Notes under the pieces: model-generated | The model's input: only the letters and a program-made list of their open reading frames with translations | The model's database searches: none | What the model was told of the DNA's origin: nothing | Assembly (NCBI GenBank): GCA_905250025.1 | Contig: CAJNOJ010000348.1 | Location: 30,225 to 94,224 of the forward strand | Length of the DNA: 64,000 nt | Direction of reading: 5' to 3' | Source of the DNA: Adineta ricciae | Taxonomy: Eukaryota > Rotifera > Eurotatoria > Adinetida > Adinetidae | Shown here: piece by piece, positions 1-64,000 of the stretch | Position numbering within the stretch: position 1 is the first letter of the stretch | How the letters are laid out: every line of letters starts with the position of its first letter | Made by a program: the position numbers and the translations under genes

Positions 1-1512
1 TGTAGATGGCCAATTAGTAAGTATTTGCATATAAGATGATACAAATATATTAACGTCAAATATAGCTTCTGGACGGCATTGATATTCGTGAATTGAATAT
101 TGAATGCGTTCGTTCTTTTTTTGGTCTCGTCAGCCAAGAACCAGTTTTGTTCGATTTGACCATAGCCGATAATATAACATATGGACTGGAAAATGTTTCA
201 ATGGACGATATTGTTAATGCAGCAACTAAAGCTAATATTCATCGTTTTATTCAACGTTTACCTGAAGTGCGTTAATTATATAATATTGAGTTTATAAAAC
301 ATCTCATTTATTAAACTCTTAGGGTTATCAGACAAAAGCTGGGGCGAGAGGCAATTTTCTTTCAGGTGGTGAAAAACAACGTATTGCAATAGCTCGAGCT
401 ATATGTCGCCGTCCTAAAGTACTGTTGTTAGATGAGGCAACAAGCGCTATGGATTCTCATAATGAACAGGTAAATTTTTTTCCTAGTTTCTACTGACATA
501 CTTGAATATTGAATTAAATTCACGATAGATATTTGAATAATTGAACATTTCAAGTAGAAATGCAATCTCAGTAAAGAGCGTTTTTGCCGACAAAGATAAT
601 AGTATTTTAAAGCTAATATCTTGAAAATAAGCCATACCTTCTAAGTTTTCTTTTAATCGGAGTTTAAGTCAATACCAAGTGTTGGATACAATTTTTTAAA
701 TCACGAAATTGTGAAAGTGAAATACTATTTACATGTTATATCTTCCTTTGAAATATTCATGAAGAACTAGAAAATTCGATTTTCGTATAATAATGATGCA
801 TATAATTGTTCTGTCATCATCACTTTCAACATAATTTAATAGAATTCCTAAAGAAAACTAGAATAAAACGGACGATAGCGTTGTAACGAAGTATAGGAGA
901 TAGAATGTAAAGGATAGCTTTAGATCTTTTTCGGTGCTGCTGCAGCATATTCTTTTATTAGTATAATTGTGATCGCAATGGCAATTTGGAAGAGTAGTGT
1001 TACCGCTATCCTTGGTAGAGGTGATTATATTCTCTCTACACTTCTTTATACACCAAATGTGTTTCATATAATACAGAATATCGTCTTTTATAGGGACTAT
1101 GAATAAGAGAAGAGAACATACGTTAATATAACAAGATGAAGGATACGAATATTAAGCAAGGACAATATCTTGTATGAATGATATGTCAAAATGATAGAAT
1201 AATAGAGATAATGCCTATTGGCACAAGCATGAAAGAAATATACTTTCCAGCAGGTTTTGTTTATTTATTTTTCAAAAATTCATGTTTTTGTTGTAGGTAG
1301 TACAAGAAGCCCTTGAAAAAGCTCAGTCAGAAGATTTTATTCAAACGTCATTAATTATTGCTCATCGTTTGTCTACAATCCGTTCATGTGATGAAATATA
1401 TGTACTGAATAAAGGACAGATACATGAGAGTGGTAATCATGAAGAATTAATGCGGTTACGTGGTGTTTATTTTAAAATGGTCACTGGAAATAAATCCAAC
1501 GGAAAACACTAG
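1..1512 (+). CDS. ABCB-type (P-glycoprotein-like) ABC transporter, C-terminal nucleotide-binding domain; 5' part outside window
   Basis: This is the last part of an ATP-driven membrane exporter. Exons read 1-16, 66-266, 323-469 and 1297-1512, with GT-AG introns of 49, 56 and 827 bases; the joins keep one frame. Visible in order are the Q-loop region ([11 protein letters not shown]), the ABC signature LSGGEKQR, Walker B ([13 protein letters not shown]), the D-loop and the H-loop (IIAHRLST). The protein ends in KSNGKH, a normal short tail after the second NBD of full transporters. Walker A and all membrane helices would lie upstream of base 1, so half- or full-transporter status cannot be decided. 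The family exports lipids, peptides or drugs across the plasma membrane; the substrate is unknown here. The third intron is about fifteen times longer than the others and contains no recognisable insertion. Confidence 0.9.
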
Positions 1513-2577
1513 ATTATACATATTGATATCTGAAGCTATTGAACGCAAGTAGTATTTTAGTGGCTACCATCTCAGAAGATTTCTTCTTTTATCAAAATAG
1601 TATTTGCAGCGCTCTTCAGTCTATGTTTGAGTTCAATCCGCTGACTATGCATTTGATTCTGTCAAAATAAAATTTCGAAAAGAACTTATTTTTATGGCAT
1701 ACCATAATAAATAGAACAATGGCAGCCAAAACTGTTTCAAGGCGTATATGAGAACTGATTTGTCCTTAGTTCTAAAAGAACGAGGATAAAAACCAGAAAA
1801 GTTGGATGTTTGGATGAGTTCTTTCTGCCATGACACACTTTGTTCTTGCTTGAAGAACTATCATCGGGTATGTTCTGGATCTAGAAGCTAGATAGGTAAC
1901 AGTAGACATATTAAATTCGAAGTGATTTAGTCATATGGAAGTCAAGATAGACAACCACGATGAAGAATAAATATCAAAAGATCGATTATAGACTCATAGG
2001 TGTTCTGAATGGTGAGTATAGCTACAGTTATCTTGATTTCATCCATGCTAAAGGAATTTTCAAGAGGTTAGGTAGCAGTGCTTATTCGAATGAATTTGAA
2101 CAAATAAATATCATGATCTAGAGGTCGACCTACGCAAAAGATTAGAGGTGCAACAACTCTGATGCGATTGGATTCTAATTCCAGAATTGGTCAAAATTGG
2201 TTAGAATCGGAATCTATTGGAATTGATGTGGCATAGTTAACAGTTTTCATGCTCACTATAAGACTAGTAACGCTCGTCGAGGCAGACTCGCTTAACCCTC
2301 GACTGAATGATTAACAGTAAAATATTTCTTTTGCTGAAATTATTCATAATAGTTTGAATTCTATTATTATTATTATGTACTCGTCATAGTTCTTATTCAC
2401 ATTGTCGTCTGAGAAGTCATATCGTAGGTATTTAAAAAAAGCATTCTAATTCAAATAAAAGTTGAGAAGGTTCGTTTCAAAATTTCGCTAATCAACTTCA
2501 NATTATGCAAACAAACAAACTTGTTGCATTTTAGTGGCCTGATTTATGACGCTATAACCCTTTCTTTCAGAAAAGGG
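1513..2577. other. Intergenic, no gene seen
   Basis: Transporter 3' flank. No coding frame with recognisable features. A single N at 2501 marks an assembly uncertainty. Bases 2273-2315 resemble 13501-13545 at roughly 70 percent (both begin CTCGTC and share GACTCGC), suggesting a small dispersed repeat. Confidence 0.5.
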
Positions 2578-2827
2578 AAAAATCTGCGAAACTAAAAAGG
2601 ATCCGTCGGCGGGCACACGTTCCGAACCACCGTCTCGAAGCCTTTTAAAATTTCGCTCGGCCCCAATAAAGGTTCGGCAGAAAATACGGAACCCTAAGGT
2701 TTCGTACTATGGTTTTATACGAATCCATTAAGGTTTTGTATTTTGTGGCGAAACTTAAAAAGGTTCCGTACTGAGGGTTCGGAGCGTGCGTCCGCCGACC
2801 GATCCTTTTTTGGTTTCGTAGATTTTT
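2578..2827. repeat. Foldback element with ~50-base imperfect inverted arms
   Basis: The left arm 2578-2628 and the right arm 2776-2827 are reverse complements with a handful of mismatches; both carry a GTCGGCGG core and end inward in CCGAACC. The 147-base centre repeats related GGTTCCGTAC-type words. The segment is more GC-rich than its surroundings. No clear target-site duplication was found. It looks like a non-autonomous MITE or foldback repeat, family unknown. Confidence 0.6.
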
Positions 2828-4663
2828 GAGGGTGCGGATGAGAGCGAAAATGAGAGTATATGTAATGGTAAGGATAAGGGCGTCGGTAAGGGTGAAGATG
2901 TAATACAAGATCACGGCTAAGAATCAAAGTATATGTCAAGATATCGGTGAGAGTATAGGTAGGAGCGGGTGAGGGTGAAGATCACGGGTAAACATGGAAG
3001 TATACATGGGATGTAGGTGAAGCTTAAGCATAAGAATGAAAACACAGATGAGGGTCTAGTCCAGAGAGCAGCGGGTCGACTTGGATCCGATCAGGTTTGA
3101 GATCAAACTTTTTCTTTTTTCACGGGTTCAGGTCGATCAGAATCTGAAAAAATATAAGCTTGCAACCTTCTACCAGTGAAATATGCAGGTTTTCCCACTG
3201 ATGACTAATAAAGACTAGATAACATCTTGTTTTTTTTTTATATACAAAGTATGATATCTCTTGAGAAGTAGTCTGCGATTTGGGATCCGGGCCCAAAAAA
3301 ATGAATTTGCAGCTCGCTAATGTGTGAGGGTGAGGATCACGCAGGCCGTGGCGGAGTTTATTATAAAGTATGATTTGGACTGATATCCTTCGGATAAATT
3401 GTTCGTAAAACCGTAATTGTCGACAAAATGAACTAGTCGGCAAAGTTATTGACGGCAAAACGTACGGGGCCCGAAAAGACAACAGGGCATCATGATTGCA
3501 GATTGATGATTTCTCTAGGAAAGCATATGAGCAAAGGAATCGAAAATACCTAATTTGAAAGAACTTCATCGGAAAATTCCCCAAATATGAACCTGTTTGA
3601 AGCCGATCGTAAAATAGATGAACGCGGATAAAAATAAAACAAGGTTTCATTTTTGGTGTCGTTATTAAGGAGAAACACTGTGTAGCAAATGAATCTCGTG
3701 AGTCCATAGATCCAAAGGTTAAATTAAAAAATTTAAGAAGTTGTTGTTACCGGTTTATAGAATACATTCGAAAGTGGAGAACATGTTTTGTTTTACCTTT
3801 GATTACCTGTATTTCCCAACAGATATTTAAAACAGACACAAAAGTTTAATACGTATATACGATGTATCGGATATTTTATAGTGAGCGAGTCTTCCAAAAT
3901 TTGACACACTTATCACCTATAAGTCGGCCTCAGAAAAATGCTTTTTATAGAAAGATTTATCATGAAATTCTCAAAAATTAGTGCATCAAACTCCGATTTT
4001 ATCCCGAAATTATGCGTTGTGTGCATAGTGTAGGAGAAAATACTCATAATAAAGCCGAAGTGAAGTGTGATAATTCTTTTTTGAATGAGCCAGGAAAGAC
4101 TGGTCCGATCGACGACATGTTTGAGCTCAAGCGAGACACTAATCAGATAGTCCTGTGACCCGAAATCCCAGTTCAATCTACTAGGAATACACAAAAAACA
4201 GCTATCTTTTTATCTTGAATATTTTTCATTATTTTGTGAGATATGACACGACGATTTTCTTGAAGAACACAGCATCCATACAAGAGGTTATTAGTAGATA
4301 ATTCCTTAGGATAAGATCGTGGGTGATTTGCAGAGGGGAGATCGAGATGCCAAATATTCACAAGTACTGCGGCCAACGTGATGCGTAACACTTTTCGTTT
4401 TTGTCAGAAGAGAGAATTCTAGTAAGCTTTTGTCCTTATTTTCTTTTTCTCATCATGTAAAGTTCTAGTTGAAATCAGAATGCATTTTAATTATCGAATG
4501 AATACCAAATATTGATTTTTAGAAATGAATTTTACTTCTGCATAGATTATATTCTTTTTCGACTCGCTTCTATAGGAGACAAATAAATTACCAGAACTCA
4601 TCTACTCGTTTTGAAGTCTTTCGTTTTCCTTTGACTTAGTGATATTAAAAACAATTTGGAATT
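2828..4663. other. Intergenic, no gene seen
   Basis: From 2828 to about 3060 the DNA is purine-biased with GAGGGTGNRG-type words (degenerate low-complexity). The rest holds only short antisense open frames without start context, motifs or splice support. No regulatory site can be assigned. Confidence 0.45.
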
Positions 4664-5206
4664 ATGCTCCGCTTTTTGTCCGTTTTCTGCTTGGTATTGT
4701 CTACTAATTTCAACGTTGACAATCAATTTGCAAAAGCCGAACGAAATTTTGGCTATAGTTGTAACCAGAATCCAAGATGTTATTCGGATTTGGCCGGTAT
4801 TTATTATCTAAGTCTTAGTATCACTCCGGTGACATACGTAATTATGACGCTGAGGCCAGATTCCAGTTATACGTGGACTAGTAGTGATCAACAAGATAAT
4901 CCACTTCACCCTTACAGCGATTCGTATGGAAAATGGGAATGTCAGGAAAATCACGATGTTCAACTCATAGATTATGACTTTGGATATACTATACCAGTAT
5001 CACCTGGTGTCATCACTGTGACAACATGGTCTCTGAGTTTAAAAAATGCAAGATCGATCACTGGTACATTTATCTTTCGGGATTATAATATGAATACAAC
5101 ATATTTAGCGGACGCAGTGAAGTCTCATCATCGACATTTAGATCAAGATCATACTTTTACTTCAGCTTTATTATCGGTAGCCGGTTATCAAATTCGTAGT
5201 TTCTAA
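4664..5206 (+). CDS. Small secreted protein of unknown family
   Basis: Single-exon 180-residue protein. It starts with a clean signal peptide (MLRFLSVFCLVLSTNFNV, hydrophobic core at residues 3-13). The mature part has a Cys pair near residues 33-39 (CNQNPRC) and another Cys in WECQEN near 93. Alternating polar and hydrophobic stretches suggest beta strands, and a GKWEC-like turn recalls small beta-barrel secreted proteins, but I cannot place it in a named family. The ATG at 4664 is chosen because the signal peptide follows at once. There is no membrane segment after the signal, so secretion is likely. It stands alone, with more than 1 kb of empty DNA on each side. Function unknown. Confidence 0.7.
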   Translation: MLRFLSVFCLVLSTNFNVDNQFAKAERNFGYSCNQNPRCYSDLAGIYYLSLSITPVTYVIMTLRPDSSYTWTSSDQQDNPLHPYSDSYGKWECQENHDVQLIDYDFGYTIPVSPGVITVTTWSLSLKNARSITGTFIFRDYNMNTTYLADAVKSHHRHLDQDHTFTSALLSVAGYQIRSF

Positions 5207-6581
5207 AAACCAGAATAAGAGCAAAAACAGACTAATAGAAATTACCATACGGTCTCAACGAGAGTAATTGTATGGAAAACTTTACTGAAAACTACTTGAA
5301 ATCAACGATACAGTAAACAAAAAAATGTTGTGCCAGGCTAAACATAATGTGATCACAGAGGCTGTTCTCAAACAGCACTGGGTTCTATCAGAAAAAGTTT
5401 AGTACGAAATTTTTTCTAGATTACTATGATAAATATTCTATACAGAGTATTCTGTATTGAGTCTAAATCAAGAACGAAAAATAAGACGCAGCCGAATAGC
5501 TTTTAAACGAGAAACCAACTACTGCTCGTTTCAAAATTAAAGACTGGTGAGTACTTCTCGAATAGTTTTTGATAGAGACGAAATGGAGAGCTGCGGTGTT
5601 CACGGTTGGAGAGACGGAATAAAGACGCATCGGAACGTGTATGAAAAAGTGTTCAACTATTCTCCTAAGAGTGGTATTCAGATATTTTCCAAAAGTTACT
5701 TTTTTCTTGCGTGTGACAGCATCGATTTCATCTCTAAATATCGCGCAACTTCCATTTCTTGCAATTTTCTCAAGGAAAATACAGTATTACAAAGTGTTCT
5801 GACAACTGAAACGTGTTATTGGTATCCGTCACGAATTGAATCTTGGCATGATTTTTGTAGCTCTTGATTGGGCGGTTCAAATGCACGCCTTAAAATTTGA
5901 AAGTTTGTCGTGCCTTCATAGAGTAACGGTATATTCTTCCAAGATGGCTGTAGATCATCATCTATTTTTAAGATAAATCCCAACCATTTCATATGAATCG
6001 ATGCGTCTTCATCGCCTCTTGCGAGCTGAGAAACCCACAGGTCTCCATCTCGTTTTTTTCAGAATTCATTTGAAAAATGCCTGCCCGCCTTTAATTTTGA
6101 AATGAGCAGTACATACTGGATCGTTTATATCAACTGCTATAACAAGACTACATCGAAAAATAAATTAAAGCTGTTTTTCAATCACTGACAAACAGATAAA
6201 TAATTGAAATAAGAATGCGCAACGTTAACTGCAATTCTTTCTTATTACCAGCCATATTTCTAGATTAAATCATGGTAGCAAATGAATGTAAAACCAGCAG
6301 TGAGCAAATTTCTAGAAAAAGAAATTTCCGAAATTTCATGGGATCTCAACCACTTTATACACAAGTATTTCAGAATCGTCTGAAACTTTCTGCGTTTCTA
6401 GTTCATATCCAGGTATGAAAATATCCAAAATTATTTTAATAATTTTCAGTAAGGGGATCATATGCCGCGATCGTCATTTTTACGCCTATTTTTAGCTAAA
6501 ATAGCAAACACTCGATTTCTACGTTGAAATATTCACTATTCTACGCTCATTTTTCACAATGTAGTTATCATTTTGGTATAA
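5207..6581. other. Intergenic, no gene seen
   Basis: An open frame at 5547-5867 lacks an ATG and any motif and is not supported. Nothing else recognisable before the MULE terminus at 6582. Confidence 0.45.
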
Positions 6582-8973
6582 TGACAAAATCTCGAAAATA
6601 AAATTTCGAAAAAAGAAACTTCGAAAAAAAGAATATCAAAAAAGGAAAAGTTCGAAAAATTTTTATTTCAAAAATTTCAATCTCGAAAGAAGAAAACCTC
6701 GAAAATAAAATAACTCGAAAAAATGCCGAAGGTGCCAAGAATATAAGAAATATAAATTTGAGCAATGCAACGAATATATTATAGAATAGTTTATTTTATT
6801 GAAGAAATTCGCAGAATTTAAAAATCAAATAGAACATTCGATTGAAAACGTGAATAAAAAGAACACTTAGATTTTCGTTGCGACTAAAAGAGTCAATCCT
6901 TCAGCAAGCTCATCAATCGTTATTGTTTTTTCTTCAAATTGAGACTGAAGCGTATTAAGTCGTTGTTCGAAATCGTTCGCTTTCTTGTTGATTTGTTTTT
7001 TTTCTCTCATAGTCCGTTTTAACATTGTTTGCCGAACACAAACTTCCTCCATGCAAAAGCATTCAAACAGATGCCACACATTGGGATGATGTCTTGCAAC
7101 CAAACGGTTAAGCCGGTGATTCCACCCTAGTTAAAAGAGAAAAATTAAGAATAAAGATTTTGAAAGCTTACCCTAGACGAAATTTTTCGTTCGGTGCTTC
7201 AGCTCGAAGACATTCCATAGACCCCAACGTACTTTTCGAATCCAATCACCTTCGAAGTAATCAATCAGGGGTTTCATCACATGAGGTGCTGTCTCGGTAA
7301 TTTTATCAAAGATATATCGTATGTGATTGACCGGGATAAGAGGAAGCATCATCAGGTGACGCACAGTATTTCGTGCATGCTCGTCATCACGATACATCGT
7401 GGTTAGATTAAGGCATTGAATGCGTTTGATAATCGAATTTGTAAAATGGAAATAACATCCGACGTGTCGTGCGTTAGGAAACTAAAGACGAAAGAGACAT
7501 AATCTAGTGAGAAGATAAGAAAAAACATACTTCATCAGCTACCGTTTTGATCATTGCTGATTCAAAATCAGTTGTAATTATTTTGGGATGAAATGTTAAG
7601 TGAAGACGACGAGCATGATGAGTGAGAATTGAAAAAAAACAATTCTTTATAAATCACATAGGATCGACCACAAAGAATAGCAATAGCACAAAGATAACCT
7701 GTTTAAATAAATCGTATAGAAATTATTTTATAGGAAGACGTAATTTACTTTGATTATTTTTAAGACAGTGAATAGAATATATTTGATCAAAATGTGGTGG
7801 ACAGCTGTCGAATGTGCCATCCATCATAATATGCAATGAGGTAAAAAGAGTACGGAGCTGTTCGTCATTTGCATAAACTATAATTCGTTTGCTGATATCC
7901 CCATCAATACGTTGAACTTTGTCAGCAAACAGATAACGCTGTCCGTCAGTCGTCTTTTTATAGTACAATGGAATATCACCATCCATCGAAGATGGAAGAC
8001 TAGGTGTATCCTGACGACGAATTTGATGTAAACCATGATCTAAAACAAAATAATTTGCCTTTTATGATGAACGAATATTTTACATACATGCTTGTTTAGT
8101 GGTATTTGCCATACCAAGTGCAGTAGCGGTCAAACTGGTCCGAGAAAGTTCTTCGGTGTAAATCTTACCGACTGTAGTCGTTTCACGTTTAAGACGACCT
8201 TTCACGTTCAATAACATTTTCCGAATTTCTAACTTTTCTGGTGCAGGCATATGTGTATGATTAGATTTTGTGAATTTAATAAACACATCGTTATTGGTAA
8301 GATGAACACCCATGCTGCACAGCTTTTCTTGACATATCCAATAAGTAACCTTTCCAGTCGATTTGTTTTGCTGAAAAGTAAAGCCATCGATGACCAGAAG
8401 ACGTTTTTTCTTGTTACTTGTAAGGAATGTAATAGTAGGCGATGTGTTTGAATCAGTCGATGACATGATCAGAAGATAACAAATGGAGAGATAACAAGAG
8501 AGAAAACACGAACTGTGTTGATATAGGGTTGGAACCAGACGGACGAATACGAATACAAGAACAGTAAAAGAAAATTAAACATATCACAAGTGAACAAAGA
8601 ATTGGAGGCTCGATTAAATGGAAGAAATATAGAAGATATCGATTGTCAATAAAGAGCGAAATCCTAGATGAAGGCAACGAATGTTAGATTTCGATAATAT
8701 GATATCAAAGAGCGTCGGACCGGATGAATGAAAGAAACTGATCTAATAATAATCAAACATACTTAACACATATGCATCGTTGGTCGAATAATAGGATATC
8801 CGAAAATACTTTCGAAATAGCTGTATAAGTCGAATTTAATATCTTTTTTCAATTTAATTTTTGGAACTATTTAGGATTTTTTTCGAGATTTTGCATTTTC
8901 GAAGTTCTTGGTTTCGAGATTTTATTCGTCGAGATCAGAACTCCTCGAGATTTTCGTTTTCGAGATTTTGTCA
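6582..8973 (-). mobile_element. MULE (Mutator-like) DNA transposon with terminal inverted repeats
   Basis: The two ends match as reverse complements, starting TGACAAAATCTCGAAAA at 6582 and ending with its complement at 8973. Inside each end, the word TCTCGAAAA/TTCGAAAA recurs many times (6588-6730 and 8880-8970), so the termini are long and built of iterated short motifs. The single transposase gene lies inside on the minus strand. No clear 8-10 base target duplication is seen; flanks ..TTTTGGTATAA and GTAATTCATC.. do not match, so flanking decay is likely. Total length is 2.39 kb, ordinary for this superfamily. Confidence 0.85.
6867..8466 (-). pseudogene. MULE transposase with N-terminal FLYWCH zinc finger, damaged
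   Basis: Exons (minus strand) read 8466-8088, 8039-7749, 7698-7531, 7481 to about 7180, then to a stop at 6867; the introns are about 50 bases. The N-terminus has a FLYWCH finger (YWICQEKLCSMGVHL, then NHTH). The core has the MULE DDE pieces: the first Asp in MMDGTFDSCP, the second in TTDFESAMI, and the GC-Y-FHF motif (HVGCYFHF). The C-terminal NRLVARHHPNVWHLFE is also typical. Two breaks are visible: a run of eight A (plus strand, near 7640) shifts the frame by one, and an in-frame TAG lies at the end of exon 4 near 7180. Either could be a sequencing slip or true decay. It would cut and move the surrounding element. Confidence 0.85.
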
Positions 8974-10498
8974 GTAATTCATCATTTTGTGTATTATAAC
9001 CTTCTCAGACTAACGTTTAGTCGCTCGTCGGTCTCCCGCTGATCGGTCTCGCACGGCTAGCCATTTTTACTCTAAAAAAATCGGGTGCTTTCTCTAACCT
9101 ATAGAAAAGGTTCTGTAGAAGACCAAAAAACTTCTATTCTAGTCAAATGTTTTAGAACACAAACACCAAATTAGATGGAATTCTTCATAGCTGTGTGTTT
9201 TATCAGCAGACTGAACCATTCTCTTAGAGTATCGCCATCTGAAATATATGGCCCAATTCATATTTCTTCTGGCAGAAGATGAATGAATTCAGTTTCGATC
9301 TATTTCCAAAATGAATGGCATGCTATTGAATGCAATATGGTATCTAATCGATTATCTTTCATAACTGTTTGAATAAACTGAAAAAAAACGTGTCTTTCTC
9401 CAGCACAAAAGGTAATAGACTCACACAGAATCAAAATAACTCAGAGAGAGTTGATGTTTATCAAGCATTCTTCATCAACGACAACCATTCGTCGAAATCT
9501 AATAACCTAGTTGATTTTCTTCATAGATCAAATAACAAAATAGACTAGAAAAAATTGTTCACGACAAACTTTAACTGCAGATTCAAATATCTTCATTCCA
9601 AATATCTTTAGTCAAATTTTAAGTAATAAAAATACTGTTACTAAGCTGATTAAGAAGATGATACGAACGGTATTCAGTCATTGTAGTTTGATCATTACGT
9701 GAACCCATTATTTGTTGTTCGTGTCAAGATATCTGCTGTACGAAAGATGCTGTTTGAGTTATTTATCTACTAGAAGGTAGGCGAGGATGCAAAAAGGAGG
9801 GAAACCTAACTCCAAGCAGCTTCAAGTACCATCGTAAAAAATTGCAATGTGTACAGTTTATTTTAAGCAACTTTAAGGAACCTGTAAATGGCAATGAATA
9901 ACTACGAACTTCCTTCGGATTTTATTAAAGTATTTTCAAGTTATTTCAAATATGCAGTTTGCCTTTTCCCCGATGGAACATGAGGATAAAGCGAAAACAC
10001 TAGAATAAAAGAAGAAAACAATGACATGATATTTGAACGATTTCAGCTATGTTTGTCATTCACAAAAGTCTTATCACTTGAAAATCTTCAAGAAAAATAA
10101 AATATCGGATATCTAGTCAGTTGATTGCTACGCCGATCCATGATATTATATCCGATATTTGATATATGAAAGAACTTGGGGAAAACATGAATCTTCCTAT
10201 AATATTATAATTTTCGAGCCTCTCACAATAGAGGTAAATATTCAGTTAGTATTAAAAAATTTGAAGATTTTAAAGTGTTCTTTTTGAAAACTGGTAATAA
10301 TTTGAGATTTTCTACTCCATGAAAGATGAGACAGTCAATCCTATCGACATTTTATCATTGCCGAGATTATACGCATTATGGTGCGCAAACTAGTACATAA
10401 ACTTAGCAAACGATCAAAAATTCTTCGATGAAAACCAACTACTAACGAAGAAATGCTGAAAGTTTTAGGATAGTCATGGAGGTAGACTTACGAGAGAA
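8974..10498. other. Intergenic with a dispersed GC-richer repeat near 9.01 kb
   Basis: Bases 9014-9062 are roughly 75 percent similar to the reverse complement of 15015-15063 (shared CTAGTCG/GTCGG and GGCTAG words), so this is a dispersed repeat in inverted copies. No gene is supported in the rest. Confidence 0.4.
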
Positions 10499-10744
10499 TT
10501 ACTCGAAGTGTTCACTTGCTTTACGGCTTATATTTTGATCACAAGTAGACGTCAATGGAACTAGTAGAAAGCCAAAAGGGTTTGGGCTCAGGACTCTGTA
10601 GTCAAAATCCATGACCACCTCACCGTTGATGTTAAATAGGTGAAAAACAGCCTGAAAAGTTTTTATGAAAATCCTTTGGTTTGAGTAGTCACTTTTTCGA
10701 GAATAACACCATGTAGCTCGGTGTATATCTGCGCAGTCTTTCAT
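10499..10744 (-). repeat. Left arm of a long inverted repeat flanking a Tc5-like fossil
   Basis: The minus strand reads an 81-residue open frame containing KSDYSNQRIF and NISRKASEHF. The same sequence, about 85 percent identical and without a single length change over about 240 bases, lies in opposite orientation at 11885-12105. Both arms directly bracket transposase remains. The frame could be real coding sequence from a captured gene, or a chance open frame in a long terminal repeat. The family of the encoded peptide is not recognised. Confidence 0.65.
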
Positions 10745-10869
10745 TTCTGTTGTGTAATGAAAATAAAATGAATGTGATGAATAACACGTAGATCTACTAG
10801 ACTATACGTATTTCTTCATTAGCTTGCAGAAACAAAATGATAAACACCGTGTCTGCGACGATCATGTTC

Positions 10870-11884
10870 GCTGATCTCATGGCGAAGAAAGATTCGCATA
10901 ATCCTTCGAGAAACATTCATGAGTAGAAACTCGTCGACCAGTTATATCAAATATTTGACGACATTCGCTCTGGAATGCATGAAAAACGTCGTGGACTTCT
11001 ATGACGCGATCAACGAAACGACTGGAAAACGAAAGCATACATGAAATACTATTCAGCATCGATTTAAACGGGTTCGTCACATATAATATCTTCGTCGCTT
11101 TCACGAATATTTGGAAGATCATGGCACAAAAAAGCAAAAAATAGATAATACCGATCAAGACAGACTGGAAAAGGAGCTGCATCCCACTCGGACATTGAGT
11201 TATCAAGGTGAAAAGTTGACAGTGACTAGTGAAGTAGTGGAACATATTTGCCTATGTCTCAAGAAACCCGACGGACGGATAAGCGAAAATGAGTTTGCAC
11301 ATATGTTTCCAGTCTTCAGTTTAAACTTTCCTAGACGTTCGCTCAAAAACGTTTTAACCAAGAAATGTCGTCATAACATGTAGTAAATCTGGCAAATGGA
11401 TCAAGTCGCTTGTTGATTACTGGATTGATATGGTTCTGGCTTCGAATGCGGCCAAGAAGTGTCTTCTTCTTCTCTTGGACGCCTGACCTACACAAGGTGA
11501 CGTCGATATATGCCAGAAAGTGTCAGGTTGCAAACGTCTCGGTATCCCACAGAAGACTAACGATTGATTGCAACCGCTCGATGTGTTCTACAACCGACAG
11601 ATAAAATCAGTAATAAATCGCGCAAACGATCGCGTGATTTTCGACCAACTGCTATTTGAACATGGGTCAATATCATTCGCCTAGTTTTACTCACGCGCAA
11701 TCAAATATCTGCTAAAGTTTTCAACGGTCTAATTCGCTACACGTGGTTTGCCAGCGGCTACGCCGGCAAACAGCCTGGGGCCTTCAAAACGCTAGATGAG
11801 GTTTGCTTTGACAATTTTTTCGAAATTGAGGCTTGGCATTCATAAAACAAATGGGCATTGGAAGCACGATGCCTGTTGATTGTA
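10870..11884 (+). pseudogene. Tc5/pogo-like DDE transposase fossil, copy 1
   Basis: Several frames together show the same protein as the copy at 21.3-22.9 kb: DFYDAIN-TGKRKHT, KKQKID, RTLSYQGEKLT, a QPLDVFYNRQ motif near 11.57 kb and a late RYTWFASGY motif near 11.74 kb. In the CENP-B/Tigger/Tc5 group the NDQ-like aspartate region, the QPLD segment and a terminal cysteine cluster belong to the DDE nuclease that moves the element. Multiple stops and frame changes make this copy dead. It is bracketed by the inverted arms at 10499-10744 and 11885-12105, which may be the ends of the same element. Confidence 0.7.
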
Positions 11885-12262
11885 GTAGGCTACTATAGTT
11901 ACTACAAAAAAAGTGACTACTCAAATCAACGGATTTTCAGAAAAACTTTCCTGACTCTTGCTCACATATTTCGTACCAACGGTGAGGTGGTCATAGCTTT
12001 TGACTACAGAGCCTTGAACCCGAATCCTTTTGACTTTCTACTAGTCCCCTGGAGTTCTACCTGTGGTCAAAATATAAGCCGTAAAGCAAATGAACACTTC
12101 GGTACTTCCCTCATTAGAAGATTTGATAGCGCTGAGCTTGCTCTGCAACATGATATAATTGAATTCGTAAGTCGGTTGGATAAATCTTTAAAAGATTTTG
12201 TGCATAATATTCGTAGGAAAAAAATATTATCCAGCTTTCAGGACAAATATTCTTTGCAATAA
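11885..12262 (+). repeat. Right arm of the long inverted repeat, with an open frame that runs past the arm
   Basis: Bases 11885-12105 mirror 10499-10744. The frame containing KKSDYSNQRIFRKTF continues beyond the repeated part for another ~50 residues (SLIRRFDSAELALQHDII, then a lysine-rich end) and stops at 12262. No known domain. Replacement and silent differences between the arms are mixed, so selection for a protein is not evident, although the absence of indels is notable. Confidence 0.55.
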
Positions 12263-12959
12263 TCTGTTGAACTTCATTCATAGTATTCAAATGCATATGA
12301 GAATCCAACTATACCGTTTTGTTGAGCAAACTTTCCTCTATAAAATAGACTGTCTTCTATTTCGCTACAATATAGTCCTTTGGAAATAGGTCCACCGACT
12401 TCCTGTGCTTACTGGTAAAAAGAAACATTATTTCAATATTGCTCAGTATCTCTACTATTACACTGCTATTGGTAAATGAGGCCCAATTTTTTTTCAGCAA
12501 AATAATCAGCAGAACAAGCGCTGCAAAAAGTCTCATCTGAAGAGAAAGTTTTCTAAATACTTTGCATTATTTTGTCTCATCTCTCTTCAAACGATCTACT
12601 AAAAACTTCTTGTTTGAAAATTACGCTGTTTGAACAAATGCATTGGATTCTATTCTGTATCGAAATGGAGAATCATTTTGTAAACAAAATATTTTTTTAT
12701 GTTGACTTATGGATGAGAAATATACAAAATACTGAGAGGTCCATTCATTTTGTGACGCCCGTTACATTACCGTTACAGGCGGCACTTTGCACAGTGCTGT
12801 ACACGAATGAATAATTACTGTCATATTTTTTTCTTCCGCTCTCGCTATATTAGACATACGTTTCTAGCCTAATGTGGAAATATGTACTGTAACTTAAAAT
12901 GAGTGAAATATGTTGAAAAAAATTGCCCTTCTTATTTGTGTATCTGTCACACAACACAA
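12263..12959. other. Intergenic, no gene seen
   Basis: Upstream region of the acetyltransferase. Short open frames here lack start context and motifs. No TATA-like box close to the ATG was convincing. Confidence 0.4.
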
Positions 12960-13490
12960 ATGAAAACAATTGAATATAGCGACGCAATCAACAGTATGGA
13001 TCTATCGTCTTCGGAAAAGGGAAAGCAACTGTCTGGTCGTCTTATACGAATTTCTCGCGATCGAAACTACCCAGTAAATGACATAGAAAACGTTTTATTA
13101 CCATTATTTCGACCAGCTCATACAGAAGAAACTTTACGTGTAACTATTGGCAGTGCCACCCATATTTGGTGTGCATATGAAAATGATCAATGTCTTGGGT
13201 GTGCATTGGCTAGTGATATTGGTTCAAATCATGGGTTGTATCTGATTTTATTTGGTGTCTCTCAATCTGCACAAGGTTTTGGAATTGGATCACGTATATT
13301 AACAAAAATGATCAAATGGTGTCGAAAACGTCGGCGTCCATTTATTTTTCTTTTGACAGAATCTCACAATGAACGAGCCCTTCGATTGTATCGAAAGGTT
13401 GGTTTTCAAAAACATTCTTCTTCCTCTATATATGATGAGTCTTTACCCGATTACGGCGATGGTGTCATTCCATTAATACTAGTGATATAA
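12960..13490 (+). CDS. GNAT-family N-acetyltransferase
   Basis: Single-exon 176-residue protein starting MKTIEYSDAI. The open frame extends upstream to 12903 but without an ATG, so 12960 is the start chosen. It carries the GNAT acetyl-CoA site, motif A: GVSQSAQGFGIGSRIL (Q-x-x-G-x-G) around residue 100. Motif B follows: TESHNERALRLYRKVGF. The family transfers an acetyl group from acetyl-CoA to an amine on a protein or small molecule; the substrate cannot be read here. The N-terminal ~45 residues are polar and unlike the core. No introns, no signal peptide, no membrane segment, so probably cytosolic. The intronless form and compact bacterial-like fold make horizontal origin possible, but nothing in base composition proves it. 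Confidence 0.85.
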   Translation: MKTIEYSDAINSMDLSSSEKGKQLSGRLIRISRDRNYPVNDIENVLLPLFRPAHTEETLRVTIGSATHIWCAYENDQCLGCALASDIGSNHGLYLILFGVSQSAQGFGIGSRILTKMIKWCRKRRRPFIFLLTESHNERALRLYRKVGFQKHSSSSIYDESLPDYGDGVIPLILVI

Positions 13491-14183
13491 ATAAATAGCA
13501 CTCGTCAAACATGACTCGCCTTACCCCCGATTGAATACAATGTAAATCACGGTCACGGCTCTCAGCTATGAGTAAAAAAAATATGAAACCATTCGAATAT
13601 AATCCACATCTTTGAGTCATATGCATGTCACTGAAATTGTGTAACCTCCTGGTGTATGCTAGTGTGGGTGTGCATTGTGTTTTATATCATCATCGAACAA
13701 ACTATACTGGAGATCTCGCATCGGTCAGTTTAAAAAATGTTGTCAAGAAAATTATTAGTATGAATTAAAAAAGGTATTCACTTGCTTTATGCATCAAGTT
13801 CTAGGCGTATTATTGGAATCATATAAGGATTCACGCAACCAAAACATTATATAATTTTTCATGGAACGAATGAATACTTACCGTAGCTGCTAGCCGATCC
13901 GAACATGCACAACTTTTTCTACCGATATGTATGTACACGTGTTCTACGGAAGAACTCCGTCTTTTTCTTCGCAAAAGAATTGTTGACCGTGAAAAGAGAT
14001 AAATGTACCCTGTGTTATCAAACACTGAGTGATATAGGCTGCGTATACGCGCTGTAGCTTCTCAAAGAAGATACCTTTTGATTAAATAGTTCGCTATTTA
14101 ATGGATTTCATTGAGCTTTTTCCTCTGCAATGAACACATGAAAAAAAAACTAATCATCACTATCAATAATTCAGCAGATGTTT
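13491..14183. other. Intergenic, no gene seen
   Basis: Bases 13501-13545 are a copy of the small dispersed repeat also at 2273-2315. A minus-strand open frame at 13831-14025 has no supporting motif. Confidence 0.4.
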
Positions 14184-14188
14184 TGTCA

Positions 14189-14371
14189 TGAAATGGATAC
14201 ATGTTGTAAAGGAAGGAATTGCTGCTGCTGGTGGAAATGCAAGAGGAAATGAACTTAACCAATTGAACGGGCCCTATGGGAATACTTGTTGATGCGTTCG
14301 GTTTAATTTATGTTGCAGATTGTGGAAATTCACGAATGGAAAGATTTGATTTAGTTTGTCAATGAGTAAAA
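14189..14371 (+). pseudogene. NHL-repeat gene fragment
   Basis: The reading MKWIHVVKEGIAAAGGNARG, NELNQLNGPYG and then, one frame over, VDAFGLIYVADCGNSRM matches one complete NHL repeat of the kind common in rotifer secreted or membrane proteins (AGGNGxGxxxNQLxxPxG, VDxxGxxYVADxxNxR). A single frame jump falls between GPYG and VDAF. No other repeat blades or upstream exons are visible, so this is a stranded piece of a host gene and not a working propeller. Confidence 0.7.
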
Positions 14372-16534
14372 AAAGACTTCCATTTGTTGGTTTTCTCTTT
14401 GAAATAAAAAAAGGTTTTAACTTACAAATAAAATACATCGTATTCTCTTCTTGTTCTCATCTCATTTTCAGCTTTTGAGGCTGAAACAAGTTCAGTTCTA
14501 CTATTTCAGAGTCTTTGGAGTTCAGCAACACGAGATGAATTTCCATTGCATTGTTTTTCTATTTGAAAAGCAAGTAAATCTTGGTTTATTAGGATAAAAA
14601 TTGTGGTTTCCACTTCAATACTCAAACTGTCGCGACAACTGGTTAGATTTAGTTTTTGTCAGTGATTTTATTCGTTGTTCCAGATGATGCTCATTTTGGT
14701 TTTTCAATCTGATTACAATCGAACTAATTCAATTAATTCCATATATCACAGAAACGAAAAACTATATATGTAAGGAATGGAAAGATGACTAATGGAAGAA
14801 ATGAAAGAAAAGAAAAAGGAAAAGCCTATAACATAGTTAGCGTCATCGAATGATGACGCTAACAACCAACTTATTCAACTATAAGTGACAATAAAAGATA
14901 TACTGTAGGTCACAAATTTGTGAAGAATTTCGGCAACTTTGTTAGATCCGGACTCAACAACAATGAGTTACTTTTTAATATGAGAATCTCATTAAATACT
15001 TATTAGATATCAACGGCTAGTGGTGAGGGATCGACCAGAGAGAGGCCGACAGACGACTAGGCGTTATAATTTCAGAAGATTTCACGAAGCGAAATTGATC
15101 TAAATAAAACATTCTGACAAGTTATCAAACGATCAGATCGTTCAATTGAAATAACCTTTTTGTCTCTTTGGACGAATAGTAGCGTTCTAATACTATCCTT
15201 TCAGTAGAGGGCTTAGCGGCTACTAGGCCCCATCACTTGTCTTTAGCTATTTGATTATCAGAGTAGAAAAAACATAAAATCTTTCGGAATATTCTTCATG
15301 TTTGAAAATACACGACTTCTTTTTCTTTGATTCAATTCGAACCAGTGATTGAATACTTAGTATAATGTTTAAGTACAATCGTACTATGTACTAGTACTGG
15401 AGCGCATTTATACTTGGTGCGTGCTAAAATCATCTGTCTCATCATATTTAGCGAAGAAAGCAGGCTTGATTACATGAATAGGCGAATCTTTATCCATTCT
15501 ATTTGTATTTGTTTCTTTTACACATGTATGAAGGATAGTTATGCATAAGCCCATTAAAATACTTAATATGGAAAAAAACTCAATGGTTTCCTTTAGTGAA
15601 ATGCGAAATTTTAATAATCTCAATGAGACGTAACTGATAAATAATAGCTAGATAAGAACTTCTCATTAAGGCATCACCGTAATTACTTTCGATATTTATG
15701 AATACAAAGAATTTTTCGACATCGTTGAAACTCTGTAGCACAGGTCTTATGATGTTTAAGTAAAATGATTAAATATCCAGATTTCGTTGATGTTAGCATC
15801 ATTGGATATTACTTCATGACGCTACCTTCTACATAGCTGTTTTCTTGTATTTCTTTTTCTCTTTCTTTCCTGTCGTTTTAGTTTTCGTTTGATTATTATG
15901 TCCGTTCTCATGATGATCCCTGTGATTGCATTTCTTGTTTGTTTTCTTCTTTTTCTCTTTTTTTCTCAGATCATCTTCGATCTGTATATATGTTGTGGTT
16001 TTTCTATTTTCGACCAGTCTTTTGTTATCGTTTTCTTTAGTGTTTTATTCGATTTCATCCAATAAAACACCCTTATCATCTCATCCACATCCATTCTCTT
16101 AATCTCTCATCACATCCCCCGATACAAGAGACTCACAGTTGATCTTGTAGACTTCACTGAAGTATGAAGTTTTGAAATGCCTTTAGGCAGAATTAGCTTC
16201 AAAGGCAATTATTGCATTATTAACAAGTACTACGTACAAAGTACACTACAGTACCAGTACCCAGCACTTTTTATTTAAGTACAATCGTACTCAATACAAC
16301 TACACAGTACAATATGAAAAAGAGCAGTACGTTCAACTTCCAGTACGAAATAAATTTGTTAATTGCATAATGTTTGTCCAGTCACGGTTTAGATAGAGAG
16401 TATAAGGGCAAGCGTGTGAATAAATTCCAATCCACGCGCTGGCCGTCTAACTAATAAAGAACAATATGTAGTCAACAGTTAATGTAAAAAGAATTTGTTT
16501 TATTTATATGTACAGCAATCATTTTCAACACTAA
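14366..16534. other. Intergenic with hairpin and GTAC-rich repeats
   Basis: A perfect 12-base stem with a 4-base loop lies at 14836-14863. The word TTTAAGTACAATCGTACT occurs twice in the same orientation (15368-15385 and 16274-16291), each inside a cluster of GTAC words, probably remnants of one repeat family. 15015-15063 is the inverted partner of 9014-9062. A minus-strand frame at 15408-15623 contains one possible membrane helix (FFSILSILMGLCITILHTC) but has no start or splice proof. Confidence 0.4.
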
Positions 16535-17635
16535 TTATTGCCGTTGAATAGGTTGAACATTATTTCCTCTTCCAGTTCTTTTAGGTTGACTGGTAGTAGT
16601 ATTTGTTTGATTTCCACCTTGTACTATTGGTTGAACTCTTATCGGTACATATCGTATTAAGTCAGTTGCTGTAAGAGTAACTTGTAATCCATTTTGAATA
16701 CAGCGTTTGAATTCACTACGAAACTTAGGCCCTGTCAAAGTATAAAGATAAAAACTGATAACAGGATTGGTAGTGGCAAAAAATCGCTCTAAATTCAATG
16801 TGAAAACAAAGATAGCCTGGTCAAACATTGGTAACGGTCGCTTTAGCATAGTTACAGTAATTGAATAGTACGTAACTTGTATAGCATAAGGGCTTAAGAG
16901 AAGAATAGCAATCAATACTTGTATTAAATGCATTTTAACTAATTGACGATCATTTGAACGCTGTCGTTCATTTCGTGCATTGTCTGCTATAGGAACGACA
17001 CGATTGTGCATACTGCGGACATTGAGAACTATTAAAGCGCCAAAGATGCTCTGTAATATGACTGGTATAACACCCATAATGAACGGTTCAACAGTGTAAT
17101 AAATAAAATAATTGATTGATGTTATAGTACAAACCCTTTGTCCATAAGTTACAGCAATCTCATAAATAATCAATACCGTTGAATAAAGGGCTAACATGAT
17201 TATAATAGTGAGTATAATAACTTTTCGAGCTATGGATACACTACTCAATCGACGAAGCCGTACGCTTTTTGAACTCGATAGGAATCGATCGATACTGGCC
17301 AATACGATAAACCATGAACAAAGAGCCATAGCAGTAGATGACAAATATTGACGTACTTTACATATAAAAACACTGGTAAGAGTTATATCTAAATTCCAAG
17401 CTTCTATCATATAACGTACAAATATTGTGAAATAAATTGCAATGGTATTATTGATTGACCCAGCTAAAAAGTACATTGAACATGGATTAGTACGTAATGC
17501 TGGGCGAGTAAATATAATAATATTGCAGATATTTCCAAAGGTTCCAAAGACTATCTGAAAAATTGGAATGATACGACTTGTCCACATGGTGATTGCATTT
17601 AAAGTTTGATAGAAATTTGCCAAAGAATCTGACAT
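16535..17635 (-). CDS. Rhodopsin-like (class A) G-protein-coupled receptor
   Basis: Single-exon 366-residue receptor. Seven hydrophobic segments are visible. TM1 carries GTFGNICNIIIF (the G-N pair). The TM3 end reads ASIDRFLSSS in place of DRY. TM6 is HLIQVLIAILLLSPYAI. TM7 reads TNPVISFYLYTL, a NPxxY-like form, followed by a short basic helix 8 (GPKFRSEFKRC). The two conserved Cys expected to pair outside the cell are Cys in FICKVRQYL before TM3 and Cys in QRVCTI in loop 2. The Asn/Gly/Thr-rich tail ends in QPIQRQ. The type resembles the large rotifer expansion of peptide-like receptors; the ligand is unknown. ATG at 17633-17635. Confidence 0.88.
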   Translation of the reverse strand: MSDSLANFYQTLNAITMWTSRIIPIFQIVFGTFGNICNIIIFTRPALRTNPCSMYFLAGSINNTIAIYFTIFVRYMIEAWNLDITLTSVFICKVRQYLSSTAMALCSWFIVLASIDRFLSSSKSVRLRRLSSVSIARKVIILTIIIMLALYSTVLIIYEIAVTYGQRVCTITSINYFIYYTVEPFIMGVIPVILQSIFGALIVLNVRSMHNRVVPIADNARNERQRSNDRQLVKMHLIQVLIAILLLSPYAIQVTYYSITVTMLKRPLPMFDQAIFVFTLNLERFFATTNPVISFYLYTLTGPKFRSEFKRCIQNGLQVTLTATDLIRYVPIRVQPIVQGGNQTNTTTSQPKRTGRGNNVQPIQRQ

Positions 17636-17987
17636 TTTAATAAAGTAAAATAATCAAATATATAATAATCAATAAACTAGTTCTTAATTTTATATTTGTG
17701 ATAATATTCACGATGGGTATGATGCAGTTTATTTTGTTCTTTTATATATGTGTTTTGTACTTCAAAGGAAAGCGAACTTGATTGGTGCAATGGAAAAAAC
17801 GAGATAATCTTAAAAAAATTTAATGGGAGAAACTGATGCATCAAATTAGTAATAAATCTTTGAAAAAAAAACACTATAGTCATGCAAATTGTTATCGTCT
17901 TTCGATGCATATATAATTTAATATATTTTTAAAACTTTTTTCACATGACTATCTAAAACAGATCTCATACGTCATAGAAAAAAGTAA
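17636..17987. other. Receptor upstream region
   Basis: AT-rich and non-coding; no promoter element can be fixed. It ends where the inverted-repeat element begins. Confidence 0.35.
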
Positions 17988-18252
17988 ATATTTCGGTAAA
18001 ACGGAAAATCGACAATAGGAATTTGGACAACGGAATTTGGACAATATTGTTGGATTTAAAAAACTGCCTAGAGATAGGGTGAGGGTGCATATGAGGATGT
18101 GAGGGTGTGGATAGGTCCGGGCAGTAGGATACTACATGAAAATTTGTACCGAAATACTCCTAGGAAAGCCTATGCAGTTTTTCAAATCTGCAAGATTGTC
18201 CAAATTCCGTTGTCCAAATTCCTATTGTCGATTTTCCACTAAACCGATATTT
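17988..18252. repeat. MITE-like element with ~75-base terminal inverted repeats
   Basis: The left arm (17988-18072) and right arm (18172-18252) are reverse complements with few mismatches. Each contains the doubled word GGAATTTGGACAA next to AAAATCGACAATAG. The ~100-base centre is GA-rich (GAGGGTG words). AAATAT lies at the outer edge of both arms and might be a target duplication or part of the repeat. Family unknown. Confidence 0.65.
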
Positions 18253-18587
18253 CATTTGCATAAAATTCTTAAATTCAGATTTCATCATTCCATTCATAAT
18301 GAATTTGTATTTAGCAATACAATCTTATTTTCGATCTTTTCGATAATTAAAAAGACACTTTCCAAGTATCTAACATATTCAATTTTTGCCTTATTTTTTA
18401 ATGTGTTAATTCCTCATCTAATTCATTGAACTTATGCATTAGCGATTCAAAATGCGTCATTCGCTCTATATATAGGATGACACACTTGAGATATGACATT
18501 AAAAGAATAAAGTACTTCAACACACCCAAAATGATGAATTCGGTCGTAATAAATGAAAAAATAATGTTTTTTTTTCTCTCGAATGCA

Positions 18588-18735
18588 CTGAGGGTCATGC
18601 CGAAAAAAGTGGTCAGAAAATTCAAATTCGTTTGTGTGCGTGTGAATGCGTGTCACAGGTCAAGGATCAAACGTCAAAAAAGCTTTTTCTCAAATCTTTT
18701 AGGAAAGAAAGTTGTGTCGTTTGGGACGGATACGT
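18588..18735 (+). repeat. Dispersed repeat, copy 1
   Basis: About 130 bases recur in the same orientation at 19271-19400: both contain GGGTCAT..CGAAAAAA, then GTGTCA, AGGTCAA and TCAAAAAA words, and end near GTTTGGGA-GGAT. The open frames on both strands in this stretch are by-products of the repeat and are not listed as genes. Confidence 0.5.
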
Positions 18736-19074
18736 TACTTAGATTTTTATAAAGGAAACCTACCACACGAGCCCCTCCAACCGCCCTAGAACTATGTTAG
18801 AGAGGTGATAATGCACTATTGATGCATTGATTTCTTACTGATGCGCTCGACCGAAGGAGATTATATTTAATATTTAATGATAAGATACATTGAATGTTTA
18901 GGAAATATGTTCGCCTACATTTCGGAAGTTAAATAACTTTGTCTTTGGAGAGGTATTCAACATAATGTTTCGTTCTCGCCTACCACATAGACTCAAATCA
19001 TGCACCTATAGTGCCAGCACTCAAGGAAGTATCTACGAATCTTCATTTATAGGATGCAAGATTTATATATTGCT

Positions 19075-19118
19075 TTAACCCTTTGAATCCCAGTGGGACA
19101 TACACGTATATGTCCCAC
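19075..19118 (+). repeat. Candidate piggyBac left terminus (TTAA + CCCTTTGA) with hairpin
   Basis: TTAA (19075-19078) is followed by CCCTTTGAATCCCAGT, which resembles the TTAA-CCC start of piggyBac elements. Directly after it lies a perfect 10-base stem (19093-19102 with 19109-19118). A piggyBac transposase starts about 1.4 kb downstream, so it may be its left end; the distance is longer than usual and the matching right end was not found. Confidence 0.4.
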
Positions 19119-19270
19119 CTATAAAAAAAAGTTCATTTTTTTTTAGTAAAACTGAAATAGTTTCAAGAGTTTTTGGGCATAACATTAATTTTTATGTTTG
19201 CATAAGTTGATACCTATATGAATTGGCATATATTGAAAAGTGTAGAGCGATTTGTTCTTTAAATTTCTTC

Positions 19271-19400
19271 GACTGAAAGAAGGGTCATACGAAAAAAATA
19301 GTTTGTCTGTTTGTGTCAGGGTCAGAGGTCAAAGGTCAAAAAAACATTTTCTTGGAAAAGGCTCAAAACTTCATGAAACACCGTTTGGGAGGGATCCTGA
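19271..19400 (+). repeat. Dispersed repeat, copy 2
   Basis: Partner of 18588-18735, diverged mainly by small indels. An open frame spanning 19252-19611 owes its length to this repeat and shows no protein motif. Confidence 0.5.
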
Positions 19401-20456
19401 GGCTCTAGGTTGCCTGGATGACGGGCGGAGGGACAGGGACGTGACAGAAATGAAGAAAACATTTCAATCGCGCCTGAGAGGAGGGCTACATAGAAGAGTT
19501 GATTACGAAAAAGTAAAAACACACTCGGTTGACTGTCGCATACTAAAGGCCAGTAATCCAAAAAGACATTCATTCACAAGTTACATACTGGAGAGCAATC
19601 TTAAATGCTGAGCCTTAATATATTGAAAGTTTTCGTAGGTCTTCAAGCTTTTTAACAAGGAGACAACTTCAGATGTTCGGACGCTGATAATCTCATCCGC
19701 GAGATGCTCATGGAATGCTAATTAACTTTCGATACTTTTTAGTAGCACACGGGTGATTATATGATAGAGAGGGGCAGCTTTGGAGCGGCGAGTTGTGAGT
19801 AGCGTCCCTGTGGGGCACCGACGAACAACGAGCTGTGCCTGGTAATCTAACCAGTTACCAAAGTATCAACAATCCGACACGTTCGAATGCGAAATATAGA
19901 GTCTCATTTGTTTTTACCGAAATTATCTTTCTTTTAGAAAAAGGAGGACATGTTTAAAGGTGCAAATTCATAATAGTCATTTATAGCGAACTTCTGCTTC
20001 CTGTGAAGAGTGACTGTCAGTCAGGAATATAGAATAACTAAAAGCAGCACAATTAGTCCTTTGACTCTTTTGAAGACTGTGAGGCGAATGAAGATCAGTT
20101 TCTGGGGACCCTTTCAAAGGTTATATAAATGTCTTTTTTTGCATAAAACGCACATAAGACTATTTTATTTTCAGTCAGTGGTTCAGTCGAGGGCACAGGG
20201 AGTCTGCTTCGACGAGCGGTACTAGTTTACAATATTTTCATTTAACAATTGATATTTGTCAAATGTTGTGTTTTTACCAATTATATCACAGTAACCTTAC
20301 TCACAAAAATTATATAGTCGCTGAGCGACCCCTATATTTCAGAGAATGTAGAGATAATTTATTGGATGATTTCCTTCTGCCATCAATGTAGTTGAGTGAT
20401 AATTGTATATACATAACGTTGATTGTTGATCAAAACATTTCATTACGTTTAGCATC
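19401..20456. other. No gene seen; possible 5' part of the piggyBac element
   Basis: A moderately GC-richer patch lies near 19.38-19.46 kb. Nothing recognisable up to the transposase start. Confidence 0.35.
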
Positions 20457-21243
20457 ATGGATTTTGATTTTTTCGAGGAAAATTCATCTGATGACGATAG
20501 TAGTATTACTACTTCCCAGGTCGAACAATCCTATACTCGGATGGTGATAACTCATTGACCGACGAGCTGAATCAAGTTTTAATTGATGAGTGGAAATGGG
20601 ATACTGCGAATACTATGTTTACAAGTTCTTTTAATTATTCTGATGGAAGTGCATTGGGAAACAATATCGTTCGACCCATCGATGCATTCAATGAATATAT
20701 ATCTCAAGACATTATGAAATTAATTGTTAATCAAACGAACGTTTATGGACAGCAGCGTTGTGTTGAAAAAGGTAAAAATACAACAGATTGGACGGAAATC
20801 GATTCAACCCAAATTTATTCATTTATGGGAATCTTACTTATCATGGGTTTTCACAAATTACCACGAATTCGTGATTATTGGAGTAATGATCGGAATCTTT
20901 TTACACCAACTGTCGCCAATGTAATGACAAGGGCTGAATTTCAACGAATTTTTTCCAACATTCATCTTGCTACTAATACAAAGTTTTCATCGAACCTTTC
21001 TACTGAGAATAAACAACATAAAGTTAGTGATTTTCTGACTATGTTGAAAAGAAATTTCCAGAAAAATTATTCTCTAGGATTCTGTTTATCTATTGATGAG
21101 TTCATGGTAAAATTCAAAGGCAGATCTTCAATAAAACAGTATCTGCCATTAAAACCAGCTAAGAGAGGGTACAAAGTATGGGTTCTAGCTGAGTCAACCA
21201 CAGGTTATGTTTATAGTTTTGAGATGTCTAATGGAAAGAAAAA
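20457..21243 (+). pseudogene. piggyBac-family transposase (PGBD4-like), truncated by assembly gap
   Basis: The likely start at 20457 gives the usual acidic N-terminus (MDFDFFEENSSDDDSS). The frame shifts by one near 20520-20530. The main part (20555 on) contains the family core: FNEYISQDIMKLIVNQTN, MGILLIMGFHKLPRIRDYWS, and the first catalytic-region Asp in FCLSIDEFMVKFKGRSS with LPLKPAKRGYKVWVLA. The rest falls in the N block starting at 21244. After the gap a different transposase family begins, so the remaining catalytic Asp residues and the cysteine-rich tail are not in the window. piggyBac proteins cut and paste DNA at TTAA. Confidence 0.85.
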
Positions 21244-21332
21244 NNNNNNNNNNNNNNNNNNNNNNNNNNNNNNNNNNNNNNNNNNNNNNNNNNNNNNNNN
21301 NNNNNNNNNNNNNNNNNNNNNNNNNNNNNNNN
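21244..21332. other. Assembly gap (89 N)
   Basis: A run of N between a piggyBac gene and an unrelated Tc5-like fossil. The change of family across the gap means the join may be wrong or the true gap longer. Confidence 0.95.
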
Positions 21333-22890
21333 CAAGAATATATAGTAATGTATCACGTAGTTTTATCACAATCTGAAAAAACAATGAGTGAAATAAACCG
21401 AACAATGGAATTGTTCCAAGAACGAACACATAAAGAACTTCCAGCTTCGTCATCACTTGCGTAGATTCAGGAAAATGAAATTGCTGATCAGTTGTTTAAT
21501 GTATTTGAGTCAATATGGAGAAGCACGTCATACAATGAAGAAAATGAAATTACCCTCGATCATAATACAATGGATAATTAAATTGAGGAATGCGAGGAAA
21601 ATTTGGATTACAAAGCAAAAGACGAAGAAAACCCGGTGTTCGAATAATTTTCTTTGTCATATATGAAGCAAGCGCTTGATTATTATGATGCAATTAATCC
21701 AAAAACGGGGAAACGATCTCATACATGGAGAAACGTTCAGAACAACTGTAGAAGAATCAAAGATCAATCGTATATGTCCCGCTTACGAGACTATATTGAG
21801 AAAGGGGGAGCGAAGAAACAAAAGATGGATTCAGTAGACGATTACGTTTATAACTACTTCGAGTGTGCTCGGGATCTTCTCTGTGTAGTACATGATATTG
21901 ATTTAAAAAGATGTGCTGTACGAAAAGCAAGGATGACGTCATTGCATGGGTTCGCGGCGTCAGATCATTGGATCTTGAATTTTTAACACAAACACAATAT
22001 TTGCTCGAGAAAAATTATAAAGGTTAGGAAACAAATCATACCTACCATACGAAAGTTTTACATGATAAGTTGATCTGTAAATCGCTTCTTTTCTATGTAG
22101 TAACAAAGCGTGAGATCGTCAATGAAGCTGAAATTAAAAAGTCAGCTGATGAATTTGTTTCTGAAGTTAAATCATTGTTACCTTATTATAATGAAGATTT
22201 CGTATTGAATTGAGATCAGGCAGGACTTCAGCTTGAGTGTCCCTCAACTCGAACTCTCTCATATCAAGGAGAAAAGCCGACACTTGCCACCGTACGTTCA
22301 GTAAATGCAACTATTTATAGTTACACGGTTCAACCGACGATCACCATGAGTGGTAAGATCTTCGGCCCTGTTTATATATGTCTCAACGAAGTAAATGGTC
22401 GAATGAGCAGTAATATGTTGACATGGACAGACATATGAAAAAGGCATTTATGAATCAATAAGAAGACTTAAGCGACTAGAAATTCCACGGAAAACAATTT
22501 CTACCATTCAGCCACTGGAAGTCTTCTTTAATAGACAGTGGAAAGTGATCGTTCGTAGGGGTTCACGAGCGTGTTCTTCTCGATGAAATAGATATTCATC
22601 TTGCACAAAGAAATAATATAATTCGCTTACAATCGATTATTCATAATCAACTTTCCTCTCCAGATTTCGTTCCTATGATACGATATGCATGGTTCAAAAG
22701 TGGATACACTGATGTTGATTCTCGATCATTTCAATCAGTTACACAAGTATGCTTCAAATTCAAACAAGATTACTGTGACGGACATTCATGTGATCAATAT
22801 GCATTCATTCGATGTGGTCACTGTAGCAAAATTTTTTTGTTTTCAGGACTTTTTCGTTAATTTTCATATCCGTGATATCTGGCTAATCTA
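21333..22890 (+). pseudogene. Tc5/pogo-like DDE transposase fossil, copy 2
   Basis: A chain of frames on one strand reads ALDYYDAINPKTGKRSHTW, YIEKGGAKKQKMD, IVNEAEIKKSADEF, FVLN-DQAGLQLECPS, RTLSYQGEKPT, SYTVQPTITMSGKIFG and a QPLEVFFNRQWK motif. It ends with MIRYAWFKSGY and a cysteine/histidine cluster (DYCDGHSCDQYAFIRCGHC). This order fits the CENP-B/Tigger/Tc5 group: a DNA-binding part, a DDE nuclease, and the Cys-rich end known from Tc5. At least five stops or frame changes break it. It is clearly homologous to 10.87-11.88 kb, but it lacks that copy's inverted arms. Confidence 0.75.
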
Positions 22891-24202
22891 AACCAGTGTT
22901 TTGTTTTCATTGTTATTCCATTATGCTTGTTTTTTGCCATAGTGATCGCGTATACATTCAAGAAAAGTTTATATTCAAAAACGTTGAGAAAAAGACAGGA
23001 AAAGACCAAGCTTTAGTTTTCAACGGCAAATAATTAATTAATTCCTCAGGAATCCGTAGCATTTTTCAAGCCAACATTTTCTAATTAGTTGGTAAAGTAA
23101 AATCGCGAGACTGGAATCATCTCGATCTGAAAAAAACGAGCCAGATCCATGTCTGATATTGTAAATAAAAAGTTTTTAAACTGCACTCATTTTCTTATAT
23201 AGAAAAATTTGAATTTTTGGTAAAACTGTCAATATCGCTTGTAACTTGAAAAATTGATAACTTTTACTGAAAGCAACTTGCGCACGGACCAACTCAGGAT
23301 ATATTACACCTAGGTATGCCCTACCTACCCGTCACATTCCGAGCCATAAAGCGTTTTGACACGTCGGATGATTCCCTCGTAACACATCATCAGACACGTA
23401 TGCGGGAAAAGTGAAAAAACTACAAATATATTAATCATTTTTATATAATCCATCGATCATAGCAATAACAATCACGGTTGATAGTCACTTTGACCGATAA
23501 AAACCATGTCATATATTTAGTAATAATAATATGAGAGACGATTGAAAGGCGAAAACGCTAACAAGGTACCGGTATGACATTCCGTATCTTCAAAACACAG
23601 AGGTTCTGATGACATCACGAATATCGCCAATGACATAAAAATTTAACAAACTGATAACAGAATACAAAGGTACTATATGCATAACAAATCCTGCTCATAA
23701 TGAAAAAGTATCTCAGGCAATAGATTTCAATAGGAAGCAAATAAGAAAATAGCGCAGAAGGAACTCCCTGTATGTTCGCCCATAAATCGTGCGATCAGAA
23801 ATATTGAAATCCTACGAATCAGAAAAGTCCAACAAATACAGAGAATCCCGACACCACAACGAATGGCGACCTATATCTATCCGAATATTTAAAACATTAA
23901 TATATAAAACTTTTCCAATAGCTTCAAGCACGCGAAATGAAAATATCCCAATTGCTAAGTCGTCTCTATGGTTGTGGTAGCTTTTCGTTGAAACACATCG
24001 CACCCTTACCCACCCTCAAGATGAATGCGTCAGACATTTTATTTTCAACATTTCTAAACCTGTTAAAGTGAGTTAATGAAAAGTTTGATTTTGCGTATCA
24101 ATATAGCTTTCTTATTTGTCAAATTATCTTCCGAAGATGACAAACGTTGGGGAAGTCCTAATTTTTCCAGTTTATGTAAGATGTGTCGACAATAATCATT
24201 GT
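22891..24202. other. Intergenic, no gene seen
   Basis: Short open frames near 23.8-24.0 kb overlap on both strands and lack motifs. No promoter or RNA gene recognised. Confidence 0.4.
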
Positions 24203-25221
24203 TTAGAATTCTGGTTGAACTTGATTGTTTATTGGTAGAGGTTTTCTCCATCGTTCTAGGTGAACCGTGAACAAGACATGTATGAACTGTCGACGAAATC
24301 GTTCAGATGCACAGATGTATATATAGAATGAACTCTGAAATATCCAGTAAATGTCGACTAAGATATATACTATTTTAAACTTACTGCAAAATAAGCATAG
24401 TTGAGAAGAAGAGCTATAGAATAAGCAAATTGTATATATGTTTGATTAAGTGTATTAGAAGGAATATTTGGACTTGTCAATACTGTACTGATAATTGTGT
24501 TTGGTAAAAGAGTAAAGATATTGACAATTAATTGTATTAAAACCATTTTTGTTAGTTGTTTGTCTAATTCGCGTCGAACGATCGGTATTGTACGATAACC
24601 AAGTTCTTGTACATTCCGAAAGGCTAATAATCCAAAGATAGTTGAAATACTCATAGGCAAAATTCCAAAAAGGATAAAAATGATAACATAAGAACGATAA
24701 TAGGCAAAAATGAAATCTCTGCTGGTGCATTTAACATTTCCTGTAATTGATGATTGAATTTGCTCAAAGAAAATTAAATATGGAATTCCGTGCAGAGCCC
24801 AAATAATTATATTGATAATGACAAGGCGTTTGGCTCGTTTAATATTAGACCATTGTTGCCAACGAGGATGTGAACAGGTAGCACAGTATTGATCAAATGT
24901 GGCTAAGCAGAAGCATCCTAATGAACTTAATGCACATGTTTGAAAGCAATATGGGCGAAATTTACAATAGAACAATGAACTTTCGGTTCCATCAACACCA
25001 AATAAAGTGTTGGTAATCAATGCGAGAAGTCCAGTGGATAATTGACCGATATTCATAGTTGATGTAACAGTTAAATAAAATGCACACGAACTCTGTCGAA
25101 ACGTCCGAAGACTTGAAAATACAATCATTTTGAGAATTTCACCTGTGATACCACCAATAAAAAGTGGAATTCCACTATAGATTGTAATCATTCTTCCGAC
25201 AAATGATAACGACGAAGACAT
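24203..25221 (-). CDS. Divergent rhodopsin-like G-protein-coupled receptor, two exons
   Basis: Exon 1 is complement 24385-25221 and exon 2 complement 24203-24334, joined in phase 0 across a 50-base GT-AG intron, giving about 322 residues. The start MSSSLSFVG is the first ATG. The intron lies inside TM7: AYFA joins SSFYIYICASERFRRQF, restoring the membrane segment and a basic helix 8, which strongly supports the splice. The TM3 end reads ATFDQYCATC where most class A receptors have DRY. Paired extracellular Cys are likely in LFYCKFRPYC and GNVKCTS. A hydrophilic loop before TM6 carries RRELDKQLTKMVLIQL, like the receptor at 42.7-44.3 kb. Ligand unknown. Confidence 0.85.
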
Positions 25222-27235
25222 TTTCAAGTGTAAGTTGAATCTCGTACGTTAAAAAGGAACTTTTTCTATTTGGTCTCTATTATTTGTTCATCAAATTTTT
25301 CTACTTTAAAAACAAAATTCTTGTTCTCACACTCATTTCTACTTTACACTTGACAGAATCATTTTTTTCTTTCTTCTATCTTTTTCTTTGATACAAATCG
25401 AAAGGAAATTGAAATTTATCGTGCAGATTCGTAAATTTCTGCTACTCATCGATCATTGAACATTTGCGCATTTGATGAATACGTCGTCCGAAACCAATCA
25501 AATGGTTTCGAGAAAGATTCTATATTGATCATTAATTCTTACATCGAAAATATCTTTTTCTTTAAATAGATTTCACATTAATTTGTTACTTTTGATCTAC
25601 CGACAACTGTCAGGAGAGGTTACTGCGCATTTTCTTCTAAAATTACATCTGACAAAAGTCATGTTTCTAAGATATTCATGTCAATCGCATAAAAGAGAAG
25701 AATAATGAAGCATCTTAAAAGAAAACTCTTGTTGTTGCATTAATGAACAATATTACTAGTTTTCTTGACTAAATGAAGTTCTATATGAAAATAAAATCTG
25801 TCTAAAAATGATTATTTTCAATACTGATTTCTCTGATTTTAATCAAAAACAGATATTGGTTTTTCTCATCGAGCATTTTTTGACGTTCTCCATAAAAATA
25901 AAAGATAAAATGGAATATCTCGCAACAAAGATTATTAATCAAATGTCATATCCAGTATTATTTATATCATCTGTTATTAACACATGAATCAATAACAACT
26001 AACAATTTTTTACTTTCAGACTCTTTATTTCTCTATGGCACACTTCAGAAAAATATTTTTATCATAAGTGAAATAAGATTCATATTTCAATTTATTTCAT
26101 CTCGACCAAAAAATGTTGTAACCTGATTGGTTCCGACAGACGGATAGACTAACAAATTTTTAGCATTTTGATTTCAGAATAGAATCGGTGTAGTTCAAGA
26201 GTACGAAATTATGTTTCATCAAACAGTCTCGAATCTATTCTTCCACCAAAAAAATGACTACTTTTACTATTCATATTACTCAAGATAACATTTCGACAGT
26301 TCTTAAATAACAGGACAGGAGAAAGTTTATATAATGTTAGGCACTATTCCTGAAGCTCGAATAGAAAAAAGAGCCAAAAATTAAAGCTTGAATTCGGAAA
26401 TCAGTTTGAATATTAATAAATCTAAAATAGAAATGATTGATTAAGATATTCGCCACGATGTAGCCTACCAGTGGACTACGCTTTATTTTAGCGAGAATCC
26501 GTATAGAACAGCATTTTCTTTTGATTTTTTTCTGAGGTAGGAGGTTAAATATAGGAGATTTCATGCATTATAGCGTTTTCCCAGAAATTCAAATTTGCCA
26601 TTGTTTCTCTTGATAAGATAAATAAGCGTCAATAGTCATTTCTTCATAACCGCATAATGAATTAAGAAAAAAGTTACTCCTGACACTCAAGTTGGTCGTT
26701 AAGACGAACTTAATACTAGAATTCATATTTCTAGAGGAAGCCGAATTGGTCGTCGTGATACCTAAACGTGCTTGATAAATACTTACTTGCTCTTTAGTCA
26801 CGCTCTTTCAAAGTCTCCCACCTTCTTAATTTCGCTGAGATATTGTGACATTTTCGTCGATAATAACGATGCATCGATATGTGCTGTTTTATTAACAATT
26901 ACCAATAAGTAGAACAATGTCTTCATGGTTTCCAGAGCTTTTTATTCGTGTTATGCCGACAAAAAAAGACTACCCATTGTTAATATCAGTATTCGCATGA
27001 ACGAATACTTGTACTGAAATAATGTAAATAATCTACACATAATAGTTTAACTTTTGATTATTAGCGACATTGCAGATTTCTTTTCGTTCAAATTTGGCTG
27101 CGCAAGTGTTTGTCGAATGGTCTCGACACATTCAGTGAAACTGTTTCTACGTTTATCTGCTTCTCGAAACTTCGATATACCAACACTAAGAAAGAGTAGG
27201 TGTATTCGTTCATGTCATTTGGGAACAATTTCTGG
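25222..27235. other. Intergenic, no gene seen
   Basis: Two kilobases of AT-rich DNA upstream of the receptor. A minus-strand frame at 26589-26801 has natural-looking codons but no ATG, domain or splice partner. Confidence 0.4.
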
Positions 27236-27980
27236 TGAAATAAAAAAATATACGGAGCTCGAACCAAAGCGTGCCCGGGTTCAACAATCTGGCAGGGAAA
27301 CGGCCGGCTCCGCTCAGCAATGGCGAGTTTTCTCAGGGATTTTGTCGGAAATTCATGGAATCCTGCTTCAGAACCCACCGTCCCCGGTACTCATCCTGTT
27401 GAAATCCGTCATATTGACACTGATCTCGCAGAGTACATCAACTAAAAGTATCCAGCTATATTCAGCAACAGGTTGCTGAAGGTAATCGATAATCAACTCC
27501 TATATCGGAATGCTTCGAGAACGAAATAAATGAAATTCAATATGTTAAGAATCAAAATAATGAGCAAATGAAGATTGAAGAAACTTGAGATTTTAATAAT
27601 AGTCCAAACACAGCATTGGAATCATCTGATACGAAAGAAGCGAAGAAAGAATATGCTGTAAAAAGCTCACTGAGATATTCAAAATCTTCAATTTTGAACC
27701 AGCTGTACCCAAAGCAGAAGTTGATATCAATTCCATTTGTTTAAGCTTTGCTTTCGTATTGCAGACGTAACGCGACTGAAAATAACGAAAATATTAATCA
27801 AGTTTATTGAACACTTCATGAATGACTTAATTGCTTGGTTACAGCATCGAGAATGCCAGCGGTTATGACAAACGAACAGAGAATAACGTCTAAATCACAA
27901 ATTAAAATCGGAAGTTGAAGATTTTTTTAATCGACCATTCTATCTGTTTATGAACAGTAGTTATCGTTAACAAATACTTC
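27236..27980 (+). pseudogene. Decayed coding-like stretch of unknown family
   Basis: Around 27.29-27.48 kb the DNA is clearly richer in GC than its surroundings. One frame reads SFLRDFVGNSWNPASEP, then HPVEIRHIDTDLAEYI and KYPAIFSNRLLKVIDNQLL, broken by a stop; further protein-like pieces follow to about 27.98 kb. The composition suggests an old coding sequence of foreign or mobile origin. I do not recognise it and give no function. Confidence 0.25.
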
Positions 27981-28431
27981 TCATCAAGCTTTCGTGTCAC
28001 AGAGAGATGCCGAAAATTCTCTTACGTCACGAAAAACTTCCCGAAAGATATTTTATCATCGTCACTCACGGAGCAATTTTATTCTATGTTGGGCAAAAGT
28101 ATTTAGGAAAATAGTCGCTGAGGCGATGGTATCCCAAAGCACTTCGATAATGACACTTGTATCCTTGCTAAGATCAAGAGTACAGTACAAAAGTAATGCA
28201 AAAAATCAAAAGAATGAATTATACCTTGTAACAGTTAATTATGACGAGATCAAGTTTTCCCTCGATATATCTTACCAAAATTTCCCCAGTCTCAGTGTTA
28301 GACTAGGAAATTTTTGAATCATTATCAGTAGCAATTTGCCAAAATCTCTGCGCATCGCGTTTTCTGACATCAACGATTAGTAGTATATTTGTCATTGTTG
28401 TTAATATGCAGGTGCAATTTTTAAGGCGAGG

Positions 28432-29261
28432 GTATAAAATATCTATTTATCTAAATTGATTAGTAACATGGAAAGCGATTACTTTTTCGTTCATATGGCT
28501 TACCAGATTTGGTCATGATAATGATGTCAACTATTTCTTTCATTTGTCCCGATACTATCACATATTGAAAGATGATTGAGAAAAAAGGTATTTGGACAAT
28601 TGTCATTGCTTTGTGTCGTTCATCTTCCGTAGTGTTGTGCATTCTTAGCAATATTCGTATTCTTTCTCGAATTATATCTCTCCTAACTTTCATCATTAGC
28701 ATCGTTTATATTCCTGAACTTACAATTTTTTTAATCAAAGCAACATACATCTGTTTCACTGTCAGAATATTCCCATGAAAAATAAATAACAACACTTCCT
28801 CTATACTATTCATTTCTTCCTCAGCTTCGGCCAAGAAAGGGACTCAATGGCGTTGAAATAGCGAAAGCAACTGTTTGATGTGATTTTAGTGGTCGTATTG
28901 TCACAACAGTACCAAGTTGGAGTTTCCGTCTCTTCATCTCATCAATAGTATTAATTATTAAAAAAAGAAATTTTACGCTGATATAAGTTATAAAAAGCAA
29001 ACTGAATAAAAATCAAGAAATGTTTCATTAGGACGTGAATATCAATTGTCAATTATGAAAAAAATAAACCTCCATTAATTAAAATACTCTGTCCTGTAAT
29101 ATAATCTGAATCTTTACTCGCAAGAAACGAAACAACATTTGAAACATCATCAGGCTGCCCAGTACGACCAATTGGAATGTTTTTCGCAGAATTTGATGCA
29201 TTTTCCTCTACTGTTAATCCGCGAAGTTTAGCCAATTCTTCATTACATGTTTGAGTCATTC
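28432..29261 (-). repeat. Partial duplicate of the dehydrogenase 3' end (copy 1)
   Basis: Bases 28432-28975 match 30839-31395 at roughly 93-95 percent with small indels. Bases 29049-29261 match 31400-31612 perfectly over 213 bases, and this block is the last coding exon of the SDR gene (stop at 29053). An extra ~75 bases lie between the two parts in this copy. Similarity ends exactly at the N at 29262. This could be a real tandem duplication, the other allele placed in line, or an assembly overlap. Confidence 0.8.
29053..29261 (-). pseudogene. Isolated last exon of short-chain dehydrogenase
   Basis: Encodes [12 protein letters not shown] through [12 protein letters not shown], identical to residues at the end of the complete gene at 31404-32292. 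The upstream exons are absent: the reading meets an N at 29262 and unrelated sequence. It cannot make an enzyme on its own. Perfect identity to the intact gene next to less-similar flanks argues for an assembly cause or very recent conversion. Confidence 0.7.
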
Positions 29262-29262
29262 N

Positions 29263-30838
29263 CAAAATCTTTGCATACAATTCAAACAAGTATTGTAGCA
29301 CGTTGATGAACACTGAAATAAATTATTTCGTTACAAATAATTTTAGACATAAACATAACGATACTTTACTATTCTTTACTCTCATCGAATTCTTGTTGCG
29401 ACATGTTTCAATAATTGTAGTTAGCAGTTCAAACACTTACGATTGTACTATTTTGATTTTCTATAGATGATCTCATATAAAAAGTAAATCTTATTGGAGA
29501 AATGATTGTATTATTTAAAATGGATCTGTTGTTCGATTTTTCACTACTTGCAATATCTTCAATTATTTTCATTTGATACAACGTGAATAACTCTGTCGAA
29601 CAAGTGAATTTGAAGACACTAAAACCCATGAGAAATCGTGAGTATGTCCTTGTTAGCATTTTCGAAAGTTTTTAATGATTTCCTTGAAATCAGTTGAATT
29701 TCTTTCGAATATCGAACATCTACATTCTACTGATGATTATAATCAGAGAACATTTGCAGAATATATAATGTAACAGCTACTATATGTGAATAAATTATGT
29801 GAAAATCCTTTTTTTACATGATTAAAATAAGTCAATATTTTCTGAATTCACTTGAAAAACAAATCATATATTGAAAATACTTTGCATTTGTATTTAAAAA
29901 CTTTTATTTCATTTTTTTTTCTTATAAAGAAAAATCACAGGTTATATGATAGATTATATTTATAATTTTAATTGTGTCTGTCTTTCCCTATGAAAGATAT
30001 TTTGTATTTAGCATTCTCATGAACCTATATCATCGAGGGCAACATCGTTTCCAGCACTGCTAGTACAGCCTGGCCACGGAGTAAGGGATTCCGTCACGTT
30101 GTTTTGAATGTATAGAAAACTATTTTCACTTGTCCGATACCAGATTTTGTTAGGTACAATGAACTGTATAAAACTATAGGACCATTGAACCCTATGAATG
30201 CGCTCCTCATTAATCATTCAAAGAATATAGCCTGACGGAATCACATTTTAGGTGGACAGACTCTGTAGCTTCTTATATTGGTCGAAAAGAGAGAAATAGA
30301 TTAACTCTTGGAAATCTTTGTACTTTAGTTGTCTTAGGAGACAAGATAAACGAACAGATGAAATAGTAAATACAGTACAGAGTTAGATTTTCGTATGTCC
30401 TTTTGCTTTTTAGTTTCTGTTCGTAATGCTCATCAACTTTTTTGTGTATATTTTTATATAACTTTTTATGTATTATTTACAATTGTTCAACAAAAAAATA
30501 TTATTTTTATTAACTTGGCTATCTCGTACTAAATTTAATGCGTAGTTTTTTCCTTAAAAAAAGATTAGAAGTATGTTTCTTTTATATTGACTTCAACTTA
30601 CATTCATAGTATTTTGAAATTGATTAGAGAATAAATCATAGACAAAAATCATTGTCCACTGAACTATAATAACTATTAAAATCTGAACTATGGCCATCAG
30701 ATAAATGTATCTGAAATGGTCACGTAACTTAAACACTGTGGAATATTTTGACATCCATACAGTAATTCATAATGACAATAGATGAATGAAGAGTAATCTT
30801 CACTAGAATTTCTTTCAAAAATAGAGTAGTATCCGATC
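29263..30838. other. Intergenic between the two dehydrogenase 3' copies
   Basis: Short antisense frames at 29429-29659 and 30017-30217 show no motif. Nothing else recognised. Confidence 0.4.
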
Positions 30839-31395
30839 GGGTGTAAAATAACTATTTATCTAAATTGATTAGTAACGGAGAAAGCGAATACTTTTTCATT
30901 TACATGGTTTACCAGATTTAGTCATGATAATGATGTCAACTATTTCTTTTATTTGTCCCGATACTATCACACATTGAAAGATGAGTGAAAAAAGGTATTT
31001 GAACAATTGTCGTTGCTTTGTGTTTCATAGGTCTTTGTGTCGTTCATCTTCCGTAGCGTTGTTCACTCTCAGCAATATTCGTATTCTTTCTCGAATCACA
31101 TCTCTCCTAATTGTCATCATTAGCATCGTTTATATTCCTGAACTTACAATTTTTTTTTAATCAAACAACATACATCTGTTTCACCGTCAGAATATTCCCA
31201 TGAAAAATAAATAACAACACTTCCCTCTATACAATTCATTTCTTCCTCGGTTTCGATCAAGGAAGGTACTCAATGGCGTTGAAACAGCGAAAGCAACTGT
31301 TTGATGTCATTTTAGTGGTCGTATTGTCACTACAGTACCAAGTTGGAGTTTCCGTCTCTTCATCTCATCAATAGTATTAATTATTAAAAAAAGAA
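30839..31395 (-). repeat. Duplicate 3' flank (copy 2)
   Basis: Partner of 28432-28975. It lies immediately downstream of the intact dehydrogenase gene, so copy 2 is probably the original arrangement. Confidence 0.75.
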
Positions 31396-31403
31396 AATAT
31401 CAA

Positions 31404-32292
31404 TTATGAAAAAAATAAACCTCCATTAATTAAAATACTCTGTCCTGTAATATAATCTGAATCTTTACTCGCAAGAAACGAAACAACATTTGAAACATCA
31501 TCAGGCTGCCCAGTACGACCAATTGGAATGTTTTTCGCAGAATTTGATGCATTTTCCTCTACTGTTAATCCGCGAAGTTTAGCCAATTCTTCATTACATG
31601 TTTGAGTCATTCGTGTATCAATAAGTCCTATTGGAAAATGATTTGAATTTAACAAATTTCAAACGTTGAAGTCTATTTACCAGGACAATATGCATTAACT
31701 GTAATATTATGCCGAGCCCATTCTTGAGCAGCTGCTTGTGTTAAACCTCTCACACCCCATTTCGTAGCTGAATAATGGCTAATCATTGGATATCCTCTAT
31801 ATCCAGCAGTACTACAAGCACCAATGATTTTTCCACCTTTGCCTTGTTTAATCATAATTTTCGCTGCTTCGCGATAACAAAGAAATACGCCACGCATATT
31901 AACTGCAAAAACTTCATCCCATTCGTCTGCACTTATCTCCAACAATGATTTGACATAACAAATTCCTGCATTTGCAATGACTACCTGTTCATTCAACAGA
32001 AACGATAGAAATTGTTTGAACAATGACAAAAATAAATATTTACATCGAGACTTCCAAGTTTTTCAACAACTTCTTCCATCATTTCTTCGACTTTTTCACT
32101 TTTGGACACATCAGCGATAATCGCAATTGACTTTCGACCCATTGTTTCGATTTCTTGTCGAACTTTTTCCAGATCGGAATGGTTACTTTCGATGTCATTA
32201 ACAGCGACATCGAAGCCATCTTTTGCGAGACGAAGAGCAATTGCACGTCCGATACCTCGAGATGAACCAGTCACCAAAACTGTACGATTCAT
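31404..32292 (-). CDS. Short-chain dehydrogenase/reductase (diacetyl/acetoin reductase-like)
   Basis: Three exons: complement 32044-32292, 31681-31984 and 31404-31627, with introns of 59 and 53 bases; the joins give 258 residues, standard for classical SDRs. The NAD(P)-binding TGSSRGIG is at residues 8-15, NAG near 90, and the active-site pair in HYSATKWG (Y-x3-K) near 155. The stretch AYCPGLIDTRM and the end [15 protein letters not shown] closely resemble bacterial (S)-acetoin-forming diacetyl reductases, which reduce a ketone with NAD(P)H. The exact substrate is unproven. The bacterial-like sequence with eukaryotic introns is what an old horizontally acquired gene would look like, but SDRs are too widespread to decide. 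It points away from the FG-GAP gene, leaving a 1.7 kb shared upstream region. Confidence 0.9.
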
Positions 32293-33974
32293 TTTTGAAA
32301 ACTATTAAATATTTTTATCAACGAAAGGCAGTTTGAATCTTATTCTATATACGTTGTAGAAATGAAGAATACGATAAAACAACATGACCTTATCAATAAA
32401 TAAAGAGAAACTCCAACGATGAGGTGTGTTGATCTATTTGATAAGAAAGGACAAACAAAGATTTGTTTTAACAAGAAAAAATGAAAGCCGTAAAGAATTT
32501 TGAGTTCTTCTCACTGACTTACAAAATTATGCGAACGAATAGAAATTACAGATTTATTCCATAAAATGTTCATGTCATTTAATTGATCCGGTGCACTAAC
32601 ACACATTTATGGCCTATTTTTAATACTTTATGAAAAAGACTTTTTTCATTGTTCCGGTTTAATAAAGAAAAAGAGCCTGAAATATTATATAAGGTAATGG
32701 ATTCATTAGATATTCGTTTTCTTTGTCGAACATCAAACATTTGCCGTGAACATGTCAAGCTCTTCGACAGTTGTCTATGGATTCAACAACAAACTATTCG
32801 TTGCGTTTTTTGTTCAACTTTTTTCAGTAGCTTAAGTAAATATTTATTGCGAATAATTCTGGCGAGCGATATTCATCGTTCCGTTTAATATTTTCTCAAA
32901 CATCATTATGTAAAAGTTCTAGTTCAATATATTTTCTTGGTTTATCGATAACAAATTAACTTTTACTTGGTTGTGCTGTTTGCATTCGTTCAATTTTTAC
33001 TGATGATATTCCGAACATACATTTGTTCTCATGTATATTGATCAATTTTGTACATATTTCAATCTTTGATAGAATTCAATCACAGCGTTTTATTATACCT
33101 GGAAATTATTCATTTATTTATGTAGTATTTAGAATAGAAAAAAAAGTTTCACTGTAAGCGAAAGACACATCATTCACACGTGCATAAAATGATGATACAT
33201 CTCGATTGATAGTTCTTTTCATTGCACGATATAAAGAATGATTTATAAGTTGCGACTCCATCTGTATTTATCAACGAATAACATTTCATACTGCACTATA
33301 CCACACTCTCACAAGTGACAGTAAACAGGCGAAAAATTCTGTATGAAATTTTTTTTATTCAATTTGAATCAAATATGTTGAGACTTGATATTCATGAAAG
33401 TAGACGCCATCAATTTGATTTCAAAAAAATATTTCGTCAAAAGAGAATCGATATTATTAAATTCAGCTGACATCTGGTAGATGGTAAAAATGTTTATCCT
33501 CAATCTTTTACTCTTTTCTTCGAAACAAAAGTCGAGAAGAGTAGATGAATGCGAACTTTTTTCTTTTCGAATCGATAAACTATTTTTGTGTCAAGAAAAT
33601 AAGAGATTCAATTAATGATAAGGTAAAAAAACTAAATTTATTCAACATTTGAATGTACATTGGAATACAGAAACCGAAATAATTCAATCTTGATTAAGTT
33701 TTTCTTTATGTTTCAATTAATACAAACGCAATTGTTGATGTCAATAAGGAAAAAAGCATTCGACGGAAAATTCAACAAACACGTTTGTTTCTTATTCTTT
33801 CCATCGATTTATATTTAAAAATCATTTTTATTAAAGATTCTTCAAATCTCCAATGAACTGAGTGATAATATCTGGTCTATTTACATGTTTAGTCATGTTA
33901 ACTGGTACTCTCATTGTTTTTTTTCACATTACGAAAGTCACCAAGTAAATTTTTCATAGAAAAAGTCATTTTCA
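32293..33974. other. Divergent intergenic region between dehydrogenase and FG-GAP gene
   Basis: Very AT-rich. It may hold promoters for both genes, but no box could be fixed. A frame at 32649-32888 has no ATG. Upstream exons of the FG-GAP gene, including a signal peptide, could be hidden here; none was found. Confidence 0.4.
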
Positions 33975-36933
33975 ATGTTATCTGTTCATTTAGATAAAAC
34001 ATGTAAATATGTCCTTAAATCAGAAGCTCAATATTTAATCAAAACTGATTCTCATCTAACTTCGATTGCAATTGGAGATTTGAATGATGATGATTTAAAT
34101 GATTTTGATACTTCAAATTCTGGTTCAAATACTATCGGAATATTTATGCAACAAAAAGAGAATTTCTTTTCGAATTCTATCTCCATTGCTGATTTCAATC
34201 GAGATAACACATTAGATATCGCTGTGGCAAATTTTGGCACGAATAATATTGGGATTTTTCTTGGAAAAGGAAATAGAACATTCATCACATGGAAATTGAT
34301 TTCTCTTGAAAGATCTCGCCCACGATGGACATCTAATGAAGATCTAAATAATGATTCACTCATTGATTTAGTTACAGTTAATATGGAACAAATGATATGA
34401 CAATTTTCATTGGAAATGGAAAAGGAGATTTTCAGAAACATTTGTCTTTATCAACTGGATATGATTCTTCTTCACATTCATTAATGATCAAAGATCTCAA
34501 TAAAGATAAATATTTCGATTTTATTGTTACGAATTCTGGAACGAATAATATCGGAATTTTCTTTGGAAAGAAGAATGGAAGATTTAGTGATCAAATGATG
34601 TTATACACTGGTGTTAATTCTCTTCCAACTTCAATTGATATAAATCATTTAAATGATGATACATATTTCGATATTGTAGTCTATTCTTCTACTACAAATT
34701 ATATTTATGTTTTTCTCGGTATTGGAAATGGAACTTTATTCAACTGGAAATTCTTCTTCACCGAATTTTGTAGTTATTGGTGATATTGATAATGATTTCT
34801 ATTCGGATATCATTGTTGGAAATAATCAAATTCCAAATTTAGGCATTTTCTATGGAAATGGAAATGGCAAATTCTCGAAACAAATGATCTTTTATACAAA
34901 TAAGAATTTCAATCTGCATTTTCTGATCACAAATCATTTTAATCATGATAATCTTTTAGACATTGCCGTTGTTAATCAAGATTATAATTATATCGATATT
35001 GTTTTAACAAAAAAAAGATTATGGATATGAAGATCAAACGATTTATTCAACAGACGGTATTAATTCTCAACCACAAGGCATAACTATGGCTGATTTAAAT
35101 AATGATAATTATTTAGATATGGTCGTTACAAATTATTACACAAATAATATTGGAGTTTTTCTTGGAAATAAAGATGAAACTTTTGAAGATTAAATAACAT
35201 TTTCAACTGAAGATGGTTCAGAACCACGATCAATTATTCATAGTGATTTAAATAATGACGATCAATTAGATTTAATTGTTGCAAATTATCGAAAAAATAC
35301 GATAACATTATTATTCGGAAATGAAGAAGGAGAATTTTGTGATTCTGAGATTTATTCAACAGAAAATAATTCTTCTCCAATTGCACTTGCAGTTGATGAT
35401 TTAGATGAGAATTCTCAATTAGATATTGTTGTTGTTCATTATGGAATGAATTCAATTGGAATCTTTCTTGGTCATGGCGATGCTCAATTATCTTCTCAAA
35501 TAATTTATTCAACTGGAAATAAATCTCAACCAACTGATGTTTTCATTGTTGATATTAACAATGATCAAATACTTTGATATTCTTGTGACTAATTCTGGTA
35601 CAAATAACATTGGTGCTTTTTTCGGATATGATAATGGAAGTTTTGCCGATCAAATCACTTTTTCAACTGGTGCAAATTCTCATCCAACAAAACTCAACTG
35701 TGCTGATTTCAATGGCGATCATTTTCTTGATATTTTTGTTTTCAACAAAAATCTTAAGCAGTTCGGTATTCTATTTGGATTTAATAATGGAAGTTTTATA
35801 TTAACAAAGACTTATTCACTTGAAAATGATTCTAATCCCGAATCATTTACCATTGAAGACATCAATAATGATAAGCAACTTGATCTTATTGTTGCGAATT
35901 CGAAATCCAATAGAATTGATATTTTTCTCGGGTATGGAAATGGAAATTTGACATTTGATAGAAGTTATTCAACAGGAATTAATTCTCAGCCGATATTCGT
36001 CGTTATTAATGATTCAAACAACGATAATCAATCCGATATCATCGTAATGAATTTTCAGGGTAAAAATATTCAGATTTTTCTTCGTAATGATGAAAATACA
36101 TTATCACATGGTTTCACTTATTCAACAGAAGTTGCTTCTGGTCCATCTTATGTAGCTGTAGGGGATTTAAAGAATGATAGATATTTAGTTGTTGTCGTTG
36201 CAAACTATGCAACGAATAACATTAGTATTTTCCTTGGTGATGGTGATGGAAGGTTTTCATCTCAACAAACTTATTCAACTGGAAGAAATTCTCAACCAAA
36301 TTCCGTCGCGATCGGAGATTTGAACAGTGATAATCGATTAGATATTGTTGTTTTCAACTGTAATAATGGCAACATTGGTGTTTTTCTGGGTTATGGGAAC
36401 GGAAGTTTTGCTTCTCAGAAGACTTATTCAATCGGAATCAGTTCTCATCCACAAATGTTGCTCATTTATGATTTCAACAATGATACTTATCTCGATGTTA
36501 CAGTTATCAGTACATATTCACCTAGTTTATCTATTTTTCTTAATAATGGCAATGGTACATTGCAAACCGAATAGATCATGATATTGGAAATGGTCTTTCT
36601 CCCAATAGTTTAGCGATTGGTGATTTAAATAAAGATGATCATCAAGATATTATTAGCGCGACTTTTTATGTTCGAAATCTTTATATTTTCCTGGGATTTG
36701 GTAACGGAATATTTGAATGTGTAGCAATATATTCCACAGGTAGTGGTTCTCGGCCATATTCATGTGTGATCATAGATTGGAGTAATGACAATAATCTCGA
36801 TATTATAGTTAGTAATTGTGGCACTAAATAATAATATAATGTTGTTCAAAGGATATGGTAATGGAACATTTTCATTGAATCAAATCTCTTCAACTGGTGA
36901 CAATTCATGTTCAAGGGCAATTGGATTTGGATA
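33975..36933 (+). pseudogene. FG-GAP/VCBS repeat gene, 5' part (about 20 repeats), frame broken
   Basis: Tandem ~47-residue repeats of the form DLNNDNxLDIVVxNxGTN, NIGIFLGxGNGxF, then YSTGxNSxPxSV. The D-x-N-x-D-x-LD loop is the calcium-binding loop of FG-GAP/VCBS beta-propellers, usually found in secreted or cell-surface proteins. Open segments are 33975-34400, 34397-34783, 34707-35030, 35036-35575, 35537-36574 and 36575-36837, so at least six frame changes or stops interrupt one repeat array. No signal peptide was seen before the first repeat. The repeats continue without loss after the interruption at 36.9-38.4 kb. The breaks could be true decay of a long gene or homopolymer errors in a low-complexity array. 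Confidence 0.8.
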
Positions 36934-36938
36934 NTTTA
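36726..36938 (+). repeat. Perfect ~210-base direct duplicate, copy 1, containing an N
   Basis: Identical to 38383-38595 up to the N at 36934 (where the other copy has T) and five more bases, after which the sequences part. Copy 2 continues correctly into the FG-GAP repeats. This is the same signature as at 29262. Confidence 0.85.
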
Positions 36939-37637
36939 AATCAAAAAGGAAATCATTAGTTTATAACAAAAGATTTCACTTACAGTTATGCTGATTTCGC
37001 AGAATAAATTCTAAAGATAAATGGAAATAAATGAATAGTTTCAAAATGAAATAATTACATACCTACGAGCTCGTTTATGTATTGAATCTAAATATATCAT
37101 TATGACAACAATAAGACAAATTTCTTCAATCATTTTTGTGACTCACCACTCAGGTTGTTCGTTCATTGCCGCATGCGTGGAACAAGTTATATTGCGCATT
37201 TCGATGTATCCCTATTTATCTCGCTCTAAAAGTAGTCAGAGAATATAGTTGATCAGTTTCAAATCTGAAAACTACTTGATGCGATTATTCCTATACGTTA
37301 ACTGATGAATGAAGGAAGCAATACATTTTGTTTTGTCTTGAAATAATTGCGTCTGATAACTTATCCACCTTTCTGCTCAATCTAAACATACTTTTGAACG
37401 AAAAAAAATGATATCAGTATATTGTCGAAAAACGCTTACCTATCACATGAATGTTTTTATTAATCGTGACGCAAACGGATAACGAAGCTTTTTAGGAAAA
37501 TCATAAGTTAACAGTAGAACTCTTCGTTTCATTCGACCTAGATGCACAGAAATATCGGTTTAATAATATACTATATAGAAGGTACACTGCTAAGACTCAC
37601 GCGTTTTTCTTTTTTTTCCCTCGTCTCTATCCATCTT
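36939..37637. other. No gene seen between the FG-GAP array and the Penelope-like fragment
   Basis: Non-coding AT-rich DNA. It may belong to the retroelement fossil or to an unrelated contig end. Confidence 0.35.
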
Positions 37638-38181
37638 TAGATACATAGACGATGTTTTCATGACTACCAATTCATTATCTCAGCTGACTACTCAGTTGAA
37701 TGGAATAGGAGAGAAAGGTCTGAATATCAAAATTACTTGGTCGGCTGGTACGACTACAGAATTTCTTGACGTCTACGTCAGTAATGAAAATGGACAATTG
37801 AAAACATCTGTCTATCATAAGCCAGTAGCCGAACCTTATATTTTACTGTTTCTATCCGAACAGCTGCGTCACGTTCATCGGAACGCAATCAAGGATGCTC
37901 TCTTTCGACAACATCAAGCACTATCATTATTACCCGACCGATCAGTGGATCAAATAGTTTATGAACAACTGCATAAAAAGACTCTTGTTCTATTATCACG
38001 ACGTGAACAACAGCGAGATGAATTAATAACAGACTACGATACCAACGAGCAGCAACAAATCGATCAATCAAAATATTGGAGGAATAAAAACACCGCTGTT
38101 CAGTATACTTTTCAAAGCGGTCCTTTGTTAACATTGAAAGACAAGCTCAATAATCTTTGGAAAAAAACATTATGTGTATGA
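37638..38181 (+). mobile_element. Penelope-like retroelement fragment (fossil)
   Basis: Carries the late part of a reverse transcriptase with the RYIDDVF box followed by TTEFLDVYVSNENGQL and TSVYHKPV, the order typical of Penelope-like elements, a group well known in bdelloid rotifers. Only the 3' portion is present, and the element is broken. It lies inside the FG-GAP array between the two perfect duplicates. Confidence 0.75.
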
Positions 38182-38382
38182 CGGCTCGCTAATGAATCAG
38201 GTGCGCATACAGATGGGAACATGTACGAATCAATCTTTAAGACATCTGGTCGTCAAGAAAAAACCATTGAAATCGACGTTGATTGACATGACGTCACTTC
38301 ATACAACTACAGCAATTGCTACGAATACGACGAATACAACGCTTTAGTATTGATTATTTCTACCATCTCATATATGCTATTT

Positions 38383-38595
38383 AATATATTCCACAGGTAG
38401 TGGTTCTCGGCCATATTCATGTGTGATCATAGATTGGAGTAATGACAATAATCTCGATATTATAGTTAGTAATTGTGGCACTAAATAATAATATAATGTT
38501 GTTCAAAGGATATGGTAATGGAACATTTTCATTGAATCAAATCTCTTCAACTGGTGACAATTCATGTTCAAGGGCAATTGGATTTGGATATTTTA
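38383..38595 (+). repeat. Perfect ~210-base direct duplicate, copy 2
   Basis: See 36726-36938. This copy is in register with the downstream repeats. Confidence 0.85.
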
Positions 38596-40637
38596 ATTCT
38601 AATGATCTTGTCGACATTTCTGTTGTCAATTATGGCACTAATACTCTTGGTGTTTTCGTCGATAGTACTTACATAGGTGGTGAACGTCAATCGACATATT
38701 CAACTGGTTCTTCATCTCATCCACGAGATATTGTTCTCGCTTAATTTAATAATGATTCATATTTGGATATCACTATGACAAATTATGAATCAGATAATCT
38801 TAATATTCTATGAGGAAATGTAAATGCCACTTTTCCATCACAGATAACATTTTCCACTGGCATCTTATCATCTCCAACTTCGCTATTGGCTGTTCATCAT
38901 CTTGATAACGATGGAAAATTGGACGTTGTCGTTACCAATTCTGTTGCTGAAAATATATGTTTTTTATGGATATGAAAATAATAGTTTTCTAAGTTCAAAG
39001 ACATATTCAACTGGAATTGGTTCTTCTCCCCAATCGGTGATGTCAATAATGATAACAAACAGGATATTGTCATTGTTAATTCTGGTTCGAACGATGTATT
39101 GACATTTCTTAAATATGATTTGATAGTTTTTCACAAACAAATCTCATATTCAACCGGCAAAACTTCTTCTCCAAATTCAATATCAATTGCTGACTTCAAT
39201 AATGATCATCAATTAGATTCTGTTGTTGCTAATCAAAATAGTAACAATATAGGTGTTTTCCTTGGATTAGTCGATGGTCTCTTTTCTAATCAAACAATCT
39301 ATTCAACTACACTTCGAGCATATCCAAAATCAGTTAATACTGCTGATATTAATAAAGATCAAAATATGGATGTCATTGTCACGTGTCTTTGGAGTTCAAA
39401 GATCGCTGTTCTTCTTGGATTCGGTAATGGTACATTATCCAATCAGATATATTTTTCATTTCCGACTGATGCAGGACCAACCGAAACAGCTGTGGGTGAA
39501 TTTAACAATGACGGTCATTTAGACATTGTTGTTACGCTTCAATTTGCACGTGAAATAGCTGTTTTACAAGGTTATAGTAATGGAAGTTTTTCTCCTGTAA
39601 CAAATTATTATTTGGGTATTGATTCATATCCGAATGCACTGTCTATTGCTGATCTGAATAACGATAGTTTCTTAGATATTGTTATTGCCAGTAATTCAGA
39701 GGGACGTCTATACATATTTCAAGGGTATGGAGATGGAACTTTTGTAGATGGTATTACTTTGTCAACTGGACTTAATTTACTTCCACGATCTCTTCTTATC
39801 GCTGATTTGAATAAAGATAAATTTTGGGATATCGCTGTTGCTAATTCTGGTTCGGATAATATTCAAATCTTCTTTGGCGATGTTGATGGAAGTTTTTCGG
39901 ATGAAACGATTCTTTCGACTGGAAGTGATTCTACGCCATATGCGATTTCTATTTCTAATTTTAACAATGAAAAACAGTTGGATATTGCTGTTCTTAATTA
40001 TGGATCAAATACGTTAGGAATTCTTTTTGGATGTAACGATAAAAGATTTTTTGATCAAATAACTTATTCAACCGGCGATTTTTCTCAACCCTACGACATC
40101 GCTATTGGCGACCTTAATAACGATCAATATCTGGATGTTCTTATTGTTAATTTAGGAACTGATAATGTTGGTTCATTTTTAGGATATGCGATAGAAGATT
40201 TCATCAGTGTTCCATCGGATTCTATTGGATCATCAATATCGCAATTGACATCTCTTGCCAGCGGAGATTGGAATAATGAAACGAAAGTAGATGTTGTTGT
40301 TACTGATAATTCAACAAACACTATCAAAATCTTATTTGGATCACGTTATGGAACTTTTAGTGATGAAACAATCTATTCAACTGGTAATAATTCTCATCCG
40401 ACATCTGTTGTTGTTTCTGATCTAAATAATGATCATTTCTTGGATATTATTGAAACAAATTCTGGTACAAATAATATTGGAATTTTCTTCGGAAACGCAA
40501 ATGGAACATTTCAAAATCAACTTACACATTTTACTGGAGTTGATTCACAACCGAATTCTGTTGTTATTCTAGATTTTAATAATGATACTTATTTGGATAT
40601 TGCTGTGACTAATTATGGTTACACCACAATATTATAA
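38383..40637 (+). pseudogene. FG-GAP/VCBS repeat gene, 3' part (about 15 repeats)
   Basis: Continues the array. The last open segment (39099-40637, 512 residues) is the longest intact run and has about eleven repeats such as VAVGEFNNDGHLDIVV and DIAIGDLNNDQYLDVLIVN. Breaks occur before 39.1 kb (stops near 38.47, 38.74 and 38.81 kb and a frame change near 39.1 kb). The frame ends at 40637 in the middle of a repeat (VTNYGYTTIL) with no membrane anchor in the same frame; a possible anchor-like piece lies at 40918-41235. A calcium-binding adhesive or surface role is usual for the family; no partner can be read. Confidence 0.8.
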
Positions 40638-40917
40638 TGATAGGTCTAATCAGATTTATCAATATGTTTATGATCCAAGAGATCAACATTAGAATTCAAC
40701 TTCAACTGGAATCTATTTTGTATTCAACAAACAATTGTTGATGATTTACATAGATACTATTCTTCTTCTATTCAATGTTCCAGATATATCACACATATAT
40801 AATCACAAAATTTTACATTATTTTTCTTCATATAGGTATTTATGTTAGTTATTATCAAAATATTGCTTTATTACAAAGTGATTGACGATGTCTTTCTGAT
40901 AAACTCTGTTTACAAAA

Positions 40918-41235
40918 TTGAAAGATTTTATTCAATTTAACCAGCACGATACTTCATCAGTTTCAGTTTCATCATCAAAATATCATATGAACACAACACT
41001 TTTACAAATTGTTTCAACTTTAATCATTGAACAATGGAATGAACAAATCATTTATGAAAAATATTTTAATCAATGTTTACCACAAGAATGTATAATAACA
41101 CGTGTTGTTCAAGGAAAATTTCCCCACATTATTATAGCTTTGACTGGTTTTATAGGTGATTCAATAAAAGTCGATAGATTTATTGTATCTTTATTAATTA
41201 CAATGATTTTTATTCGTATCGATCAAGTAAAATAA
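40918..41235 (+). pseudogene. Possible C-terminal membrane-anchor remnant of a rotifer surface protein
   Basis: The frame begins without ATG and reads TLLQIVSTLIIEQWNEQIIY, then YFNQCLPQECIITRV and a hydrophobic stretch ending the frame. The pattern IxEQWN..Y..YF.QC.P..C followed by a helix resembles the ends of large rotifer repeat-bearing membrane proteins as I remember them. It lies 280 bases after the FG-GAP repeats in the same orientation, so it may be that gene's last exon or its degraded tail. Modest confidence. Confidence 0.4.
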
Positions 41236-41446
41236 AAGAAATTTATCAAGAATAGAGTGACACCATTGGAAACAAGAACACAAAATACTTCCGTTTTCAT
41301 ATAACATTATAAAATTTACCGTTGTTATTAAAGTCCGTATACTTTATGTAATTCGTTGCTTTTTAAAAACAGCAGAAAATGCCAGTAAAGGTCTATATCA
41401 ATCTTATAGGTAAACGATTTCAAAAGATAACATATATGGCGAACAT

Positions 41447-41979
41447 TCAGATTGAATGGTGATGAACCAAATTAAAAATGTTTAAAACTTGAATCGAATT
41501 AGCGATTGCTACACTATTCGCCTGAATCTGTTGAATGAAGTCTTTGTACGTGTCTTTTTGTGCTTCTGCCGGGCAATCATATTTCGCGTCTGTTCGTGTG
41601 CCATTTTTGACAAATATATCGTATGAGCCTGAACTATCGGATTTGGGAAAGACGGATCGACAATCAAGCTAGTCGTTCCGATTGAGCATGTTTATAAAAT
41701 TAACTATTGTAGCAGATTCGCTCTCTACCATATAAGTATACCACGTATATGTCAGTGTAAAAGAAATATTATTATGAAAATATTAATTATATTTACATGT
41801 CTTACCTGATTCAAGTGTCCATGTTGCACCAGATAGACTTCAAAACGAACAGGTTCATCTCTATTGGTAAATCGTCTTTGACATTCCTTTAGTTATCGAC
41901 GAAGTTGTTCGAAGGATTCTTTTATATGTGGTCGAGCATTTGCTAAACCAACAAAAAGAGTAAACAAATAGATTTGCAT
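41447..41979 (-). pseudogene. Two-exon small secreted protein gene with two in-frame stops
   Basis: Exon 1 (complement 41806-41979) starts MQIYLFTLFVGLANA, a textbook signal peptide, then RPHIKESFEQLRR, a TAA stop, and LKECQRRFTNRDEPVRFEVY. Exon 2 (complement 41447-41722) joins in phase 0 across an 83-base intron ending TAGAG and reads SESATIVNFINMLNRND, a TAG stop, then LDCRSVFPKSDSSGSYDIF and on to HHHSI before the final stop. Apart from the two stops the frame is open for about 148 codons with three cysteines. No family recognised. Either a recent pseudogene or two base errors; the intact splice and signal argue that decay is young. Confidence 0.55.
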
Positions 41980-42386
41980 CGTTTCAATAAATTATGGATG
42001 ATGTTTTAGAAAAACGTTTGGCTTCAGGCTTCATATACGAAATAAGAAGATAACAACCACAAAATCATTCTCCTTTATCGTTTCACTTATTTAGAACGGA
42101 AAAAATAATTGTCATGTTTTGTATACGTATGGTATCGATCAATTTGCAAGCAATGGCAGGTAAATATCCCTAGAAAAATACAAGTTATTCAGATGTGAAA
42201 CACTCTTATTTTGACTTTTTTCGTATAATGAGTATTGCTACAATTTAGACACCTGTGGATCATGTCATTTTCACATATCAATATCATATACGTTTATTGT
42301 TAATATTTTTATTTATAAATTTCTTGAACTAATAGAAGTTTACAGCGTTTCTGTTAATAAAAATATGTTGACGATAATCAGAAAAC

Positions 42387-42506
42387 TTAAGGTTGTTCTA
42401 ATCGAATTATCGTCGAACGATTGAATACTTTATTAACTTGATGAACCCTTTCATGTACCATTTTGTTGCGTAAATAACGCTCGTTCCATTCATCTCTGCA
42501 CAGTAA
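42387..42506 (-). CDS. Possible short terminal exon, parent gene unknown
   Basis: After a good acceptor (TTTTTCTTCAG) the minus strand reads LLCRDEWNERYLRNKMVHER and on to RLEQP before a stop. The charged, natural-looking composition suggests coding, but no upstream exon was found; the nearby receptor already ends at 42667. Confidence 0.25.
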   Translation of the reverse strand, partial: LLCRDEWNERYLRNKMVHERVHQVNKVFNRSTIIRLEQP

Positions 42507-42666
42507 CTGAAGAAAAATAATGTTAGCAATGGCGAGAAATACATATGACAATGATCAATGATTAGAAAAGAATGAAGTGGGAATTTATTTAGTATTGTGT
42601 AATATACAACAAACAATGAATTTCAATTGATTTCTGTATATGTCTATCGATTTTTTCATTTGTTGA

Positions 42667-44306
42667 TCACGTTAGATGCAGATAACTTCGTGCGAGCCGT
42701 TTGAATACTGTACGATACAGTGTACCAGCGAGCACATATGAGTAAAAGGAGATAGTATGTGTTACAGACATAGTGAGTAGTACTATAGCAAATACTAAGC
42801 TTTCGACAGCGAGACGATATGCACTTTTAGTAACATTCGCTGTTATTCCAATATATAGACGATGAATTGCAAAAGGTAAATTTACTACGAAAATAATGAA
42901 TACCTGAAATGCTTCTAATTATTAGAAAATAACATAAAGAATTGAAAGAAATGCGCAAACTAACCTGGACTAATAGCATTTTCGTCAGAGTTCGTTCATC
43001 GTTCCGTGGTAAGTTTGTTGTATTGTTTGAAACAGTATTTTGCATTGGACCAATCGTTGGACGTATCACTCGAGTTCGAATATTACGCATAGTTAATATT
43101 CCAAATGCAATTAAAAGGATGCTTGGTAAAATAATGATTAACAATAAATAAATCCAATCGATTGCAATTCGACAAATCATATTTCGACCATAGCAAGCAA
43201 CTGGAACATTTGGAACATGTGCTTCGAAGCAATAGAGTACTTCGATAAATAGCAATGTAAAGAAAGTGAAAACTACAATTATATAACGTCTTTCCATTTG
43301 TAATGTACTCAGTTGACGACGAGCAACCAAACGGCTACTACATAAAAAACGATCAATACTTGCTCCAACTAGTGCCCAAATAGCAACTGCCCAAGCGATA
43401 CTGATGGAATACACCCGAAATTTGCACATGGGCCCATTTTCAACTTGCCATGTAATGGAGTAACTAAAATATTATGTCAAAAAAAAGATTTTCTCAACAG
43501 TAATGTTTCTCTAGATTTAATGTTCTCTTTTTATATCTAGAAATCTTTACTCCCATTTATATCAAGTTGAATTGGCGCATAACACAGATACTTCTCGCGA
43601 TGATGGTAGTTCTATAAATTCTTTTCTTCTCACTCAATTTCACACAGCTTTCTACTTCTTTCTACGTCAATGACATTTGCCGTTGGTATATACTCTTTCT
43701 TCTCTTCTCTTTTCTCTGTTTGCACTTATATTTATCACCCTTGGATCACTTTTTTATCTAATTATCATCCTATTATCTAGCCATGTAGATTGTATTAAAT
43801 AACAGATGATGTTTTGGATATCCTCTATCATACTTAAGTTTACTTATGCTTTCGACGTCATACATGTTCTTAACGTGTGACAGTTATATTATCTACACTA
43901 GTTTTTCACCTAGATCTTTTTTGTGTTAGCATGTGACTATGTCTTTCCAAATACTATATAAGGACAATGAAAGTACAGTATCACTGCGATTTCTTTTATC
44001 AAGTAAAACTTCTATACCATACATATTTATGTACGGTTTTATATCATTAGCAGAAACCGTCACACTTCTGTTTTACCCTTCCAGAATTCGTGTTGGTAGT
44101 GCTGACCAAAGATATATCACTGCTGACATTGAGGACCAGTAAAGATAATTTGTGCATGGAATTTTGTTAAAAGTTTGCTCACTTAGAACTATCATGTTCA
44201 CTATATTACCCACTGTACCAAAAAGAAGTACAACCAAAGCGACATGACGATTGATTTGCATTGTGACGTAGCTGATAGAAGACACGGAATCACTGGTGCT
44301 GGACAT
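42667..44306 (-). CDS. Rhodopsin-like G-protein-coupled receptor, three exons
   Basis: Exons complement 44077-44306, 42965-43463 and 42667-42903 join in one frame across introns of 613 and 61 bases to give 321 residues. The start is MSSTSDSVSS. TM1 carries LLFGTVGNIVNMIVL. The first join gives LEGYSITWQVENGPMCKFRV, putting the conserved Cys before TM3. The TM3 end reads GASIDRFLCSSR. Loop 3 is Asn/Thr-rich and ends RNDERTLTKMLLVQ. The second join enters TM6 as VFIIFVVNLPFAIHRLY, and TM7 runs to SFYSYVLAGTLYRTVFKRL. It is close in type to the other two receptors in this window, so this is a dispersed receptor family. Ligand unknown. The long first intron is non-coding. Confidence 0.85.
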
Positions 44307-46040
44307 GTTCTCCGATTTCAACGTTCACTTGCCAGTGTTACAGAAGTGAGAATATTTTTGAGTGAAAGTAAAAAGATTATTTTCTGTATGCCTTTGAAAA
44401 AGAAAACCGACTCATTATTAATATTATTAGTTATTCGAAGTACTTTTCTGGGTGACTAATAATGGCACTTTTTTGAAAGTCATGCTTGTCTGTGTTTGAA
44501 GCTAGGCCAATTCTATAGACATTGCTTTTAATTTCTATTCTGTTCATAGGAAATAAACGTCACATATATGACTTGATGGCGCGAAGGTAAAAGATGAGAG
44601 GAAAATTTGAAATGAATAAAAATAGACAATCAATTATGATTTCATGTGAAAAATATGCGAATATTGAGAGTCCAATCAGTGCTACAACGATCGTTCGAAA
44701 TAATTTAAACTGTAGTCTTCGCCAATAAAAATATTACAACACTTAAGTTGACCAATACGGTCCTAAACTACGACTATTTCCGTGAAAGGTATCGACAAAA
44801 GGAAAATGCTCTTTCACAACAAATGTTGACATTTTACTTGAGTATACACTATATGAATATAGGAATTTCATCGAGAAAAACTTCTACTAAGAAAGAAAAC
44901 AAAAATTAGAGATGAAGTTAGAAATCTTTGTACAGCTTGAACATGAGTTAATCGATCTGACGATAAAGAACATTTGTCACTTTGTGCATATCAACACGCG
45001 ATCCCTTTGTAGAGATAGTTTTTGTTCACATTAGCATTAATATGAAAGTAGTTTTGAGAAAATTCTTCCTTCACATTATCAATCAACATGAAGTTCGAAG
45101 TTTAACGTTCGCCAACATTATCTATGAACCTGTCTGTCAGTGACGCACTCGGTTTGACTTTTTGAAAACCTTGGTGTTATCAAGATTTATGCATCACTTA
45201 TTATTATGAACAAACTCTGAGCGACTTTGTCCGCAAGTATAGGTACAGACGAGCGTCTAGATTTTAGTTTAGATTTTTGGATGAGGATTTAGACATAGAC
45301 GTAGGTGTAAGGGTTCCGGTGTGTTTGCAACCGTAAAGCGTTGAAAGGAGTTTAAACTACGAAGTACCATACAAGGTTCACACTCACACTGTCAAATGGC
45401 TCTAGAATTTTCTAAAGCCTTCATATGATAAACCATCACAAGTTACTTGAATATAGAGAGTACTTTTTCAATTTGATTCACGTATCGGTAGGATAAAACT
45501 TAGAGTAGCTCTGGTTGGTAACGTACTTATAGCTGTTTTGGTCAAAGCTTTCCAAGGTGTTTTCAACTGCGGAAAAATATACTAATTTTTTTAATATTCT
45601 AGTGAAGAGCCCATTTATTACTGGCTTTTTTCTCGTACGGTAACTGTTTCATAAGTCATTGTAGAACAGTTACTAAAAGCTTTTCTCTATGTACTATATA
45701 AACATAACTATAATAATAAGACAACATCGCACCGAATGTTTGATGTTTTGATTCCTTTGTTAAATAGGATAGTTGAGAAAATAAGATGCATATTCGTGTT
45801 CTAATAAACATGCTCTACCAACTGCTTATTTTAAGTATAAACCATGCACTCGAGGGTAACGCGAATGTGCCCCGACGAGCGTTGTTTATTATATATGTTG
45901 TTATTTTTCTGCAATTTTCAGTTTATATTTCATTCAATTGAGCAATCCAAAATAAGTCTTGACAAAAAAAAACATGAAATCAGTAATATAAAACCAGGAT
46001 TCGAAATAGATTTATTCTTGATTCATCCCATGTGAAATGT
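44307..46040. other. Intergenic, no gene seen
   Basis: Upstream of the receptor. No supported coding sequence or repeat recognised. A weak plus-strand frame at 45844-46035 lacks motifs. Confidence 0.4.
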
Positions 46041-46300
46041 TTTTGAGTGTAAACGCGTTTAAAACGCGTTTGGGATGCATTTCAAACGCAAGGCACAAAC
46101 GCACCAAACGCGATAGAAATGAAACATTTGATGCATCTAGATGCGCTAATCAAACGCATCCAGACGCGTCTTTCAGATGCGTTCAACCGCGTTTCTCTCT
46201 CAAAACGCGTCCACACACGTCTGAAGAGACGATGAAACATCTGACGGCATAAACGCGTTTCTTTTTCAAAACGCGTCCAGACGCGTTCGAAGAGACGGCT
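46041..46300. repeat. ACGCGT-rich repeat region
   Basis: Seven copies of ACGCGT occur within 260 bases of otherwise AT-rich sequence, together with related ATGCGTT and GATGCATC words. Bases 46185-46250 and 46251-46305 form two tandem units of about 66 bases sharing CGCGTTTCT-TC-AAAACGCGTCCA and GAAGAGACG. Open frames on both strands here are products of the repeat. Confidence 0.65.
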
Positions 46301-46578
46301 TTTTCCAAAAAAGCATTTTATTCCTACAGCTTTGACCTGCGTCACCATCATTCTCTCCTGATGTTCATCTCTTCCACCACGCTTCGACTAGGACATCTAT
46401 TCAATTTTTATACATACATTTAGATGGTTCGACGAGTGAGNTCATTCATAAGGCTAATATACAAGGCATTTCGGTATGGAACAAAATAATTATTTATTCA
46501 AACACAGATCTCTACCAAATACCGAAGTATTCGACTTATTGATCATATATGATAATATAAGCGCAAGATCAAAAGACG
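46301..46578. other. Spacer with assembly N
   Basis: Unremarkable sequence; one N at 46441. Confidence 0.4.
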
Positions 46579-46813
46579 TATAAGCGGTATTGTGGTATTG
46601 CGGTATAAGCGGTATTGTGGTATAAGCGGTATAAGCGGTATTGCGGTATAGGTTGTATTGTGGTATTGCGGTATAAGCGGTATTGTGGTATAAGCGGTAT
46701 AAGCAGTATTGCGGTATTGCGGTATTGCGGTATTCTGGTATTCTGGTATTGCGGTATAAGCGTTATTCTGGTATTCTGGTATTGCGGTATAAGCGTTATT
46801 CTGGTATTGCGGT
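46579..46813. repeat. Minisatellite of GCGGTATT / GCGGTATAA units
   Basis: About 26 units of 8-9 bases alternate GCGGTATT, GTGGTATT, GCGGTATAA and, toward the right, TCTGGTATT. The Tyr/Pro/Ile/Asn-rich frames on either strand are artefacts of the repeat. A short array of the same unit in reverse orientation lies at 59525-59592. Confidence 0.85.
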
Positions 46814-48466
46814 GTTTTTCGTCCAGTAAACATCGAAAGACTGCCATATTTTGCAGCAGGTCTATAGGAATAGTGAAAATACCTAGCGCTATAATTCAGT
46901 ATGCACTGACGATATTTTTGCGAAAAACTCAAAAGCAATTCGTATCAATTCCCTTTTTTAGTACACATAGTTCTTATGATGTAGCTTTGATCGTGAGGAA
47001 CCATCACAGTTGAGAAGAAATGTGTTGCTTCTGAATTCAGATCATAAAAGGCACCTGCAGTGTTAGTTTAATTTATATATATTGAGCAAATATGTTAAGT
47101 CGGGAGTAATGTATGTTAGCGAACAGGTATCTGTATTGTAGTCAAGTTTTGTTTAGTCGAAGTTCCATTAATACCAGAAATGTCTTACATCGATCATCAA
47201 CTAACGTGGCAAAGAGATATTTTCCATCGTAGTTCACGAATAAAATCTGAAAGCCAAACGGATTTTCTTAGATATATGTACATTACATAGCAATAATTAG
47301 TGTGGCAGAATAATTTCTGCTGCTCGAACGCACAAAAGGAATGAGTAATTTATATCAGCAAAGCAGATAGATAGACAAATCGTGTCCAATGCAAGATTGT
47401 CCTAAATGGCAAACAGTGCGTTTATCAGTTTCTTTCCCGCAAAATGACTTCTTCGGCCAGAAAAATAGATGATTCAGTATATTAGAACAGCAAGCATTTT
47501 GATAGTGATTGCCAGAAACCAACCTATCATGCCTAAGAAAAGGGAGCAGAATTTTTTTAGAAAAAAACGAAAACCGGATTTGAGTTCCTAGACCTTGATT
47601 GCCTGTTGGTCAAGGTTTTCAGAAAACTATCGTTCGTATGCATAATCATCGTAGAAGGAATAAACATACGCACACACGAACACACGATCACACATCAATG
47701 CGTTTTTTTTTCGTAATGTCAGATCCACGCATAACCCTCCTTTCAGTAGATAGAACAACGTTTCGACTTAAGCAGCGATTCCATTATGTCAGCATTCAGA
47801 AAAAAATGAATGGCTCCATATTTTCGCCATTAAATTTGCCGTCCATGAAACCTGTTCCAATCAATGCAGAATTCAATTCTGCATCAAATGGGCTAGTTTT
47901 GAACGAGGAGAAAACGTTCTGAAGAGAGAAACTCTCTCTTGAATCCATATCGAATGAATACGGGTATGAGTAGCACAGAAATGAAGAGCGCCTAAATTTA
48001 TTCGACAATAATTTTTCCGTGCATGAACCTATAGTCCATTCAATGTACAATACAAATCTACATCGATTGTAACAGGTCTCGTGCACCAGAAAACGATTCA
48101 TACGTGGAAGGTAATTCGTGGAACTTTAGTGAATTGATAGGTGGTGCTAACTTCTCATCGATATTTCATATTTCCGTGCTAGGAAAATTATTTTCAAAGT
48201 TGTTCAAACTGTTTCGCAATGATTGAAAATCAAAATTGGTATTCTAATTCGAACTTAAAAACTTTTTCTAATTGGTCTTTGTATAAACAAAGCCGTATTC
48301 TTATTTGTTGTTATTCGTGTTCATTGATTCTGTATTTCTTGACTTTGTTCGTTCTGCCTAACTAAATAGGCCGTCTCTTTTTTAAATCCAGCACCTGATG
48401 AAAACAAAAGATGAAATGATATCATTCTTGTCGCCGAACAAAACGTTCTTTGTGCGACTGTATTCC
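46814..48466. other. Intergenic with small palindromes
   Basis: A 19-base palindrome (47865-47883, TGCAGAATTCAATTCTGCA) and an 8-base stem of GA/TC (47922-47940) lie 40 bases apart. Open frames at 47599-47922 and 47796-48101 on opposite strands lack motifs. No gene supported. Confidence 0.4.
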
Positions 48467-48474
48467 TATAAAAG
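48467..48474 (+). promoter_or_regulatory. TATA box for the DUF3987-like gene
   Basis: TATAAAAG lies 118 bases before the ATG at 48592, in AT-rich non-coding DNA. Position and sequence fit a core promoter, leaving about 90 bases of leader. Confidence 0.4.
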
Positions 48475-48591
48475 CCGATGTAATCGACTAGCTTATCTTA
48501 TTTCTCTCATTTCGAAAAAGAATATTTCCATCATTCCACATTTGTTATACTGTTACTTCTAGATCATTATCTCTTGCAATACTAACTTTTT

Positions 48592-51500
48592 ATGGCAAAT
48601 AATCGTTCATTCAATTATTCTATTCCGGCTGATTTCTCAGCACTTCTTCATTCCAACTTCAAACAATTAAATTCTCTTCCATATTTTGATATTCATTTCT
48701 TGAATGAAGATAAGGACTGGTATTTATTATCGTTTTTACGTGAACAACAACGCAATGGACATTCATACGAAGTAACACTTGCGGCTTTAAATTCTCTTGT
48801 TGGTACATTAGCCGAGAACACTTATTTTCGTGGTCCTGTTAATAATAATGTTGGTTTTCTTAATCAAAACCATCATATTATTGGAGAAAGTGGTAAATAT
48901 CATTTTAATATAAACAAATTGAAACAGGGATTTAGCTCAGTCTGAAGAATTTTTCGAAAAGATTTGCACAAGAAAGATGTTAACAATCTAATAGTTTTTG
49001 CTCTAACGTGTCTGCGCTTCATCAAAGTCATTCTAATCTTTATGGCGATTTCAAGATTCAGCTTAGAGAAAAGGACACCATTCTATGCTAACTTTGAATT
49101 TTATTCTATTTTTAAACCTTATTGTTTTATTCTAGCTTCAAATAAAAGTGCAATCTGTCAAGAGATCTCATTCGCGTTGCAAACTGTCAATGAAATGTTT
49201 CCTGGTCGATATTCAAATTCAATGGAGGATCTAGACAGTGATCACAATACGAACAAAACAAAGCACAAGTCGATTGCAACGGGATATTCTATGGTTGTCT
49301 CAAACGCTACTGAAGTTGCCTTGTTGAATAATTTAACGAAAGTTAACACCATACTATTACATTCTGATGGTGATGTTGCATTAAACAAACTTGGCTATTA
49401 CGATCAAGGAAAGAACGAAACATCAGCTGGTGTCAGTCTGTTTTGTGACGCATCTGATGGGCTCTTCAAAGGGTTCATTAGAGGTACAGGTGTCTCTCAA
49501 GTGAAAATAAATCGTCCAGTGGCATTATTGAATATGTTTGTCGCCAGTACTGGAACAAAAATGGCTCATATGTTGCAACGATTTCATGAAACAAAAGGAC
49601 AAGATGGTGTATTCGGACGAGTATTTTTTACCTGGTGTCCAAGTCTTGTCGAATTACCACCAAGCAAAACAACAAGCTTTACAAATATTGCATCTTTTCC
49701 ACATTTTCCTGTTAGTGCAGCAACGTTTTTTATCAATGCATTCGAGTTACGTCATTCAACAAATAAATCTGATTATGTCAGAAAAACTTCTCAAGGTAAC
49801 CGCTTTGGAAAGTCTTTTTTGCGTGAAAATAGGAAAATATCAAATGAAAAATATTTCTTGATGATAAATTTACATTCGTACATAGGTCTTCAAGAAGAAG
49901 AGCGTTTGATGCAAGAGCGAGTCAAACAAAATGTTACAACACCAGCGACATATTCAATTGATCTAGACGAAGATGACATTCATCTTGAAGAAACCTCTGA
50001 TGCATTTGACAAAAGCAACGAGATATCGTCTTTCAAATTGATGCAAACACTTGTCAACGACTGGTGGAAAGGTTCGCATTTTGCCGAACATCATATAAAA
50101 CCTATTCGTCGCAAAGTGATTTACATGTTATCGAAATGTATATGGTCTATGAAGATTATTCGTATTCTTTTCCGATTGATGGGCGATAATTTAAACACAA
50201 TTGATCAAAAACAAGGTGATCGAATAACATCGACTTCTACACCAATTGATCCACGATTTCAATGTTCAATTGAAAAGTCGATCGATGATTATCTGAAACG
50301 TAACTGTCAACAAAAATACATCATGTGGTCAAATGAAAATGATATTTCAGTTGGATATCATTTGTATTTACGAAAGATGTCAGTTGTCGAAACACTTCTT
50401 ACACTTAAACCATTACCTGATGCAATTGCTGAACGTATTGGGAAGAAAACAACCGAAAAGTAAATGATTTTTATACAATGATTGGGAATTTTATATATTT
50501 TAACATGTTTCTTCTTCAGATCTCCGGAAGAAGTTAAACTGGACAAAGCTATGTGCAAAGTAATGAACTTTTCAGTCGTCTTTTTTCCTCGTCAATATCT
50601 TACGAACAATACGAAAGGGGAAGGATCCGGTCAATTCTCCCATTCGTCTGATTTAAAACCTGATCAAGTTCTTACCCCTTTGGTTGAAAGTGGCTTGGTC
50701 ATTGGTGGAAACTTTATTAAACATGCACGAACGAGAAGTGACGAGTTAAAATTTCCGTCGTTTCGCAAACAGTTGCCTTCTGTTATTCAAAACAATTCAA
50801 TAATTAAACGAGCCTTTGACGTAAGCAGAGTTTGTTCTATGTTTAAGTGTACGTCCATCTTCTACCTGAATTGATACATGATACTATAAAGGGCAGGACA
50901 CACGATAGGAAAAGAATCATTTGTTTAAGTTTAGATTCCGATGAGAAGTTATATAAATGTAGCATAAGTTATTTGGATAGTACACGTTTCGAACGATCTT
51001 CTTTATTTTCGTTCATCTTGCACATAAATTCATAAATCAGATGAAGTATTTGAATCTTTTAACTATATTACGACAAGGAAACGTTGTCAATAAATTCCTT
51101 CTTGTAATCAAATACGATGTGTGCTATTTTTCCTCTAGGACTTGGGTTTGAACATGGCAACTTACCAAACAACATTTGAACATCAACGTTTGCCACTTGG
51201 TATGGAATTCACAGAAGAAGCGATTGAATTCATGCGAAATAACGATGAATTTGTGCAGTATTATCATAATTATTATATCGAAGATCGTCATTTCAAAACG
51301 TTTCGAGAAATGGTGCAACAACGAATTCATCATGGTGAAATCATCCAAAAAGAAAGTTCGTAATGTTTTTCGTCAACGCAAAGTTCTAATCATTAAGTTA
51401 TTTGTATTTTCTAAATATCTTAGATAAAGTTTATTCAAATGATCCTGTCCTTATCAGCAGCTATCGATCAGAACTTTCCCGTCAAAGCAACACGTCTCAA

Positions 51501-54500
51501 GCAAATGTTTCTTTTTCTGTCGATACTGTGACAATAGAAAAGAGTATTGAAACTAAGTCAAGCAATGGAAGTACGTTTTTAATTAACATTATTTCCATTT
51601 CGAAAACTTTTCATATGGCTTTTTCATATAAGCACTCTACCACACTTGAGAATTATTTCACATTTCTTTATATTCAGCACATTTGTTGGAAAGATTAATA
51701 ATTCGTTAAAAAAATGAGCATATAAAATGAGGGGAACGTACATATGCACCCTATGAAACAAAATGACACTGTCCCATGATCGTAGTCAATCTGTAATTAA
51801 TTAAATTTGTTTTTTTCTTCGTCTGTATGAAAAACTGCTAGATCAGAATAGAACTTCTTTATGATACAAGTCATCACAAATCCGTACGGTTTGTTTTTCC
51901 TATAGATGATGAAGTATTAGCAATTGATTCAGAAGCTATGGAAGTGAATAATCAACGAGATCATGCCATTTTCAACAAGACGATCGAAGTCGAAAGCTCT
52001 TCTACTGAATCAATGTTAACATCAGCTGGCAATTTACTTTCAGAAGTACGATTATTAACAGCACATGTGAATTCGGACTGTTCTTTTGACAACAAGATTA
52101 AAGATTCAGTACGAACAGGTTAGAACAAAAATCATTTTTATCTTAGAAAAGCATGATATTTCAGTTGGAGAAAGGTGTGCAATGGTTGTATTTTTATCAA
52201 CCATCTTTATATATCTCGCGATTCGTTTTCATTATAGCGATACAAAATGATACTGCTGTTGAGATTTTTCGAGTCTCGACATAGCATGGTGATAGAAATA
52301 CAGTTGAGATACAGCAGGACAAATAATATAATTTTGTTTGTTTTTATCTCCAAGCAACGTTTATTTATCGATACGTTGATTGATCATGTACCATGTTTGT
52401 AATCTCTCATAGCTCAATGAGACGAATGGGTGATTGTAATGAATGAAAAAAGTTGTTTTTCTCGAGTTATGTTGACATTTGTCGTGATTGGAAAGAAAAG
52501 CGATGATCGTGCGCTTTAAAAAAAGGCATTTTCATTACGAGATGAATTAGGAAACGGTTATTCCAAGGAGATCAGTATATATATATATATATTATAGCAC
52601 TTTTGTTTTGTACAGACTTTGTCCGAATAGTTATTTTAGTTTCATATTTTGTTTTACAGATGATGTTGAACCTGACATCATTGTGGCAACAAATTCAACA
52701 ATTACGATTGGTAAGCAATCAATTTCTGGTTATTTTTTATCCCATAATCTTTCTATTCTCTTGCTTTTTATATAATTTCAGTTCGAGAATCGGATGTAAA
52801 TCTTGTCGATTTCGAAGAAACAGAAAATCATGCATGTAAGTATTAGAATTAATTAGCCGCTCATAATTGTTTTCACGGTATCTTCTTGTATGTGGACTAA
52901 AGAACAATATGTTCTGTCGTTCTATTTCACAATGGATCGAATGAGCATAGTTCGTACAAATATAAAGAATTTTGCATTTAAAGAGCAGTTGAAAGGAGAG
53001 AATGCTTCGTTTCGAATGATTTGTCAGCTATGCTTTTATTTATCTTCGCATTCTAGCTTCTGAAAATGATCGATCGGCAAACAATCACCAGTCTAGATGT
53101 ATTTCAACGCAATTTGGTCCAGTTGTGACAAAAAAACAAAATAGAGAGAATGAAAATCTCAGTGAACCATCACTCAATAGTAATTCGTTTACATTTTTTG
53201 TTTTTGATGCAATGACGACCATTTGTTGTTTAACTATGTAAACAAACGAGACTTGACTGTAACAATCATATACAGAACCGATGTTGAGCTGAGAATATTA
53301 CTGATTTTTTTTATAGTTTCCCGGAGACACAGTTGAAAAAATAACACTCAGTGAATACTATGCAAATAAATGGTCGTTATGTCATAGCCAGAACGACACA
53401 ATTGCATTTCTGATTGTTTCTTTCTATTTTTACTTTTCTTTCTCTTTGATAGTGTCACGATCGTTTGTTGGTGAAATAATGTTATCACAAAGTATTCCAC
53501 TTAATGATGCAACAAATGAAATGGAACCACGGTATGTAGGTATGTGAACAAGAAGTCTTTATTTTTTTCTGTTTTTTGTCACTCTCAAACACATTTCGAA
53601 CTAAAATAATAAGAAGCTTGCTGACAAAAATTCTAATACTATCAGTGTATGAAATAACAACCGATCTCTACTGTTTGTTTTTGAATAGAAGAGAGTTTGT
53701 TCAAACATAACAAAATTATTTAGTACCTTACTTTCATTCATTTCGAAGTCAAAGTGCTTTTGAGAAGTCATAAGGAACTTCACGTATCAGACGCATGTCC
53801 TTGTGTTCATTCGCCACGGACGCCTTTGAGTCATCATTATAATAGACTAGTTATATTAAACATGAATTTTCTTAGATGCAGATGAATCAGGGTCTGAAAA
53901 AAGTAAAAAACGTGGTCGTCCAATTTCGACAAATACGACGTCACAAAAATGGTCATCCGAAGGTAAGAAATTCGGTTTCATTTGTCGGCGTATACTTGTT
54001 CAGGAGCAGAGGAGACATATTTGTTCGTATTCGATCTAAAGTCGCATCGTATTCTTTTAAACCTAAACACACTGTTCTCATCCAATTATATTTCTCAGGA
54101 AAGGATCATTCAAATCGATCTTTTTCATAAATTCGCCACACATGTGAAAGAGCTTTGAATTGATATTTGCTTAGCGGCTAGATAACAATATCTGCCATAT
54201 GTGCCACTAAGTGTAGAATCGAAAATACGGGAGGATAATTCAGGGATCTTGACAGCTTCAAAGCACAACAGTCTTTGCTTTGTATGTAAACATGTTTCTT
54301 GAGGAAAACGTTTCCTGAATATATAAATATTTTTCATTTTCCATCATCACATAGAACTATTTCATAAGCTCATAACCAAGATTATGCGATACATACAAAT
54401 CTTTTACGAATTTAGAGGTGAATAATATGATTATCGATCCAAAATCCTTTGTTGTTTGGAAATCAATTATTATAAAACGTCAATTCATTCTTGGTACTGC

Positions 54501-55123
54501 AACGGATTTATTCAAAATGATACCGTCGAGATTATTCGATGAAACATCAAGATTAAAACTGATTGACTTTTTGCTTATGAAGAAATTGCTGGTGAGAGGT
54601 GATTGGTTTTGTGATTCAAAAGGCACATCAGTTGCTGGTTATATCAAAGGAAGTCCTCCAAATCCTGAAGTATCGATGAGTTTAGCTGAATTTGGACTGG
54701 ATATCGAGGAATACAAATTTTCATTAAATCCAAATGGTCATGGAAAACGAATGATTGGTGGCAAATTGAGAAATCAATCATTTTCATTTAGTACTTCATT
54801 AAATGATCGAATTCGAAATGACGAATGGTTTAAAGATAATCTGGAAATTGACGAAAAATTTATGTATGTGACAACAGCATTATCACAAACAACGTCGAAT
54901 CTCCGTGCGTGTTTCATTTTATCGAACGCATCTTTTACTCATTTATTTTTGCTTCTCTTTCACAGAGGTTGATCAATTTCAACAACAGCAAAAAGATAAA
55001 GCTTATCGAGCTTTGACAGCCAAACGAAAGAAGGTGGATGAACTACAAAAAGAAACAACACAAATATATGGCACGGATATACCGGCGAAACGTAAACGTA
55101 AACCAAAGATTCGAGAAGATTAA
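48592..55123 (+). CDS. Gene A: DUF3987-like protein with disordered AT-hook tail, about 13 exons
   Basis: First block 48592-48945 starts MANNRSFNYSIPADFSALLH. The frame is disturbed between 48.92 and 49.13 kb (TGA in the opening frame; coding-like QSEEFFEKICTRK in another), so one or two introns or breaks lie there. Exons then read to 50459, 50520-50820, 51139-51355, 51424-51570, 51906-52118, 52660-52710, 52782-52835, 53057-53179, 53453-53539, 53876-53962, 54416-54904 and 54966-55123. The core (49.1-50.4 kb) has TILLHSDGDVALNKLGYYDQ, ALLNMFVASTGTKMAHMLQR and GQDGVFGRVFFTWCP, resembling the sensor-like D-E/R part of DUF3987 proteins, helicase/primase-type ATPases. The tail is acidic and serine-rich, has an AT-hook (KKRGRPIS) and ends in a basic KRKRKPK signal, suggesting a nuclear DNA-binding protein. 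The family call is tentative. Confidence 0.55.
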
Positions 55124-55530
55124 GCTTCATTTTGCTTCCTTATGGTGTTACAAATACGCATATTTCAAGTCCATGATTATCTCTTGATTACTTATGCACA
55201 TATTATTATTTACTTACCATTTCGATTCGTAGTAATTGGTATTCAATATTGTGTCTTAATTGTTTTATATTTGTTTTATTCGAGTCATATATCAGTGACC
55301 TTTATTTGCCATGTTCAATTAAAACGTGAACTACCTGTTCTTATTCTTTTTGATGTAAGATTCTTTTGCTTCTTTATTTTTCACCAACTATTTGTTTCTC
55401 CTTTTGAGAATTATTCTCGTCAACGTTTTCGATATCTTTCTTTCCCGCTGCGCTGTTTGTACAAATTCGCTTATGAATACGTCTTCTGCCAAAGATATTG
55501 TTTTTCATTGTCATGTTTCATGCGTCATTT
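55124..55530. other. 3' flank of gene A
   Basis: Open for about 140 codons from 55142, but the frame is hydrophobic, lacks motifs and ends inside the MITE, so it is not called a gene. Confidence 0.4.
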
Positions 55531-55648
55531 CCAAGGGGGAAACAGCGGATTAGGAGTTTAAATAATCATCTAATCACTCATAATCAATACTAATCACATA
55601 TAATCAATATAATCAACATTAATCAATAATCCGCTGTTTCCCCCTTGG
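55531..55648. mobile_element. 118-base MITE with perfect 22-base TIRs and 6-base target duplication
   Basis: Bases 55531-55552 (starting CCAAGGGGGAAACAGCGG) are the exact reverse complement of 55627-55648. TCATTT precedes (55525-55530) and follows (55649-55654) as a target-site duplication. The centre is a tandem of TAATCA-type words. Perfect ends imply recent movement. It has no coding capacity, and the parent transposase is not in the window. Confidence 0.88.
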
Positions 55649-56266
55649 TCATTTCTCCTTCCAATTCTTAGCTCTCTTTTTGTAAGATAGTACACTTTTT
55701 ACTGGCTAACCATGTATTTTGTTAGCTTGGTATTTTTACGCATTATTCTTTTTCACCGAAAGTGATTTTTCTTTATTCAACACTTGTGTGAAGAACACTG
55801 GTTGATTTATGTCACCATTATCTATATGAATAAAAGTAAATTCATACTCGAACAATTGAAATTTACCATTTTGTCGAAGAATCACTTCAAACGTTCATGG
55901 TGCGTAGCACTAACAGAGAGTATATAACAAATGAAATGAGAAAAGTGAAATGAATTGTATAAAATGTCTAATGGTTGTTTTATTATCATTAAAGCATTTG
56001 ATTCGTTTTAGAAAATATTTTGTTAGAGTCATGTTTTTTCATTTAAACATTGATGAATCCAATGGATCGTTCAAAACTATGCTTATTATCCAAATCAGAC
56101 TATTTCTAAAATTCAGTACTATGCGAAACAAGAAATAGTTTTTCATACCATTCGTGTAACTAACACAGATGAATTCTTTTATTCTAGAAAAGAATTATAG
56201 TGGCAAAGGTTTTTTATGTATCAATCTGTTAATATGTATCATCTATACAAGATTTTATTTCTTCAG
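55649..56266. other. Upstream region of gene B
   Basis: Non-coding. The exon of gene B follows an acceptor (TTTCTTCAG) at 56258-56266, so a 5' non-coding exon may lie here. Confidence 0.4.
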
Positions 56267-58638
56267 ATGTTATCGATGAATGTCATATTTGAGCGTCTTC
56301 AATTAGCATTTCCAAACGAAGCAAAACGTTCTTTCAAAGCAGCGCTGATCATTATTAATGCTGCACATTTTATACCAGCAAGTTATATTCGTCCACTACC
56401 TCCACCATGTACAAGTGAAGAAAGATTGGATTTCATATCTTTTTTTTTGAACAAGGAAACAGGTATTGAATATACATGTAATGAAGTTCTTATTGCTCAC
56501 AACGTTTTGATGGGTAATCATAATACACGAGTCGAACTTACTTTCGATTGTAATATCGAAAAAATGAATCAGTATCTGGATGAATATAAAAATATTCAAC
56601 CTCAGTCTGGATTTGCAAAAAGTTTTACTCTTATTTCACTTCTTCCATATCGAACGACTTGTGCTTTGTGTTATGAACAGTTGAAGACTATTTTCCATGG
56701 TGCTGGTAACATTATCTATTGCACGAAAATCCAACCTTGTCTTTTATACAAGGCTGATTGTCACCGATGTCATCGATCATATCGAGTATCTTCCATTTAT
56801 TCAATTGATCGAAAAGAAACACTTATAACATCCGATTCACAAAAAGCTGATTATATACATTATTCAGGATCACTTGTCTTTGCAAAGGAATTTCTTATCG
56901 CATTCTCATCTCAACTGATTGACAACTACGTTACTTTCGAAGGTTTTGCGTCTGCAACTGCGAAGATGTTCAGAAGACTTTGTCCAGACATCGTCGATAT
57001 TGTTACAATAGATACTTTAGCTCGTAATTTGCAATCTGTTTGGCTATATTATGAATTAACTAATTTCATTTTTATGACAAGTAAATTGAAAGAAATTTCA
57101 TATCCATATGCAATAGCTGAAAGTAGAACAAAAGTGAAATATAATCAATCATCACGCGCAATATTTATCGAACGGAATCTGAACTGGATCTATCATATAT
57201 TTACTGTTTTCTGGTCCAATCATGAAGATATATTCGGAAGTTGCAAATGTGGTTATTGTTCACGCGTGATCATACTCGATGGCCATCAGAAACCGTAAGT
57301 TTTGATTGCATATAAAGATTAATTACTTTAAGTTTGAAATTTCTATTTGTATTTAAAAAATCCGTATCTAATTCATCGGTCATTTATTGGAATAATTTAA
57401 ATGATATTCACATTTTGAAAGCAAATCATTTTTATAATATAAAATTAAGCTACGTTGAAGGTTGTAAAGAATAATTATTACTTTATTTTATTTATTTAAG
57501 GAGAAGATTGGTGTGCAAATATGACAATGTTACAAGTTTGATTAACATTGATGAACTGGGTCCTTTAAACAAAGGTTGCCCTTACATGCCGCGACGGCGA
57601 CAATCAGATAAGAGAGAATCAAATGGTAAGTGAAGATCCATTGAAAATCGAACTCCTATTATCAGTTGAACAAAAGGAGTGATTAGAATAATTCGACTTG
57701 AATTGATCATTTGGGAAGCTGACTGAAAGAATAAACATTTCCATAAGATAGCATTTCATGAATAAGAACGCTTAATTTAATGTTCAATTATAGATGGTGG
57801 ATATTATTACTGTGATCATCACCGAATGAAATACACAGAAGAGCAATCTATGAATAGTAAATTCTCCGACGAAGAACTTGGGAATTATTTAAGTTATCTT
57901 AAGAAACTTGATCAAGAAGAGTCACAATGCAATGTGGGTCGAAACGACATTGAAGAACGTTTCGAAACGAAAAAACGTTCAATGGGATTTATCGCATCAT
58001 TTCTTAATTGTGGAATTATTATTGGATTTTCCGATAGTGTTAATCATGAAGGTCCAAGAAAAATAACTGATCATCTACTAACTATGTTGAAACTGGGTGC
58101 AAAAATTCCATCATTGCTTGTGTACGATGCCGCTTGTCAGCTGTACAAATTCTGGCAATATCGATTTAACGGTGAATACTTGCAGAAAACAAAATACACA
58201 CAACAACTGATGGAAATGAAACTGGTTACTGATCGATTTCACAATACCGTTCATAAAGGAAAGCTATGTAAAACTATCTTCAATCCTGATTCTGAAGAGA
58301 ACAAGATTGATTTCGTAGGAATCAATACCAGTTTAGCTGAACAAACCTTTTCATATTTAACCAATTTCAAACTTGCTTTACGAAGTTTCGCGTATCCAAC
58401 ATCAGCACTGTTAACGATTTTATTGTTTCATCTGAAAAATTGTGACAAATTAAACGAAGATCCTGCTCAAATTGGTCTAATCATTGGAACTAATCTTGAA
58501 AATAAGATTGAAGATCAATCAATGCACCAAACTTATTGCGTATTCGAAACATTGCTACTTGAAGAATCAAATAAGGATGATAATCCAGATGATGACGACT
58601 ATGTTGACCTTAGCGATCATGATGATAACAATGATTAA
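56267..58638 (+). CDS. Gene B: cysteine-cluster (CxC5-like) protein with KDZ-type transposase-like domain
   Basis: Exons 56267-57294, 57501-57625 and 57794-58638 join in one frame to 665 residues, starting MLSMNVIFERLQLAFPNE. The N-half has zinc-binding pairs CALCYEQL, then CLLYKADCHRCHRSY, then CKCGYCSRVIIL, as in the CxC5 cysteine cluster known beside KDZ transposases. A second cluster follows (YYYCDHHRM, CNVG). The C-half reads SLLVYDAACQLYKFW, DRFHNTVHKGKLCKTIF and NTSLAEQTFSYLTNFKL, matching the D-x2-CQ, H-x4-H and E-bearing strands of the KDZ RNase-H-like fold. The expected first catalytic Asp (MDGNF-type) is not seen; FLNCGIIIGFSD stands there, so it may be inactive or degenerate. It ends in an acidic tail (DDDYVDLSDHDDNND). 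Likely nuclear. Confidence 0.65.
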
Positions 58639-59758
58639 TGAAACCATATGTCATATCGCAACTTGTTCTTCAAACTATTATGCTTTCTCTGATTTTCTTT
58701 TTTGGTTTTTTTTAAAGCTTCAAAAAAGAGAAAACTATTAGAAAATATATTGGGAAAACGTTAATATCTTATGGTTTTTTTAGTACGGTCTCTTAGGGAG
58801 CTCATTGCACATGAGATGAAGATGGTTTTTTTTCTTTGTTGGACAGATAAAGAATCCAATACAGTATATTTTCTTATCTTTCGAACTGCACATCATAATC
58901 ATTGTCAACAAAAAACTGTGCACAATTAGGAAACAACCATCATCACTTGCACAATGGTTACAGTGTGATGACATAACTGATTCAAGCGTTAACATAAATC
59001 GCCACGTCTGTGCGACTATTTCAGTTTCACTTTCTTATCACATACTCTACAAAACTCCCAAATTCATATGGTTTCCTTAGAAAGAAATACGACTTGATTT
59101 CTACTATAAAAACGTGGCATCACCATTAAATTCACAATTATTAAAAGAAAACGCAAGCACCCTTCGTATCTCTCACGATACTCGCTATATACAAATAAAA
59201 CACTTCTCTTCTGCGTCCCAATGGCTCAAAAAGAAAAAGCCGATGGCAGAATATTCTAAATCTCGAAACACATCCTTCATACTCATCAATCTCGAGTCTA
59301 AACTTTTTCATACTCTCAGTGTCATCAATCAATATCAGTAAAAAAAGTATCCTTATCTATGCCTTTCTCACCATTAAAGGATCTAATAATCACTACATAC
59401 GCTACTGCTACATACAAAAATTTTAAATTCGATTTCCAAGACCAATTCAATCACCACACTTACATACCTCTAACACTTCTATACCTCTGGAATCTTCCAT
59501 ATGACTAACACGACTTACGTCGCCGATACGGCTTATACCGCATATACCGCAATGCCGCATATACCGCTAATACCGCAATACCGTTTATACCACTAACCCT
59601 ATCATGCAATTGGAACTGCACTGTATAGTTGAACAAACAGAGTCTTTCTATATTTCGATTTTGTCAAAAATTAGGAATTAATTTAGAAAATTAATTTGCC
59701 ACAAAATCATATTCCCCAGCATATGAGCAGGTCTCTATCCGACTTTGTTTCCTTATAG
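58639..59758. other. Spacer between genes B and C, with inverted minisatellite
   Basis: A frame at 59114-59341 lacks ATG and motifs. Gene C's first visible exon begins after an acceptor at 59758 in phase 1, so an upstream exon of gene C should exist, but I could not identify it here. Confidence 0.4.
59525..59592. repeat. Short minisatellite, reverse of the 46.6 kb array
   Basis: About eight units of ATACCGC(AA/TT/T) reading as the complement of the GCGGTAT units at 46579-46813. Confidence 0.75.
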
Positions 59759-62609
59759 GTGCGGTGCACCTGAAGATCAATCAAAGCCAATCAAAATAAG
59801 GTTTCGAGAACATATTCGTTATTTGTTATCATATGATGACCGACGTTTTGAAACGAATCATAGTTTCACTTTTGTAGTCTTCAACATATTACAAAGACGT
59901 GATGCATGTCTTCATGCTCAACTTATATCAACGAAGCCTTATCTTCAATCTTCTACTCAGGAAATTCAACCATTAAGCAGTTCTGATATTGAAACAGCTC
60001 TGAAGAATATTCCTACAAGAACATATGACACGCATTCTAACAAGGGATTAGGCAAACTACTAAATCATATCAAAACAATCGGTGGTCGCGTCATGGGCTC
60101 AGCACATTCACGCACAGCATTACGCACAGATATCCGTGCATTAATTTTCAATCAAGGACTACCAAGTATTTTCTTAGCTCTCAATCCGGCTGATATTCAT
60201 AGTCCCGTCGCATTATATTTTGCCGGCGTCAAACTTGATCTAGACAATGTTCAAGCAGAACAACTTATGGATACATACAGACGTGCCGAAATCATAGCTT
60301 CTCATCCAGTTGCGACAGCTAAATTCTTTCATACGTTGATTTCCAATATCTTAGATACAATGATTATTGGCGGTGTACTCGGTCGTGTAAAAGCTTACTT
60401 TGGCACTGTTGAAAGTCAAGGTCGCGGTTCGCTTCATTTACATCTCTTGATTTGGCTCGATATCAAGATCAAACCAACTGATATGAAGGAAAAGGTGCAG
60501 GATTCAAATTTTCGTGAAAGACTTATCGCATACTTGGAAGATATTATCAAAGAAGACCTAGATGACTTCAAAGACATAAAAATTCAAGACCCATCCAGTA
60601 ATAACACTCCTTCCTTCTTTTATTATCAGAATCATTCTTCCTTGCTTTCTTCTAGCTCCGTCAACATCCGATCATTCACCACAACTAGCAACAGATACTA
60701 TTTATACAGCTTTACGCGCTATGGAGTTTACAAATTCTGAACGAAACGCAGATCATTCTAATCCTTCTACCGTTTGGTCAACGCCAGTGAAAGGACAATC
60801 ATCTCCATCGATTCCATATGCATCGCCCGTGATGTTTGGTAGATCTCCATCAACCTCGTACCGGTCGTTGTTAATACCGTATGCATCTCCTCCCTACCAC
60901 GAACTATTACAAACGCCAACATCGGACCGATCAATACTTGGTACGATTACAGTGAAACCTCCCTCAATGAACACCTCTGTATAATGAACACCTCTTGTTT
61001 GAACACGTTCCTCGGTCCCCCCGATTGATTTTTGCTGTGATTGCACCTCTACATAATGAACACCTCCAACCTCTGAACATTGAACGCTTTTTTTTGGTCC
61101 CTTTGACAAAGAAAACCTCTAAGAAATGAACAGATTTGCGGTAAAATACATTTTTTAGTAGAAAAAAGAGGGTAAAAATATTTTGAAACTGTTTTGTCCA
61201 GTCTTTTGACGATTTTTTTTATACATAGAAAGTGGCCTTGCGCAGAAAACAAAATAGGCGATGAGAATATTTGGAACATTTTAATTAATTTTCTCTCGAT
61301 CCTAATTAGCGTAGGAACTAAATCGACTGTAGAATCAAAGTAGAAGATGGGAAAGCAGATTGACACTTCTGAAGGTGTCAACAAGTTATTAGCAGTAGTT
61401 TGATAACCTCATCTTTCTATTAGTAATGATCAATCACAATACTATGATTTTACCTCTCGTCTAAGTTTAAAACTCGTTCATGTTCCCATCGAACTGAACA
61501 AGGTTAATGAGACTATTCAAAACAATACATTTCACAGCAATTCACTGGATTTTTTTTATCAAGAGCCCTACTTGATTGACTTCGGGTTTACTAGATGGAA
61601 TATACTACAAAAAACTCATAGATACCATTCAGTCGTGTTCACTGTGTATTCTACATTCGTATCCTATCAATGGATTGAAAACCTCTATATAATGAACAAC
61701 TCCCATAATGAACGCTTTTCGTGCGGTCCCGTAGGTGTTCATCTTACGGAGGTTTCACTGTATTTAATCACTTTTTGATAAAACAATAAATATGCATCAT
61801 TATTCTAGGGATAAATGTTGAGGGTACTCAACCAAAACTATTTCCAGCCTGCTTACCTACTCCAAATCCATCGTCCTCTAATTTCAAATTGAGATTTCGT
61901 GCTGATGTAGTACTACTAGTTGAAGCACGGAACACTCACATTCACACTGATACATGTTACAAATACTGTGATCTTATCTATAACGGCAAACGAGTTTGTC
62001 GAATGCGTTTGCTACGCAAATTAGTGCCAAAGTCGATAATTGATCCTGAAGCTGGGGATATACGTATGCGACGATCGCATCCAATGATCAATAATTATAA
62101 TGAATATATCATATCAGCATGTCGTTCTAACATGGACATCAAGTTTATTTGGACAGGCAGCGATGCCAAACCGTTTGTCTATTATATTACAGATTATTTG
62201 ACAAAATCCAGTCTTTCTTTTCACGACACATTTTCTCTTATTCAGAAAAATGTTGCATCATTCGGAGACATATCAAATCAAGTGGATAATACAGACAGTG
62301 CTATCGAAAGATCACGTAAATTCGTTTTACGTTGCTATAATACACTTGCGTCTCAACAAGAGTTATCTGGAGCGCAAGTTGCTTCGTATCTTATGAATGG
62401 GGACGATCATTATACGACACACAAATTCCAAGGACTTTATTTAATTCAAACTGAACGATACTTACAGACAGAATTGAATGAATTACGTGTCAAACGAAAC
62501 TTAGAAAGAGATTCATATGGTAACAGTATGACTGTTTCGTCATTTGTCTCTCTTATAGTTGCATTTTTTTTTCATATGAGAATTCTTCTTCTTTTATCGT
62601 CAGATGCCA

Positions 62610-62642
<33 letters not shown>

Positions 62643-64000
62643 GGGGGGAGAGGGGGAGAAATAAACAAAAAAGGAAGAGAGAAAAAAATCAATCAAGACA
62701 TAATATACATGCTGCGATGAGCGGGAGAATGGAAGAAAGAGAAGAAACGTTTGTTATATAAACAATTAATGAGAGTGAGAGGAAGGAAAAGAATAACATA
62801 CGGTCATCATATAAGAAGACATAATAAGATATACTTAACATGGTATCCAGCTGTCCTAAAGTATTGTTGCTACATCAAATATATCACGTAGATAAGTGAC
62901 ACGGAATGAACGGAGCTCTTCCAGTATAATTCTTCTCTTATTGATGGGAACGTGAAGGAATATGATCATAAAAATCAGATCGACAAAAGCTATCTTATCT
63001 TTTTTCACACATAGATGCCATGGATTATGATGAACGCAATGATAATGTGCCTAACGATGAAAATGATAATGAAGAAAATTTTCAAATTCAACCTGTCGAA
63101 AATGAAAATGGAAACGATTTCGTGCTAGTTAACGGAAGGATTGATTATCAGTATCGATCAGGAACTCTCGATAATGTGTGCTTATACGATTTTGATAGCG
63201 CATTTTATAAAAAAAAAGATCAACACGTCTGATTTAAAATATATAGCTGATAGCTCTATAGGAAGAGAAGAGCAGGATAATCGCAGAGGTCGACCACCTA
63301 ATCAACGATTTCCTTTTCAAAAACAACATCCTCAAGCAACGACCCACGTAACGACGAAACGTATTGAACATCGTGTACCAATCCTCTATGGTCCTCAAAT
63401 ACCTCGACGGGATCGTGAAGACGCCCAAGAACGATATTGTCGAGCTATTCTTACACTTTTTGTGCCTTGGCAAACTGTATCTGATCTTTGCGATGTCAAC
63501 CAGAAATGGGAAGATGCACTTAGCTCTCGTCAGCATCATATATCTGCGCACTCGCAGAATATCATCGATAATATTCAACTTTTACATGAGTGTAAGAAAG
63601 ACAGAGATGAACACTTAGTGAAAGTGATTACAGAAGCTCAAGTTGAGAACGACACAATCGAGCCCGAACTGTTTCCAAAAAATCAAAGTTCATACGATGA
63701 ATACGATGATACAAGTGACAGCGAAGATTTACTTGAATTGCTCGGTAATTTAAACGATTCTACTACAGTTGCAATGAACAGCATGAAGAAATCAACAGAA
63801 AATGTGTATATAGAGGAAACTATAGAAACTGTAGAACAAATGGGACGATTCTCTCATACACACAGTATGTAATCTTGATTCGTAACGACTCATCTTTAAA
63901 AACAACGCTATCCTTTCTTGTAGCACCGAATCAAAGTTTGATAAATGCATCATTTGCTGATAATTATCAACAGATGACATCATTTGTTCCTTCAACATCT
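59759..64000 (+). CDS. Gene C: Helitron replication initiator (HUH Rep) protein; helicase part beyond window
   Basis: Exons 59759-60597, 60656-60940, 61809-62519, 63015-63864 and 63924 to the edge, all joined by phase-1 introns. The N-part is a Helitron_like_N domain (REHIRYLLSYDDRRFETNHS). The HUH motif is GTVESQGRGSLHLHLLIWLD, with the metal-binding His pair. Exon 3 follows with the CR-MRL-RKLV region, RSHPMINNYNEYI, RSNMDIKFIW and the tyrosine motif KPFVYYITDYLTK, whose tyrosines nick and join DNA in rolling-circle transposition. The next exon has RRDREDAQERYCRAILTLF and an acidic linker. The PIF1-type helicase expected next lies outside. One frame shift sits at a nine-A run near 63210. 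The 5' end is missing an upstream exon. Confidence 0.85.
60950..61760. mobile_element. 811-base TA-flanked pogo/Tc1-like non-autonomous transposon
   Basis: The left end starts CAGTGAAACCTCC and the right end is its complement; about 27 bases match with few mismatches. TA lies on both sides (60948-60949 and 61761-61762). ATGAACACCTC words recur just inside both ends. No transposase frame is present. CAGTG ends with a TA duplication fit the pogo/Tigger group. It sits nine bases inside an intron of gene C; without it that intron is 55 bases. Confidence 0.88.
62609..62661. repeat. Uninterrupted 53-base purine tract in a gene C intron
   Basis: (GA)n followed by G-rich purines, on the + strand. 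It lies in the intron 62520-63014 and may form triplex DNA; no function can be assigned. Confidence 0.7.

Follow-up and report, generated by a model that had tools for sequence, protein, structure and literature searches.

Eukaryotic cut-and-paste transposons are usually thought to need a transposase only, sometimes together with a DNA-binding partner, and pairs of a transposase and an ATPase are known from the bacterial elements Mu, Tn7 and IS21, with an ATP-assisted transposition step in Mu and Tn7. According to the available text of PMC12730594, duplications of 8 bp are made by Zisupton and by one Dileera, and TET/JBP passengers are carried by fungal KDZ, hAT, IS3EU, EnSpm and Helitron elements. 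For Pleurotus ostreatus, the available part of PMC7641404 describes a CxC5/CxC6 protein of 660-739 aa in a mobile-looking 6.8-kb insert, which also has a repeat cluster with the nine-letter signature BC5NWY. The DUF3987 proteins found in phages, plasmids and bacteria are predicted helicase ATPases of mobile elements in the accessible portion of PMC5862659. In the literature searched, no earlier description of a KDZ-superfamily transposon with an ATPase-like partner was found.

The locus described here lies in a window of 64,000 nt, which is the whole stretch analyzed, from Adineta ricciae (GCA_905250025.1, contig CAJNOJ010000348.1, positions 30,225-94,224 of the forward strand). The three co-oriented multi-exon genes A, B and C reported in an earlier note are present, all of them on the plus strand. 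A and B are likely the genes of a KDZ-type cut-and-paste transposon of their own, which was inserted in a resident Helitron Rep gene (C), and the three genes are not one single element. The parts of this reading that are directly supported are the linkage of A and B, the ends, the arrays, the short elements with their 8-bp flanks and the junction with Rep. The A-B transposon could be traced over 13.3 kb (46442..59725, plus strand); its right end is exact, and on the left it runs into an assembly joint of one N at 46441, where the end is lost.

Gene B consists of three exons (56267-57294, 57501-57625 and 57794-58638, plus strand) and encodes an intact frame of 665 aa with CxxC pairs, beginning at 56660, 56759 and 57248, and with conserved acids in the motifs YDAAC (58123-58137), DRFHNTVH (from 58231) and INTSLAEQ (58321-58344). 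A scan of B alone against Pfam returned no family at E<=10, and its classification as CxC5/KDZ-like, proposed in the earlier note, was borne out via relatives in the same genome that exceed the Pfam cut-offs for CxC5 and KDZ. The last exon of B matches the KDZ loci C570 (E=7.1e-17) and C955 (1.3e-12), both of which exceed the KDZ (PF18758) cut-off, and CxC5 lies above its cut-off in the relatives C955, C570, C403, C74, C226 and C45 and below it in the B copies of C639 and C249 (24.3 and 22.2 bits). Judged by these relatives, B is assigned to the KDZ transposases bearing a CxC5 cluster. Comparison of B with solved structures gave seven weak matches, all to MsrA and with E-values of 0.098 or worse, and single-sequence models of two B exons had mean pLDDT values of 35 and 33, too poor for a structure search.

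Gene A extends on the plus strand from the start of exon 1 at 48592 to the end of the final exon at 55123. The first five exons (48592-48892, 49136-49795, 49886-50459, 50520-50820 and 51139-51359) are bounded by GT/AG splice sites and give an open frame of 685 aa, in which a P-loop-like GESASNKS straddles intron 1. They are followed by small exons of low-confidence placement (51360..54414), which hold an AT-hook-like KRGRP at about 53908-53922, and by the last two exons (54415-54904 and 54967-55123), which encode a C-terminal domain kept at the loci C639, C494 and C249. An AT-hook-like motif, as expected from the earlier note, was seen; the phase-1 intron bias also ascribed to A was not, as the phases of the five placed exon ends are 1, 1, 2, 0 and 2. 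The proposed resemblance of A to DUF3987 (PF13148) pointed in the right direction, but the match is weak (E=0.0077, 15.9 bits versus a cut-off of 27), with 15.9 and 17 bits in two copies of A and no Pfam match to this family in the other two of the four copies. Since it falls below the cut-off, A is named DUF3987-like rather than a family member, and by sequence it is best described as a P-loop-like protein that is weakly DUF3987-like. Comparison with four true DUF3987 proteins by hhalign and HMMER, in which both profiles were shallow, yielded no signal stronger than in reversed or shuffled controls; this reference alignment comprised four of five fetched proteins, the L086 protein being excluded because its start is cut off. 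Moreover, no relatives of the main exon of A were found in the phage records or viral contigs searched, no match of the A profile to solved structures, nothing relevant in NCBIfam, and no match of a phage DUF3987 protein used as query against the genome contigs. An HMM of the last domain of A was run on 18 test loci (563 frames) and on 1397 control frames; C597 scored 9.5e-6, clearly better than the best control (E=0.016), and C226 (0.0037) and C504 (0.0058 and 0.0096) were near that control.

A matches four loci only in the genome, and at all four a close relative of B follows downstream on the same strand, so that the genome-wide co-occurrence check suggested in the earlier note came out positive for A and B with respect to both order and strand. 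Independently of A, three other loci have strong DUF3987 matches at a distance of 1.5-3.2 kb from KDZ/CxC5 genes. DUF3987 matches lie near KDZ/CxC5 matches at 4/8 loci (P about 8e-10), where the eight loci derive from 14 rows after merging of rows from the same locus and after omission of C391 (E=7e-4, below the cut-off and with internal stops) and C923 (E=0.12); with C391 the count becomes 4/9. The DUF3987 control was positive in one of 14 genomes. These associations bear on a reading in which a KDZ transposon carries A as a passenger without a role in its transposition, which overlaps the preferred reading, differs from it in the role of A alone and appears somewhat unlikely. The TET/JBP passengers of fungal transposon lineages in the available text of PMC12730594 provide a precedent for it, and the short elements described below reveal the ends and arrays only, not the protein that mobilises them; however, the presence of A or of a DUF3987 gene beside KDZ/CxC5 genes in several locus groups, with varied gene orientation, exceeds what is expected of a casual passenger.

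The right terminal inverted repeat of the A-B transposon (59693..59725, minus strand), which reads inward as CATATGCTGGGGAATATGATTTTGTGGCAAATT, is flush with Rep sequence and recurs genome-wide. Searches with end patterns found 47 and 29 sites in the genome and none in reversed controls, and in total 66 distinct ends of the same type were identified. Ends facing inward less than 3 kb apart occur on 10 contigs, with about 0.03 expected and no outward-facing cases, and thereby bound ten short two-ended elements. In three short elements that were read, the 8-bp flanks agree at 8/8, 7/8 and 6/8 positions, with the boundary of the target-site duplication picked after inspection of the sequences. 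By analogy with the length in these short elements, AGCAGGTC at 59726..59733 within the Rep exon is the presumed right copy of the target duplication of A-B; the left copy of AGCAGGTC is missing from the assembly. Terminal inverted repeats of A-B were found at three loci, namely on the right in the window and on the left at C639 and C494, and no recognisable end of this type at C249. The right end at C639 is lost at a one-N joint, and an end at C597 was not counted for the KDZ-like gene there due to a one-N joint between the two. A reading of C494 as one two-ended element was dropped, since the 8-mers flanking its two ends differ.

Arrays of short units are located just inside the ends. The left array of the window (46578..46813, plus strand) contains the 8-9-bp units GCGGTATT, GCGGTATTG and GCGGTATAA, with TRF periods of 8, 17 and 26, and its inverted partner at the right (59526..59594, minus strand) contains 9-bp units of ATACCGCAT. 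Arrays are present at 6/8 of the A-B flanks examined, the unit varies between A-B copies, and units matching these arrays also occur in short elements. The background count of arrays covered the periods 8, 9, 18 and 27 only, leaving the periods 17 and 26 of the window arrays uncounted.

That A and B are instead a pair of host genes, domesticated or relic, with neighbouring repeats and arrays derived from unrelated insertions, would fit the restriction of A to four strongly diverged loci, and among the A-B copies none with both ends and matching duplications was found. This explanation is nevertheless improbable: all four loci are flanked by ends or arrays, the break in Rep falls exactly at the right end of the window copy, and the A-B copies in the window and at C639 and C494 have no further internal end (<8/26 mismatches), from which it follows that the flanking ends do not stem from short elements lying beside A-B. 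The A-B copies differ widely (protein identity 57-64% and 35%) and so give no sign that A-B itself moved recently.

Gene C was correctly recognised in the earlier note as a Helitron Rep (Helitron_like_N, E=1.1e-34, frame 59727-60740). The Rep gene (59726..64000, plus strand) lies outside the A-B element; its 5′ part is missing and its right side is cut by the contig end, which coincides with the window end, so that this contig has no sequence to the right of 64000, where the helicase and the 3′ end of the Helitron would be expected. The right end of A-B directly abuts the middle of a Rep exon that is uninterrupted in other copies, and A-B is therefore concluded to have been inserted into Rep. 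Rep was matched on 28 contigs (six of these matches are weak, with 34% identity or less), and its occurrence apart from A and B, which the earlier note had named as evidence against a common element, was found for A, which is absent from 26 of the 28. Of the single Helitron-related unit proposed there, the linkage of A with B thus stands, and the inclusion of C does not, as A-B has its own terminal inverted repeats and arrays and its end cuts the Rep exon. One large Helitron with its own Rep carrying A and B as cargo, although A, B and C are adjacent on the same strand and a second end of the A-B family at C494 likewise lies in Rep sequence, is largely refuted and highly improbable, since A-B and Rep are on opposite strands at C494, A-B occurs without a reported Rep at C639 and C249, and the end that interrupts the Rep exon is a terminal inverted repeat.

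For the KDZ-type transposon of A and B, a mechanism can be proposed in which B would act as the transposase, binding the terminal repeats, cleaving them and joining the element to its target with an 8-bp stagger, as suggested by its family and by the duplications of the short elements. A, as a DUF3987-like and P-loop-like partner with an AT-hook-like motif, could contribute to end recognition, strand opening or target choice, and may use ATP in this helper role. The inverted arrays of 8-9-bp units directly internal to the ends may provide A or B with multimeric binding sites, and the short non-autonomous elements, which share array units, would be mobilised in trans. As a tentative extension, possible but somewhat short of probable, A-B may belong to a widespread, undescribed eukaryotic class in which a KDZ/CxC5 transposase is obligately paired with a DUF3987-type ATPase, the fast-changing 9-bp arrays at both ends serve as a recognition code that co-diverges with the two proteins, and short elements are mobilised only by the subfamily to which they belong; the fungal CxC5/CxC6 inserts that have nine-letter repeats may be included. 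If true, the repeated association of KDZ transposases with a replication-type ATPase would imply an ATP-assisted step as in Mu and Tn7, CxC5 proteins without a known element would gain a place, and the apparent joint change of a transposase and its minisatellite-like recognition sites could be studied in a natural system.

In comparison with known systems, A-B shares with Zisupton/KDZ elements the relationship to KDZ-type transposases, a multi-exon gene and terminal inverted repeats, and its short elements share the 8-bp duplications given in the available text of PMC12730594. In contrast to these elements, the transposase of A-B is accompanied by a second gene, which is ATPase-like, and inverted 8-9-bp arrays lie within the ends. 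The cysteine cluster of A-B is CxC5, whereas CxC2 precedes intact KDZ elements in Pleurotus in the accessible part of PMC7641404. By its description there, the Pleurotus CxC5/CxC6 insert resembles A-B in being mobile-looking, in its CxC5/CxC6 protein and in its nine-letter repeats; it differs in that the authors saw no nearby KDZ element and tied the insert to Copia, and the same available text mentions neither an ATPase nor an inverted repeat. DUF3987 proteins agree with A in the position of the P-loop and the register of the weak Pfam match; compared by eye, A has GESASNKS as P-loop and seemingly SDGD as acidic motif, versus SDEA in three of the four references. The pairs of Mu, Tn7 and IS21 belong, to our knowledge, to protein families different from those of A-B, and the likeness is one of plan, that is, a two-gene arrangement of a transposase and an ATPase-like partner.

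Judged from their genomic distribution, gene A (DUF3987-like) and gene B (CxC5/KDZ-like) of the window are a pair, and gene C, the Helitron Rep, lies outside that pair. Gene A spans 48592-55123. Its first five exons keep an open frame and have canonical splice sites; the placement of the small exons at 51.4-54.4 kb is uncertain. Gene B (56267-58638) has three exons and an intact 665-aa frame. Gene C was recognised by the Pfam model Helitron_like_N (E=1.1e-34) and is truncated at the window's right edge, the last base of the window (G000:C348:30225-94224) being the contig end. All three genes were searched against the eukaryotic assembly (130.5 Mb; 1033 contigs, denoted by C and a number), and the match counts are lower bounds. 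The main exon of A was found at at least four loci, namely C348 (the window), C494, C639 and C249, with identities in its first part of 64% (C494) and 57% (C639), and of 35% at C249. The first exon of B matched best at these four loci too (identities of 64, 63 and 35%), and the B copy lay downstream of A on the same strand at all four; at least 18 further matches of this exon were more distant or were pieces. Rep gave at least 41 matches on at least 28 contigs, six of which matched only at 34% identity or less. A was present on two of the 28 listed Rep contigs (C348 and C494), on C494 with Rep and A-B on opposite strands, and no Rep match to C639 or C249 was among those listed. The earlier note had tentatively joined A, B and C in one large Helitron-related element; its grouping of A with B was borne out, and Rep has to be taken out of the unit, since it regularly occurs without A (26 of the 28 listed Rep contigs).

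The right end of the A-B unit (46442-59725) is marked by a junction within a Rep copy. The similarity between the window and the closest Rep copies sets in abruptly at 59722-59726, where these copies read ...CTATTAGCAGGTCTC or nearly so and the window reads ...CCCCAGCATATG followed across the junction by AGCAGGTCTC. The upstream parts of six Rep loci (approximately 1.5 kb or less) gave no match to the window adjoining the junction, their sole match being a 130-bp repeat at 15791-15895. The 33 bases that end at the junction are repeated, with 3 to 6 changes, in the left A-B flanks of C639 and C494, at a second C494 site and on C597; two more matches, with 10 changes each, look like chance. Single-N positions, found at many loci, resemble assembly joints, and the one at 46441, probably such a joint, removes the left end of the unit.

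Several further features were observed at these loci. The N runs of the window (2501, 21244, 29262, 36934 and 46441; four single, one of 89) also look like assembly joints. At C494:5902, another end of the A-B terminal inverted repeat (TIR) family abuts Rep homology exactly, at the position corresponding to window 62209, and two ends of this family thus sit in Rep copies. The Rep gene of the window also carries a second insertion (60950-61760, approximately 810 bp), which has inverted ends CAGTGAAACCTCC/GGAGGTTTCACTG with TA on both sides and which we take to be Tc1/mariner-like. The A-B unit itself contains a small insertion between A and B, a 118-bp element (55531-55648) bounded by perfect inverted repeats of 22 bp (CCAAGGGGGAAACAGCGGATTA) and flanked on each side by TCATTT. 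On C494, the two sides of a one-N joint within the B copy (13596-13883) share an identical 102-bp stretch, and another, partial copy of B (9380-9841) lies approximately 4 kb away; this is either an assembly artefact or a local duplication.

Arrays of 8-9-bp units sit just inside the A-B ends and were found at six of eight flanks. In the window, the left array (46578-46813; TRF periods 8, 17 and 26) has the unit GCGGTATT(G) and the right array (59526-59594; periods 9, 17 and 26) the inverse unit ATACCGCAT. At C639 the left unit is GGTGGTCTT and the right its inverse; the C494 left array has CACAATGAC and the C249 right array GACCCCCAC. No array was seen in the C494 right flank (examined down to 11372) or the C249 left flank (from 97556). 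In 181,645 other, partly overlapping bases, filtered for periods 8, 9, 18 and 27 only (not 17 or 26), two period-27 arrays at one locus reached 40 bp, and periods 8, 9 and 18 gave none of that length.

Genome-wide, the 26-base end core had 47 sites within 3 mismatches (reversed pattern, 0), the variant with GAGTTCA in front 29 sites (control, 0) and the strict CATATG form 5 sites (control, 0); the core and GAGTTCA searches together gave 66 distinct ends. Facing ends less than 3 kb apart were found on ten contigs (11 pairs, one C172 end pairing twice), against approximately 0.03 pairs expected by chance, and no pair faced outward. The GAGTTCA pattern is matched by just one of the two ends on each of these contigs. 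Three of the ten short elements were read, and their flanking 8-mers agreed at 8/8 (C157), 7/8 (C111) and 6/8 (C998) positions when the boundary was placed seven bases outward of TGGGG; this boundary was chosen after the sequences were seen and is supported by the 29 GAGTTCA sites. By eye, the array unit of these three elements follows its variation among A-B copies, with TGTGGTCAA-like units in C111 and C998, as at C494, and GCGGTATTA-like units in C157, as in the window. Used as a DNA query, the C998 element had 25 matches, including C111 along the entire length and C473 along most of it at 83%; the short elements therefore form a family.

B alone matched no Pfam family. Among its relatives, CxC5 was above cut-off on C955, C570, C403, C74, C226 and C45 (15 matches in the genome), and on C732 when neighbouring frames were included, and KDZ on C570, C121, C955, C488, C975 and C470 (8 matches); neither model matched in any of 14 control genomes. 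The B copies on C639 and C249 matched CxC5 below cut-off, and the window copy was absent from the list. The last exon of B matched C570 (E=7.1e-17) and C955 (E=1.3e-12). In an alignment of eleven B relatives, the D and histidines of DxFHxxxH and the E of AEQ are invariant, and nearly all retain the D of YDxAC, a part that one sequence lacks. These residues resemble the spaced acids of a DDE-type transposase; structure models of the B exons were of too poor quality to test this reading.

A carries a P-loop-like GESASNKS, whose SNKS is identical in all four copies. DUF3987 matched A below cut-off in the window (E=0.0077) and on C494 (0.0037), and not in the C639 and C249 copies; profile comparison of A with four reference DUF3987 proteins from phages and plasmids, all of which pass the model, gave no signal. 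The genomic context is a better argument for the link than the sequence match. DUF3987 lay above cut-off at C570, C488 and C955, divergent and 1.5-3.2 kb (start to start) from a KDZ/CxC5 match, and at C226 a weaker match (23.7 bits) preceded a same-strand CxC5 gene by 3.5 kb; such proximity at four of the eight loci used has a chance of approximately 8e-10. DUF3987 was also above cut-off at C538, C140, C298 and C424, contigs with no match among those listed for KDZ and CxC5. Upstream of the B-like gene on C597 lies a domain like the last of A; a domain of this kind is less sure on C226 and C504.

We consider it probable that A-B is a KDZ-type transposon, and hold any given role of A with less confidence. 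It is unlikely that A-B is an old, domesticated pair next to ends unrelated to it; this reading keeps some weight because no A-B copy in the assembly has both ends and matching duplications and the copies are far apart from one another: the window left end and the C639 right end were lost at assembly joints, the two C494 ends have differing flanking 8-mers, and on C249 the only end within 7 mismatches lies inside the B gene. Direct observations are the linkage of A and B, their ends and arrays, the short elements and their 8-bp flanks, and the Rep junction. In a KDZ-type transposon, B would cut and join with an 8-bp stagger, A, ATPase-like with an AT-hook-like motif, might assist end opening or recognition or target choice, and the arrays could be multimeric binding sites.

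An 8-bp stagger is stated for Zisupton in PMC12730594, and DUF3987 domains are described in PMC5862659 as predicted helicases of mobile elements. Judged by titles, the papers naming DUF3987 in the literature covered concern bacteria, phages, satellites and primases (including PMC5862659, PMC8004638 and PMC6893835). The pair was undescribed in the literature covered, which was searched for DUF3987 with transposase and for Zisupton/KDZ with rotifer, ATPase, primase or accessory protein, and which leaves out most subscription papers and the original Zisupton/KDZ papers. A mushroom insert described in PMC7641404 combines a CxC5/CxC6 protein with a repeat cluster of the nine-letter signature BC5NWY; as a lead, this insert may be a fungal relative of A-B.
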